From positions 1-49,032 of the IMG/VR virus record IMGVR_UViG_3300042523_001189: a stretch of DNA of 49,032 nt. One strand, written 5' to 3'. Below, one piece after another: positions 1 through 49,032 of the stretch; positions within the stretch are counted from its first letter, which is position 1, and each line of letters starts with the position of its first letter. The DNA is from a virus. Position numbers and translations under genes: made by a program. Under the pieces are notes generated by a model that made no database searches, was not told where the DNA came from, and saw nothing but the letters and a program-made list of their open reading frames with translations.

Positions 1-729
1 CAAGGGGCACAAGGAGCACAAGGAGCACAGGGTGTTCAAGGAGCAACAGGAAACCAAGGAGCACAAGGAGCACAGGGTGCACAGGGTGTTCAAGGAGCAA
101 CAGGAAACCAAGGAGCACAAGGAGCTGCTGGATCTTCAGGATCGAGTGGAACTTCAGGTGCAACAGGAAACCAAGGAGCACAAGGAGCACAGGGTGTTCA
201 AGGAGCAACAGGAAACCAAGGGGCACAAGGAGCACAGGGTGTTCAAGGAGCAACAGGAAACCAAGGAGCACAAGGAGCTGCTGGATCTTCAGGATCGAGT
301 GGAACTTCAGGTGCAACAGGAAACCAAGGAGCACAAGGAGCACAAGGTGTTCAAGGAGCAACAGGAAACCAAGGGGCACAAGGAGCACAGGGTGTTCAAG
401 GAGCAACAGGAAACCAAGGAGCACAAGGTGCACAAGGTGTTCAAGGAGCAACAGGAAACCAAGGAGCACAAGGAGCACAGGGTGTTCAAGGAGCAACAGG
501 AAACCAAGGAGCACAAGGTGCCGGAGGAGCTGCTGGATCTTCAGGATCGAGTGGAACTTCAGGTGCAACAGGAAACCAAGGAGCACAAGGAAACCAAGGA
601 GCACAAGGAGCACAAGGAAATGCAGGAGCGCAAGGAGCACAAGGAAATGCAGGAGCACAGGGAGCACAAGGAAATGCAGGAGCACAGGGGGCACAAGGAA
701 ATGCAGGAGCACAAGGGGCACAAGGTGCA
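1..729 (+). repeat. Tandem DNA repeats encoding the collagen-like shaft
   Basis: The Gly-X-Y shaft is built from near-identical DNA units, mainly 9- and 18-base blocks such as CAAGGAGCA and GGTGTTCAAGGAGCAACA. A longer Gly-Ser-rich block beginning GCTGCTGGATCTTCAGGATC recurs at 124, 277 and 529. The last part (about 616-720) switches to a GGAAATGCAGGAGCA-type unit. Such identity at base level suggests recent unit duplication and likely length variation between isolates. Confidence 0.9.
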
Positions 730-1212
730 GCGGTATCAGTGTCTGGAACCAACAATACAGTAGTTAAATTTACAGGCGCAAGTACAGTAGGAAATAGCCA
801 GATCACGGACGATGGTACTACCGTTACTATGACGGGAAGACTCGGAGTTGGTTCCGGTGTTAGTGTACCAGCAACCAATGGGGTAATTGTTGCAACAAAT
901 GATGTAATAGCTTTTGCTTCCTCCGACTCTAGGTTAAAAGATAATAAAACTATTCTGACTAACCCTCTAGATAAAGTTTCTAAACTGAATGGGTACGAGT
1001 TCGATTGGATCCCGATGCTTGGAATTCACGAAAATGAAGGACACGATATTGGTTTAATAGCACAAGAGGTTGAAAAAGTACTGCCAGAAATTGTTAAAAC
1101 TCGTGATAATGGATATAAAGCTATTAGATACGAGAAGATCGTTCCTCTACTAATTGAAGCTATTAAAGAGCTAAGCGCGGAGATAGATAAATTAAAAAGT
1201 AAAAAATCATAA
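1..1212 (+). CDS. Collagen-like tail fibre protein with C-terminal S74 intramolecular chaperone (5' end outside window)
   Basis: The frame is open from base 1 to the stop at 1210-1212, so the N-terminus lies outside the window. The first ~243 codons are an unbroken Gly-X-Y run (Gly-Ala-Gln, Gly-Val-Gln, Gly-Ala-Thr, Gly-Asn-Gln), expected to form a collagen-like triple helix shaft. A short beta-rich linker follows ([13 protein letters not shown]). The C-terminus is a peptidase S74 / intramolecular chaperone of the endosialidase type, recognised by [22 protein letters not shown] and a closing helix [16 protein letters not shown]. In known members this domain trimerises the fibre and then cuts itself off at the Ser of the S-D-x-R-x-K motif. 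The product is most likely a host-recognition fibre. Other frames are also open through the repeat because of its simple codon pattern; they are not genes. Confidence 0.93.
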
Positions 1213-1214
1213 TT

Positions 1215-1925
1215 ATGACAACACCAGCATCTGGACAAATTTCAATGGACGACGTTAAAGCCGAGGTTGGTTTCGGTAATCCAGTAAAAATGTCAGATTT
1301 ATACGGTTTAGCTCTTGTGCAGGGCGCGGGCGGATTGATGTATCATAATCTAAATATGTCTCCTGGTAATGCAACAACGGCCAAGGTTGCAATCTATGAT
1401 CCAAACAATGCAAATCAAAATAGGTCTTTAGATAATTGGTACAACTACGATCAAACTCCAAATATAGTATTAAACTTTGATGTAATAAACCAGGTAGGCA
1501 CAGGAGACATTATTTTTGAGCTTTATATAGTTGATCCTGACACTGCACCCCCAACGTTTATTCAATTTAACCCCCCTTACACAGGAAACCTGGCACCTGC
1601 TGGTGGTAATGTTAGTGAAACAAATTTTGATACGGGAGTGCCCGTTGCGAGCATTGTGCAGGGTTACAAAATCGGGGTGGAAGCTGCTTATGCACCTAAT
1701 CCTCCACCTCCCCCCACCCCGGCGGTTGCTATAACAGCAGACGTATTTGGAGCTGCGAGTGATACTGATGGTGTAGGTCCTGGTACGTTTAGAAGAGGAT
1801 TAGGTCCAACCTTCGACACGGACACTCCGCTGCCACAAACAATAATTGTTGACGGAAATACCCCATCCGGGAGAACGGAAATTTTGATTAACAAGAGAAC
1901 CACTTTTACGTTAACTTTTGTGTAA
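1215..1925 (+). CDS. Putative virion (tail fibre-associated) protein
   Basis: This 236-aa protein starts 2 nt after the fibre gene stop, so it is probably translated from the same message. Its N-terminus (SGQISMDDVKAEVGFGNPVKMSDLYG) has the pattern 'G-x-I-S-hydrophobic-x-D-V-x-x-E-hydrophobic-G' seen at the start of many phage tail appendage proteins, where it probably docks to the tail. The remainder is predicted to be mostly beta-strand, with a proline run (PNPPPPPTP, about residues 161-169). No enzyme motif is visible. Position and composition suggest a second appendage or a fibre-associated protein, but the exact role is unknown. Confidence 0.6.
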   Translation: MTTPASGQISMDDVKAEVGFGNPVKMSDLYGLALVQGAGGLMYHNLNMSPGNATTAKVAIYDPNNANQNRSLDNWYNYDQTPNIVLNFDVINQVGTGDIIFELYIVDPDTAPPTFIQFNPPYTGNLAPAGGNVSETNFDTGVPVASIVQGYKIGVEAAYAPNPPPPPTPAVAITADVFGAASDTDGVGPGTFRRGLGPTFDTDTPLPQTIIVDGNTPSGRTEILINKRTTFTLTFV

Positions 1926-1976
1926 TTCTCCGTTTCTTCCGGTTATGTAAGTTAAAACATTAACGTACTAAAGATC

Positions 1977-2004
1977 TAGTTTCTTAAAAAGATGAAACTA
2001 TTTC
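1977..2004 (+). terminator. Possible weak terminator hairpin
   Basis: TAGTTTC (1977-1983) and GAAACTA (1994-2000) can form a 7-bp stem with a 10-nt loop, followed by a short T-rich stretch (TTTCT). It sits in the 102-nt gap between the appendage gene and the next gene. The stem is AT-rich and the T tract is broken, so termination is uncertain. Confidence 0.3.
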
Positions 2005-2027
2005 TAAATTTCTTCTAAAAGTTAAAT

Positions 2028-2513
2028 ATGTCTACAATAAAGAACGATATTTTTTACGAGTGGGTGAAAGGTGATTATACCGGAAACCTAGAAAAAATAA
2101 CTTCTGAAGAGATTGAAAATGGAATAGAGTGGATTAATTTCGAGAGCGGCAGAAGAATAAACAAATCTCTTTTTGGAGAATTTTTACTCATAAATGAAAA
2201 TGGAGTAAGTTCTATAGAACCTATCGGAAATCTGACAGTGCCAGTAGTTTCTCCAAAGATTCAAGTTCAAGAAGAAAAATTACAAGAAAGTCCAATTTCA
2301 ATCTTATTAAAGACACAAAAGAAAAGAAAAACAGAAAAGATGGTTTTAGAATTCGATCTAGAATTACCTTCGCCTGAAATACTTTTGATTATGTATGAAT
2401 CTTTTGGTGAAGATCTTTTTTCTGAAATATATAAGATGAATCTTTCTAATTTTAAAGATTCTTTACCCTCTAAATTTGATGAAGCTATAAAATCTTACTT
2501 AAAAATAAAATGA
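2028..2513 (+). CDS. Hypothetical protein, 161 aa
   Basis: Not recognised. It is an acidic protein with a basic patch in the middle (KTQKKRKTEK, about residues 94-103) that links an N-terminal part rich in beta and a helical C-terminal part (PSPEILLIMYESFGEDLF). The stop overlaps the next start (ATGA at 2510-2513), so it is translationally coupled to the following gene. It leads a run of small overlapping genes placed between fibre and baseplate genes. No membrane segment or signal peptide is visible. Confidence 0.7.
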   Translation: MSTIKNDIFYEWVKGDYTGNLEKITSEEIENGIEWINFESGRRINKSLFGEFLLINENGVSSIEPIGNLTVPVVSPKIQVQEEKLQESPISILLKTQKKRKTEKMVLEFDLELPSPEILLIMYESFGEDLFSEIYKMNLSNFKDSLPSKFDEAIKSYLKIK

Positions 2514-2788
2514 GTATAACAAGAAGACAAAAAAGAGCCTATAAAAAGGCTACCGGAGACCTAAAAAGAAAAAGATCCCAGAGTGTTTCTAACTGGATAG
2601 AAGAAGTTAGAAATAATATAAAAGAAGGTCAAAACATGCATCTAGCGTTTGTCGATCATCAGGATAAAATGGTATATGAACAGCTCCAAAAAAAGGAAGA
2701 GTCGATCATCGAGTGGCTTCGTGATAAAGGATATAATGAAGATCAAATAAAGACTCACCTCGACTCTTGGTATCAATCTCTAGCGTAA
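2510..2788 (+). CDS. Hypothetical small basic protein, 92 aa
   Basis: Not recognised. The N-terminus is strongly basic (RRQKRAYKKATGDLKRKRSQ, residues 5-24), which would suit nucleic acid binding. The rest is predicted helical. Its start overlaps the preceding stop by 4 nt and the next gene begins 2 nt after its stop, so the three genes form one translational unit. Confidence 0.7.
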   Translation: MSITRRQKRAYKKATGDLKRKRSQSVSNWIEEVRNNIKEGQNMHLAFVDHQDKMVYEQLQKKEESIIEWLRDKGYNEDQIKTHLDSWYQSLA

Positions 2789-2790
2789 GA

Positions 2791-3183
2791 ATGTTATTTA
2801 ATTGTGTCTATTCTAGGGATGCAGTTAATATAAATCTCTTTCTAAGAGAAAGAGAAGGTCTTGTTGTCAGCTATATTGATATTACAAATAAGCTCTCTAA
2901 AAGAGACGTTTATAACGAAGAGCCCAGTGATGATATAGTAGCCTTTCATGTATTTTCTTCTCTTCGAGAATCTTTATCTCTGGTTCAAGATTCTGAGAAT
3001 TTGTTTTATGTTCTTAGCTCTACCGAAACTGAGATTATGGAAAATTTAAGAGAATTAATTGAAGAAATTTATCAGAAAGAATTTATTTTCAATCTGTACA
3101 TACACGAAGGAGAAACCCCCGAGAATGATTCTGTCTTTGATAATATTCTGTATTACAAAAATGAAGAAACACAGAATTTTTAA
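2791..3183 (+). CDS. Hypothetical protein, 130 aa
   Basis: Not recognised. I place the start at the ATG at 2791, 2 nt after the previous stop, rather than at an upstream TTG (2767) inside the preceding gene. The product (MLFNCVYSRDAVNINLF...) is acidic, and a long helix is likely near TETEIMENLRELIEEIYQKEF (residues about 79-99). Its 3' end overlaps the next gene by 23 nt. Confidence 0.65.
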   Translation: MLFNCVYSRDAVNINLFLREREGLVVSYIDITNKLSKRDVYNEEPSDDIVAFHVFSSLRESLSLVQDSENLFYVLSSTETEIMENLRELIEEIYQKEFIFNLYIHEGETPENDSVFDNILYYKNEETQNF

Positions 3184-3712
3184 TAAAGGTGATCAGATTC
3201 ATTGTTTTTTAACTTCATATACGCATCCGAAGATCTTTCTTCCGGTAAAAGCTATTATTAAAGAAACTCAATGGGATACTGTAAATCCTAAGTATCTTAT
3301 TAAAGTTTTAAAATTTTACGATTCATATCTTTTTCTGAGAAATACTCTTTTTGAAATGAATTTTTCTAATTCTTTTGAAAAGAGAGCTCAACCTCTACCT
3401 ATAAAAAAGGAAGACTATAAAAGAAACAAAGAGTTGGAAACTCAGATGTCATCTGAAGATCCGCGTTTTTATATAGTAGTAGATTCTATATTGGCGGTAA
3501 AGACTTATAATGATCTATCAGATCTTTTTAACAATTTACAATTTTTTCTAATATCAAGAGAGCTTTCTGAATTAAAAGAACTAATGACTAGAACCGTTTA
3601 TCGAGGTTCTTTTAAAATTGATACTGAAAGAGAATTTTCTATTAGACTCAAGAATGCGTTTGGAGACAAGTCCAAAGATTTAGATATTGATAAATTTTTA
3701 GATTCCCTTTAA
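3161..3712 (+). CDS. Hypothetical protein, 183 aa
   Basis: Not recognised. I choose ATG 3161 (MKKHRIFNKGDQIHC...), which overlaps the preceding gene by 23 nt. The frame is open further upstream only from a TTG at 3059 that would overlap the earlier gene by 125 nt. The first 60 residues look like a small beta-barrel-type fold (FNKGDQIHCFL, FLPVKAIIKETQW, YLIKVLKFY). The C-terminal half is helical and charged. It ends 4 bases into the convergent cupin gene, so the two share their 3' ends. Confidence 0.65.
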   Translation: MKKHRIFNKGDQIHCFLTSYTHPKIFLPVKAIIKETQWDTVNPKYLIKVLKFYDSYLFLRNTLFEMNFSNSFEKRAQPLPIKKEDYKRNKELETQMSSEDPRFYIVVDSILAVKTYNDLSDLFNNLQFFLISRELSELKELMTRTVYRGSFKIDTEREFSIRLKNAFGDKSKDLDIDKFLDSL

Positions 3713-4107
3713 GGTTTTTCCTTTTGAACTAATCCATCAGGATGTTCAGCCGGTGTATAGATTACATATAACTTTAGATCTTCATCTCCATCATTAATGA
3801 TGTTATGCTCTGTGCCAGCTGGTATTACTACTGCGTCATTAGTTTTAAATTCAAACTCTTTTCCGTTTAAAACTGCTTTACCAGAACCTGCTTCAACTCT
3901 TAAGAATTGATCTCCTTTTTTATGAACTTCGCTACCTATTTCAGTACCTGGTTTGATGCTCATTAAAACAAGTTGGCTATAAGGCCCTGTAAAAAGAACC
4001 TTTCTATAGTTTTCGTTTTCAACTGTAGCTGTGTCTATATTTTCAAGCCAATAATCTTCGCTTGATTTTTTTTCTTCATTTAGAAATTCTTCGAATCTTT
4101 TGAGCAT
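3709..4107 (-). CDS. Cupin-domain protein with a capsid-targeting-like N-terminus
   Basis: This is the only minus-strand gene in the window. Residues about 40-115 form a cupin barrel: motif 1 is recognisable in PGTEIGSEVHKKGDQFLRVEAGSG, and motif 2 in NDAVVIPAGTEHNIIN. It resembles small single-domain cupins of the mannose-6-phosphate isomerase-like type; the His and Glu/Gln residues (H62, Q67, H107) could hold a metal. The substrate cannot be told. The first 11 residues (MLKRFEEFLNE) match the pattern of T4-type capsid-targeting sequences with an L-x-E cleavage site, so the protein may be packaged. It has its own promoter-like box at 4117-4130. A packaged sugar- or metal-binding protein is an inference; it could also be an ordinary cytoplasmic cupin. 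Confidence 0.88.
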   Translation of the reverse strand: MLKRFEEFLNEEKKSSEDYWLENIDTATVENENYRKVLFTGPYSQLVLMSIKPGTEIGSEVHKKGDQFLRVEAGSGKAVLNGKEFEFKTNDAVVIPAGTEHNIINDGDEDLKLYVIYTPAEHPDGLVQKEKP

Positions 4108-4116
4108 TTTAACTTC

Positions 4117-4130
4117 TTTTTTTATATATT
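4117..4130 (-). promoter_or_regulatory. Late promoter-like box for the cupin gene
   Basis: Read on the minus strand, the sequence is AATATATAAAAAAA, ending 9 nt before the cupin ATG. It differs from the plus-strand consensus GATATATAAAAAAA only at the first base. Its presence in the same position before the sole minus-strand gene is good evidence that the box is a real signal and not compositional noise. Confidence 0.65.
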
Positions 4131-4157
4131 AAGATATTATGATAATCAAGTTAGGGG

Positions 4158-4172
4158 GATATATAAAAAAAA
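4158..4172 (+). promoter_or_regulatory. Late promoter-like box before the baseplate hub block
   Basis: GATATATAAAAAAAA ends 8 nt before the ATG at 4181. It is flanked by TAGG (4152-4155) and CCTA (4176-4179), which can pair. It is divergent from the minus-strand box at 4117-4130, so the 73-nt gap is a two-way promoter region. Confidence 0.65.
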
Positions 4173-4180
4173 TGTCCTAG

Positions 4181-6190
4181 ATGTCGTTAGTTGGAAAGCA
4201 AATTAATAGAATTACTGGAAGCGTAGAAGACTTTAACGTAAATGCCGACGATATTAATTTGACTCAGGCTGTTAATGCTCTGAATGCAAATTCAAGCCTT
4301 AATTCTTCGTACGATAGTCTTTCAGCTCAGGCTGCTAAATCTTATTATACAAGAGAAAATAGTGATGAGGTAGATAGTTTTACGGTTCCGATTGGAGTTA
4401 AAAAACTTCCTCGATCGATTGCAAATACATATGCTCTTTTTCAATACAGAGGTATGTATGGGGCTTTGAATGAAGGATCGGATACACTGGCCAGTTCGTA
4501 TTCTGATAACGTGAGTGGAGGTGGGTACAGAAGATTAGTAGGTGGTGAACCTGCAGAAAATCCAACAGTTCAACAAATTCTTCAGTTTTTTGGTGATCAA
4601 TCTGCAGATAAAAGCGGAGCTGGATTTGATGTTTTATATGAACCTCAAGATTTTATTTTCTGTAAATACTACAGAAAAATCCCAAATAACTATCTAGTTA
4701 CGTTGAGAAGATTTGGATCTCCGGCACCTGATAATATTTATAGCACTGCTGTTAGATATCAACCACAAGATTCTAATGGAAATGTGACCACAAATGGTCC
4801 TGCTCCCGCCGAAAATTTTCCGGTAGTTAAAACAACTAAACCTGATATTGCACGAGCGGTAACTTGGATGGGAGAGACAACAGGAAATAAAATAGAAGAA
4901 CTACTAAAGTTTACGTATGGATTTAACTATAAAGATCAGGAAGGCACATTACAGGCTCACCAGAGACCAAATAACCAGGGTAGTGCTGAACAGTCTCCAT
5001 TCTGGAATAAAATAGGTGGAGCGGGTAGAGCATTCTATCAACAAGTTTCAGGTGTAAATGCTGCTACTAAATGGAGAAATATCATAGGATCTGAGACAGG
5101 CGCTAATGATATTGACTGGTTAGGAACTACCTATGAAAACTATGTATTAGGACCTATCAACGTGATCAACAAAAACACAATTAGAGATACCGGTCTTAAA
5201 TTTGAGCAGGATATCAAGCTCATATTTGAATATGAAATGAAATCTTTCAATCACATCAATCCTAAAGTTGCTATGCTTGATATGATGGCCAACTTGCTAG
5301 TCTTAACATATAATAATGCAAGTTTCTGGGGAGGAGCACACCGTTTCTACGGTAGCAATGGATATTCAATGCCGCCATTTGGTGATTTTTCAAAATTACA
5401 AAGAGGTGATATTGGCGGATTTTTAACCAGTGTAGTTAGTAATGTAACTACTAGAGTTAGAGATTCATTTATGGCTAAAGGTAAAGATGGTTCATATAGT
5501 CTTGATCCTAAAAAACTTGTGAATCAATTTTTAGGATTCTTGAATAATGTGGCTGGAGACTTTCTCGGGCAATTTGCAATGGATAATTTCGGAGCTGGCC
5601 CAGCGGCAGTTGCGCTACCTGCACTTGTTAGCGGAGATCCACATGGATGTTGGCATGTAACAATCGGAAATCCTCTTAATCCTATTGCAATGATCGGAAA
5701 TTTGCATTTAGAATCTTCAGACTTAACGTTCGGTCCTACTCTGGGTAGAGATGATTTTCCAACTTCGATGAAACTTGAAGTTGATCTTAAACATGCAAAA
5801 CCTAGAGACAAAACAGATTTTGAAAGTATCTTTAACGCAGGTAAAGGTAGACTTTACGCTACTGGATTTAATCAAGATATTTTGAATATTAAAGGGGTTG
5901 ATTCCAGAGATAAAAGATCAGGCGGAAGCGGTGATCCCCCAGGACAAAATCCAGGAGGTGCGGGCGGATCTGCAAATACTACAACAACTGGAAATAGTAG
6001 AAGAAAAACTCCTTCCAAGGGAGGAATTTCAGGATCAGATCAACCTGCTACTGTTCTTTCAAATGCTCTAAGAAATCCTGCCGGTAGCATCTATCAGATG
6101 GGACAAGGATTAAGTGTTCAGAAGCTTAAAAACTATGGAACGGATGTCGGAGAAGTTCTTAACCAAATAAGATTTAGAATTGACTCATGA
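4181..6190 (+). CDS. Putative baseplate/tail structural protein, 669 aa
   Basis: This large protein leads the hub operon behind a late promoter-like box. It has no enzyme motif. A conserved-looking stretch near residues 488-545 (GCWHVTIGNPLNPIAMIGN, then FGPTLGRDDFPTSMKLEVDL, then FNAGKGRLYATGFNQD) resembles segments of phage baseplate/tube-initiation proteins that place a 'P-T-x-L/M-K' beta element before a short basic tail. About residues 583-620 are Gly/Ser/Thr-rich and probably flexible. Its stop overlaps the start of the gp53-like gene by 4 nt (ATGA). Role by position: part of the central baseplate or of the tube-baseplate junction; the T4 counterpart is not certain. Confidence 0.6.
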   Translation: MSLVGKQINRITGSVEDFNVNADDINLTQAVNALNANSSLNSSYDSLSAQAAKSYYTRENSDEVDSFTVPIGVKKLPRSIANTYALFQYRGMYGALNEGSDTLASSYSDNVSGGGYRRLVGGEPAENPTVQQILQFFGDQSADKSGAGFDVLYEPQDFIFCKYYRKIPNNYLVTLRRFGSPAPDNIYSTAVRYQPQDSNGNVTTNGPAPAENFPVVKTTKPDIARAVTWMGETTGNKIEELLKFTYGFNYKDQEGTLQAHQRPNNQGSAEQSPFWNKIGGAGRAFYQQVSGVNAATKWRNIIGSETGANDIDWLGTTYENYVLGPINVINKNTIRDTGLKFEQDIKLIFEYEMKSFNHINPKVAMLDMMANLLVLTYNNASFWGGAHRFYGSNGYSMPPFGDFSKLQRGDIGGFLTSVVSNVTTRVRDSFMAKGKDGSYSLDPKKLVNQFLGFLNNVAGDFLGQFAMDNFGAGPAAVALPALVSGDPHGCWHVTIGNPLNPIAMIGNLHLESSDLTFGPTLGRDDFPTSMKLEVDLKHAKPRDKTDFESIFNAGKGRLYATGFNQDILNIKGVDSRDKRSGGSGDPPGQNPGGAGGSANTTTTGNSRRKTPSKGGISGSDQPATVLSNALRNPAGSIYQMGQGLSVQKLKNYGTDVGEVLNQIRFRIDS

Positions 6191-6720
6191 ATTTTAAAGT
6201 ATTTGACTATAAGCCTACACTGATAGACGAAAACGGCGACGAGTTTTTTGATTTATCGGCTCCTGTATTTGATTATAATTCAGATACAGCAAAGGCACTC
6301 GTTTTTGTGAATCAAGAATATAATGGTAGAGCTGACTTGATTGCGTTTGATCAATTCGGAGATGAAGGATATTTAGATAGTATTATGAAAGTAAACAATC
6401 TCTACAATCCGTTTGCTGTTGAAGAGGGGCAATTTTTGTTGATTCCTGCGGTAGAATCGGGAAGCCCTTTTTACACAAAACCTGCGCAGGTTCAACTTCC
6501 AGCAAATGACACAGCCACAACTCAATATCAGCAGCCTGATCCGAATAACGAAAAAGATAAAAACAGAGTTGAGAGACTAAAACAGATTGCAGCAAAACAA
6601 TCCAATGGAGTAACTGTACCTCTACCTCCGAATGCTCTTCAGCCCGGAGAAGAGATGTTTAAAAAACAACCTAACAGCACTGTTATTGCTGGAGCTAACA
6701 TGAATATTAGAACTGATTAA
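6187..6720 (+). CDS. Baseplate wedge protein, gp53/LysM-like
   Basis: Residues about 47-88 form a LysM-like unit: DLIAFDQFGDEGYLDSIMK, then NNLYNPFAVEEGQFLLIPA. This 'Arg/Ala-Asp-Leu-Ile-Ala ... Gly-Asp ... Asn-x-x-x-Asn-Pro-Phe ... Gly-x-x-Leu-Leu-Ile-Pro' pattern is typical of gp53-type baseplate wedge proteins of large myoviruses. In T4 gp53 joins wedges to each other around the hub. The C-terminal half is Gln/Asn/Pro-rich and probably extended. It overlaps both neighbours by 1-4 nt and is surely co-translated with the hub genes. Confidence 0.7.
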   Translation: MNFKVFDYKPTLIDENGDEFFDLSAPVFDYNSDTAKALVFVNQEYNGRADLIAFDQFGDEGYLDSIMKVNNLYNPFAVEEGQFLLIPAVESGSPFYTKPAQVQLPANDTATTQYQQPDPNNEKDKNRVERLKQIAAKQSNGVTVPLPPNALQPGEEMFKKQPNSTVIAGANMNIRTD

Positions 6721-8210
6721 TGGCAAGCTCAAAAGAACTTCGAATTTTACAAATAACCAAACCTGAGATAGTTCTAGATCAGATAAAACATGATGATTTA
6801 GAAAACAGTACAAATAATAAGTACAACCTCGGTAAAATGTGGGGATTTGTGTTTCCTTTGATTAAGATCAACGGAAAAATGTATACTGATTCTGATATCG
6901 ACTTTTTTCAGCTTAATGTTTCTGGTTTTTTACCAACTATAACTCTAACTGTGGTCGATCTTCATAATCAATTTAAGAACAGAAACTTTCCGATGGCTGG
7001 GGCTGTAATTTCTGTTTTTATTAGAGGTGCTGGAGATGATAAAATATTTAAACCGATAAGAATTGATTTTGATACCGTTTCGATAACTCCATTTGGTGGC
7101 GTTCCGGGGAAAGGTACGATGTTCAGAATGACTGGAAAAATGCGGGTTCCTAATCTTTTTAAAGATACTTGCGGGTATTTTTCTGGAACTTCTTTTGAAA
7201 CCCTATTAGAAATTAGTAAAAAAATGCAACTAGGTTTTTCATCTAATGTCACGGGCACGAGTGATTCTATGAATTGGATAAACCCTACAGATACCACAGC
7301 AAGATTTGTACAAGATATAACCTCTTCTGCGTATTTAGATGAAGATAGCTTTTTTGGTTCATATATAGATCCATACTATCTTTTAAATTTTGTAGAGTTA
7401 AATAGACTTTATCAAGATACTGCTGATATCGAACAGAGTTTTAATTTTAGCGCATCAGATGTAAGTTCTTATGTAAAGAATGTAGAAGATTCTCAGGGTG
7501 AAGCAAACGTGTTAACAAACCATCCAGAAATGCGCGGAACTGCTCGATATCTAGACGCTTACAATTCTTACAATAATACATCTAAAATTACAACGGATCA
7601 TGGTTATTTTAGATTTGAGCAGCACTATGATGTAGATAATAAAGAATATGTCAATGAATTCGTAGATCCTTTCGCTACAGATGATCCTAATAAAGTTACT
7701 TTAAAAGGCAGGGGAGTAGGTTTTTATGATAAAGGATCGCAGGCGGTTCCTGAATTTTCTTTTAAACAGAGAGATTTTAAAACAAAATATCTAGGAAAAC
7801 AAGGATCAAATATGCATCCTCAGTTTAATTATTCCATCATCTTGAATTATCAAAATCAACTCGAAATTCAGAAATATGGACTAGTTGTAACATTAAACGC
7901 TGTAAATCCTGCTCTTCATAGATTTCAAAGGATTTTTGTGATAATTTATGATTTTGGAAGATCACAGACTTCTACTATGGATGAAGAGCTGAATAAAACA
8001 CAAAATAGAGAACCTAGCGAAGGGGCTCAAAGTACAAACTATAAAACAGGAAATAGCGGAGAATTTGGAGAACAAACTCAATCTCTAAACCAGGCACTAA
8101 GTGGATTTTATGTAATATCAGAAATTTCTTATAAGTATGACTCTACTATATCTAGTAATATATCTATGGAGCTTGTTCTTTCGAGAAGAGACTTAATTGC
8201 ATCTCCATAA
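6720..8210 (+). CDS. Baseplate hub protein, gp27 / gpD-like
   Basis: This 496-aa protein has the layout of the hub proteins shared by T4 gp27, P2 gpD and the VgrG N-terminus. The N-terminal beta domain contains FFQLNVSGFLPTITLTVVD. It is followed by a helix-beta unit near residues 150-230 (FETLLEISKKMQLGFSSN, MNWINPTDTTARFVQDIT, SYIDPYYLLNFVELNRLY), and a C-terminal barrel ends in SGFYVISEISYKYDS. In T4 the trimer of this protein forms the ring on which the gp5 spike sits; the spike gene is two genes downstream. Assignment rests on fold-like patterns and context, not on high identity. Confidence 0.65.
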   Translation: MASSKELRILQITKPEIVLDQIKHDDLENSTNNKYNLGKMWGFVFPLIKINGKMYTDSDIDFFQLNVSGFLPTITLTVVDLHNQFKNRNFPMAGAVISVFIRGAGDDKIFKPIRIDFDTVSITPFGGVPGKGTMFRMTGKMRVPNLFKDTCGYFSGTSFETLLEISKKMQLGFSSNVTGTSDSMNWINPTDTTARFVQDITSSAYLDEDSFFGSYIDPYYLLNFVELNRLYQDTADIEQSFNFSASDVSSYVKNVEDSQGEANVLTNHPEMRGTARYLDAYNSYNNTSKITTDHGYFRFEQHYDVDNKEYVNEFVDPFATDDPNKVTLKGRGVGFYDKGSQAVPEFSFKQRDFKTKYLGKQGSNMHPQFNYSIILNYQNQLEIQKYGLVVTLNAVNPALHRFQRIFVIIYDFGRSQTSTMDEELNKTQNREPSEGAQSTNYKTGNSGEFGEQTQSLNQALSGFYVISEISYKYDSTISSNISMELVLSRRDLIASP

Positions 8211-8212
8211 AA

Positions 8213-8223
8213 AGATAAATATA
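8213..8223 (+). promoter_or_regulatory. AGATAAATATA box before a structural gene
   Basis: AGATAAATATA ends 2 nt before the ATG at 8226. The same 11-mer stands 3 nt before the ATG at 22296. It contains GATAAATA, one base from the T4 late box TATAAATA. It is too close to the ATG for a normal leader, so it may instead be a translation signal; low confidence. Confidence 0.25.
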
Positions 8224-8225
8224 TT

Positions 8226-9824
8226 ATGGCATTTGATCCAGAAAGTTTAGGCGCTGCATTTGGCAGAAATCGTGGCTTCAGAGATGCAGCTGTAAAGCAG
8301 TTTGTTGACTCTGGTGCTCAAAATAATGTAGGCTTCGGTTATCAGATTGGAGAAGTTCCTCTGAATAAAATAGAAGATCCTACATACTTAGGTTTTTCTT
8401 TTGTTTTTGACAAAATGTCTCCACTTTTTAATTTAAGCGATGGAGCTACAGACAACACAGCATATAGTTATCTTTTACACACATATCCAGAAGGTAATCA
8501 GTTAAGAGCTAAATACATGAGAGCTTTTGTAGAATCTTTTTTAGCTATTAATGATAGATTCCCTTATTATTTTCAATCGATAGAAGGATTAGATACGATA
8601 TGGAAAAAAACAACTATGTTCACCGATCCGTATTTCGGGGGAGATGATTCAAAAATATCAGTAGATTGTCTAGAGGCTTTAGATCTTAAAATTACCGGGA
8701 TCATGGACCTTTATAGAAAAGCTGTATATGATCCGATAAATAGAAGAGTTATTCTTCCTGAAAATTTAAGAGAATTTGATGTAGTAGTTTATGTAAAAGA
8801 AATTAGAAAATTTAGAACTTCCGCAAAAAGACTTTCAGACCTTTTAGTAACTACGAATCCTCTAGCTAACACTTTTAATAATGTAGATTTAGATCAAATT
8901 CCACCTACTGAATTTAACTCAACCGCTCAGTTTGTAAATGAAAATTCTTCATTCGTTTCTTTTACTCTCAAGTTTTGTGAATTTGTACCAGAAGATTCAT
9001 CTGCATTTTTAGACAACGTTTCAAACGTCGGTGGAGAATCTGCAAAGCAGAAAATATCTTGGATTTGGAAAGATGTAGAAGAAAACAACAGATATTCAAG
9101 TCTAGTTTATTTTGCAAGTAGTTTAGCAGCAAACGGGTTAGGTGCAAATTCTGGAGGTAACGGAAGTAGATGGGCAAACGCTGCAAGAGAATTTGCTAAA
9201 TCAGTAATTTATCAAGGAATTGGAGCTGCTACTCAAAAACTTGCAAATGTTATTAATCAGGGTCAGCTAGGAAACGTATTTGGATTTAGTCCAAATCAGC
9301 TACAGACTCTTCTCGTTTCTCAGAGCATCGATTCTGTAATCAGATCTGCTACAACACCAGAAGAAGATACAGATGAATTAGGAAGGCTTAAAGTTTTTTC
9401 AGAAACATTAGAAAGACCGGGTTTGGATGAATTTAATTTGTTCGGAGAGCCCGGCGGAGAGCCTCCTCAATATACGGGAGAAAAAATCTTACCAGATGGA
9501 AATCTTCCTACGAATAAAGACGGAAATCAATCTTCGCCACTAAACGGAACTGGAAATCCTTTGGATTCTAATCCAAACCCAATAACTCCCCTGAAACCTG
9601 ACAACAATTTCCCAACACCTCCGGGACCACAAGCGTTTACGGGTACTAATGTTTTAGAATCTAATCAAAATCCTACCACACCTTTAACTCCAGATAAAGT
9701 TTTAGATGCTGCTCAAACTCCTACAAATCGTGATGGATCAGAGCCACCAAAATTAAAAAGAGAACAGATACTTGGCGAGGGTGGAGCACCGGGACCGTTA
9801 GCACCTGATAATATTTTCGGATGA
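8226..9824 (+). CDS. Putative baseplate/tail-tube junction structural protein
   Basis: A 532-aa virion protein inside the hub operon. The folded part is about residues 1-400, with a recognisable segment VILPENLREFDVVVYVKEIRKF (about 176-197). That type of strand-rich motif occurs in phage tube/baseplate junction proteins of the gp48/gp54 kind. The last ~120 residues are Pro/Asn/Asp-rich, with two related units (SNPNPITPLKPD and SNQNPTTPLTPD), and are probably an extended arm. Its stop overlaps the gp5-like start by 4 nt. A role at the tube-baseplate interface is inferred from position. Confidence 0.55.
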   Translation: MAFDPESLGAAFGRNRGFRDAAVKQFVDSGAQNNVGFGYQIGEVPLNKIEDPTYLGFSFVFDKMSPLFNLSDGATDNTAYSYLLHTYPEGNQLRAKYMRAFVESFLAINDRFPYYFQSIEGLDTIWKKTTMFTDPYFGGDDSKISVDCLEALDLKITGIMDLYRKAVYDPINRRVILPENLREFDVVVYVKEIRKFRTSAKRLSDLLVTTNPLANTFNNVDLDQIPPTEFNSTAQFVNENSSFVSFTLKFCEFVPEDSSAFLDNVSNVGGESAKQKISWIWKDVEENNRYSSLVYFASSLAANGLGANSGGNGSRWANAAREFAKSVIYQGIGAATQKLANVINQGQLGNVFGFSPNQLQTLLVSQSIDSVIRSATTPEEDTDELGRLKVFSETLERPGLDEFNLFGEPGGEPPQYTGEKILPDGNLPTNKDGNQSSPLNGTGNPLDSNPNPITPLKPDNNFPTPPGPQAFTGTNVLESNQNPTTPLTPDKVLDAAQTPTNRDGSEPPKLKREQILGEGGAPGPLAPDNIFG

Positions 9825-10573
9825 GAAAAGAGATAGATCCAATAAATGATAATTTAGCAACCACTAAGTGGGTAGGAGTAGTCGTGAACAATGACGATCC
9901 TCTTCGTTTAGGAAGATGTCAGGTTAGAATATTCGGAAAGTTTGATATGAGAGAAGATCCTTTCTCAAATGATAGCCCCTTTATTATTCCAGATGAAAAT
10001 CTTCCTTGGAGTTATCCAGCTACTTCTACTACTGCTTCATCCGAAACAGGAGGTGCTGGATTTTCTGTTCCAAAAATAAACTCTATAGTTTCCGTAACTT
10101 TTGATAATGGAAACCCATACTTTCCAGAATATAATTTTAATCAACACTATTCAGATGAAGTTTTAACTGAAATCCAAAATAGTTATGCAAATGCTCATGT
10201 TCTTTGGTATGATGTTGTAACTGAAGGCGGTATGAAAGTTTTCTTTACCGAAGAAAAAGGCTTGGTGTTAGATTATAAAGAAACACAACTAAACGTCAAA
10301 CCAGATAATTCAATTGTAATTCTAAACCCAAACGGTGATACTGTAACTCTTTCAAATGATGGTAATTTAACTATCAAAACTTCATCTAAAGTAAAGGTTG
10401 ATTCTCCTTCTATAGAACTAGGTTCCAAAGCAGCAGAAGCGGTGATAAAAGGAAATACATTTCAGGCTTTGTTTAATGCGCATACTCATATCGGAAATCT
10501 AGGAGCGCCTACAGGTCCACCGATTATTCCACTAAATGGATCTGAATTAAGTACAGTAACTAAAACCCAATAA
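9821..10573 (+). CDS. Baseplate central spike protein, gp5/gpV-like, without lysozyme domain
   Basis: Residues about 13-115 form the OB-fold seen in T4 gp5 and P2 gpV (WVGVVVNNDDPLRLGRCQVR and PKINSIVSVTFDNGNPYFPE). Residues about 135-210 are short repeating strands (VTLSNDGNLTIKTSSKVKVD) that would form the triple beta-helix needle. The end carries the NAHTHIGNLGAPTGPP motif typical of spike tips. T4 gp5 has a lysozyme inserted between the OB fold and the helix; here the two are joined directly, so peptidoglycan cutting must be done by another protein. It overlaps the preceding gene by 4 nt and is followed 2 nt later by a small gene. Confidence 0.88.
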   Translation: MRKEIDPINDNLATTKWVGVVVNNDDPLRLGRCQVRIFGKFDMREDPFSNDSPFIIPDENLPWSYPATSTTASSETGGAGFSVPKINSIVSVTFDNGNPYFPEYNFNQHYSDEVLTEIQNSYANAHVLWYDVVTEGGMKVFFTEEKGLVLDYKETQLNVKPDNSIVILNPNGDTVTLSNDGNLTIKTSSKVKVDSPSIELGSKAAEAVIKGNTFQALFNAHTHIGNLGAPTGPPIIPLNGSELSTVTKTQ

Positions 10574-10575
10574 TT

Positions 10576-10866
10576 ATGCCACTAATACCGAATACATTAG
10601 AAACAGTTTTGGCCGAAGCTTTTGATAAAGGAATGCTTGTATTTGCTGAAACAATTAAAAATTCTCCGCCCGGAACAGATGTGAGTGATGATGCCCGTAG
10701 ATTGGCTGCCAAAACTTTTGCCACTATAGCTTCTACTGCTATTGATGCATATATTAGATCAGCTACTATAATAGTTCCTCCAGGGCAAGTTGTAACTGCG
10801 GCTAGTCCCGCAGGCCCGGTTGCTGGATCAACTACCTCTCCTTCAGCTCCCGCAATAATTTCTTAG
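10576..10866 (+). CDS. Small baseplate-associated protein, 96 aa
   Basis: Not named, but of a type often found directly after the spike gene in large myoviruses. It has a helical first half (LAEAFDKGMLVFAETIKN) and a helix AIDAYIRSATIIVPPGQVV running into a low-complexity Ala/Pro/Ser/Thr tail (AASPAGPVAGSTTSPSAP). It starts 2 nt after the spike gene. It probably accompanies the hub or spike. Confidence 0.6.
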   Translation: MPLIPNTLETVLAEAFDKGMLVFAETIKNSPPGTDVSDDARRLAAKTFATIASTAIDAYIRSATIIVPPGQVVTAASPAGPVAGSTTSPSAPAIIS

Positions 10867-10907
10867 ATTCAAAGATATATAATCTGTACACTTTTAATTT
10901 AGACTAA

Positions 10908-12032
10908 ATGCCTATACAAAAAATTCAAATTCTTCGAGACGAAGAAAACCCATTTGACGTAATTGAAACAGAAGTAGAAGTACCAAAAGGAAGTAAAATC
11001 CTATCAAATGAACCTTATGTTCTAGATGTACTACACTATTACTTTAAAAATTCTGAAGTATCTTTCAAACCTATCACCGACAATGAAATTATAGATTCAA
11101 AAATAATCTATATTTCGGAGTCTTCTATTATTGTAGACATTAACGGAAAAGACAATGCCTACATCGATCTCCTAAAGGAGAAAATGTCTTCAAATGAATT
11201 CCGAATTGGAGACACTGTCAAAATTAAAGTTAAAAAAGGCCATAAAGAAGGAAGCATCGAAGCGAGCATTGGTGCAGCTTCTACACAGGGAAAGATCGAG
11301 GACTTAGTAAATTCAATCGGTTCTAAAACTGTAGCTTACAAAGCACAAGTTAAAGAACTTATCAACGGTGGATATTATCTAATGATAGACGATATAAAAG
11401 TATTTATGCCTGGTTCACTTGCAGGTATGAACAAACTTTCAGATTTTGAAAGAATGCTGGGAAAAGAAATTATTGTAATGCCTGTAAACTTCTCCAAAGA
11501 AAGAAATATTGTAGTAGTTTCTCACAGAGAATATTTAAAAACTTTGGTCCCTGTTGCAATTGATAGAGTTAGTGAAAATCCAAATGATCTCAGAGAAGGT
11601 ACAGTTACCGGAACTTCGGGTTCTGGGATATTTGTAGAGTTTGAAGAATGTCTAACAGGATTGATCACCGTAACCGAAATGGAAAGGTGTAAAACCGATT
11701 TCGAGAATGGAAGTATTAAACCTGGGGATTCTATTCAATTTAGAATTAAGCAAATCATTAGTGAGACTAAGATTATTTTAACACAAAAGGAGAGGGAATA
11801 TAGTCCATGGGATGACATCGAGGATAGATACTCACCCGAAACCAGAATCACTGGAAATGTAGTAAAGAAAGCATCTTACGGTCTCTTTGTTGAAATTGAA
11901 AAAGGCATCAATGGTCTTCTTCACTCATCAAACATAAAGGGTGATAATTTTGAAGAAGGAGATTCAATCGATGTAATTATTACCAAGATAGATCCTGTAA
12001 ATAGAAAAATAACCCTTAGAAGAAAAAGGTAA
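10908..12032 (+). CDS. Ribosomal protein S1-like protein with several S1 (OB) domains
   Basis: Two S1 RNA-binding domains are clear: about 224-298 (REGTVTGTSGSGIFVEFEE, then CLTGLITVTEM, ending TKIILTQKE) and about 311-374 (ITGNVVKKASYGLFVEIEKG, INGLLHSSNI, NRKITLRRKR). Two more divergent ones lie at about 62-125 and 138-212 (KAQVKELINGGYYLMIDD, IKVFMPGSLAG). Bacterial S1 has six domains and brings mRNA to the 30S subunit; this 374-aa version is shorter and lacks an obvious ribosome-docking N-terminus. Because most genes here have no Shine-Dalgarno sequence, a phage S1 could steer ribosomes to phage mRNA. It could instead act in RNA decay. A hairpin-like AGATT...AATCT (10865-10885) precedes it and a strong terminator follows. 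Confidence 0.88.
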   Translation: MPIQKIQILRDEENPFDVIETEVEVPKGSKILSNEPYVLDVLHYYFKNSEVSFKPITDNEIIDSKIIYISESSIIVDINGKDNAYIDLLKEKMSSNEFRIGDTVKIKVKKGHKEGSIEASIGAASTQGKIEDLVNSIGSKTVAYKAQVKELINGGYYLMIDDIKVFMPGSLAGMNKLSDFERMLGKEIIVMPVNFSKERNIVVVSHREYLKTLVPVAIDRVSENPNDLREGTVTGTSGSGIFVEFEECLTGLITVTEMERCKTDFENGSIKPGDSIQFRIKQIISETKIILTQKEREYSPWDDIEDRYSPETRITGNVVKKASYGLFVEIEKGINGLLHSSNIKGDNFEEGDSIDVIITKIDPVNRKITLRRKR

Positions 12033-12051
12033 AGGCTTAATCTCAGGTAAG

Positions 12052-12080
12052 AAAAAACCTAGCTTCGGCTAGGTTTTTTT
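12052..12080 (+). terminator. Rho-independent terminator after the S1-like gene
   Basis: CCTAGC and GCTAGG (12058-12063 and 12068-12073) form a perfect stem closed by a TTCG tetraloop, extended by an A6/T6 stretch and ending in a T run. This is the best terminator in the window and separates the hub/S1 block from the wedge block. Confidence 0.92.
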
Positions 12081-12086
12081 GTGTGA

Positions 12087-12100
12087 GATATATAAAAAAA
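12087..12100 (+). promoter_or_regulatory. Late promoter-like box before the wedge block
   Basis: GATATATAAAAAAA lies directly after the terminator and 10 nt before the GTG start at 12111. Flanking GTGAGA (12083-12088) and TCTAC (12102-12106) can pair with one bulged base. Confidence 0.68.
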
Positions 12101-12110
12101 GTCTACTAAT

Positions 12111-13394
12111 GTGAATTTTACAAGAGAGGAAACCCTTTATAATACTATCATTTCTTACACTTCTGAATTTTATTCGGAATTAGGAATGGATGATGTTAAA
12201 GCATTAATTTCATCATCTTTAGGAAGAAAAGTCTATCCTAAAGATTCTTTCCAGTTAACAGAAACTCTGATGCACGATTATCTCAGAATTTCTAAAAATT
12301 CAGCAGGAAAGTACTCAATGACCACCGGCTATTTGAGATATTCCGAAGGTCGTTTGTATCTTACAAAAATGTTGAATATGATTGATGAGAATTTCTCAAC
12401 CGAAAAGGACTGTAGTCTAAATTTCAGTGTAATGTATTCTGCTTATGATCAACCAGGTACTCCTGATATATCAAGATTAGATTCTCTTAAGTTTATTTTA
12501 GAATATGATGAAAACGTTCCATACACACATTTCCCAGAGAGAAAAAATGTACTTTATTCAAAGTCTATCAAAAATATTCTTCCTGGCAGCAAATTTTTCA
12601 CAGAAAGCTCAGCAAACATTTCTTCTAGAAACTACAGCTATCCTTTTCAGCCTTATTTTGCTGTAGATTTTTCTTCTCTAAAAAGAGGCAATCTAACTTT
12701 TAGATATATTGGTGGAGAAGATTATCAAAAGAAAGAAGGAATTAGAGAGATTATTGAATATTCTTCTTTAACTCTCTATAGTTGCATCAGAAATCCGTAC
12801 ATTAACGAAAAGAACAAAGCTGAATTAGATAAGATTCTAAGTAAACATCAAGCAATTTCCGATTCTTATTCTTCAGCTACCGATTTTAAAAGGAGTTTTC
12901 CTGATATTACTCTGATGGTAAATCTGCAATCAGATAAGAGAGTGATTGATACGATGTATCCTTACATCAGAGATAAAATATACAATCTTCTAATTGAATG
13001 CAATTTTCAAAGGGGCTACTTGAACTATGATTCAAATAACGGAAAGCTTCAGATTAAAGATGCAGAGATCAATAATGCATATCTGATTGACAACATAGAC
13101 ATCTTTGATTCGAAAATAGAAGGTACCATTTCGAATTGTGATATATTTCAATCTGAAATCAAAGAATCTGAAATTTTTAGATGTAACTTGTTTGATAGAT
13201 CTAAAGCTATTAATTGCTACCTATACAATTCTTATGTGAACGGAAATAGCATACTCAATGAATCTACAGTAGAAGGTGATCTTGGTATATTTTCGGGGAA
13301 GATGAAAGATGGAGTTTTTGTCTCTGGAAAAATAACTCAAAGTGCTAATCTATCTGATACCACTAAAGTAATCTCATACCAAAAAATAAGCTAA
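12111..13394 (+). CDS. Conserved virion protein with C-terminal beta-helix-like repeats
   Basis: I use the GTG start at 12111: the ATG two bases earlier is followed at once by a stop, and the next in-frame ATG would remove 25 residues. The first ~300 residues show no known motif. Residues about 316-410 are short regular units (INNAYLIDN, IDIFDSKIEG, TISNCDIFQSEI, KESEIFRCNLF, KAINCYLYNSYV) typical of a pentapeptide- or right-handed beta-helix-like stack. Related layouts occur in hypothetical structural proteins of marine T4-like phages. It is the first gene of the baseplate wedge run, under a late promoter-like box. Confidence 0.65.
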   Translation: MNFTREETLYNTIISYTSEFYSELGMDDVKALISSSLGRKVYPKDSFQLTETLMHDYLRISKNSAGKYSMTTGYLRYSEGRLYLTKMLNMIDENFSTEKDCSLNFSVMYSAYDQPGTPDISRLDSLKFILEYDENVPYTHFPERKNVLYSKSIKNILPGSKFFTESSANISSRNYSYPFQPYFAVDFSSLKRGNLTFRYIGGEDYQKKEGIREIIEYSSLTLYSCIRNPYINEKNKAELDKILSKHQAISDSYSSATDFKRSFPDITLMVNLQSDKRVIDTMYPYIRDKIYNLLIECNFQRGYLNYDSNNGKLQIKDAEINNAYLIDNIDIFDSKIEGTISNCDIFQSEIKESEIFRCNLFDRSKAINCYLYNSYVNGNSILNESTVEGDLGIFSGKMKDGVFVSGKITQSANLSDTTKVISYQKIS

Positions 13395-13397
13395 CAC

Positions 13398-14180
13398 ATG
13401 GCAAACATGACACCTGAACAAGTTAGATGTACTGATGAATTAGTAAAAATGATTCAGCAAGAAGTTACAGTAGCTTGTCAAATTCCCATTACTATACCGA
13501 AGCAAGAAATTCTTCGAATTATTGATAGAGCCAAGAAATGGTTCTACAAAAATTATGAATACTCTGTACAAGAAAAATACTATGCAGTAGATGCTACAGC
13601 ATTTTCAACTACTGCGTTTAAAAGAAGCGGAGAAATTTTCATGCCGGAAAATGTATTTGCTGTAAATGCTGTATATCAGATAGGCGAATTTAGCGGAGAA
13701 GATGGAGGATTTGGAGGTTATAGTTTTAACGGTTTAGATCCTGATTTTGCTCTTGATAAATGGGTTTATGGAAATGTCTATGGCTCTGGTATTGGATCTG
13801 AAAATTTGATGTATTATGTAATTAATGCAATGTTCATCGACTTAGCTAGATTTACTTTACAGCAGATGATGTCTTACAATTACAACTATCTGAATTATAA
13901 GTTTAGATTTATGGGACAGCTGCCAACTAATACATGTATTTTTCTGGTATATGAAAAAATTGATGATTGCGCTCTATTTTCAGAAGAGATTTTTATCAGA
14001 TATTGTGTAGCAGAAACCAAGTTGCAATTGGCCAGAATTACAGGTACTTTTAATTTCAACTTACCAGGAAATGTTACTATCAACTATTCCGAAATAAGAA
14101 GTGAGGCAACTGATGAAATTTCGTCAATTAAAGAAGAAATAAAAGGCGATGAAGGGGTAGATTACTTCTTTACAGACTAA
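13398..14180 (+). CDS. Putative neck/virion structural protein
   Basis: This 260-aa protein starts 3 nt after the previous gene. It has an N-terminal helix pair ending in AKKWFYKNYEYS (about residues 47-58), an aromatic-rich centre (MMSYNYNYLNYKFRFMGQLP) and a C-terminus with FNFNLPGNVTINYSEIRSEA. The 'Leu-Pro-Gly-x-Val/Thr-x-x-Asn' element followed by a helix resembles neck-type proteins of T4-like phages (gp14 class). Placement just before gp25 would also allow a baseplate role. Function stays tentative. Confidence 0.55.
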   Translation: MANMTPEQVRCTDELVKMIQQEVTVACQIPITIPKQEILRIIDRAKKWFYKNYEYSVQEKYYAVDATAFSTTAFKRSGEIFMPENVFAVNAVYQIGEFSGEDGGFGGYSFNGLDPDFALDKWVYGNVYGSGIGSENLMYYVINAMFIDLARFTLQQMMSYNYNYLNYKFRFMGQLPTNTCIFLVYEKIDDCALFSEEIFIRYCVAETKLQLARITGTFNFNLPGNVTINYSEIRSEATDEISSIKEEIKGDEGVDYFFTD

Positions 14181-14197
14181 GAAAAATATAATATCAT

Positions 14198-14208
14198 AAT
14201 ATATAAAC
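14198..14208 (+). promoter_or_regulatory. Weak late-box variant before gp25
   Basis: AATATATAAAC stands directly before the gp25 ATG (14210). It matches the core ATATATAAA of the late box but lacks the A run and is only 1 nt from the start codon, so transcription from it would give a leaderless message or none. Confidence 0.3.
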
Positions 14209-14209
14209 C

Positions 14210-14566
14210 ATGCCAGATATCTATACTAGAACTGATGACATGCTCAATTACCAACCGGATTTGTTGGAAGTAGATGATGATATTTCATTATTGATTTTAC
14301 AGCTTGAAAACTTGTTGTTTACTGAGCCTCGTCGAGTTTTAGGATCTTCTAATTTTGGCATTGATCTAGAAGGATTGCTTTTTAATTTGATGTTGAATGA
14401 ATCTTATATTCAAGGAAGAATAACCACTGCAATTGGAAACTTTTGCCCCTTAAGAGAGACTTATCAAATTGATGTAAGGGTAAATTTCTACTCTGGAGAA
14501 GTTTCTGACATAGGAGAAGTTTTGATAACTGTAGATGGTAGAAAAGTATTTTCAGTTTTAGTATAA
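14210..14566 (+). CDS. 25: Baseplate wedge protein gp25
   Basis: This 118-aa protein has the gp25/TssE fold signature. The key element is TEPRRVLGSSNFGIDLEGLLF, with the invariant Glu39-Pro40-Arg41 followed by a Gly/Asp-rich loop; the strand-rich end is VRVNFYSGEVSDIGEV. In T4 gp25 forms the wedge core with gp6 and gp7 and contacts the sheath, helping to start sheath assembly. The gp6 gene follows 13 nt later, the usual T4 order. Confidence 0.93.
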   Translation: MPDIYTRTDDMLNYQPDLLEVDDDISLLILQLENLLFTEPRRVLGSSNFGIDLEGLLFNLMLNESYIQGRITTAIGNFCPLRETYQIDVRVNFYSGEVSDIGEVLITVDGRKVFSVLV

Positions 14567-14579
14567 AAAAAAGAGATAA

Positions 14580-16451
14580 ATGAACTTCTTAAATAAAAAT
14601 AGAATTAAGGCTCTTCAGATTTATCAGGATGCTTTTAATTATCTTTCGGATATTTACAATCAATCCAGAAATGTGTTTACGCCTGCTTCTCCTTTCGGGC
14701 AGCTATTAACAGTGACTGCAAACTTAGGAGAAATGATTTTCTTTTATATAGAAGCTGCTATCACTGAATTAAATATTGCTCGTGCAAAAAACGTTGAATC
14801 TGTTTATGGTCTAGCAAGACTTACCGGTCACAATGCAACTAGAGGTATTTCTGCAGAGGGGAAGTTAGGATTGAAATTGAAAACTGATGCAGCAGATAAT
14901 ATCACCGGAAACTACTTGTCAATAGTTAATAAAACTCGTCTTTCATGTTCAGTTAATGGATTGGAGTATTTTTTCGAGTTTTACAAAGATGAGTTTATCA
15001 TTGATAAAACTGATACAACTATACATTACGCAAAAATATTTCAAGGAAAGACTGAATTTCAAATTTTTACAGGAAATGGTCAGCCTCTACAAAGCTACTC
15101 AGTATCTACCGGTGGAGCGGTAGACAATTACATGGTAAAAGTTACGGTAAACGGAAGACTTTACAAAGTTACGGAATCTCTCTATGACATGAATCAGAAT
15201 GAGGAAATGTGTCTTGCAAAAACCGGAATAAGCGGAGGTCTTGATATTTATTTTGGAAATGGATATTTTGGAGCAATTCCACTAGAAGGAAGTTCTATTC
15301 AAATCGAATATGTAAGAACTGCAGGTTCGGCGGGCAACATTGGTGGTAGTGATGACATAACATTTCAATTCTTAGATGAAGGAAAGGATGAATTTGGAAA
15401 CCCAGTTGATCTTACTGCTCTTTTAGACGTAATTATAGTTTCTCCCCCTTCATTTGGTTCAAACACAGAAAATCCGGACTTTACTAGACTGATTGCACCA
15501 AAGGCGAGTAAATCTTTTGTTCTTGCTAATCCTGATGCTTATGTGTATTTTCTAAAAAAGTACACATATTTTTCGTTCGTAGATGCCTTCAATACCAAAG
15601 ACGATGAATATATCAATGACGATAATATTATCTACTTAAGTTTGCTTCCGGATATCACAAGAAAACTAACTTCAGACGTTGATTATTTTACTTTACCCGA
15701 AGAAGAATTTACACTGACGGAAAGCGAAAAGTTGATGGTTAATGATATTTTAGACAGAAGTGGTCAAATGTTGATCACGGCTGAGAATAGAATTATAGAT
15801 ATAGCTATCAAGAGATATGCAATTAGTATAGTGTTACGTTATTTTGATGATGCAGATAAGAGTGAAATAAGATCTAATATCAGAAAAATCTTAAATGAAT
15901 ATTTCATAAACGTAAAACGCAGAGACAGAATACCAAGATCTGACGTAATTTCATTGATTGAAGAAGTTTCAGGCGTAGATTCTGTAAATGTATTCTTCAT
16001 TTCAGAAGAAAATGAAAAAGCAGTTAGAGATGGATATTACATCGTACCTGTTTATGGATATGATCCTATCACACAACAGAGAACTCTTATAGAAAATAAG
16101 AAGGTTGTTTTGCAACCCGGAGAAGATCCAGGTCTCGGTTTAGATGAGTTTGGTGATATTATGATAGGAGATAGAGAACTTTCCATCATTAGAGGGGGTT
16201 GGTACGACAGAAATAATAATTATTTTGAAGTCTATCCAGATTCTGATAAGATGTCATCTTTAAATGTTTTCTTTAAAGAATCTATCAAATCAGATCTTTA
16301 CAACAAGATTCAGCAACAGAATATGAATCAAATCAGAAGAAAGGCTGTAATGAATAATACTACTGAAGTTGGATCTACTCTTCTTAATCAAACTACTCAA
16401 ACCAAATTAGAAAATCCAATTTCTAATATCAAAAACGGAATAACACGATGA
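14580..16451 (+). CDS. 6: Baseplate wedge protein gp6 / gpJ-like
   Basis: At 623 aa it is close to the length of T4 gp6 (660). The N-terminus contains a helical region that ends in the conserved-looking ARAKNVESVYGLARLTGH (about 68-85), as in gpJ-type proteins. The typical C-terminal gpJ element is at about 440-480: FINVKRRDRIPRSDVISLIE and VSGVDSVNVFFISEENE. gp6 dimers make the inner ring of the baseplate and drive its opening during contraction. It lies directly after gp25 and its stop overlaps the next start by 4 nt. Confidence 0.88.
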   Translation: MNFLNKNRIKALQIYQDAFNYLSDIYNQSRNVFTPASPFGQLLTVTANLGEMIFFYIEAAITELNIARAKNVESVYGLARLTGHNATRGISAEGKLGLKLKTDAADNITGNYLSIVNKTRLSCSVNGLEYFFEFYKDEFIIDKTDTTIHYAKIFQGKTEFQIFTGNGQPLQSYSVSTGGAVDNYMVKVTVNGRLYKVTESLYDMNQNEEMCLAKTGISGGLDIYFGNGYFGAIPLEGSSIQIEYVRTAGSAGNIGGSDDITFQFLDEGKDEFGNPVDLTALLDVIIVSPPSFGSNTENPDFTRLIAPKASKSFVLANPDAYVYFLKKYTYFSFVDAFNTKDDEYINDDNIIYLSLLPDITRKLTSDVDYFTLPEEEFTLTESEKLMVNDILDRSGQMLITAENRIIDIAIKRYAISIVLRYFDDADKSEIRSNIRKILNEYFINVKRRDRIPRSDVISLIEEVSGVDSVNVFFISEENEKAVRDGYYIVPVYGYDPITQQRTLIENKKVVLQPGEDPGLGLDEFGDIMIGDRELSIIRGGWYDRNNNYFEVYPDSDKMSSLNVFFKESIKSDLYNKIQQQNMNQIRRKAVMNNTTEVGSTLLNQTTQTKLENPISNIKNGITR

Positions 16452-16717
16452 ACATTATAGATACTGAAGATCATAACAGAGGAATTAGTGTTTATGATGC
16501 TACATGGGAAAGTGGGAATCAGTTGAAAAACACGGGGTACGATTATAGCAAAACTTTATATTCAAAGAATGCTTCTACATATCTCTTTAGAAATCCTAGA
16601 GTAGCTAGATATATTTCTTATCTAAACGATATCATTTTTGAATATGTCGAGACCGTTAAGAAGATAAGAGTTTATTACAACTACACGGTTAAAAAAGATT
16701 ATAGAAAAATTAACTAA
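16448..16717 (+). CDS. Small wedge-operon protein, 89 aa
   Basis: Not recognised. It is Tyr/Asn-rich (VARYISYLNDIIFEYVETVK and RVYYNYTVKKDYRKIN) and is wedged with 4-nt and 1-nt overlaps between gp6 and gp7-like genes, so it is almost certainly made together with them. A small baseplate or assembly protein is likely; T4 has no obvious counterpart in this position. Confidence 0.65.
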   Translation: MNIIDTEDHNRGISVYDATWESGNQLKNTGYDYSKTLYSKNASTYLFRNPRVARYISYLNDIIFEYVETVKKIRVYYNYTVKKDYRKIN

Positions 16718-19530
16718 TGAGATATCAACATTTAGCATTTTTTAATAAAAATGGAAATGTTCAAGACTTTTCCTATGACTCCGCGACTCAGATATGGAGC
16801 GGGATAGTCTTTATCCCTAAGGTTTCTGTTGATCTTTTTGAAGTTGCTCAGATTTATATTCTAGAGCAAATGTTTAATCAAAATAATCAGTTAGTTTATG
16901 GGTTTCCGCACGATTTGGATTCTGCAAATTCTGCAACTGAAGGTTGGATTTTAGAATGGGAAAAGGAGACGCCGACTGATATCTTCTTATTCTCATACGA
17001 TATCGAGCAAGAGAAACCACTTTTACAGAAGGTTGATTATGCTACGGTTTCTCTAGACTACGATCCTAATCAAACTATTGATTCTAGTGGATATCTGCAT
17101 ACTGATCTAGTTACAAATAGTGCATTACAAATAAATGTTGCCCTTTCGTCTTCTACTGAAAATATCTTTGTTAGAAAGCTTCTAATTAAAGATAGAAGCC
17201 AGGATTATACAGTAGCTGAAATTTTGTTCTATGGAGAAACTGAAGGTGAAGATGAAAGATTAAAAGTAATGACTGAGAATATGGGATATCCTATATTTCC
17301 CGGCGATACTGCAATTTTTAGAAATACTGATATAAACGAAAGAGCTGTAGACTTTATAGAAATAAACAGAAAAAGAAAAGAGATTATGCTCGAAGGGCAT
17401 AATATCTTTCCGTATACAGGATCTTATAAAGCTCTAATAAATGCTATCAAATTCTATGGATATGAAAATATCTACATGAAAGAATACTGGCAGGATCTAG
17501 ATCCAAATTCTAGAATGTTTGGAAAATACATACAGACAAATCCTATTCAGCTTCTACAGCCTACAGCTAAATTTAACGATCCTAATATCAAAGTTCCGAG
17601 TAAGTCTTTAAGAAAGACTGGTAAGTTTGGTCTTTTTTATTCTATAAACGAAATTGTTCCTGATCAATATGATGATTATGGATTGCCTGTAACTGCTGAA
17701 GAATTCTCTTATACTTTAGAAGAAGCTCTTATTAAGCTATACGGTCTAAAGATTAAATTACAGAAATACTATCTTCCTCTAAATGCTAAGATTGTAGACA
17801 TTACGGGAGAAGCTGATTATTTTTCTAAAAATTCTATAACTACTCAAATAGAAAAGAATGAAACATTTTCTATTCTTGCGGGGTTTGATACCGACTTCGA
17901 AATTCTTCCTCATACTGTAGTATTTTTAGAAGATTTGAGAACTATAGAAGATTTAGAGTTTCCTAAATATACTCCGTACGACATACCTCAAAACATTCTG
18001 GTAGGGCCTCTTGGGGACCCCGTGTTGATAGGGTCTTCCGAGGTAGGAGGTCCATATTTCATCGGAGCTTCAAGCTTTCTAAGCATACAAGATAAGAATA
18101 GTCCGCTTGGACCACCCGTTGACGGAAAGGATTTTACTCTTGGAGAGCTTTCTGATATCTTCTTAGCATATTTTTCTAGATATGCGCCGGGTATTTCAAC
18201 TATTGCACAGTTAGGTGACAATGAAAATGTTCCAGTCGGAGCTCCAATCGTTCTTAAAAATACAAGCTTTTCTGATACAACTTGGAATAGTGTAGACTCT
18301 AATTGGAATCAGCTTGATACTATTTCAGGATCTATCATATTTAGTTGGATTTATTTGCAGTATAGAAATTCGGCTGAAATAGAATGGACAATTAGTAAAG
18401 ATGCCGACAGTGTGTCTCCAGCTTATTATAATGTGATTAGAGGTCCCATTGAAGAATATGATCAAACTGCCGTGGTTCTGCCTTATGTTGGTGAATACTA
18501 TGTAGAAATGAGAATTTACGACTTCTATAACAATATCTCATCAAGCGTAGAAACTACTGCAGTTACAGTTCGTCCAAAGAATGTTGATTTTTGCGGATAT
18601 TACGCAGAAAGAAAAAAGAGTTATACGTGGTCTAGTGAGGGATCTTATTCTTTAGAGGACTATGCTTCGAATTGGTCTCTTCCTTTATCTCCTAACTCAG
18701 GAGTTAGTGAATATTTGATGTCCTTTGACTCCTTAGACAGAGCTAATTATGCTACAAATAATTTTCAAGATACTATAAATTCAGAAGTTTTAACATATCA
18801 AGATAGTGGAGAGCAAAGCTTTTCGGGTCCTTATTTTTGGGACTATATGACCAAAGGTAACTGGGAAAAAACTTCTCATTTATGGTGGGATAGTACAGAA
18901 GTTACTGGGGATACTCCAGCATTTTTTGAAATTTTAGAAATTCCTGCATCTCCTTTTGTTTTAACTATAGAAAATACAAAGGGGTTTTTTGATCTTTTTA
19001 TTGAGACTGAGGTGCAAAATCTTACAGATTTTGTTGACTTTATGAATAGTGCAACAGCAGATCCTTTTTCGAGATACATCTATAATCTGGTTACAAGTGA
19101 AGATAGATCTATTCAATATGTTCAAGCTGTTGCAAAATACAACTCATCTTCTTATGGAGATTTTATTTCGGTTAGTGGCTATCAAGTAAATGCTGTTTCG
19201 AATGAAGTTTTAATCGGAAGAACAGGTCAGTCGAATATTACAAATCCAACTTGGAACTCTGCGAATCCTATTTATAATGCAGAAACCTTGCAGCTGTTGA
19301 CTTATGTAACTTTTAGCTACAATAACTGTGAAATAATGGGAAAAGTAGATGAAAAGTCTGCTTGGATTCTAAAAAATAATAGCAATCCAAATTTTAGTGA
19401 TATATATTTAAACAGCAAATATTTTACGTATATGTTCGACACACCAGGTAATTATACCCTGCAATTGAACATAGAAGACAACAACCAAAACAAATACACA
19501 AGAGAAAAAAACATTCTCATAATAAAATAA
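16717..19530 (+). CDS. Baseplate wedge protein, gp7 / gpI-like, with Ig/PKD-like domains
   Basis: This 937-aa protein is close in size to T4 gp7 (1032) and sits in the gp25-gp6-gp7 order. Near residues 230-260 is PYTGSYKALINAIKFYGYEN then IYMKEYWQD, the helix-turn pattern of gpI/gp7-type wedge proteins. The C-terminal half holds at least two beta-sandwich units that each open with Trp-Asn motifs and end in PKD/Ig-like strands: about 520-625 (DTTWNSVDSNWNQLD to YVGEYYVEMRIYDFYNN) and about 840-937 (NPTWNSANPIYNAE to PGNYTLQLNIEDNNQNK). In T4 gp7 forms the heterotrimer with gp6 and carries peripheral baseplate parts. Confidence 0.72.
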   Translation: MRYQHLAFFNKNGNVQDFSYDSATQIWSGIVFIPKVSVDLFEVAQIYILEQMFNQNNQLVYGFPHDLDSANSATEGWILEWEKETPTDIFLFSYDIEQEKPLLQKVDYATVSLDYDPNQTIDSSGYLHTDLVTNSALQINVALSSSTENIFVRKLLIKDRSQDYTVAEILFYGETEGEDERLKVMTENMGYPIFPGDTAIFRNTDINERAVDFIEINRKRKEIMLEGHNIFPYTGSYKALINAIKFYGYENIYMKEYWQDLDPNSRMFGKYIQTNPIQLLQPTAKFNDPNIKVPSKSLRKTGKFGLFYSINEIVPDQYDDYGLPVTAEEFSYTLEEALIKLYGLKIKLQKYYLPLNAKIVDITGEADYFSKNSITTQIEKNETFSILAGFDTDFEILPHTVVFLEDLRTIEDLEFPKYTPYDIPQNILVGPLGDPVLIGSSEVGGPYFIGASSFLSIQDKNSPLGPPVDGKDFTLGELSDIFLAYFSRYAPGISTIAQLGDNENVPVGAPIVLKNTSFSDTTWNSVDSNWNQLDTISGSIIFSWIYLQYRNSAEIEWTISKDADSVSPAYYNVIRGPIEEYDQTAVVLPYVGEYYVEMRIYDFYNNISSSVETTAVTVRPKNVDFCGYYAERKKSYTWSSEGSYSLEDYASNWSLPLSPNSGVSEYLMSFDSLDRANYATNNFQDTINSEVLTYQDSGEQSFSGPYFWDYMTKGNWEKTSHLWWDSTEVTGDTPAFFEILEIPASPFVLTIENTKGFFDLFIETEVQNLTDFVDFMNSATADPFSRYIYNLVTSEDRSIQYVQAVAKYNSSSYGDFISVSGYQVNAVSNEVLIGRTGQSNITNPTWNSANPIYNAETLQLLTYVTFSYNNCEIMGKVDEKSAWILKNNSNPNFSDIYLNSKYFTYMFDTPGNYTLQLNIEDNNQNKYTREKNILIIK

Positions 19531-19536
19531 AAAACA

Positions 19537-20181
19537 ATGGCTATTAGCGTAACTGAAATCCTCGGAACAGACTCTCTAGCAGGGTCTAGAATTGTTATTA
19601 ATGACAATTTTAATATTCTTGCTGAAGAGATTAATTTGATGGAAGTATATTTTAATCCTACTGCTGGAACATTAGCAGGATTAAATAGCACTACCACGAA
19701 CACCCTTAAAGTTGGACTGTCAACTGTCAAGCTTGAAATTACTTCAAGCGCATTCAACATTATCAGCGATGTGAGCCTGATAGGTAATCTAAATCTAGAA
19801 GGTAATCTTCTTAGAAATAATATAGATCCTGACATTTACAGCGATACTACACTGGCACCTAGCTATACAGCAAACATTGGAAGTACCACGGCGGTTCCAG
19901 AATATTTGTTATTTAAAGTTCATAATTCTCTTTCGAGTGCAGTTACTCTCAGTCTTTTTGCTGGAGAAATAGGTCAAGAGATTATCTTCCAATACGATAA
20001 TAGCAACACAGGAGATGTTAACATTATTGAAGGTACCGGTTCTACTTTTTCTCTAGAAGGAAATGCTTCTACTATTACTTTGAATGGATTAGGTCAAACT
20101 GTGCATCTATTCTCAACAACTGATTCTTCAGGTAACCCTCTTTGGATTATTATCGGAGGAGCGGGATATACTCTTTCGTAA
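19537..20181 (+). CDS. Fibre/appendage protein with a shared N-terminal anchor
   Basis: A 214-aa beta-rich protein. Its first ~32 residues (MAISVTEILGTDSLAGSR, then INDNFNILAEEIN) resemble the start of the 820-aa fibre at 30703 (MAIVIKEILASDTISQASDK, then INFNF). The 'I-N-x-N-F' anchor with an upstream E-I-L is typical of trimeric phage tail appendages. The rest is Ser/Thr/Gly-rich strands (GEIGQEIIFQYDNSN). It follows the gp7-like gene by 6 nt and is followed by another structural gene 3 nt later. Probably a short baseplate-attached appendage. Confidence 0.65.
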   Translation: MAISVTEILGTDSLAGSRIVINDNFNILAEEINLMEVYFNPTAGTLAGLNSTTTNTLKVGLSTVKLEITSSAFNIISDVSLIGNLNLEGNLLRNNIDPDIYSDTTLAPSYTANIGSTTAVPEYLLFKVHNSLSSAVTLSLFAGEIGQEIIFQYDNSNTGDVNIIEGTGSTFSLEGNASTITLNGLGQTVHLFSTTDSSGNPLWIIIGGAGYTLS

Positions 20182-20184
20182 AAT

Positions 20185-22287
20185 ATGGCAACAACACCAG
20201 TAATAAGAACACCGCAGGCGCAGGGAGGTACTTTTTATACCTTTACTTCTGCGTCTAGAGATTTATCGAAAACACTTACGAATGATAATTTAAAGTTCGT
20301 GTTTTCTAAATATGTTCTCTTGAATCTTCCTGATTTTAATAGTTTAGATTTTTCTACCTTTGGTAGCTATAATAACTATATGCAATTCGATACAGTCGAT
20401 GGTTCTATTTTTGCTGGAGGTTTATCGCCCGATAGAAACATAGACTGGGCACAAGGGCTTCAGAATTATGCATTGAATATAGAAAGTTTAATTCTAGACG
20501 ATGCAAGTTATGATTCTACTCAAAAAAGAAGCGTAGCAGAAAGAGTATTTTTCAAATGGTTGAAGGAGACTGGAGCTATTAGATTTAGAGATGCTAATAC
20601 TACTTCGGAGGCTAGTCCTGCTCTTACTACACCTAGATTTGTAGAAGAAGATGAAAAGTTGACAGGATCTGTTCAATATCAGAAAGTCGTACAGTACATA
20701 GGAGACATCGACGTTATTAACAACGTAGATAAAGCAGGAGACAGTTATACTGAAGTTTACCTTTATGTCCCTACTCAAGTTGGAAAAACTCCGGTTGTTC
20801 TTTTTTCTGCATTAGAAGATACGAACTATGAGCCTTCTATGATTATTCAAGGAAATGGAGAATTTGATCTAGGGAGAAACGTTTCCTCAGTTCACCCGGA
20901 AGGTTTGACTTTCAGGGCATTTTATGACGTTGATGGTCAAGTAGATTATACAGATGCAGACGCAGATTGGATGGATAATCCCTACCCACAAGCTGTAACT
21001 AATGCATATTTTACAGAACCTTCGACTTTTGCCGATTCTTCAAATGCCGATATTCAAAAATACCCAGCAGATTATGATAATCCTTCTGGATTCAATGGCG
21101 TTGCATACAGAAGATCAAAACTGGATGGGATTAGTGTAGACTTCAATCCTAACGATTATGCAACAATAGTAAATGACTCTACAGTTTCTACTATTGCACA
21201 ATATAATGGTTCTGATTATTCTTCAAACTTTGAATTTAATGCAGTTCTAGTATATTATGATTTATATGATGTAAATGATCAAGAAAATGGAGCTACTAAT
21301 TTATACGGAATCTTGTTACTGGATAATATCACTCCGACTTTAGAAGGTGGATTTATTCAAAGATCACAAAAGTTCAAGCCTAACAAGGTAACTGGTGAAA
21401 ATGGAAACTCTTATGGGTTCAAACTGAACCTTAGATTTGATGCATCTTTAAACACCCAGGGTGTTAGTAGCATCGTAAATGAATATAATAACTTTTCAAC
21501 AGGTCAGTTTACAGAAGCAGTTGCTCTGTTACAACAGTCTGTTAAGTTTTTTGAGAGACAACAAGTTAAATTTATAGATCTAGAATCTAAAATCAATACT
21601 TCTTATTCTGCTGCAACTGACAATACTGCAAGAATTTTATCTTTGCAAGCCGAAGTAGATGCACTAGAAACTGCTCTTCAGAATGCAAGATTAGCATTCT
21701 CTTCGAGCACAGCTCTTTTAGATATGATTGCTGCGAATTCTAAAGCAATATCAGATATTGTTGCTGGTAAGATTAATATAAACTTACAGTATAACACTGA
21801 TGTTTTAAGTGAAGGCCCTGGAATTGTTCTTGATAAATCGGTTCCGAATAAGATCAAAATTACGCAAAAGACTCAAGCTTATGTGATTGACGAATCTTTT
21901 GATAAAAACTCAAACCCAATAACACCTTCTTCGCCTTTAAGTCTAAATATAACTTCACCTGAAGTTTATTTCAGACTAACTGATTTTACGAATATGTGCA
22001 GAATCTACACCACAGATACCGCACTCGGAGATTTACAAATTTATATCAATGATTCTTCTGCACTTTTTAAGAAGTATCAAACAGTTAAAGTAGTTTTCCC
22101 TACCACATTATCAATAGGATCTAGAAATATTGTGATTTACACAGATGCACTTAACAGAAAAGGTACTGGAGTCTATGGTGTGCAAGTTGGAACTATTTCT
22201 AACCAAGATATTAGCAACAAACCTATTTTTGAGATTATATGCTCCGATCCTGACGCATATACTTTTGAAATAGATATACTAAGATAA
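20185..22287 (+). CDS. Large virion protein, 700 aa
   Basis: No enzyme motif. The N-terminal ~450 residues are strand-rich. A coiled-coil-like stretch lies at about 475-515 (TARILSLQAEVDALETALQN) and a beta-rich C-terminal region follows (about 545-700). The order 'globular part, coiled coil, globular tip' suits a trimeric fibre or wedge-attached protein. Position after gp7 corresponds to the T4 gp8-gp12 region, but I see no specific match. Confidence 0.6.
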   Translation: MATTPVIRTPQAQGGTFYTFTSASRDLSKTLTNDNLKFVFSKYVLLNLPDFNSLDFSTFGSYNNYMQFDTVDGSIFAGGLSPDRNIDWAQGLQNYALNIESLILDDASYDSTQKRSVAERVFFKWLKETGAIRFRDANTTSEASPALTTPRFVEEDEKLTGSVQYQKVVQYIGDIDVINNVDKAGDSYTEVYLYVPTQVGKTPVVLFSALEDTNYEPSMIIQGNGEFDLGRNVSSVHPEGLTFRAFYDVDGQVDYTDADADWMDNPYPQAVTNAYFTEPSTFADSSNADIQKYPADYDNPSGFNGVAYRRSKLDGISVDFNPNDYATIVNDSTVSTIAQYNGSDYSSNFEFNAVLVYYDLYDVNDQENGATNLYGILLLDNITPTLEGGFIQRSQKFKPNKVTGENGNSYGFKLNLRFDASLNTQGVSSIVNEYNNFSTGQFTEAVALLQQSVKFFERQQVKFIDLESKINTSYSAATDNTARILSLQAEVDALETALQNARLAFSSSTALLDMIAANSKAISDIVAGKININLQYNTDVLSEGPGIVLDKSVPNKIKITQKTQAYVIDESFDKNSNPITPSSPLSLNITSPEVYFRLTDFTNMCRIYTTDTALGDLQIYINDSSALFKKYQTVKVVFPTTLSIGSRNIVIYTDALNRKGTGVYGVQVGTISNQDISNKPIFEIICSDPDAYTFEIDILR

Positions 22288-22292
22288 ATATA
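22282..22292 (+). promoter_or_regulatory. AGATAAATATA box before the 1278-aa virion gene
   Basis: This is the same 11-mer as at 8213-8223. It overlaps the stop codon of the preceding gene (22285-22287) and ends 3 nt before the ATG at 22296. It may be a weak late-box variant or a translation signal. Confidence 0.25.
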
Positions 22293-22295
22293 CAT

Positions 22296-25200
22296 ATGTC
22301 TGAGAATTCAATATCAACCCTACTACCACAGCTGTTAAGACTTTATCAGAACTCTATCAGTTCCTATGAAGCGATGACGGGTGCAGTTACGGGAAATGAG
22401 GAGACCGTTAATATTGACGTAATAGAAAATGACAACACTATTACAAAACTACCAGTTCCTACATTTGGGTATCTGAAGAATGAAATTCAAAGACTGGAGA
22501 GAAATATAGCAACTCTTACTAACTACGATTCTGCATCGAATAGCAGTATTCTGCTACCTGATGGGTCTGTTAGAAGTATTATTCTTCAAAAACTTGAAGC
22601 AGAAGCTTCAGATTTGACAAGCATCAATAGTGTTACAAATTTTTCTGTCAAGCAGAATTATTTCTTTGATGATTTTATGACGCCTCTTTTATATGTGAGC
22701 TTTGATTTAACGAATCAAATTTCTCCAAATACAGAAGAAGCCGTCCTGAGTATCTTCTATATGACTATTGATTCTCAAGATAAATTGAACTATTTTAATT
22801 CCGAATTAAAGGGTTCGAGCATTTTGGAATATGATTCGTTTAAGTCTGCTTTAGATGATAGAGGAATTTCATATTTAGAAGAAACTGAAGTCAAAGCAAT
22901 ATCGCCAAGAAATAATAGATATTACGGAACTTTTGATGTAAATGATATATCTTCTTCTACTGTTACACAGCTTATAAATGGCGTAAACACTACGGTAGTC
23001 TTAAAGACTTATCGCTTGAATAAGTTGACTTATTCTGATTCCGATTCTCCTTTCACAGACACTCAAAGTATTAAGATTGGTGATAGCTTGGTGATTAATC
23101 AAGATCCTATTAGTACAAGATATGAAGTGGTAAGTGTGGATTCAGGGACGAATTCTGTGACATTAAAGTTACTAGAAGGTAATTCTCCTATTACTATTGG
23201 TTCTGAGATTTTTAAAATTTACAAGAGTCCAGAAAGTACAGTTTCTTTAGACTTGAATGTAGGATACGGAGAATACTTAGCAGTATTCATTAAACCTGTA
23301 GATCCTAATTCAAGAATACCAGCGATTAACTGGTCTCCAGGTTCGGCTTTCTTTACGAACGATTTGACGATTACTCTTTCGAGTGGAGAAGTAAAACCTC
23401 TTTATAATTATTACAGAGAATTTGTTACAGATTTTGGTGCTTATATTTTAGGTCTAGCTGTTGATAAAATTCCTACATCATCTCAAGCAATCACTCCTGA
23501 TTCTCCCGTTCTGAATTCTTCAGATTTTAAAGTAGTTCAAATTAATCAACAAATCACTAACAAGAGAGAAGTTGCAGAGATTGAAGACTTGAATAAACAG
23601 AAGAATACCCTATCATCTGAGATTAAAGAGCTTGACAATGCAATTGCGGCAAAGAGAAGCGAAATAGCAAATAAAAATTATAAGAATTCGGTTGAAAGAG
23701 ATGCTGATAAAAATCAGCTAGATGGTCTTGTAACTCAAAGATCTACAAAAGCGGATTTATATTCATCTATTGTTAAGAGCATAGATGCCAAAGCCACAGA
23801 TGCAGGTTTAACTGCAGCAGATCCAAAATATCGGGTTAGAGGATTCTTTCCTCTTCCTTCACCTAAAGTTTCTAATGAAACTGGGGCTCAACAGATTGTA
23901 CAGTTTCTTATTGAATATAAATATCTGAATACTGATGGCTCTGCTAATCCAGTAGATACTTTCAATTTTCAAGATGGAAATTCAGAAGCAAGCGGCGCTT
24001 TTTCAAACTGGGTAGAAGTTTACGGTCCAGTAAGACCTAGAGTTTACAATGCGAGTTCTCAGAAATATCAATGGGCAACTATTCTTACACAAGATTCAGA
24101 TACTATCAATATTAATCAGGTTGATATTCCTATTACTAAAGGAGAACAAGTTGAAATTAGAGTACGAAGCGTTTCGGAAGCAGGTTGGCCTTCAAATCCA
24201 GCTCTTTCCGATTATTCTGAATCAGTTATTATTTCATTCCCAACTGAAATCAATACTGACAATACTCTGAATGACATTATCAAACAGAATCAAGAGTCTT
24301 TAGCTGCTGTAAAACTGCAAGAAGCTATTAATTCAAAAGGAATTGATCAACATTTATCAAGTTCTTTTACAGCTAACGAGAAGTATTTTGCACACGATGC
24401 TACTGTTATTTCTTCAGGATTCGTATCTGGTAATCAAACTCCAATAGATCTTTTCACGAAGCTGAATCAGTTACAAAATGAAATTACTAGTCTTCAACAA
24501 GTAATAGCTGGAATCGGTGGAGAACTTGCAGTTTCTATTATCGATGATCAGGGGGTTGAAACTGCATTGGTTAAAGATCAACTAAATACGTTCTTTGCCG
24601 GATATTACGCAGATGCAGTAAACGGACTAAGTATCAAGAAAGGTGCTATAGTTACTAAAACTTACTTCATTAATATCAAGAATACCAATCAAAATCCATT
24701 AGAACTTATTTCTAAGATCTTTGGTAGCTCTGACAGAAAAGTTAGAGAATCAGAAGATCCTTCTGCTTCTTCATCTTCTAGCACGATTCTTCCTGCGATT
24801 TATGAGTATTTAGACAATTTTAATACTTATGTAAGTTCAGATTCTACATATAATACTCTGTATAAATATGACTTGGTTCCTCTATTGTTAACAAGTCCTG
24901 ATGTAACTTCATCAGATCCATATACTCAGATAGAATCTTTAGCTCCATATCAGTCTTCTCAAGTAAAATCTCAGTTCATTTACTCTAGATATTATGATGT
25001 TGCAGGAGAAGAAAAATTCTATCAAAGCGTAGAACCAGGAACTACTACTCCAATTTACAATTTAGATGATGCAGAAAATTTTTACGGAAGACTTTCATAT
25101 GAAACTTCGTTAGGAGCCAGCTTTATCTTCGGGGGTTCTTTTGCATACGATGTAGTTACCGGTAAGTTTCTTCCTACCACTTCAACTACTTTTTATAATA

Positions 25201-26132
25201 ACGATGACAATACAATAGAAATTCATACTTCGCATCCTTCTTTAGCTAGACTGAATACATTTAAAAGCTTTTATGAGAGCATAACACAGGACACTGGAAC
25301 TGGTAGTGGAGTTGGAGTTACTATTCCTTCAGAATCTGATCTTTTCACCGCAGGTTACGATCTTTATGTTGCAAATGAACGGGTAGATAGCGGAACATAT
25401 TTGGGTAGAAGAACTATATTTCCAGTAATTAGAAATTCAAAGTATGCTCCTCTAAGTGCCTCAAGTGCTTATACCAAATCTCAAAATATGTATATTTTTG
25501 AAGAAGTTGCTAATATGGGAACTTCTCAAACATATAATATAACGGGCAGTCCTACTCTTATTGATACAAGTTTACATATCACTAATGCTTCTACTAATAC
25601 CGGTGATGGTTTAGGTGGAGTTGACTTTCAGAGAGGCGCTAAAATGTCTTTTGAAAGCGACGATCAGTATCTGTTAGGCAAAAAGAGCTGCGGTTCTTAT
25701 CTTTTCATTTCTACCGATATTCATAGCAGTATTTGCGTAGATGGTAAAGCTTCAACTTCAACTAAAAAGATTTTAAACGGAACTAACAATTCAATCAAAG
25801 TTCCTGTAGTTTTCCAATATCGAATGACAGATTTTTACGGCTCTGGAACAAGTGGCTTAGGAAACATCGGAGGTGATTCTACAGGAAGCACTACAAATCT
25901 TACATATACCAAGAGGATAGGTTTTGATATTTTGATCAAAGACGGAACAGTTTATTCTTATGACTTAGAAGTTTCTGCAAAATACAAATCAGATTCGTTG
26001 AATCTAAATTCTGTACCTTCGGTTAGTGTTTCTACTGCAGTAAGTGACTTACAGGGAGTGATAAAAAATCTATCTCCTGCAGTACCACAAACTATAGGGG
26101 CAGCTAGCACAAATACTATTTCGACTGGTTAA
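22296..26132 (+). CDS. Giant virion protein with coiled coil and FN3-like domain, 1278 aa
   Basis: Probably a fibre or large baseplate appendage. A coiled coil runs at about 425-490 (IEDLNKQKNTLSSEIKELDN, AIAAKRSEIANK). Just after it is a fibronectin-III-like unit at about 510-650, including KGEQVEIRVRSVSEAGWPSN. A second short coiled-coil-like element is TKLNQLQNEITSLQQVIAGI (about 718-737). The C-terminal third is Ser/Thr/Tyr-rich beta. No catalytic motif. It stands in a run of ever larger structural genes, which points to the outer baseplate or long fibres. Confidence 0.62.
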   Translation: MSENSISTLLPQLLRLYQNSISSYEAMTGAVTGNEETVNIDVIENDNTITKLPVPTFGYLKNEIQRLERNIATLTNYDSASNSSILLPDGSVRSIILQKLEAEASDLTSINSVTNFSVKQNYFFDDFMTPLLYVSFDLTNQISPNTEEAVLSIFYMTIDSQDKLNYFNSELKGSSILEYDSFKSALDDRGISYLEETEVKAISPRNNRYYGTFDVNDISSSTVTQLINGVNTTVVLKTYRLNKLTYSDSDSPFTDTQSIKIGDSLVINQDPISTRYEVVSVDSGTNSVTLKLLEGNSPITIGSEIFKIYKSPESTVSLDLNVGYGEYLAVFIKPVDPNSRIPAINWSPGSAFFTNDLTITLSSGEVKPLYNYYREFVTDFGAYILGLAVDKIPTSSQAITPDSPVLNSSDFKVVQINQQITNKREVAEIEDLNKQKNTLSSEIKELDNAIAAKRSEIANKNYKNSVERDADKNQLDGLVTQRSTKADLYSSIVKSIDAKATDAGLTAADPKYRVRGFFPLPSPKVSNETGAQQIVQFLIEYKYLNTDGSANPVDTFNFQDGNSEASGAFSNWVEVYGPVRPRVYNASSQKYQWATILTQDSDTININQVDIPITKGEQVEIRVRSVSEAGWPSNPALSDYSESVIISFPTEINTDNTLNDIIKQNQESLAAVKLQEAINSKGIDQHLSSSFTANEKYFAHDATVISSGFVSGNQTPIDLFTKLNQLQNEITSLQQVIAGIGGELAVSIIDDQGVETALVKDQLNTFFAGYYADAVNGLSIKKGAIVTKTYFINIKNTNQNPLELISKIFGSSDRKVRESEDPSASSSSSTILPAIYEYLDNFNTYVSSDSTYNTLYKYDLVPLLLTSPDVTSSDPYTQIESLAPYQSSQVKSQFIYSRYYDVAGEEKFYQSVEPGTTTPIYNLDDAENFYGRLSYETSLGASFIFGGSFAYDVVTGKFLPTTSTTFYNNDDNTIEIHTSHPSLARLNTFKSFYESITQDTGTGSGVGVTIPSESDLFTAGYDLYVANERVDSGTYLGRRTIFPVIRNSKYAPLSASSAYTKSQNMYIFEEVANMGTSQTYNITGSPTLIDTSLHITNASTNTGDGLGGVDFQRGAKMSFESDDQYLLGKKSCGSYLFISTDIHSSICVDGKASTSTKKILNGTNNSIKVPVVFQYRMTDFYGSGTSGLGNIGGDSTGSTTNLTYTKRIGFDILIKDGTVYSYDLEVSAKYKSDSLNLNSVPSVSVSTAVSDLQGVIKNLSPAVPQTIGAASTNTISTG

Positions 26133-26141
26133 TTCATGTGG

Positions 26142-26155
26142 GATATATAAAAAAA
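26142..26155 (+). promoter_or_regulatory. Late promoter-like box nested in an inverted repeat
   Basis: GATATATAAAAAAA ends 11 nt before the ATG at 26167. It lies between GTGGGAT (26138-26144) and ATCCCAC (26157-26163), a perfect 7-bp inverted repeat with a 12-nt loop holding the rest of the box. Confidence 0.7.
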
Positions 26156-26166
26156 GATCCCACTGA

Positions 26167-29100
26167 ATGGCTGATCCTATATTAGATAAAGCATCGTTTC
26201 AACTCGTTAGAACTAATCCAAAACTAACCACAAATGTGAAGTTAGTAGTTGATAGTTCTGGGAATTTGTACTTAGATTCGTTTAATGCAAATTCAGACTT
26301 GTCAAATAATATTTACAAGGCTTATAACATAGATCCGAACTCGTCTTATGAAAGAGATGTTTTCAATTTCTATAATCAAAGAAACTTACCTCAGTCCTTG
26401 GCATATTCATTGTTTCAACAGAACAATGATATTTCAGTTCTCCCCGAGTATGATGATCAGTATGAGAGTTTTTATACGGGTGGAGCTGAATCTATATCTT
26501 CGGAATCTTATGCCGAAGATTTAGGTGTTTTAGCACCAATTTGGCTAGAAGAACAAATTCCTGACTATTTTGTTATTTTCAGAACTAATGGACCTGCTAA
26601 CGTAAATTTAGTTAATCAAACAGATCCTAATTTTGATGTAGATTCTGCAACAGGATCTTCTGAATTTTCTCAGAATATTCTCGAAAATTCTACAATAATT
26701 AAAACTTTTGATTTAACTGCAAATTCAAGCATTGGAAAGTATCTTAGAAACTATAGAAGTAATCCTCTCTTTCCTCAGTCTTCTCTTTTTGTGACTAATC
26801 TTCCAGATGAACCTGTTTTATTTAGAGGAATTTCTTATGATAAAGGCGGTTTTGTAGAGAAGGGAGATCTTTTGTACAGCTCTCTTATAACAGAGGAAAA
26901 AACAATTATTGAAACTGAATATTTAATTTCATCTGGATTTGAAAGAAATGGAGTAATATGTGCAAATCTTATCAATCTTCAGTTTTTATTCAATGATGAA
27001 TATTCAGATGAATATTCTATCAATAGATATTTCGGAATCTATGTTAGTGGTCAAAAAGAAGGTTCTTTCTATTTAGATTCGAATGCATTTTATCTAAATA
27101 GATTAGCAGAAAAACAAACTCCTAGAATTTCTTCTGCCGATGAAATATCTAACATAACAACAGAAAAGTTTGTAGTAACTAATCCAAACGGCGTTGTAAT
27201 TTATGCAGATCCTTCTACTATAGAAACTGACACCGGATTTCCTGATCCTCAGCGAGTTTCAGAAGTAAATTCTTTTCTGTATGTAAAAGACAAATATGAC
27301 AGTTTTCATACTCTTAAAAAAGGATCGAAATTTCCTGCGAATTCTCTAAGACTTTCTGATCAGAAAGCTGATTTAGGTGCTTTTACAGGTTTGGATTCTC
27401 CGCCAATTTCTTCTATTGAAGCAGAAAGACTTTCTAATAAAGGTGCGGCCGGATTTTATATTGAAATAAACAGTGGATCTGTAAGAAACGGACTTAATAT
27501 AGAATTTTATGATGGGAATACAAGAACTCATATAATTTCTTGTAATTCTGCTGTAGCAACTACACCTGGAATTTCAAATCAATATTACTTCAACGGAAAT
27601 GGTTCTTCTGTAGATATTGCAAATTCAATATTAGGAGCTATTAACTATTATTCTCCAGGAACTAGATTTTTTTCTGCATGTATTGTAGGTAACAAGATAA
27701 TCATTTACTCCAGATATACAGGATCCAGATTTAATAGATTAGGATTTAAAATTACTGAAGTTGATTCTACTATTACAACTTACCCTTCTCATATAACTGA
27801 TCAAGTAACTTCTTTCATTGGTGGATCGGATTCTTCTAATTCAAGAATTAAAGTAGAAAGATCCTCAAAGGATAGATTTTCTGGTAATCTGTATAAAGCA
27901 GGAGAACAAATAACTCAATATGTATCTGATGGTTTATATTTAGAAGAGCCAGTTTTTAATTCTTCTGGAAATATTATTGGATTTACCGGGGTAGATTCTT
28001 ATTCAACTATTATTTTTGACAAACCCGGCGTTGAAATCACTTCAATTGGAACAGTTTCTAGTTATTCAGTCTTTAAGGCCGAATTTGGAAGACTTTCTAT
28101 TTATCCGTTGCGAGATTTTGACTTTGATTTCTATAGTCAACAGTACAGCTTAATGGGTGAATTAATAGAAGAGCATGATTTTTACAACGAGTATGTTCTA
28201 GAAAATGGTGTTTTAGTTCCAGTAGAAGAGTCTTCTTACCCTCAGATTATCGATTTCTATACAAACGGTGGTTTTTCTGAACTTCAACCTATTCTTCGAA
28301 ATGAAAGCCAACTTAATATTCAACAGTCACAAGAAATTCTTTCTGAATATGATAGACTGTTTGAAAATTATAACAAAAATTTGGCTTTACCTTCTAGAAC
28401 GGTTCCTTATATTTGTAAATGGGTCTATGATGACTATGGAAAGGATGTTAGAAATAAAGCTTACAGACTGGATTATAGTCCAGCCTTCGGTATCTACAAC
28501 TTTTCTCCGTCGGATAAAGATTTTACGCAAAATCCACAGGCATTCACTCATGAATGGTACTATCTTTCAAAGGTACCTTATTATTTTGATGAAGTAAGTC
28601 TTTTAGAATCATGGAGCTATTTCAACGAAACAGTTGATGACAATCAAGGTTCGACTCTTGGATTTTTTCAAGATGTAACTACTGACAATTTCGTTAATTA
28701 CTTTGTTGTTGATAATCTGCATAACGATTTATATGATGCTTACTTCGACAAGGAGATAAGATATTCAAGATTTAGTAATGGAAATTCTGCTAACTTTGCA
28801 GAAGCATTTTTTAGAGGAGTTAAAGTAATCGGAAAAAAGAGATCAGAAAGCACGACAGTAATAGATTTTAATCTCAATAATATTAAGTTCACAACTCCTG
28901 ATTATTTTAATGATTACAAGTTTGCGGCCATATTAATTCCAAACAGACCAGACAAACCTTCTACGCAGATAAAGGTAATTGAAAATAAGAAATGGAAAAC
29001 GATTACTCTTGTGATTTTCTTGACGATAGATTATCAAGAAATTTTACCTGGTAGAGATATAGAAGTTATTGATAGGACTCTTCTATATTGTCTTAAAGAT

Positions 29101-30699
29101 AAAATTTCGCCTAATCTCGATGGAGACTTTTTCCCTCAAACGTCAGCAGGTGAATACTTATACGAAGATTCAGTACTGAATGGTGCTATAAATTTCGCAA
29201 CTTCAAAATTTGATAACGCAGGAGGATACTATGTAATGAGAGGTACTCTGAGTTCTGTAGGAGTTGCTCCTAAATTTTCTCGGGATATTCAACTTGGCCC
29301 GGATGGAAAATTTAATGATATTGAATTTACTATCGATTCTGGGCCCGATGCAGGGGTTTATTTAATTTCTGGTATTTTAGCAGTTATTAACGATTCAACG
29401 TTTCATGCTACTACAATAACTAAAAACGGGCTTCCTTTTAATCTGCCTTATGTTCCTTCTGATATTTTAAGCTTCACTGGAGCTACCTATTATGTCGTGT
29501 TTGGTGGATTTAATCTGTTTGTACCTATTATGAATTCAGTTTCGTATGCAGCAATCAGCTCGGCTATAAATAACGGAGATCCTGGAATTATCTATGAAAC
29601 AGTAGAAACTGATGGGACTTTATCTTACAACCAATTTGTTCTTGAATTGAGATCTCAGGATTTCTTTATGAAATCTGTGTATTTAGATCCAATAAGAGAT
29701 CCTAATAAACCAACCAGCTTTAATTTACAGAATACGATAGGTTATGAATTAAACTTATCTTCAAATTCAAGAGTAATTCCTTTCTTTAGACATAGCGGAA
29801 GATTTAATCCTAAGTTCGTTGATGTTTTCAAATTTTTAGATCCTTATCTAGCTGAAGAGACTGATAACACGGCAACCCAAGGAGGGTCAGATCTAATTTA
29901 CAAAGAAAAGGTATTTAATTTGATGAGATACAAGAATACTCAACTAGATCCTGCGTTCGTCTATTTTGGAAAAATTAGAAATTATTTCTATCACAAAGTT
30001 AATTCTATTAATGCTGGCGGAATCTTGGAATTATCAGGAAGTTCTTCCTTTCAAAGCTTATATCCTCTTATTAATGAGGTGGCTATAAACAAAAGAGATA
30101 GTTTTTATATCTTCTCTTCGTCGTGGGATCCTGGATATTTTACTACAAATCTTACTAAGGCTTCTTCTGTTCTTTCGCCTGGAACTTTTTCATCCCTTGA
30201 AAAGAAATCTTTTGCTGGATCTAAATATGTAAAAGTTCCACAGAACTTTTTATTAGAAGAATTTCTAGAAAATGAATATAGAGTTACTGTAACCGGTTCT
30301 CAGGTTTCTATTTATTTGGATGTCCAGGGAGCACTTGTTAGATATTTCTACTCAAAAACTTCTGACCTTTTTAGAAAATACGTGAATCCTAATTTTACAC
30401 TCTTTTCTGATTCTAGCGTAGAAGAATTTGCGAAATCTTATATTAGAAAAAATATACTTCCTCTCTATAAAATAGAAAATATTAACTTCTATCTAAAGGA
30501 ATCTCGATCAGTAGAACCCGATAATTACCAACCTTTTCAAATTTCTAACTCCGAAAAATTAGCAGAAGGTTTAAGAATTGTGAAGAATTTCACTGTGAAT
30601 TTTAAAGATCCGAACCAGTTTAATCTGGATTTGATATATATTAAAAAATCAGGCTTCTCAATTTCTGCAGGTGCAAGTTTGACTATAACAAAAAAATGA
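26167..30699 (+). CDS. Giant virion protein, 1510 aa
   Basis: This is the largest gene in the window, under its own late promoter-like box. The N-terminus (ILDKASFQLVRTNPKLTTNV, then KLVVDSSGNLYLDSF) and a nearby APIWLEEQIPDYFVIFR segment are of a type I associate with large structural proteins of big Bacteroidota phages, without a defined role. The rest is rich in Tyr, Phe, Ser and Asn and mostly beta, with no transmembrane segment, coiled coil or enzyme motif that I can recognise. It ends 3 nt before the next fibre gene. It may form a distal baseplate or fibre part. Confidence 0.6.
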   Translation: MADPILDKASFQLVRTNPKLTTNVKLVVDSSGNLYLDSFNANSDLSNNIYKAYNIDPNSSYERDVFNFYNQRNLPQSLAYSLFQQNNDISVLPEYDDQYESFYTGGAESISSESYAEDLGVLAPIWLEEQIPDYFVIFRTNGPANVNLVNQTDPNFDVDSATGSSEFSQNILENSTIIKTFDLTANSSIGKYLRNYRSNPLFPQSSLFVTNLPDEPVLFRGISYDKGGFVEKGDLLYSSLITEEKTIIETEYLISSGFERNGVICANLINLQFLFNDEYSDEYSINRYFGIYVSGQKEGSFYLDSNAFYLNRLAEKQTPRISSADEISNITTEKFVVTNPNGVVIYADPSTIETDTGFPDPQRVSEVNSFLYVKDKYDSFHTLKKGSKFPANSLRLSDQKADLGAFTGLDSPPISSIEAERLSNKGAAGFYIEINSGSVRNGLNIEFYDGNTRTHIISCNSAVATTPGISNQYYFNGNGSSVDIANSILGAINYYSPGTRFFSACIVGNKIIIYSRYTGSRFNRLGFKITEVDSTITTYPSHITDQVTSFIGGSDSSNSRIKVERSSKDRFSGNLYKAGEQITQYVSDGLYLEEPVFNSSGNIIGFTGVDSYSTIIFDKPGVEITSIGTVSSYSVFKAEFGRLSIYPLRDFDFDFYSQQYSLMGELIEEHDFYNEYVLENGVLVPVEESSYPQIIDFYTNGGFSELQPILRNESQLNIQQSQEILSEYDRLFENYNKNLALPSRTVPYICKWVYDDYGKDVRNKAYRLDYSPAFGIYNFSPSDKDFTQNPQAFTHEWYYLSKVPYYFDEVSLLESWSYFNETVDDNQGSTLGFFQDVTTDNFVNYFVVDNLHNDLYDAYFDKEIRYSRFSNGNSANFAEAFFRGVKVIGKKRSESTTVIDFNLNNIKFTTPDYFNDYKFAAILIPNRPDKPSTQIKVIENKKWKTITLVIFLTIDYQEILPGRDIEVIDRTLLYCLKDKISPNLDGDFFPQTSAGEYLYEDSVLNGAINFATSKFDNAGGYYVMRGTLSSVGVAPKFSRDIQLGPDGKFNDIEFTIDSGPDAGVYLISGILAVINDSTFHATTITKNGLPFNLPYVPSDILSFTGATYYVVFGGFNLFVPIMNSVSYAAISSAINNGDPGIIYETVETDGTLSYNQFVLELRSQDFFMKSVYLDPIRDPNKPTSFNLQNTIGYELNLSSNSRVIPFFRHSGRFNPKFVDVFKFLDPYLAEETDNTATQGGSDLIYKEKVFNLMRYKNTQLDPAFVYFGKIRNYFYHKVNSINAGGILELSGSSSFQSLYPLINEVAINKRDSFYIFSSSWDPGYFTTNLTKASSVLSPGTFSSLEKKSFAGSKYVKVPQNFLLEEFLENEYRVTVTGSQVSIYLDVQGALVRYFYSKTSDLFRKYVNPNFTLFSDSSVEEFAKSYIRKNILPLYKIENINFYLKESRSVEPDNYQPFQISNSEKLAEGLRIVKNFTVNFKDPNQFNLDLIYIKKSGFSISAGASLTITKK

Positions 30700-30702
30700 T
30701 AA

Positions 30703-33165
30703 ATGGCTATAGTAATTAAAGAAATACTGGCTTCTGACACCATTTCACAAGCTTCTGATAAAATTAATTTTAATTTTGATCAGTTTTTAATAAATGGCGG
30801 AGGTCCTCCAGGGCCACAGGGACCTTTAGGTCCTATCGGACCTGCAGGAGTCAGAGGAAGTTTATGGTTTGATGGTAGTGGTGCTCCATCTTCAATAACC
30901 GGTGAAGAGGAAGGCGATTATTATCTAGATGTAGATAATGGCGATGTTTATTTGTATAATGGAGTAACCTGGTCATTAGAAGGAAATATTCAGGGTCCTC
31001 AGGGTCCGGTAGGGCCGCAAGGTCCGGGGAATATTCTTTTTGAAATAGATGGAACAAATCCAGATGTAAACCCAGCTAACCTTTTTTACAGATATAGATT
31101 CATTAATGCGAATTCCGATCTTTATACAAATACAGGTCTTTATGCTTCTCAGAGTTTACTAGTAGGTGGTTTCCCAATCGGTACTAATTCTGATGAAGGT
31201 ATTTCTAGCTCGTGGGGAGAAGTAACTGATGTATATTCTAATCAAATCAATCCTGCTTCTGGAGTTCTCTTCGTTCATATGCCGGTTGCTACTTCTGGAA
31301 AAAATATAATTCTTTCCAGGATATTAGGAGATGGAATAAACACGTACAATACTGATGATATTACAGAGATGGGTAGTATCAGCGTTGACGACTATGATTC
31401 AGTTTTTATTGAATCAAATAGAATTATCAATAGTGCAGATTTATATGCCCAAAGCGTAGGACTAAAGATTGCTTCTTATGACAGTGATCTTCAGCTTTTG
31501 TCAGGAAGAAATATCAATATTTCTACACAGACTCCTACTACCCCTTATGGTAGTTCGATATTCGGTGCAGATACTGGGAATGGAATTATTACGATTACTG
31601 CTTTAGAATCAATTGCCTCGGGATATACTGGATCTGCTGTAAGATTACAGAAAGGTTCTGGATCTACTTATGGTCATGCATATATTTCGTTAGGAACAAG
31701 TAATCCCGCAGTACAACCTGCATCAGGTGATGGTTCTATCTTAATTACAAATACAACTGGAGATTCAATTACTGTAGATTCAAGTGGGGCACTATTCTTA
31801 GTTTCTACTGATGCTATGGATATTGTTTCTAGCGATGATATAACGTTAGATGCTACCGTAGCTCTTAAACTTACTGCACCTACTATAGTTTTAGGTGATG
31901 GTGATCTGGAAACAGGTGGAAAGATTATTCTAGGAGCTGATACTCTTGGTGGTAGCTTTACTACTGGGCAATTATTTCTGGTAAGAGAAACAAGCAATTC
32001 GGTGAACACCGTAGTTGCTCAAAGTGGCTATGATTTTGTATTAAAGTCAATCAATTACACAGGAAATGTTTCAATACCAGAGGGTGCCAGATATGGTAGA
32101 ATTGTAGGTCAAATTAATACGTCTACTGGTGGAGTTCTGGATAATTTGGCAGGAATATCTTTCGAAGCCGATTCTGGAGCTTCTTTCTCTGGACAAATAA
32201 ATTCAAGAATAAGATTCTCTGTTTCTAGAAACACAGTTGCTGCATTTGAACAGAGGCTTGAACTAAATAAGAATGGTCACCTTAAATTTCTTTGGGATAG
32301 TTCTAAGTCTGCAGGCTCTGAAAGAGATGCTAAGATCTTTATGCAAAGCGGAGACTCTACCGAAGGTGATGGTGCTCTATTGACTATAAAAGGTTCTGAT
32401 TCTTATATGCCCGGGAGTGGTTTTAGCGCTTACAACGGTGGGGGAATTATTATTGAAGGTGGCGATGGATATGGTGCAGGATTTACTCTGGGCAAGAAAG
32501 GTAATATCTATCTAAACCCTTGGCGGTTATCTGGTGGAAGTAGTCAAGACTCTTATGGTGTTAAAATTGGTGGAGATACTACCACCGGAATTACTGCTTC
32601 TCTTGCGATCTATCCAATGAGAAGTGGAGGCACTACATATGCAACTGACACACACAGTGTACAGATTTACGATGGTTCGGGTGTAGAAAGATTCGGAATT
32701 AAAAATGATGGTAGTCTTTCGGTAGGTTTAAAATTCCCAGCCACTCAAGTCGCTTCTGCAGACGCTAACACTCTAGATGACTACGAAGAAGGAACATGGA
32801 CTCCTAGTATGACTACGGGATCTGGATCCGTTACATTCAACAGTACTAGCGGTACTTATACGAAAATAGGTAGAATGGTAACTGCTACTGGATATTTGCT
32901 TGTTTCAGCTAGCACAGGTAGCGGATTTTTAAGAATAACTAACTTACCTTTCGCATGTGCAAACTCTAATTCAGCAGAAAGTGCAGCTGCACTCTATTTT
33001 GATGTGGTAAACTACGGTGGAACAGTTACCGGTCTGATAGGTCATGTAGTTGCTAACACTTCATACATCTTAGTAGAAGCGAATGATACAGGTTCGGGTA
33101 CCAATGCAGGTGGAATGTTGGCTAATGGAACAACGATTAGAGTAACAGTAACATATATAGTATAA
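30703..33165 (+). CDS. Tail fibre protein with collagen-like segments and a distal tip domain, 820 aa
   Basis: The N-terminal anchor (MAIVIKEILASDTISQASDK, then INFNFDQFLI) is shared with the 214-aa protein at 19537. Two collagen-like Gly-Pro-rich stretches follow at about 26-47 (GGGPPGPQGPLGPIGPAG) and 96-108 (GPQGPVGPQGPGN), with a beta insert between them. The centre (about 200-650) is repetitive beta, as in fibre shafts. Near residue 690 is ANTLDDYEEGTWTPSMTTGS, a junction motif common before tip domains of phage fibres, followed by a ~130-aa beta-sandwich tip that probably binds the host surface. Adhesin role is inferred. Confidence 0.85.
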   Translation: MAIVIKEILASDTISQASDKINFNFDQFLINGGGPPGPQGPLGPIGPAGVRGSLWFDGSGAPSSITGEEEGDYYLDVDNGDVYLYNGVTWSLEGNIQGPQGPVGPQGPGNILFEIDGTNPDVNPANLFYRYRFINANSDLYTNTGLYASQSLLVGGFPIGTNSDEGISSSWGEVTDVYSNQINPASGVLFVHMPVATSGKNIILSRILGDGINTYNTDDITEMGSISVDDYDSVFIESNRIINSADLYAQSVGLKIASYDSDLQLLSGRNINISTQTPTTPYGSSIFGADTGNGIITITALESIASGYTGSAVRLQKGSGSTYGHAYISLGTSNPAVQPASGDGSILITNTTGDSITVDSSGALFLVSTDAMDIVSSDDITLDATVALKLTAPTIVLGDGDLETGGKIILGADTLGGSFTTGQLFLVRETSNSVNTVVAQSGYDFVLKSINYTGNVSIPEGARYGRIVGQINTSTGGVLDNLAGISFEADSGASFSGQINSRIRFSVSRNTVAAFEQRLELNKNGHLKFLWDSSKSAGSERDAKIFMQSGDSTEGDGALLTIKGSDSYMPGSGFSAYNGGGIIIEGGDGYGAGFTLGKKGNIYLNPWRLSGGSSQDSYGVKIGGDTTTGITASLAIYPMRSGGTTYATDTHSVQIYDGSGVERFGIKNDGSLSVGLKFPATQVASADANTLDDYEEGTWTPSMTTGSGSVTFNSTSGTYTKIGRMVTATGYLLVSASTGSGFLRITNLPFACANSNSAESAAALYFDVVNYGGTVTGLIGHVVANTSYILVEANDTGSGTNAGGMLANGTTIRVTVTYIV

Positions 33166-33166
33166 G

Positions 33167-33364
33167 ATGACAAATATTGAACTAAAAGAACTAGAAGACA
33201 AAACGATAGCCTGTAAAAAGATGGTTATTGAAAATGACGATACGATTAGCATCGAAAGATTTTGTGTTGAATACACTGAAGATGCCGAAGAGCTTAATCT
33301 TATCAAGCAGAAAGTGGGAGTTAAATCTTATCATGAAATCATTTCAATTTGGAATAAAATATGA
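33167..33364 (+). CDS. Small hypothetical protein, 65 aa
   Basis: Not recognised. A charged helical protein (IELKELEDKTIACKKMVIEN) with a start 1 nt after the fibre stop and an end that overlaps the next gene by 4 nt. The tight packing supports that it is a real gene; it could be a fibre chaperone. Confidence 0.55.
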   Translation: MTNIELKELEDKTIACKKMVIENDDTISIERFCVEYTEDAEELNLIKQKVGVKSYHEIISIWNKI

Positions 33365-33597
33365 CACAACAAGAAAGAGAACAAGTAATGAGCATTGTCT
33401 ATGAATATGGATTAGCTTTCAACAAACTTGAAGCTGCACAAAAACAGATGAAAATGCTTAGTGAAAACGTAACTAACATAGAAGGTGAAATAAATGAAAT
33501 CAGAAAAAGGGAGCAAGACCTTATTTCTAATTTAAGAGAAACCTACGGTGAAGATGTAATTACAGCTGATTATCTTTTCAATGAAATAAAAAAATAA
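33361..33597 (+). CDS. Small coiled-coil protein, 78 aa
   Basis: Nearly all residues from 15 to 60 form a predicted coiled coil (KLEAAQKQMKMLSENVTNIE), followed by LRETYGEDVITADYLFNEI. Small proteins of this pattern (heptads, then 'L-x-x-x-Y-G-x-x-x-I') are frequent in phage structural regions, function unknown. It overlaps the preceding gene by 4 nt. Confidence 0.6.
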   Translation: MTQQEREQVMSIVYEYGLAFNKLEAAQKQMKMLSENVTNIEGEINEIRKREQDLISNLRETYGEDVITADYLFNEIKK

Positions 33598-33603
33598 AAG
33601 CGG

Positions 33604-34986
33604 ATGGCTTTCGATTTATCAAAATATGTTCAACTGTATGATGGAGTACTTTTAGAGTACATCTACACGAATCATTCGTCTCCAGAGACTTTTAACACTC
33701 TGGATCTACCTATTGAGTTGATGCGGGATAGTTATACGGGTGGTACATATCTTTTTAATCCTCCTGCATATCAAAGTCAAACTGGAAATGTAAGAGGAAA
33801 TAGCTCTGCTGCAATCAATTCAACAAAAACAAGATTTGCTTCTCTTATTACAAACCGAAGCATATCATACAACGATGTTGATTCAAATTTAACACCAAGC
33901 GCTAATCTTCTTCAAACTTTTTCTCCTAATATTGATGTTGAATATGACACAATTAGACTTCATTTCGCATCAGGCTTAGATTTTAGAGGATTTGATGGTT
34001 TTGTTATAGCTCTTACAGTACAGAGAAGAGATGGCTTGGATTTAAACTTAGCTAATATTAATTTTCTAAAAAGCGATACTGCTACATTCAATCCTAATCC
34101 CTTTTTGTTAGGTGAGAGAGTATATGCATCTTACTTAGAGTTTAAAATTCCTTCAGCTTATTATATGCTGGAGAATTTTTATTCAAATCCAAGCAGTACA
34201 AACACTCTAGGGTATAAATTTACAGAAGCGAAGGGGTTTATAAAGACTACTACCATTGATGCAACAATTAATGGAATTTCTTCAACATACACCAAAGACG
34301 GATTTCCGGCATATGAAACTCAAGTTCTTAGTAGAAGCACAATTTCTACTACTGATGAATTTAATTTATTAGCTGCAACTATCGAAGAATCAACTCTGGG
34401 TGATTTTTTCGAAATGTACGGAGAGTACAACGGAGTTATTTATGAAGATTTTATGGCAAGCCTAAACTCTCAACCTAATTCTAGCTGGATAGTATTTCAT
34501 AGTGTAGTTACTCAAGAACAGATAGGTACTTCTTTTGTAGAAACTGCAGAACAGACTTTTACTCAATTAGATAATTTTGATGTTCCTATCAGATTTAGAC
34601 CTATCATATTGAACTCTGCTGTTGCTGTATCTTTTGCTCTTGATTATACGATGAGGATTTATAATAGAGCGAATGGAACTCAAATTATTAGAAAATCGAG
34701 AATAATTTCTACAGATGTCGGAACTTATGGAAGAAGACTTAGAAGAATTAATCTGGGTACAGTTCCTACGGTGGTAAAAGTTTATAATGAACTGCCTAGA
34801 GATAATGGAGAAAATATCATCATAAATGATGTAATAAATGTACAGAGAAGTATCACACAGGGTACAAGTCCAGTTGCAAATACACCTGTTCAAACTCAAA
34901 TAGTTCCAGTAACAGTATTTAGAGATAAAGGAGCAGTTACTGCTAAAATATCTCCAGTTAAAGTAGAAGTTCGTAATGGCAATTGA
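33604..34986 (+). CDS. Virion structural protein, 460 aa
   Basis: No enzyme motif; strand-rich throughout, with a Thr/Pro/Val-rich C-terminal tail (NTPVQTQIVPVTVFRDKGAV). Starts 6 nt after the coiled-coil gene, and its end overlaps the next gene by 11 nt. The company of two more structural proteins downstream suggests a tail, neck or decoration component. Confidence 0.6.
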   Translation: MAFDLSKYVQLYDGVLLEYIYTNHSSPETFNTLDLPIELMRDSYTGGTYLFNPPAYQSQTGNVRGNSSAAINSTKTRFASLITNRSISYNDVDSNLTPSANLLQTFSPNIDVEYDTIRLHFASGLDFRGFDGFVIALTVQRRDGLDLNLANINFLKSDTATFNPNPFLLGERVYASYLEFKIPSAYYMLENFYSNPSSTNTLGYKFTEAKGFIKTTTIDATINGISSTYTKDGFPAYETQVLSRSTISTTDEFNLLAATIEESTLGDFFEMYGEYNGVIYEDFMASLNSQPNSSWIVFHSVVTQEQIGTSFVETAEQTFTQLDNFDVPIRFRPIILNSAVAVSFALDYTMRIYNRANGTQIIRKSRIISTDVGTYGRRLRRINLGTVPTVVKVYNELPRDNGENIIINDVINVQRSITQGTSPVANTPVQTQIVPVTVFRDKGAVTAKISPVKVEVRNGN

Positions 34987-36178
34987 TACTAACATACCGC
35001 AAATTAAAACTCCGATTAATTACATTTACACCGCAAGAAATCTTGCGATAAATGATATTTCTTATTCGGATGGTGATGGAACTCTAACAGTACCTCGGTT
35101 TGACAGTTATGTTATGTTTGATTTCGATCAAACTGATTTAAATGGTCAAAAATTTGAAGTTGATTTTTCAGGAATGGGGGATGCTTATCTCTGCTTTGTC
35201 GATAATAATATCGAAGTAAAGATAAAAAATCTGAATAATATTGAGAATATCAATAAGGGATTAGGTCAAGTAGTTTTTAAAATATCGTCTGATGATTCGA
35301 GAAAAATATATGGAATGCAGACTAGATATTTCTTTGTTACTACGAAGATCACTCAATTAAATTCAGTTACTGAAGAAACTGTAGTATATTCAGGCATCTG
35401 GCAAAAATCAGGTGAAGGAGAAAGAATTACATTCGAAAATCTAATAGCTACAAAAAATGCAGAATATAATAACTTGAATGAGACTTATAAATCTGCATAT
35501 GAATCTTCTGAAAAACAACAGAACATATTAAACAATTCTGCTTCGATTCTAGAAGAAGAAAAGAATAAAACTAAGATTTTAACTGATTCAATCGCGAGAG
35601 TTCAAGGGGAAATTGAAAAATCTCGCAAAATTGTAGTAACTACTGGATCAACTACAGGTTCAAATACAGGAACTCCGGGGGGAACTCCAGATCCTAATGC
35701 AGTAACTGCTACTGTACAAGGAGTTACTAACGATGAAGAAAAAGTAGTAGTAATTGATCACACTTTTTTTGGTGACAATGGAACTACATCTAGAAAGCTT
35801 GCAAAGCTTAAATTTACGTCGAGTATGAATACTTTGTTTGCTTTAATCGATAATAGTATTTTAATTCCGAAACCAAGTTTAGATACGAGTATTAAAATTA
35901 CATCTAGCCAGTATAACAAATATCTTTCTACTTCAAAACAAACTTCAAAGCTAATGAAATATTATTCAGTAGAATTTACAGATTCAACTTTGAAAGTTAC
36001 GATAATGAAGAAGTACAAAACTGATTTTCTTCACTTTGCGGGAATTGAATATCTGACTGCAAATATTGAAGATATTGGTGGCAGCAAGCAAATTAAATGT
36101 TCATTAAAAGAAGCATTGGATAATATAGATGAAATTCTAACAGATTCCGGTCAAGGTAAGATAAAAATTAACGTATGA
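34976..36178 (+). CDS. Virion protein: beta-sandwich plus coiled coil (paralogue A), 400 aa
   Basis: Residues about 45-155 match the next gene in layout: AYLCFVDNNIEVKIKNLNNI, GQVVFKISSDDSRKI, TRYFFVTTKIT, then an acidic strand VVYSGIWQKSGE. A coiled coil follows at about 163-225 (KNAEYNNLNETYKSAYESSE), then a Thr/Gly-rich linker (TTGSTTGSNTGTPGGTPDPN) and a ~160-aa C-terminal domain absent from the neighbour. It overlaps the preceding gene by 11 nt and the next by 4 nt. Confidence 0.6.
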   Translation: MAIDTNIPQIKTPINYIYTARNLAINDISYSDGDGTLTVPRFDSYVMFDFDQTDLNGQKFEVDFSGMGDAYLCFVDNNIEVKIKNLNNIENINKGLGQVVFKISSDDSRKIYGMQTRYFFVTTKITQLNSVTEETVVYSGIWQKSGEGERITFENLIATKNAEYNNLNETYKSAYESSEKQQNILNNSASILEEEKNKTKILTDSIARVQGEIEKSRKIVVTTGSTTGSNTGTPGGTPDPNAVTATVQGVTNDEEKVVVIDHTFFGDNGTTSRKLAKLKFTSSMNTLFALIDNSILIPKPSLDTSIKITSSQYNKYLSTSKQTSKLMKYYSVEFTDSTLKVTIMKKYKTDFLHFAGIEYLTANIEDIGGSKQIKCSLKEALDNIDEILTDSGQGKIKINV

Positions 36179-36774
36179 TTTTAGCTATTTCTCCATTTTC
36201 TAATTTCTTTACTTTCACTATACAGAAAAGTGACGGTGGGACTCTGTCTTCTATTAATCTAGAAAATATTAAGCAAGCTTATCTTGTTTTTGAAGATGGG
36301 CAAAATATAGTAAAGGTCGAGTCATTAATTTTGAAGAGTAGAGAAGGTTTAAACGAAGGAGTTGTAAGTTTTTTAATTGAACAGACAGATGCTCGTAGAA
36401 TTAGAAAATTCAATACTAGAAATTACGTCTTAACGATTTTAGAACAGAGAATAGATGGAGTATTAGATGAATCTCCCATCTATGAAAACTCTTGGATTCT
36501 TTATGAAAAGAAGGCAGAAAACTCATACATCGCTAAAAATATAAAACTCACTACTCAAATAAACGAATTAACGGTGAAGTTGAATGCCTTGAATACAAAT
36601 ATTGAACAGCTTAAGAATGAAAATTCCTCGATACAATCAGAAACTCTGACTGTAAGAGAAAAAAATTCTGGGTTACAAGCTACTTTAAATCAGAGAGAAT
36701 CTGAGCTAGCGAAACTCTTAGCTTCACCAAATAATAAGGGAGCTAATGCTTCTACTAATGCATCAATAAATTAA
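36175..36774 (+). CDS. Virion protein: beta-sandwich plus coiled coil (paralogue B), 199 aa
   Basis: The first ~115 residues align by eye with the preceding protein: AYLVFEDGQNIVKVESLILK, GVVSFLIEQTDARRI, TRNYVLTILEQ, PIYENSWILYEK. A coiled coil follows at about 122-180 (NIKLTTQINELTVKLNALNT), and a short Asn/Ala/Ser tail. It lacks the C-terminal domain of its neighbour. Probably a tandem duplication giving two interacting subunits or a hetero-oligomer. Confidence 0.6.
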   Translation: MILAISPFSNFFTFTIQKSDGGTLSSINLENIKQAYLVFEDGQNIVKVESLILKSREGLNEGVVSFLIEQTDARRIRKFNTRNYVLTILEQRIDGVLDESPIYENSWILYEKKAENSYIAKNIKLTTQINELTVKLNALNTNIEQLKNENSSIQSETLTVREKNSGLQATLNQRESELAKLLASPNNKGANASTNASIN

Positions 36775-36779
36775 TAGAA

Positions 36780-37334
36780 ATGATACAGTCAGCTAGAAGT
36801 AATCAGTTTAGATTTAATTTTCCAAGAACTTTTGTTCCGCGGGTTATAGTAGATAAATACAAACCATATTTGCAAAGAATCCCGGGAAATATTGTCTATG
36901 AGCCGATCGATTTTATTAATTATTCAATACAGAGTCTAAGCTTTGTAGGATCTTCCTATGATTCAGTAGAACAAATTGATAATCCGGGAGTTAAAAGACA
37001 GTACAGAGGTAGTTTACCTACTGCTGAACTATACGGAAAAGAAATAACAGTGACATTTCAGTTGTTTGATGGTTTTTTTAATTACTGGATGATGACAGAT
37101 ATCTTTACTTATTACTATAATTTAGGTGGTCAGACTCCTTATACACCAGAAGGAACTAGAGTACAATTTTTAGACTCCGAAGGAAATATTATGGTTACTG
37201 CAGGATTAGAAAGAGTTTTGTTTTCGAGCATTGCAGACTTGGAGCTGAATTTTTCTTCTAACACTGCAGAGTTTGTAACATTTGATTGCACATTCATCTA
37301 TAATAAGCTAGACATTAAGCTTGAACTTCAGTAA
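36780..37334 (+). CDS. Tail-tube-like or tail-completion protein, 184 aa
   Basis: A compact beta protein. IDFINYSIQSLSFVGSSYDS and ELYGKEITVTFQLFDGFFNY, then WMMTDIFTYYYN, resemble the tube-fold proteins (gp19 family and related baseplate/tube initiators). It follows the paralogous pair by 5 nt and closes the structural block. No T4 name can be given with confidence. Confidence 0.5.
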   Translation: MIQSARSNQFRFNFPRTFVPRVIVDKYKPYLQRIPGNIVYEPIDFINYSIQSLSFVGSSYDSVEQIDNPGVKRQYRGSLPTAELYGKEITVTFQLFDGFFNYWMMTDIFTYYYNLGGQTPYTPEGTRVQFLDSEGNIMVTAGLERVLFSSIADLELNFSSNTAEFVTFDCTFIYNKLDIKLELQ

Positions 37335-37344
37335 TATATAAAAC
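37333..37344 (+). promoter_or_regulatory. Late-box variant AATATATAAAAC
   Basis: AATATATAAAAC overlaps the stop codon of the preceding gene (37332-37334) and ends 13 nt before the ATG at 37358. The 16-mer AATATATAAAACAAAT is identical to that at 45310-45325. Confidence 0.5.
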
Positions 37345-37357
37345 AAATCAATCTCTT

Positions 37358-37714
37358 ATGAGAACATTTAGCGAATACATCAACGAATCTAACGAAAAAG
37401 AATTTAAACTTTTCGAATCTTCGATACATGAAGAACTTACTCCTGAACAAGAAGCAAAGATTAACGAAGCTCTTGAGAAATTTATGGAGAAATATGAAGA
37501 AGGATATACTTTAGAAGAGCTTTCAGAAGAAATGACTAACGAAGGAATCATCGGTTCTATTCTCGGTGGTTTAACTGGATTTGCTCTAGGTAGCACGGTT
37601 GGAAAAATGATAGCTAAAATTTTAGGAGTTGAAAAAGGTATTTTTTACGACATGTTAACCAGTAGACTTGTAGGAGCAGCTCTTGGAGCTTCTTTGGGCA
37701 AGCGAATTATATGA
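37358..37714 (+). CDS. Glycine-zipper protein with a capsid-targeting-like N-terminus, 118 aa
   Basis: The N-terminus MRTFSEYINE fits the T4 capsid-targeting pattern (MKTYQEFIAE) with an I-x-E cut site. An acidic helical middle follows (about 20-65), then two Gly-rich hydrophobic stretches with GxxxG-type spacing: GGLTGFALGSTVGKMIAKI (about 69-87) and LVGAALGASLGKRII (about 104-118). Such glycine zippers insert in or pack against membranes. A packaged protein that acts on the host membrane after DNA entry is possible; an inner capsid protein is as likely. It has its own late-box variant although it precedes replication genes. Its stop overlaps the RuvC-like start by 4 nt. Confidence 0.75.
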   Translation: MRTFSEYINESNEKEFKLFESSIHEELTPEQEAKINEALEKFMEKYEEGYTLEELSEEMTNEGIIGSILGGLTGFALGSTVGKMIAKILGVEKGIFYDMLTSRLVGAALGASLGKRII

Positions 37715-38334
37715 GATACGTAGGTATAGATTTTTCAATTAATAGTCCAGCAATCTGCATTTTAGAAAAAGATGCATATCACTTTGTAGGATTTTACAAC
37801 GAAGAGGGAAAAAAGTTCGAAAAGAAAGACCCCTCTGATTATTCATATCACAGAAAGCTTCTTTCTCTCAAAGATGTAGATATCATACATTTCAGCAGAA
37901 GAAAAAAGAATGAAAATTATTCTGTCGATCAAAGACAAAAAATCGAAGACAGTCACACTTTAGGGAAGCTAATAGCTGAGAATATTGGTTCCGAAAAAAA
38001 TAAAGTAGGAATCGAAGGTTATAGCTATGGTTCGAAGGGAAATAGTTTTATAGATCTTATCTCTTTCAATTCTGTAATGAGACATGTATTGTACACGGAT
38101 ACGGATTCAGAGATTTTTGTTAGAACACCTAGTCAAGTTAAAGGATTAGCTGGAAAAGGAAATGCAAATAAGTCAATGATGTACGAATACTTTTGTCAGA
38201 ATACAACGAAGGATCCGAATCTAGAAAAGTCTTCTTTTTGGAAATGGTGTATTGAACAGAAGTTCGTCGGAGAGATTCCGAAACCTATAGATGATCTGAT
38301 AGACTCTTATTTTATCTCTAGATCTGTTCAGTAG
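37711..38334 (+). CDS. RuvC-like nuclease (candidate Holliday junction resolvase)
   Basis: This 207-aa protein has the RNase H-like RuvC layout. Strand 1 carries an acidic residue in MRYVGIDFSINSPAIC (Asp7), the middle strand in VGIEGYSYG (Glu102), and the C-terminal helix in PIDDLIDSYFI (Asp194, Asp195, Asp198). GKGNANKSMMYEYF (about 148-161) is the Lys/Gly/Asn segment typical of phage RuvC-like enzymes. It would resolve branched DNA from recombination-dependent replication; T4 uses endonuclease VII (gp49) for this, so the RuvC type may be a replacement. It overlaps the previous gene by 4 nt. Confidence 0.8.
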   Translation: MRYVGIDFSINSPAICILEKDAYHFVGFYNEEGKKFEKKDPSDYSYHRKLLSLKDVDIIHFSRRKKNENYSVDQRQKIEDSHTLGKLIAENIGSEKNKVGIEGYSYGSKGNSFIDLISFNSVMRHVLYTDTDSEIFVRTPSQVKGLAGKGNANKSMMYEYFCQNTTKDPNLEKSSFWKWCIEQKFVGEIPKPIDDLIDSYFISRSVQ

Positions 38335-38348
38335 AGCTCTGTAGCTCT
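38333..38348 (+). terminator. Possible weak terminator/hairpin after the RuvC-like gene
   Basis: AGAGCT and AGCTCT (38333-38338, 38343-38348) form a 6-bp stem with a CTGT loop overlapping the stop codon. There is no clear T run after it, so it may just be an mRNA end-stabilising hairpin. Confidence 0.3.
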
Positions 38349-38605
38349 TAGAGTCTTTCCTTCCCAAAACTTCAGATAAATTTTATAGTATGCGATCTGA
38401 GAAAGTTTACTGATCTCGTAAAAAAAATTTATTCCCAGAAAAAATAAACTTTTCATCGTTTCCGGATATATATTATGTAAGGTTTTTTTAAGGGCAACTT
38501 TTATTTTTTATGGCAATTCGCGGCAAGTCTAAAATTTTTTAGGAGCTTTTTTAAACTTCTTACGGCAAATCTTTATTAATTAAACAACAAAAAAGGCAAA
38601 TTAAA
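38335..38605 (+). promoter_or_regulatory. Leader of gene 32 with GGCAA repeats and a hairpin
   Basis: This 271-nt gap is the longest non-coding stretch. It holds a GATATATATTATG sequence at 38465-38477 that may be a promoter. Within 120 nt there are six GGCAA copies (38493, 38512, 38522, 38564, 38595, 38608), the last inside the first codons. AAGTCTAAAA (38525-38534) can pair with TTTTAAACTT (38549-38558), one mismatch, around a 14-nt loop containing AGGAG. T4 gp32 represses its own mRNA by binding a leader that contains a pseudoknot and an unstructured AU-rich tract; this leader could serve the same purpose. That is inference. Confidence 0.45.
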
Positions 38606-39526
38606 ATGGCAAATGAATTCGACATTTTCAATCTAGGGGTCAATGACATTGACACCTACACAAGAGAAGCTTCCGGCGGAAGTGATCTCTTCAAACCCAC
38701 AGCAGATCAAGGTAAAGACGGAGTCTACAAAGCATTAGTTAGATTCGTACCTAATCCAAAGAATCCCCAAAAATCAATTATTAGAAAATTTGTTTATTGG
38801 CTGGAAGATGGTGCAGGTAACGGAGGTTACTATGATTCACCTTCTACAGTAGGAGAAAAATGTCCTGTACAGGATCTTTTCTTTAAACTGAGAAATTCTG
38901 AATCGGCAGTAGACAAAAAGATGTCTGAAAAACTGAAAAGAAGAGAAATTTTCTATTCTTTAATTCAGATTATCAAAGACTCAAACAGTCCTGATCAAGA
39001 GGGTTCTATTAAAATTTTCAAGTACGGTTACAAAATTAAAGAAAAAATTGATGCCGAGTTGAATCCAGAGTTTGATGAACCTACACAGGTTTTTGATTTA
39101 TTCGAAGGTAAAAACTTTGAAATGATCATCACCAAACAAGCTGGTTACAACAACTACGACTCATCAAAATTTCAAGGAAAAAGAACTCCAATTTTGGTAA
39201 ACGGAAAAGCAGTTGAAAAAGATGCAGAAGGTAGAAAGCAAATTTTAGAATATCTAAATTCTTCTCCTTCTCTAGATTCTTTTGACTACAAACCTTGGGA
39301 TGATGCAACTCGATCTAAAATTGAAGATATTTTGAATCAATATAGATCTCCAGGTTCAGCAATATCCACGGTCTCTTCCAAGAAGAGCCAAACTTCTGAA
39401 TCCGCATCATTTGATAGTTTTGGTTTTGATGAACCTAAAGCTTCGGCACCTGCAACTTCAACTTCATCGGCATCTGAAGAAGATTCGGATGATCTAGATG
39501 AATTCTTGAAGGGTCTTGACATCTAA
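38606..39526 (+). CDS. 32: Single-stranded DNA-binding protein gp32
   Basis: At 306 aa it has the length and layout of T4 gp32 (301): N-terminal arm, central OB-fold (KALVRFVPNPKNPQKSIIRK, FVYWLEDGAG at about 42-70; IKIFKYGYKIKEKI; FDLFEGKNFEMIITKQAGYN), Ser-rich linker (about 245-285) and acidic C-terminal tail (EEDSDDLDEFLKGLDI). It coats ssDNA and its acidic tail recruits replication partners. In T4 a zinc ion is held by three Cys and one His; here only Cys86 (GEKCPVQDLF) is seen, so zinc binding seems lost. It is followed 2 nt later by primase. Confidence 0.92.
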   Translation: MANEFDIFNLGVNDIDTYTREASGGSDLFKPTADQGKDGVYKALVRFVPNPKNPQKSIIRKFVYWLEDGAGNGGYYDSPSTVGEKCPVQDLFFKLRNSESAVDKKMSEKLKRREIFYSLIQIIKDSNSPDQEGSIKIFKYGYKIKEKIDAELNPEFDEPTQVFDLFEGKNFEMIITKQAGYNNYDSSKFQGKRTPILVNGKAVEKDAEGRKQILEYLNSSPSLDSFDYKPWDDATRSKIEDILNQYRSPGSAISTVSSKKSQTSESASFDSFGFDEPKASAPATSTSSASEEDSDDLDEFLKGLDI

Positions 39527-39528
39527 AA

Positions 39529-40602
39529 ATGCCAACAAAATTGTCTACAGACAAAATAAGTCGGGAAGAGATAACTCTGAAGATTGAGCAGGTCTTAGAC
39601 AGATGTCACGGCAATTTAGAAAAAAGAAGAGCAAGAGAATCTCACAGCAGGCTTAATTTTGCTTGTCCATATTGCGGAGATTCTTCTTCAGACATGAGAA
39701 AGAAGAGGGGCAACCTATACTGGGAGTCCCTCTCTTTCCATTGTTTTAATTGTAATAAACATCGAGATCTAGATGCATTTTTACGTGATTTTGATAATGG
39801 CTTCGAAGGAGAAAAAAGGCTAAGCTTAGTAAATTTCTTGAGAGAAAGAGCTACTTACAACATACCTAAAACTCTAGACTTTTATCTTTTTCAGAAAATA
39901 GAAGAGCTCGCAATTACCAAAGCAGAATTATTTTCTGCTCTCAATGTTTATCCGATAAATTCAAATACAAAACGAGCATATCCATATCTACAAAGCAGAC
40001 TGTTAACTCATCGCCTTGAAAATTTTGGATATGATCCAAAGAGAAGAACTCTATATGTATTTAATTTTAATTCTGATAAAACTAAGATCATAGGTTATCA
40101 GACTCGTTATTTAGAAGATTCTGCTTCCAAATATTTGAGTTATAATCTTTTTAGAATGAGAGAAAAATTGAATCAACCTGAAGTAGAAATAAATGATACT
40201 GATAAAGATTCAATAAATAGAATATCAATGCTGTTTGGTATTCTGCAAATAGATCTTTCTCGAATCTTCACCATCTTCGAAGGCCCCATAGATGCAATGT
40301 TTATGAAAAATTCTTTGGCTTTAACTGGAGTAAGCAAAAGCACATTTAACTTTGATGAACTTGATTCTGTAAGGTACATGTTAGATAATGATTATGAAGG
40401 AAAGAGAAAAATGGTTGAAAAACTAAAACTTGGAAAAAAGGTTTTTATGTGGAGAAAGTTTATTGAAGAAAATAGACTCTCTAGACATAAAATTAAGGAC
40501 TTAAACGATTTAGTTAAAGTTGCATATAAAGAAAAAAGAGATGTTTTGAGAGAAATCAATCTTTATTTTACAGATAACTCAAAAGATCTAATATATGTAT
40601 GA
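39529..40602 (+). CDS. DNA primase (zinc ribbon plus TOPRIM)
   Basis: The zinc ribbon is at Cys46-x-x-Cys49 (ACPYCGD) and Cys72-x-x-Cys75 (HCFNCNK). The TOPRIM domain shows Glu251 in IFEGPIDAMFM with Asp255, and the DxD motif YMLDNDYEGKR (Asp286, Asp288), followed by KIKDLNDLVK. It would make RNA primers at the fork with the replicative helicase, which is not in this window. The arrangement is like gp61/DnaG-type phage primases. It is 2 nt after gp32 and overlaps the next small gene by 8 nt. Confidence 0.88.
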   Translation: MPTKLSTDKISREEITLKIEQVLDRCHGNLEKRRARESHSRLNFACPYCGDSSSDMRKKRGNLYWESLSFHCFNCNKHRDLDAFLRDFDNGFEGEKRLSLVNFLRERATYNIPKTLDFYLFQKIEELAITKAELFSALNVYPINSNTKRAYPYLQSRLLTHRLENFGYDPKRRTLYVFNFNSDKTKIIGYQTRYLEDSASKYLSYNLFRMREKLNQPEVEINDTDKDSINRISMLFGILQIDLSRIFTIFEGPIDAMFMKNSLALTGVSKSTFNFDELDSVRYMLDNDYEGKRKMVEKLKLGKKVFMWRKFIEENRLSRHKIKDLNDLVKVAYKEKRDVLREINLYFTDNSKDLIYV

Positions 40603-40807
40603 CAAGGTAATGGAAGATCTCGATAAATTTTTCGATGAAAAAAATAATAGAGATAAAAAATTGAAATTTTTTGTTGAAATCGAGACTTCTGATGTTAATA
40701 TAGAAGAACACCCCTTTATCTTTCCAGAACCAATCCAAAAGAAAAAAACTATAGTCAGGGTTGCGACTAAAAGAAAGGGTAAAGATAGCAAAGATAATCT
40801 ATTCTAA
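40595..40807 (+). CDS. Small hypothetical protein, 70 aa
   Basis: Not recognised. An acidic N-terminal part (MEDLDKFFDEKNN), a short beta-like centre (KLKFFVEIETSDV) and a basic C-terminal tail (KKKTIVRVATKRKGK). It overlaps primase by 8 nt and the UvsY-like start by 1 nt, so it is part of the replication operon. Confidence 0.6.
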   Translation: MYDKVMEDLDKFFDEKNNRDKKLKFFVEIETSDVNIEEHPFIFPEPIQKKKTIVRVATKRKGKDSKDNLF

Positions 40808-41247
40808 TGAATCGTGAAGAACTAGAAGCAAAAACTCTTGAATTAGAAGAAACTCTAATCCGCGACAGAGATAAATGGAGCAATAAGATTAGAGAACTTA
40901 TTGCTATGATGAAGAATGTAAATGACATTCCAGAAGCACAAGTATATATGCTTTCTTATCGTCAAATGCTACTTGATTCTATTTCTTCTTTTCAAACAAG
41001 CTTATACAAAAAGAATGTTAGCTTTGATACTTACTATAAAAAGAAATTTAGAGAATACACTCTAGATTACGACATAAAATTGAACGGAGGTGAAAAGGAA
41101 AAGATGATTAGAGCCGATTTAACCCTCGTTCAAAGACAAATACATCTTCTGGAATCTCATATTGATTATTACAGGGAGTGCATCAGAACTCTAGATAATA
41201 TGGGGTTTGCTATTAGAAATAGAATAAGAGTTGCAGAAGAGTTTTAA
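40807..41247 (+). CDS. uvsY: UvsY-like recombination mediator
   Basis: This 146-aa helical protein has the length of T4 UvsY (137) and similar C-terminal order: a basic/Tyr-rich part (YYKKKFREYTLDYDIKLN), a helix IRADLTLVQRQIHLLESHID, and LDNMGFAIRNRI (about 129-140), close to T4 SRGFAIKH in the same place. UvsY displaces gp32 from ssDNA and loads the recombinase UvsX. Lying between primase/gp32 and UvsW, it completes a recombination cassette. Identity is low; the call rests on the C-terminal motif, size and position. Confidence 0.72.
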   Translation: MNREELEAKTLELEETLIRDRDKWSNKIRELIAMMKNVNDIPEAQVYMLSYRQMLLDSISSFQTSLYKKNVSFDTYYKKKFREYTLDYDIKLNGGEKEKMIRADLTLVQRQIHLLESHIDYYRECIRTLDNMGFAIRNRIRVAEEF

Positions 41248-41261
41248 AAAAATAAAGAAAA

Positions 41262-42770
41262 ATGGATTTAAGACTTTCTGATGATAAGAGATTTTTAATC
41301 ATTGAAAGTTGTACTGAAATGGAGTACGAACAGCTAAAGCTGTCTCTGACTAAAAAGATCGATGGCTGGAGATTTCACCCTCTAGTTAAAAAGAAATTAT
41401 GGGACGGAAATATCAGTTTCATAAAAGGAAATAAAATTCCGGCAGGTCTCTGGAAAGAGGTACTCGACATTGGCCAAGAATATAGTTTCGTGGTTAATAT
41501 GAAAGGTACAACTATACTTTTTGATTCTGAAATCAAAGAAGAAGAATTTATTGCATGGGCAACTGAATTCTTCAAAAAACATCCTAAATACAAACCGAGG
41601 GACTATCAAATTCAAGCAGCTTATAGAATTTTAAGATATAGAAGATGTCTTGCAGAGCTCGCAACATCAGCCGGAAAGACTCTTATATCTTTTATGGTAA
41701 TTGCGTATTTGTTAGAAGTTTTAAAGAAAAAGAGAATACTCTTTATTGTTCCTAACGTATCTCTGGTTCTTCAAGCAACCGAAGATTTTGATGAATATAA
41801 TTTAAAAGAGAGAGTACCTCTCAAAATTCAGCAAATTTACGCAGGTGCAAAAATTAAAGCAAGTTCTAATATTGTAGTTGGAACATATCAATCTCTGGTC
41901 AAAAAGCCTGCAGATTATTATGAGAGCTTTGATGTAGTTATGATCGATGAAACTCACAAAGCAAAATCAAATTCAATAAGATCGATTCTTGATCAGTGCT
42001 GGCACTGTGATTATAGATTTGGTCTTTCTGGAACAATTCCTAAAAGAGGAACTGTAGACAGATTAACCCTGATGGCATGTACTGGGCCTCTTATCACAAA
42101 TGTAAGTGCTAATTATCTTCAGCAAGAAGGCCACGTTTCTCTTTGTAAAGTTCATATTTTTGAAATGGATTATGCTTCTAACGAACAAAAAGAAGCTTTC
42201 TATTTCTTGTCAAAAACTCCAGAAGACAGAAAAAAGCTTTTTTCCCTAGAACAGAATTTTATAGTAGGTTCTTTAAAAAGAAGAGAATTTATCACTAAAG
42301 TAATTGCTAGTTCGACGAACAATAGCTTGGTTTTATTCTATCGAATTGAACAAGGAGAAGCCTTGTATAATGAGCTAAGACAACTTCCAGACAAAGAAGT
42401 CTACTATGTAGACGGCGGAACTGATAAGGATATCAGAGAAGTTTATAAGAAGAAAATGGAAGGTGGAGATAATGTAATTCTAGTTGCCTCATTTGGAACC
42501 TTTTCAACCGGTATCTCTGTACAAAACATTCATAATATCTTCTTAACCGAATCTTTTAAATCTGAAGTAATTATCAGGCAGTCTATCGGTAGAGGTTTGA
42601 GAAAGCACAGCTCAAAATCAATGTTGAATATCATCGATTTTGTAGATGATTTTCGCTACAATGAAGGCGGCAAATATTGGACCAATTACTTATATAAACA
42701 TTCAGAAACTCGAATAGAGATCTACAAAGACCAGAAGTTTCCGTATGAAGTGAAAAAATTCAAATTCTAA
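41262..42770 (+). CDS. uvsW: UvsW-like DNA/RNA helicase (superfamily 2)
   Basis: At 502 aa it equals the size of T4 UvsW (503). An N-terminal ~110-aa domain (FLIIESCTEMEYEQLKLSLT) precedes the motor. Walker A is ATSAGKT (134-140), motif II is DETH (229-232), motif III is SGT (256-258) and motif VI is QSIGRGLRK (440-448). UvsW unwinds branched DNA and R-loops and helps switch from origin- to recombination-dependent replication. It is 14 nt after the UvsY-like gene. In T4 uvsW is a late gene; here it lies in the replication run with no late box in front. Confidence 0.93.
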   Translation: MDLRLSDDKRFLIIESCTEMEYEQLKLSLTKKIDGWRFHPLVKKKLWDGNISFIKGNKIPAGLWKEVLDIGQEYSFVVNMKGTTILFDSEIKEEEFIAWATEFFKKHPKYKPRDYQIQAAYRILRYRRCLAELATSAGKTLISFMVIAYLLEVLKKKRILFIVPNVSLVLQATEDFDEYNLKERVPLKIQQIYAGAKIKASSNIVVGTYQSLVKKPADYYESFDVVMIDETHKAKSNSIRSILDQCWHCDYRFGLSGTIPKRGTVDRLTLMACTGPLITNVSANYLQQEGHVSLCKVHIFEMDYASNEQKEAFYFLSKTPEDRKKLFSLEQNFIVGSLKRREFITKVIASSTNNSLVLFYRIEQGEALYNELRQLPDKEVYYVDGGTDKDIREVYKKKMEGGDNVILVASFGTFSTGISVQNIHNIFLTESFKSEVIIRQSIGRGLRKHSSKSMLNIIDFVDDFRYNEGGKYWTNYLYKHSETRIEIYKDQKFPYEVKKFKF

Positions 42771-42771
42771 A

Positions 42772-42786
42772 GATATATAAAAAAAA
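42772..42786 (+). promoter_or_regulatory. Late promoter-like box before the acidic repeat gene
   Basis: GATATATAAAAAAAA starts 1 nt after the uvsW stop and ends 12 nt before the ATG at 42799. TAAAGATA (42768-42775) can pair with TATTTTTA (42788-42795) with one G-U pair. Confidence 0.68.
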
Positions 42787-42798
42787 TTATTTTTAAGG

Positions 42799-43632
42799 AT
42801 GCAACCAATACAGAAATTTTCTGATTACTTCAAAGGTTATCAGACTACACAAGAAGCTATTCGCGAAGCAGATCTTCAAAAAGAATACGGTGAAGTTTTC
42901 ATGTCTCTTTTGAAAAAATATGGAGTTAGTAGTCCAGCAGAGCTAGACGAAGAAAAGAAGAAAGAATTTTTCGATGAAATCGGAGGTCTTTATAAAAAGG
43001 GAGAAGGTCAAACTGCTAAGGGCGAAGAATTAGTAGACACTGAAAAACCTGAGCCCGTTAAAGAAGAGGAAAATGAAGAAGAGGAAGAAGAAGACGAAGA
43101 AGGTGTGAAGATTCCTAAAAAGAAAGACGAAGAAACAGCTGCAGAAATAGAAGCAGAAATCGATGATATGGGTGAACCTAAAGATTCTGAAGATAAAGGA
43201 GATGAAGTTCCTAAAGACTCAGAAGAAGTCGAGGTAGAAGTTGAAGAAGAACCTGCAGCACCAGAAGCTGGAACTGAGGTTGATAAAGAAGAAGATAAAG
43301 AAACTGACAAAGATATTGAAGCTGAGATTGATGCAATGGGTGAACCTAAAGATTCTGAAGATAAAGGAGATGAAGTTCCCGCCGATGCTGAAGAAGTTGA
43401 AGTAGAAGTTGAAGAAGAACCTGCAGCACCAGAAGCTGGAACTGAGGTTGATAAAGAAGAAGATAAAGACACAGCAAAAGAAATCGAAGCTGATAAAGTT
43501 GAAATGGGTAAACCAAAGAAAGCTGTTATGAGTTTTGATGAATTTGTTTCTTCTAAGAATGAGTCTACTACCAAAGGAGAAGAATCCGAATTAGAGGATG
43601 AAGATTTGGATGATGTAGACGATCTTGGGTAA
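42799..43632 (+). CDS. Highly acidic repeat protein, candidate capsid-internal/core protein, 277 aa
   Basis: The first ~70 residues are a helical domain (MQPIQKFSDYFKGYQTTQEA, then EYGEVFMSLLKKYGVSSPAE). The rest is extremely acidic, built of a 56-residue repeat: IEAEIDDMGEPKDSEDKGDE at 117, IEAEIDAMGEPKDSEDKGDE at 173, and a diverged third copy from 229. The end reads MSFDEFVSSKNE followed by an acidic tail. Prohead core/scaffold proteins and internal proteins of T4-like phages are acidic or charged like this. The N-terminus fits the capsid-targeting pattern only loosely. Own late promoter-like box; it precedes another candidate packaged protein. Core protein is an inference. Confidence 0.68.
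   Translation: MQPIQKFSDYFKGYQTTQEAIREADLQKEYGEVFMSLLKKYGVSSPAELDEEKKKEFFDEIGGLYKKGEGQTAKGEELVDTEKPEPVKEEENEEEEEEDEEGVKIPKKKDEETAAEIEAEIDDMGEPKDSEDKGDEVPKDSEEVEVEVEEEPAAPEAGTEVDKEEDKETDKDIEAEIDAMGEPKDSEDKGDEVPADAEEVEVEVEEEPAAPEAGTEVDKEEDKDTAKEIEADKVEMGKPKKAVMSFDEFVSSKNESTTKGEESELEDEDLDDVDDLG
43147..43517 (+). repeat. 168-bp direct repeats in the acidic protein gene
   Basis: Two nearly identical 168-bp units (43147-43314 and 43315-43482) and the beginning of a third diverged one encode the 56-aa acidic repeat. For example GAACCTGCAGCACCAGAAGC occurs in both units exactly 168 bases apart. Recent duplication is likely. Confidence 0.88.
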
Positions 43633-43647
43633 TCACAAAAAAATGAA

Positions 43648-44778
43648 ATGAAGCACATTAAACTATTTGAAGAATTCTCGGCCACATTCGAGGCTCAAAC
43701 CAAGCTAACACCTGAGCAAGAGAAGTTCTTAAATAGGTCAGTAGGAGGAACTTGGTCTTTGAATCCTCAGACAGGACTTGTTGATGTAGATGGCTATGTC
43801 AACTGTTCTAATGAGGGTCTACAAGATCTTAAAGGCGTCAGATTCGGGAACGTAAGTGGGAGTTTCTCGTGCAGCTATAATAAGCTCACAAGTCTGGCAG
43901 GAGCACCACAGACCGTTGGTAAGGATTTCCATTGTGATATGAATAAGCTCACCTCACTGGTGGGAGCACCACAGGCTGTTGGGGGGATAAATGCCTTTAC
44001 TGTATCAGGCACTACGGGGAGTTTCTGGTGTATGAACAATCAGCTCACCTCACTGGTGGGAGCACCGCAGGCTGTTGGCGGGGATTTCCGTTGTCATAAC
44101 AATGTGCTCACCTCTCTAGAGGGAGCACCTCAGACCGTTAAATGGGGTTTCCTTTGTAGTAACAATCAGCTCACCTCTCTAGTGGGAGCACCAAAGACCG
44201 TTGGTAAGGAATTCGATTGTAGTAACAATCAGCTCACCTCACTGGTGGGAGCACCTCAGAAGGTTGGTGACGAATTCGATTGTAGAAATAATCCTCAACT
44301 TACCTCATTAGAAGGAGCGCCGAAAGCAAAGAGAATTGCTAGTGATATTAATAAAACCACGGTGGCTCCGCGGTCTTTTTCTATTGCCAGCGAATTCGAG
44401 GATTATGAAAATGGCAAAACTTATGATCTACAGGGTGAATGGGAAGATTTTAATTTTTCTGTTAAAGGAGACACCGTAATCTTTTCTGGTAAAGCTTATA
44501 TAGGTGATGTAAAAGGAAGTTATAGTGATAAAAGGGGTTTAGAAATGACCATGATGGTTGATATATTCACATTTGCAGATTGGTTTAAAGATAATCCTGT
44601 AAAGATCATATATAGAGTCAACAAAATCAAACCTGAAGATGTAATTGGTGATATTCATAACACCCTTGCCGCAATTAATGACTCTGGGACTGATTGGGAA
44701 TCAGTAAAAGATGTTAGTAAATTTCTTAGAGATAATGGATTAAAAACTACATCTAAAATATTAGAGCCTGAAGATTAA
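43648..44778 (+). CDS. Leucine-rich-repeat-like protein with a capsid-targeting-like N-terminus, 376 aa
   Basis: Start at ATG 43648; the ATG 5 nt upstream meets a stop at once. N-terminus MKHIKLFEEFSATFE has the F-E-E-F element of the other candidate packaged proteins. About residues 55-232 are 21-residue repeats of the type LTSLVGAPQTVGGDFRCSNNQ (LTSL at 43885, 43948, 44044, 44107, 44170, 44233, 44299), one unit enlarged to 32. These are LRR-like: Leu, Cys and Asn at fixed places, suited to protein binding. A separate ~140-aa C-terminal domain follows. The repeat part looks more GC-rich than its surroundings, suggesting transfer. Host-protein binding after injection is a guess. A strong terminator follows. 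Confidence 0.78.
   Translation: MKHIKLFEEFSATFEAQTKLTPEQEKFLNRSVGGTWSLNPQTGLVDVDGYVNCSNEGLQDLKGVRFGNVSGSFSCSYNKLTSLAGAPQTVGKDFHCDMNKLTSLVGAPQAVGGINAFTVSGTTGSFWCMNNQLTSLVGAPQAVGGDFRCHNNVLTSLEGAPQTVKWGFLCSNNQLTSLVGAPKTVGKEFDCSNNQLTSLVGAPQKVGDEFDCRNNPQLTSLEGAPKAKRIASDINKTTVAPRSFSIASEFEDYENGKTYDLQGEWEDFNFSVKGDTVIFSGKAYIGDVKGSYSDKRGLEMTMMVDIFTFADWFKDNPVKIIYRVNKIKPEDVIGDIHNTLAAINDSGTDWESVKDVSKFLRDNGLKTTSKILEPED
43885..44340 (+). repeat. 63-bp tandem repeats encoding LRR-like units
   Basis: Seven units start at 43885, 43948, 44044, 44107, 44170, 44233 and 44299; spacing is 63 bp except 96 and 66 bp steps. CTCACCTC and GGAGCACC stretches recur. They code for the LTSL-x-GAP repeats. Confidence 0.9.
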
Positions 44779-44796
44779 TCAAAATTGATTCTAGAT

Positions 44797-44828
44797 AAAA
44801 AAGAGGTCACCTATGGCCTCTTTTTTTT
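44797..44828 (+). terminator. Rho-independent terminator after the LRR-like gene
   Basis: AAAAAAGAGGTC (44797-44808) pairs with GGCCTCTTTTTT (44815-44826), with one G-U pair, around a 6-nt loop and running into a T8 tract. It closes the acidic/LRR-like unit. Confidence 0.9.
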
Positions 44829-44881
44829 GTTTACATAATTACTTATTATAATAAAAAAAGAATGCCCTAAAATGCACGAGA
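44829..44881 (+). promoter_or_regulatory. Probable promoter region of the glycosylase gene
   Basis: A very AT-rich 53-nt stretch between terminator and gene contains TTATTATAATAAAAAAAG (44843-44860). It has a TATAATA core with an A run but not the exact late box. As the preceding terminator is strong, a promoter must lie here; its class cannot be told. Confidence 0.4.
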
Positions 44882-45337
44882 ATGAATTCGATGATTTTAA
44901 TTGGTTCCCTGACCATCCCTTCAGTCAGCCCGCTAAACCTATTACAGGAACTATATCGGGAGAATCCCTGGAAGATGCTGGTATGTTGTCTATTTCTGAA
45001 TCAGACAACCAGAAAGCAAGTCGACAAGATCCGTGAAGAATTTTTCTTAAGATATCCGTCTCCTCAAGATCTATTAAAAACTGGAGATGAAGAAATTGAA
45101 GATCTGATCAAATCTCTAGGGTTTAAAAGAGTTAGAACACAAAGACTAAAGAGATTCTCTCTAGAATTTATTTCTAAAGAATGGAAAGAACCTATTGAGT
45201 TACATGGAATAGGGAAGTATGCCCAAGAATCTTGGGAAATATTTCAGAAGCTCAACTTCAATGTTCAACCTACAGATGGAGCTTTAATCGATTATTTGAA
45301 CTGGTTGGAAATATATAAAACAAATGGCAGGAATTAG
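44882..45337 (+). CDS. MBD4-like DNA glycosylase (HhH-GPD)
   Basis: This 151-aa protein follows the catalytic domain of vertebrate MBD4 closely: SPLNLLQELYRENPWKMLVC, CLFLNQTTRKQVD, then the helix-hairpin-helix EPIELHGIGKYAQESW (104-118) and the catalytic Asp132 in VQPTDGAL, followed by YLNWLE. No 4Fe-4S cysteine cluster is present, as in MBD4. Such enzymes remove thymine or uracil opposite guanine. In a phage the job could be repair of deaminated C or 5-methyl-C, or removal of uracil together with the dUTPase downstream. The start at 44882 keeps the conserved SPLNLLQE in frame. The stop overlaps the next gene by 14 nt. Confidence 0.85.
   Translation: MNSMILIGSLTIPSVSPLNLLQELYRENPWKMLVCCLFLNQTTRKQVDKIREEFFLRYPSPQDLLKTGDEEIEDLIKSLGFKRVRTQRLKRFSLEFISKEWKEPIELHGIGKYAQESWEIFQKLNFNVQPTDGALIDYLNWLEIYKTNGRN
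45310..45321 (+). promoter_or_regulatory. Late-box variant AATATATAAAAC inside the glycosylase end
   Basis: AATATATAAAAC lies in the last codons of the glycosylase and 2 nt before the next ATG (45324). The 16-mer AATATATAAAACAAAT is the same as at 37333. Very close to the ATG, so its role as a promoter is doubtful. Confidence 0.4.
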
Positions 45338-46475
45338 TACATTAGATTCTTTTTACAAAAAAGAGGGAAAAGAAAAACTAGATAATCTTCTCAAGAATTA
45401 TGTAGTGATAGTTGAGAAGTTTTCAGCTTGTAATTTTTACATTCAAAGATCGGGTGATCAGGTTTCTTTTTATAAGAAAGATGATCAAAACATGATAGGA
45501 CTAATAGATAGAACTTTTACGCAATTATACGAAAAGGCTATTTCCCATTTTTTGAAATTTGACTCTACGGACTTTCCAGAAAACTATAGATTTGGTTTTG
45601 AATATTTTCCAAATAATAAACCCGGAGAGATTGAATATATCAGTATTCCTGAAAATTCTTTAGTTCTAACGAGAATAATGATTAAAAATTCAGCAGGTAA
45701 AACTGTAAAAGTAATTGATGATGATAAAGTTCTAGAAAACTGGGCGAGCATTTTAGACGTTTCATACAACACTCCAATTTTTTCTGGTGAGCTTTCTGAT
45801 AAACAGAGAAATACTCTTGTAGAAATGGTGATTAATTCTTCAGACAATGTAAAACGTAAATTTCTTTCTCTTTTTGAATCATATGAAGCACCAGCTCAAA
45901 GTGACACTTTCGATTCATATATCTTTAAAATTGTTTCACCGGGATCTGTTAAAAAATATAAATTTGTAGATGTTTCTGTTCCTCTCACTGAAAAAACTTC
46001 ACAAGAAGCAAGACGAGGTTCTGTGGATTCCGTTTCAATTTTAATCTTAGATGTTTTAGATTTTATCGAAAGTGAAGGACTTCCTCAACTGTTATCGGGC
46101 TCAAATGACGAGGAAAAATACATTGATCTTATTTCCCAACTGTACAATAGGTACATGAGTAAATATGAGAGTGGAGTTGCTGGAATGACTTTTGATAAAA
46201 AGGACTTTGCAGATTCTCCAGAGTTTGATGTTAATTTAAACATGATTAAAAATCCAACAACTCTACGGTTTTTGGAAAAATCGGATACCAACAAGACTAT
46301 ATTTAAAATTCTTCTAAACTCATTTAGAAAGTATAGAGATACAGAAATGGCAAATGATGTCTTAACCCCACAGGTATTAAAAGACTTTAATCTTAGAGTT
46401 GATGAAATCAAATCTCTAAGCAAGAAAATCTCAAATGATATAAAGACCTTTTCTGAATTTGTAGGTGATATATAA
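45324..46475 (+). CDS. Divergent Rnl2-like ligase-fold protein, 383 aa
   Basis: The order of nucleotidyltransferase motifs of T4 RNA ligase 2 can be followed, with changes. Motif I is EKFSACNFYI (Lys32) against EKIHGTNFSL. Motif III region is RFGFEYFPNN (89-98) against VFGEFAG. Motif IIIa region is NSLVLTRIMI. Motif IV is DSYIFK (197-202) against EGYVLK. Motif V is VKKYKFVD (209-216) against IKCKNSKF. The lysine is kept, but the Gly of motif I is Ala and the Glu-Gly of motif IV is Asp-Ser. A helical C-terminal domain follows, as in Rnl2. It may be an altered or inactive ligase, or use another substrate. Neighbours are DNA repair genes. Confidence 0.6.
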   Translation: MAGISTLDSFYKKEGKEKLDNLLKNYVVIVEKFSACNFYIQRSGDQVSFYKKDDQNMIGLIDRTFTQLYEKAISHFLKFDSTDFPENYRFGFEYFPNNKPGEIEYISIPENSLVLTRIMIKNSAGKTVKVIDDDKVLENWASILDVSYNTPIFSGELSDKQRNTLVEMVINSSDNVKRKFLSLFESYEAPAQSDTFDSYIFKIVSPGSVKKYKFVDVSVPLTEKTSQEARRGSVDSVSILILDVLDFIESEGLPQLLSGSNDEEKYIDLISQLYNRYMSKYESGVAGMTFDKKDFADSPEFDVNLNMIKNPTTLRFLEKSDTNKTIFKILLNSFRKYRDTEMANDVLTPQVLKDFNLRVDEIKSLSKKISNDIKTFSEFVGDI

Positions 46476-46480
46476 AAAAA
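46467..46480 (+). promoter_or_regulatory. Late promoter-like box before the 536-aa gene
   Basis: GATATATAAAAAAA overlaps the stop of the preceding gene (46473-46475) and ends 11 nt before the ATG at 46492. TAGG (46462-46465) and CCTA (46482-46485) can pair around it. Confidence 0.68.
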
Positions 46481-46491
46481 TCCTATAAAAT

Positions 46492-48102
46492 ATGATAAGT
46501 AGTTTCGACGACTTTTTAGATGAAGGTAAAGTACAAGTTAAAAGACGGTATACTGAAAACTATCCGTCCAAACATGTTTATAGCGGAGCTAAAATCAGGA
46601 ATGCAGTTCTTTCTGCAATTAAAGACGGCGTTGTAACCGAAGAAGAATTTCAAAAGATTTTAGACGAAGCTGGAGCTTCTAGAATTTGGAAATACAAATA
46701 CAATCATCTTTTTGACGTCAACGAAGACGGCGTAAAACTTTCATCAAAAGGTCTTAAACTCTGTCCTGTTGAAAGAATTGAAGAAGCTGATAAGATTGAT
46801 GAAGTTTCAACTTCAATAGCTCAACAAAGACTAATGGGAATGGCCTATGCCTTGAAAACGGGCGAAATGGACCCTGAGGATGCTAGTGATGAAGTAAAAG
46901 ATTTAGCTAAAAACATGACAGTTAAACAGCTAAAAGATTTTGCATCTACCAAGCATAAAGGTCTTCCCTATAAAAAAGAAAATGAAAATCTTACATTACC
47001 AGATGTCCCCGGCATGGGAGCCGTTAAACTACCCGGAAACCCAGGAACATCTACACAGTTTGATAATCAAGAAACCGGATCTGGTGATATTCCTTACCCG
47101 ATACCAAACAAGAAAAAAATGAAAAAAATGAAACTAATTCCAGAATCTTTTGAAGAGTTTTCAGAATCTCTAATCAATGAAGCATTTGCATCTTCTATTT
47201 TACAAAATTTAACTGCAGGAAAGTCAGATCTTAACAAGAAATTTTTTGATGCATTGTCAAGAATGGGAATTGCTGCATCCGATATTGAAGATGATCAAAT
47301 AATTGAATTGAAAACCAGCGATGCCAAAAAATATACAAAGCAAAACCCCAATTCCATATTGATTTATTATTCTACTACAGAAAAGCCAAATCCGTTTGCT
47401 GGTAGTGGAGCATGGAGTAGTTCTAAAACTATCCCAGGTGATATGCCTTTAGCCGTTGTAAAAGATAAGATATACATGGGATTAAAATATGACAGATACT
47501 CTAGAGGAAGTAAACCAGAGTATTCTTTAGTTCAGAATCCAGGCGGCACTATAGGAATCGATAAAGCTGGAGGAACTTATGGTTCGGGATTAACGACATT
47601 AGATAAAATAGCAGCGGTGTCTGATATTGTGTATGTAATTGATCCTACTGTAATACCTTCTTCTTCTGCAAAAAGAGCAGAAAGAAAACAGTCTAGATCC
47701 GGAGCCACTGCATATGTTAGTGATAAAGATTTTAAAGCTCAAAATAAAGCAAGATACGATGTTATTCTAGCAGACAGAGCTTCTAAATTGCCACTAGATA
47801 AAGAAGTTGGTGAAGCTATCGATATTTTGGCTTCTCACATCAAAGATGCTATCTCTTCAGGAGCTAAAACTAGATATGGGGAAATCCTTATCGGTACAGA
47901 TCCAAAAGGAAGAGAAATTAAAATGAGTGATGCCAGTAGCATCATGAGAAATCTTTTAGATGATTTTGGAAGATATGTAGATTATACAAATAAATCTGCA
48001 GAAGAAGGTAGTAGCAGATACTATGAAGCAGAATCTAAGCAATATGCTAAATCAGTTTCGGATAGACTTCGAAAAATTAAGAATAAAGACTATGCTTGGT
48101 AA
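46492..48102 (+). CDS. Two-part protein with DUF3008-like motif and two capsid-targeting-like segments, 536 aa
   Basis: N-terminus MISSFDDFLDE fits the capsid-targeting pattern with an L-x-E site. Residues about 110-159 (QQRLMGMAYALKTGEMDPED, then NMTVKQLKDFASTKHKGLPY) match the 'A-S-T-K-H-K-G-L-P' phage motif of the DUF3008 type. After a Pro/Gly-rich linker (about 165-206), a second targeting-like segment starts at Met213: MKLIPESFEEFSESLINE, with a possible cut after Glu230, followed by a ~300-aa domain with no known motif. It looks like a fusion of two packaged proteins, or a gene with an internal start at 47119 or 47128. Own late promoter-like box; a strong terminator follows. Confidence 0.7.
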   Translation: MISSFDDFLDEGKVQVKRRYTENYPSKHVYSGAKIRNAVLSAIKDGVVTEEEFQKILDEAGASRIWKYKYNHLFDVNEDGVKLSSKGLKLCPVERIEEADKIDEVSTSIAQQRLMGMAYALKTGEMDPEDASDEVKDLAKNMTVKQLKDFASTKHKGLPYKKENENLTLPDVPGMGAVKLPGNPGTSTQFDNQETGSGDIPYPIPNKKKMKKMKLIPESFEEFSESLINEAFASSILQNLTAGKSDLNKKFFDALSRMGIAASDIEDDQIIELKTSDAKKYTKQNPNSILIYYSTTEKPNPFAGSGAWSSSKTIPGDMPLAVVKDKIYMGLKYDRYSRGSKPEYSLVQNPGGTIGIDKAGGTYGSGLTTLDKIAAVSDIVYVIDPTVIPSSSAKRAERKQSRSGATAYVSDKDFKAQNKARYDVILADRASKLPLDKEVGEAIDILASHIKDAISSGAKTRYGEILIGTDPKGREIKMSDASSIMRNLLDDFGRYVDYTNKSAEEGSSRYYEAESKQYAKSVSDRLRKIKNKDYAW

Positions 48103-48139
48103 CTTTATGCCTGTGTAGCATCATACTCTAAATTTCTTT

Positions 48140-48167
48140 AAGCTCGGTTTAGGCCGAGCTTTTTTTT
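48140..48167 (+). terminator. Rho-independent terminator before the dUTPase gene
   Basis: AGCTCGG (48141-48147) and CCGAGCT (48154-48160) form a perfect 7-bp stem with a TTTAGG loop, extended by an A-T pair and followed by T8. Confidence 0.92.
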
Positions 48168-48218
48168 GTTAATTTCATAATAAGGTTAAACAATTGCAAG
48201 AGTTGTCATATAAATTTT
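48168..48218 (+). promoter_or_regulatory. Probable promoter/leader of the dUTPase-polymerase unit
   Basis: A 51-nt AT-rich gap after the strong terminator includes CATATAAATTTTATGG at the start codon. A promoter must lie here since transcription stops just upstream, but it lacks the late box, in line with early or middle expression of replication genes. Confidence 0.4.
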
Positions 48219-48698
48219 ATGGCAAATCAAGATAATACATGTTCGGATCTTCACATCGAAGATTTTTGGGAAAGAAGAACGCAGTTTACAACCGATACCC
48301 TTGGTGATATTTTAAATTTACAGGCAGAAACTCAAAAAAATATTTATGAATATGATTTTGAGAATATGTCTCTTCGCGACATTATGAATTTCTGGCACAT
48401 GAATACTCATGCTATGATCGATGAAATTCATGAAGCTACAGATGCTTTAGGTGGAATTAGAGACGGTTCTGGAAATGCGATTTGGAAAAGATGGAAAAAA
48501 GACTATAAAAAATTCGAATCTTTGAAGTTTTCCGATTTAAGCGAAAATGATCAACTGGAATGTAAATTTGAAATTGTGGACATGCTTCACTTTTTTATGA
48601 ATTATGCGGCTTCTATTGGAATGACTTCTCAAGAAATGTACAATATGTATATGAGTAAGAATAAAGAGAATAGAGAAAGACAAAAGCGAGGATATTAA
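48219..48698 (+). CDS. Dimeric dUTPase / MazG-like NTP pyrophosphatase
   Basis: An all-helical 159-aa protein with the metal-binding pairs of the dimeric dUTPase family: Glu69 and Glu72 in MIDEIHEATDAL, and Glu118 and Asp121 in FEIVDMLHFFMNYA. The C-terminal YMSKNKENRERQKRGY is also typical (Y-x-x-K-x-x-x-N-x-x-R-Q-x-x-G-Y). It would hydrolyse dUTP to dUMP, lowering uracil in DNA and supplying dUMP for thymidylate. Its stop and the polymerase start share an A (TAATG), so the two are translated together. Confidence 0.87.
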   Translation: MANQDNTCSDLHIEDFWERRTQFTTDTLGDILNLQAETQKNIYEYDFENMSLRDIMNFWHMNTHAMIDEIHEATDALGGIRDGSGNAIWKRWKKDYKKFESLKFSDLSENDQLECKFEIVDMLHFFMNYAASIGMTSQEMYNMYMSKNKENRERQKRGY

Positions 48699-49032
48699 TG
48701 TTATTAGACATAGAACAGCGTGGTAAAGAACTTATCGTTTCTTATTACAACAAAGAAGGAAACACTGCCTTTAAAAAATATAAGCTACCTTCCGTTTCTA
48801 ACTGGGCCGTATGTAATCCAAAAGACAAAGGAAAGTCCGAAGAATTTAAAAACTGGGATGGCCGACCAGTAAGACTGGCACCTAGTAAAGCTTATGATAA
48901 ATATTCTCTAATTCAATTTTTAGAAAATTTACCAGAAGAAGAATCATTTGAAATTTTTGAATATTGTCTTCCAAAGATTTATTTTGTAGATATTGAGGTT
49001 GAAGTTACCGATTCTTTTCCAGAACCAGAAAG
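48698..49032 (+). CDS. 43: Family B DNA polymerase gp43-like, N-terminal part (3' end outside window)
   Basis: The visible 111 residues read like the T4 gp43 N-terminus: MLLDIEQRGKELIVSYYNKE opens the N-terminal domain (T4: SIETVGNNIVERYIDENG). PKIYFVDIEVEVTDSFPEPE carries the exonuclease I motif Asp-Ile-Glu at the same distance as T4 CDIEVTGDKFPDP. It is the replicative polymerase with 3'-5' proofreading. It starts on the last base of the dUTPase stop codon. The gene continues past the window. Confidence 0.9.
   Translation, partial: MLLDIEQRGKELIVSYYNKEGNTAFKKYKLPSVSNWAVCNPKDKGKSEEFKNWDGRPVRLAPSKAYDKYSLIQFLENLPEEESFEIFEYCLPKIYFVDIEVEVTDSFPEPE

Follow-up and report, generated by a model that had tools for sequence, protein, structure and literature searches.

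The question raised by this locus is what a similar short N-terminus does on five otherwise dissimilar proteins. All five are encoded in the window, a 49,032-nt viral DNA fragment (IMGVR_UViG_3300042523_001189, positions 1 to 49,032). A sequence-only reading had taken this N-terminus for a capsid-targeting signal like that of the internal proteins of phage T4. This interpretation is supported by an excess of tagged proteins together with an S77 protease, a T4-type portal and gp23, and the shared N-terminus is, judged from sequence comparison, very probably a T4-type capsid-targeting sequence. The tag is already known from T4; new here are its scale and its match to the scaffold.

The tagged proteins of the window

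All five ORFs were found, with the N-termini given for them, where that reading had placed them. Four lie within the 37358-48102 span, with the cupin (3709-4107, minus strand) outside it. The features are as follows, a slash marking the predicted cut.

3709..4107, minus: cupin (PF07883; Pfam E 1.1e-16, tag score 17.3) with an added tagged N-terminus, MLKRFEEFLNE/E
4075..4107, minus: cupin leader (motif), residues 1-11, predicted cut after Glu11
4121..4128, minus: late-type box TATATAAA before the cupin gene
37335..37342, plus: late-type box before the glycine-zipper gene
37358..37714, plus: glycine-zipper protein, tagged
37358..37432, plus: its leader MRTFSEYINE/S (alignment), and possibly a further site close to Glu25
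42774..42781, plus: late-type box before the acidic-protein gene
42799..43632, plus: acidic protein, tagged, relatives aligned
42799..42867, plus: its leader MQPIQKFSDYFKGYQTTQEAIRE/AD (alignment), predicted cut after Glu23
43528..43566, plus: C-terminal tag-like stretch MSFDEFVSSKNES of the acidic protein (MDFDSFVK in G003 and G004)
43648..44778, plus: LRR-like protein, tagged; relatives bear tags or related leaders
43648..43692, plus: its leader MKHIKLFEEFSATFE/A
46469..46476, plus: late-type box before the DUF3008-type gene
46492..48102, plus: DUF3008-type protein, tagged (PF11450, E 3.1e-9 at 107-162)
46492..46524, plus: its leader MISSFDDFLDE/GK ([LI]DE/GK in 4/4 aligned proteins)
47143..47181, plus: internal tag-like stretch ESFEEFSESLINE/A of the DUF3008-type protein, residues 218-230

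Cellular relatives of the cupin start approximately 16 residues later, and the window protein is, on its sequence, a cellular-type cupin plus a leader. Among viral contigs, a cupin scan gave no match beyond the same virus and a piece at the end of a contig in a near relative, and the phage collection yielded just five distant cupins. The glycine-zipper protein keeps a similar leader in four relatives (G003, G004, G005 and LR756500.1). For the acidic protein, a Pfam search gave no family above cut-off; among eight proteins aligned, those of the window, G002, G003 and G004 have both its start MQPIQKF[ST]D[YF] and the site I-[RK]-E/AD, the site being absent from the other four. The LRR-like protein is so named because its LRR_4 match (E 2.5e-4, 21.6 bits) lies under the curated cut-off of 27. 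In the DUF3008-type protein, Glu218 and Glu230 are invariant among the four aligned proteins and the protein is possibly cut into two parts; no fold is claimed for it, since its AlphaFold model is poor (pLDDT 58.2) and its 179 PDB matches all stay above E 0.001. The tag-like stretches deeper inside two of the window proteins had been overlooked in the sequence-only reading.

That the tagged proteins are otherwise unrelated was confirmed by aligning 73 tagged or core proteins (mean column identity 6%, diverse Pfam matches), a hand-picked set to which belong coiled-coil proteins from the head region and an AAA protein with weak tags. In PADLOC the tagged proteins gave weak matches of one member each, on which nothing is built here.

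Four of the tagged genes had been credited with a late box of their own, and TATATAAA indeed lies at most 60 nt upstream of 4/5 tagged genes vs 4/39 other genes (Fisher p 0.0024); in the relatives G003 and G004, none of the counted genes has it upstream. Four were also said to interrupt the replication genes, which is partly right: 37358 stands before a RuvC-like gene and 42799 and 43648 come after UvsW; the gene preceding 46492 lacks a convincing family match.

The tag motif and its statistics

The consensus of the tag is [FY]-x-x-[FY]-[ILV]-x-E, in which the aromatic pair of the short N-terminal leader has the spacing of T4 residues 4 and 7. The leader has two parts, [FY]-x-x-[FY] and then, directly or a few residues on, a gp21-type site [ILV]-x-E. 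The proposed L/I-x-E cut site is present in four of the five window proteins, the LRR-like protein having T-F-E in its place; the position of the site varies, a feature not remarked on earlier.

Tag, late-box, fusion and repeat-record counts cover ORFs of at least 60 aa, which gives 44 proteins in the window. A loose form of the pattern is found in 5/44, with 0.85 predicted from internal positions, and shuffling the N-termini 500 times gave 1.00 on average and 6 at most; by itself, this is only suggestive. A stricter test used a 9-residue matrix trained on LR756500.1 alone with a threshold of 9 bits, which 3/44 window proteins pass vs 0.18 expected (P 7e-4), namely the cupin (17.3), the glycine-zipper protein (14.5) and the DUF3008-type protein (10.9). 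The LRR-like and acidic proteins fall under this threshold because their Glu is displaced, and the tag on them is supported by relatives. Several high matrix scores also occur inside large tail proteins.

A wider search for the pattern, which the sequence-only reading had called for, found 2 to 31 tagged proteins per record, above expectation in all nine further records, one of which is the same virus as the window. The excess is weak in G002, G003 and G004 (P 0.01-0.02 at 9 bits; for G003, P 0.05-0.06 at 8 and 10 bits). In LR756500.1, 31/632 proteins are tagged vs 2.7 expected, a count made leave-one-out since this genome is the training source of the matrix. In two other megaphages, represented by pieces only, tags are near chance (2/58 and 1/54), and the first of these has a near-perfect repeat array.

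IMG/VR has 52 sites with the LRR-like start MKHIKLFEEF, including the one in this virus; with seven ORFs under 40 aa set aside and near-copies merged, 31 unique proteins were obtained. The [ILV]-x-E cut site, which lies outside the search pattern, stands exactly at residues 11-13 in 19 of these (controls 0-3), and eight have no such site up to residue 20. These eight, together with the T-F-E of the LRR-like protein, count against the capsid-targeting reading.

Head genes and the protease-scaffold fusion

Absence of a gp21-like prohead protease had been named as one of the results that would refute that reading, and it was not borne out. The five tagged genes are also found, all at one constant offset, on a longer contig (160,937 bases) from the same virus. 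This contig codes for an S77 protease of gp21 type (PF03420, E 1.2e-14, 54.7 bits vs a curated cut-off of 27), a T4-type portal (PF07230) and gp23 (PF07068). A PF03420 search of the window's own record gave no match, which is not read as absence as that record is a 49-kb fragment. Residues His71, Ser126/127 and Asp148 of the protease, which may form the His-Ser-Asp triad of Peptidase_S77, are invariant in 21 sequences. Among 27 records (22 from the tag search and five from the LRR search), the protease is present in 14, in 13 of these above cut-off, and the T4 portal is present in the same 14, with the remaining 13 lacking both. In eight relatives, two of them near-copies, the interval from portal to protease, where T4 has genes 67 and 68, contains an ORF with a tag-type start; in the window's own virus this interval has no ORF.

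The protease of this clade carries, as a fusion, a scaffold-like region built from tandem repeats of 14 residues (I-x-Y-S-E-Y-[IL]-A-E-N-L). These repeats share their motif with the tag, a likeness that the sequence-only reading had passed over. Between 6 and 12 repeat copies are present in 33/39 fusions, and the other six have Trp-based 14-residue units instead. These counts leave out the G033 and G035 fusion ORFs and L209 (one of 40 loci), and they include three cut ORFs and some near-copies from different assemblies; the megaphage protease ORFs covered are those of LR756501 and LR745206. Tags are at chance level in the six repeat-less records (2/436, both matches being unlike the usual leader) and number 57/1331 in six repeat-bearing records. 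As G032 had originally been found by the tag search, the comparison was redone without it and LR756500.1, giving 19/490 vs 2/436 (p 3e-4). G032 was counted over 149,500 of its 482,156 bases, and at least one of its seven tag matches (65708) is unlike the usual leader. LR756500.1 has the most tags of all, yet only 4 strict repeats, and T4 gp22 has one loose motif match and no repeats. A model of the scaffold predicts long helices at 254-402 and is too weak (pLDDT 52.2) for these to be used.

Alternative explanations

The strongest alternative, though an unlikely one, is that the motif is a protease recognition site only, with core entry achieved otherwise, the aromatic pair aiding gp21 binding and the likeness of scaffold and cargo reflecting cleavage of both by one enzyme. 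The 19/31 leaders that end in [ILV]-x-E fit this, as does the T4 gp23 cut site AFGSFLTE/A, whose paired aromatics fall in the matching register; the counted scaffold repeats also end so, yet by construction of the pattern. However, L-x-E sites (LINE/A, HQLNE/N and others) within residues 1-60 of the major capsid proteins of G001, G003 and LR756500.1 lack the pair, and genetics of T4 IPIII separates the aromatic residues 4 and 7, which mainly target, from residues 8 and 10, which govern processing (PMC9026906).

It is far less probable that the shared feature lies in the nucleic acid, as a translation start, an mRNA signal or copied gene-start DNA, with no role for the peptide. The tag of LR756500.1 is richer in G-ending codons than its other genes (AAG 38%/10%, GAG 33%/8%), a bias that copying between leaders might leave. 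Against this, the same ten residues are encoded by 25 distinct 30-mers in 31 unique genes, 24 LR756500.1 genes have 21 distinct 30-mers, residues change within class (F/Y, D/E, I/L/V) and the cut-site position shifts among relatives. Direction of the proteins to some other place in the infected cell, such as the membrane or a replication compartment, is similarly improbable, given that eight relatives bear the tag on ORFs at the gene 67/68 place, that experiments have shown its T4 counterpart to target proteins to the head, and that the tag and the scaffold repeats occur together. A likeness of short amphipathic starts arising by chance, for which loose-pattern shuffles reach up to 6 in the window, can be set aside in view of the independent matrix (the leave-one-out result for LR756500.1) and of the tag excess in each further record.

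Proposed mechanism and significance

Under the capsid-targeting explanation, the leader, probably helical, would dock its protein in the prohead core; once the shell is complete, the protease would cut after Glu and remove the leader, and the mature protein would stay in the head with the DNA and may enter the next host. More boldly, docking might occur because the leader imitates one 14-residue unit of the protease-fused repeat region, so that tagged proteins would be packed because the tag mimics one scaffold repeat, with cargo and scaffold under one common packing and cutting code. We give about an even chance to this fuller proposal, in which the tag would reproduce a single scaffold repeat at the molecular level. 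Each 14-residue unit would combine a docking face with a protease site, one N-terminal unit would suffice for any protein to be packaged and trimmed, tag and repeat would co-evolve, and dozens of proteins would be loaded for delivery in a clade of T4-like phages reaching up to the 735-kb LR756501. Counted against the best explanation are the repeat number of LR756500.1, T4 gp22, the two megaphages, the tail-protein scores, the weak scaffold model and the missing upstream box in G003/G004; counted for it are, among others, the agreement of the T4 IPIII data with the motif (PMC9026906), the joint absence of repeats and tags and the presence of protease and T4 portal in the same 14/27 records.

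In a 2023 review (PMC9958956), the mechanisms localising certain T4 core proteins are said to 'remain mysterious', and the T4 core structure is described there as unresolved. Visible scaffold repeats that match the tag make this core-localisation question directly testable, and the scaffold likeness of the tag in relatives suggests how cargo may be selected. The tag also serves as a genome-readable label of likely packaged proteins, for example in the unannotated LR756500.1, and it points to LRR proteins, ATP-grasp enzymes, an acetyltransferase and a nucleotidyltransferase as candidate delivered proteins.

Comparison with known systems

Like T4 IPI, IPII and IPIII, the proteins described here are unrelated to one another and have a leader of approximately 10-20 residues with paired aromatics and a hydrophobic-x-Glu site. 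The start MKTYQEFIAE, earlier ascribed to the T4 internal proteins in general, is that of IPII and IPIII, with IPI beginning MKTFKEFTST. An S77 protease is also shared with T4, and in relatives tagged ORFs at the core place adjoin it. Unlike T4, which has three internal proteins, there are up to about thirty tagged proteins per genome, enzymes and LRR proteins included, and the protease is fused to a repeat region resembling the tag, a repeat that T4 gp22 lacks.

The cultured Sphingomonas phage PAU has a variant leader on 15/76 ORFs vs 1.3 expected, two of them annotated 'internal capsid protein' (gp142, gp154). As here, small PAU proteins around portal and protease have a common leader, several ending LNE/A or LNE/S. 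Its major capsid protein is trimmed to 520/585 residues by N-terminal sequencing (PMC5646251). The PAU leader differs, being MKTLxxLYE, and its protease (gp151) and annotated, leader-bearing scaffold (gp152) are separate genes. In SPN3US and φKZ, as described in PMC5694885, a prohead protease likewise takes N-terminal propeptides off packaged proteins; unlike here, the same paper gives an A-x-E rule for SPN3US (S-x-E being mentioned for φKZ) and several propeptides of more than 100 residues.

Tagged proteins of the window and its virus

The five ORFs in which the sequence-only reading had seen a similar N-terminus around F-x-[DE]-[FY], taken here as a tag of the form [FY]-x-x-[FY]-[ILV]-x-E, are all present as described:

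3709-4107, minus strand, cupin
37358-37714, plus strand, glycine-zipper protein
42799-43632, plus strand, acidic protein
43648-44778, plus strand, LRR-like protein
46492-48102, plus strand, DUF3008-type protein

The window, a 49,032-base piece of a T4-like virus, also encodes gp32 (PF08804), a UvsW-type helicase and a RuvC-like protein, with weaker matches to UvsY-like and tail-tube-like proteins. Positions 1-763 hold tandem repeats of GGAGCACAAGG type; a collagen-like Gly-x-Gln repeat seems to be read there, of which ORF 32-763 would be the shadow frame. The 160,937-base IMG/VR contig G001 belongs to the window's own virus: the two share 100% identity in UvsW, in the cupin and in the LRR-like and DUF3008-type proteins, and all five tagged genes are shifted by a constant 2,065 bases. 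Of the records in the phage collection, LR756500.1 (462 kb, from an uncultured phage) comes closest, with 61.8% identity in UvsW.

A loose pattern matched 5/44 window proteins where about 1 would be expected. Since 500 shuffles of the N-termini attained up to 6, a 9-residue matrix was trained on 39 loose-pattern N-termini from LR756500.1 and applied to other records. At 9 bits or more, 3/44 window proteins are tagged (0.18 expected), as are 31/632 in LR756500.1 by leave-one-out (2.70 expected). The wider search which had been proposed bore out the excess in G001, the same virus, with 6/168 (0.73 expected). The LRR-like and acidic window proteins fall below the cut because the Glu is displaced, and were retained as tagged on the basis of their relatives. 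The tag codons of LR756500.1 (L027-L036) are richer than other genes in AAG (38% vs 10%) and GAG (33% vs 8%), perhaps through copying between leaders.

Proteins tagged at 9 bits or more in further viral records (record; tagged; expected)
G002; 2/51; 0.22
G003; 3/61; 0.50 (P 0.05 at 8 bits and 0.06 at 10, both marginal)
G004; 2/62; 0.22
G005; 5/74; 0.47
G006; 5/108; 0.62
G007; 6/63; 0.37
G009; 7/75; 0.36

A two-part leader with a predicted cut site

IMG/VR was scanned with degenerate codons of MKHIKLFEEF alone, a pattern ending at residue 10, giving 52 sites in 48 stretches. [ILV]-x-E, the predicted gp21-type site, follows exactly at residues 11-13 in 19/31 unique ORFs and is complete by residue 20 in 23; at 16 other offsets the exact test gave 0-3 of 30-31 ORFs and the wider test 1-10. 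In four exceptions the site is displaced, the shift being 1-3 residues (KIDEA, NLNEK, AIDEK, ELNEK); eight of the 31 have none by residue 20.

Within families the predicted cut (↓) is seen as FDDF-LDE↓GK vs FEDFVNESYNNLDE↓GK in the DUF3008 type, with [LI]DE↓GK in 4/4 aligned proteins, and as I[RK]E↓AD in the acidic proteins of the window, G002, G003 and G004, though missing from four more distant rows of that alignment. The glycine-zipper alignment has the leader and a second Glu-ended site. The window LRR-like protein deviates from the L/I-x-E site, having T-F-E. Three distinct LRR relatives bear a different leader ending FE↓S or FE↓N shortly ahead of the domain common with the window protein, and others carry MKHIKLFEQFISEE. 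Further tag-like stretches, possible extra protease sites, occur within the DUF3008-type protein (47143-47181) and close to the C-terminal end of the acidic one (43528-43566).

Head genes and the late-type box

PF03420 is absent from the matches on the 49,032-base window. The gp21-type protease sought was located in G001, as the N-terminal S77 domain (PF03420, E 1.2e-14) of a 606-aa ORF, along with a T4-type portal (PF07230, E 1.7e-76) and gp23 (PF07068, E 5.6e-32). A family search of 27 records, of which the tag search had supplied 22 and the LRR search five, found the protease in 14 (13 over the cut-off) and the portal in the same 14; the 13 with neither are probably fragments. In eight relatives, two of them near-copies, a tagged ORF occupies the interval that separates the portal gene from the protease gene, the position of genes 67 and 68 in T4; this interval holds no ORF in G001, G003 and LR756500.1.

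Examples of tagged ORFs between portal and protease (record; tag)
G011; MKIIKTFEEFTSSLQE
G031; MKYLRLFEQFLSEA
G014; MKLKTYTEFINEA
G006; MKYVKSLYEFVNEE

The major capsid proteins (MCP) have LINE↓A sites, and those of G001 and G003 also HQLNE↓N, which aligns near ALME64↓N of phage PAU. PMC5646251 gives mature PAU MCP as 520 of 585 residues by N-terminal sequencing, one residue off from a cut after Glu64. PAU (L173, record 90000-139999) has its own MKTLxxLYE leader, unlike the tag, in 15/76 ORFs (1.3 expected), some running on to LNEA.

The late boxes reported ahead of four tagged genes were confirmed: TATATAAA lies upstream of 4/5 tagged vs 4/39 other window genes, 5/8 vs 18/160 in G001 and 3/3 vs 7/48 in G002. 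It also precedes the portal and protease-scaffold genes of G001, and was not found upstream of the counted genes of G003 (61) and G004 (62). Over the whole window the box occurs 13 times where 6.9 would be expected, a total attained by 4/100 shuffles.

A scaffold repeat resembling the tag

C-terminal to the protease domain, the fusions of protease and scaffold-like region carry 14-residue units arranged in tandem. The first 16 read hold 4-13 motif copies (shuffled mean 0.08-0.20); in a wider scan of 39, 33 have 6-12 copies and six none. LR745206 has 12, mostly near DKNIAYSEYIAENL, and LR756501 has 15, eleven spaced by 14 residues. Across 119 distinct units the consensus reads x-x-I-x-Y-[ST]-[NE]-Y-L-A-E-N-L-[DN], its aromatics, hydrophobic and Glu being set by the search pattern itself. 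No scaffold sequence entered the training of the tag matrix, and 6 of its best 36 windows out of 99,465 fall in the three scaffold ORFs, which comprise <2% of the residues scanned. As a control against overreading this, two large tail proteins (G006:48414 and G001:28232), with 3% of the residues, account for 5 of these 36 windows; each has only two full motifs and no periodicity.

The six fusions that lack the repeat, 30-35% identical (56% in the best segment of one), all keep the 14-residue period, with Trp replacing the Tyr motif. Trp-based relatives L212, L213, L214, L216, L217 and L219 have protease-scaffold ORFs of about 800 aa, in records whose tags do not exceed chance level. Counts over six records of each kind gave 2/436 tagged proteins for the repeat-less (2.4 expected, chance level) against 57/1331 for the repeat-bearing (p 9e-6), 26/699 without the training genome LR756500.1 (p 2e-4) and 19/490 without also G032, itself found through the tag search (p 3e-4), p values which overstate independence because the records have common ancestry. 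With an 8-bit cut, 24/126 of the proteins encoded next to the fusion gene are tagged in repeat-bearing records vs 0/62 in repeat-less ones. LR756501 has 6/50 tagged (0.5 expected). Against a simple repeat-tag rule, LR756500.1 is richest in tags yet has four strict repeats, T4 gp22 has no repeats, and in LR745206 and LR756504, each sampled as a 50-kb piece, 2/58 (0.7 expected) and 1/54 (0.6 expected) are tagged.

Candidate cargo

The window cupin is the clearest natural fusion of the leader to a protein: alignment with four cellular relatives (53-61% identical) begins at its residue 20, and in 3/4 of these ORFs the only possible start lies three residues ahead of that point. It is the sole minus-strand ORF taken as a gene in the window, has its own box and resembles a late-acquired insert. 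Pfam matches for 73 tagged or core proteins comprise seven LRR_4 and single members of ATP-grasp, GNAT, PNK3P and other families, with no family for 11 of 20 proteins scanned singly. Other phages have a tagged cytidylyltransferase-like protein (nucleotidyltransferase; L143:3651-4232) with a GRFMPVHNGH stretch, whose start is NMNAT-like, and a tagged zeta-toxin-like kinase (L144:11621-12352). Such proteins may be active in early host takeover or counter-defence, of which T4 IPI is the known case (PMC3012670 and PMC9958956).

Comparison with T4

The capsid-targeting sequence itself is already known, and PMC9026906 suggests that it may allow T4-like phages to package varied proteins. Searches of an open-access library turned up no account of a match between tag and scaffold repeat, nor of tag sets this large. 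The T4 start cited earlier, MKTYQEFIAE, is correct for IPII and IPIII, which both read MKTYQEFIAEA; IPI begins MKTFKEFTSTTTPVSTITEA. T4 gp23 (L090) is cut at AFGSFLTE↓A, where the tag's aromatic pair recurs. According to PMC9026906, gp21 cleaves after L/I-x-E, and the IPIII leader directs targeting mainly through residues 4 and 7 and processing through 8 and 10. These positions correspond to the paired aromatics and to the [ILV]-x-E of the tags found here, and the T4 tag YQEFIAE differs from the scaffold YSEYIAE at two of seven residues.
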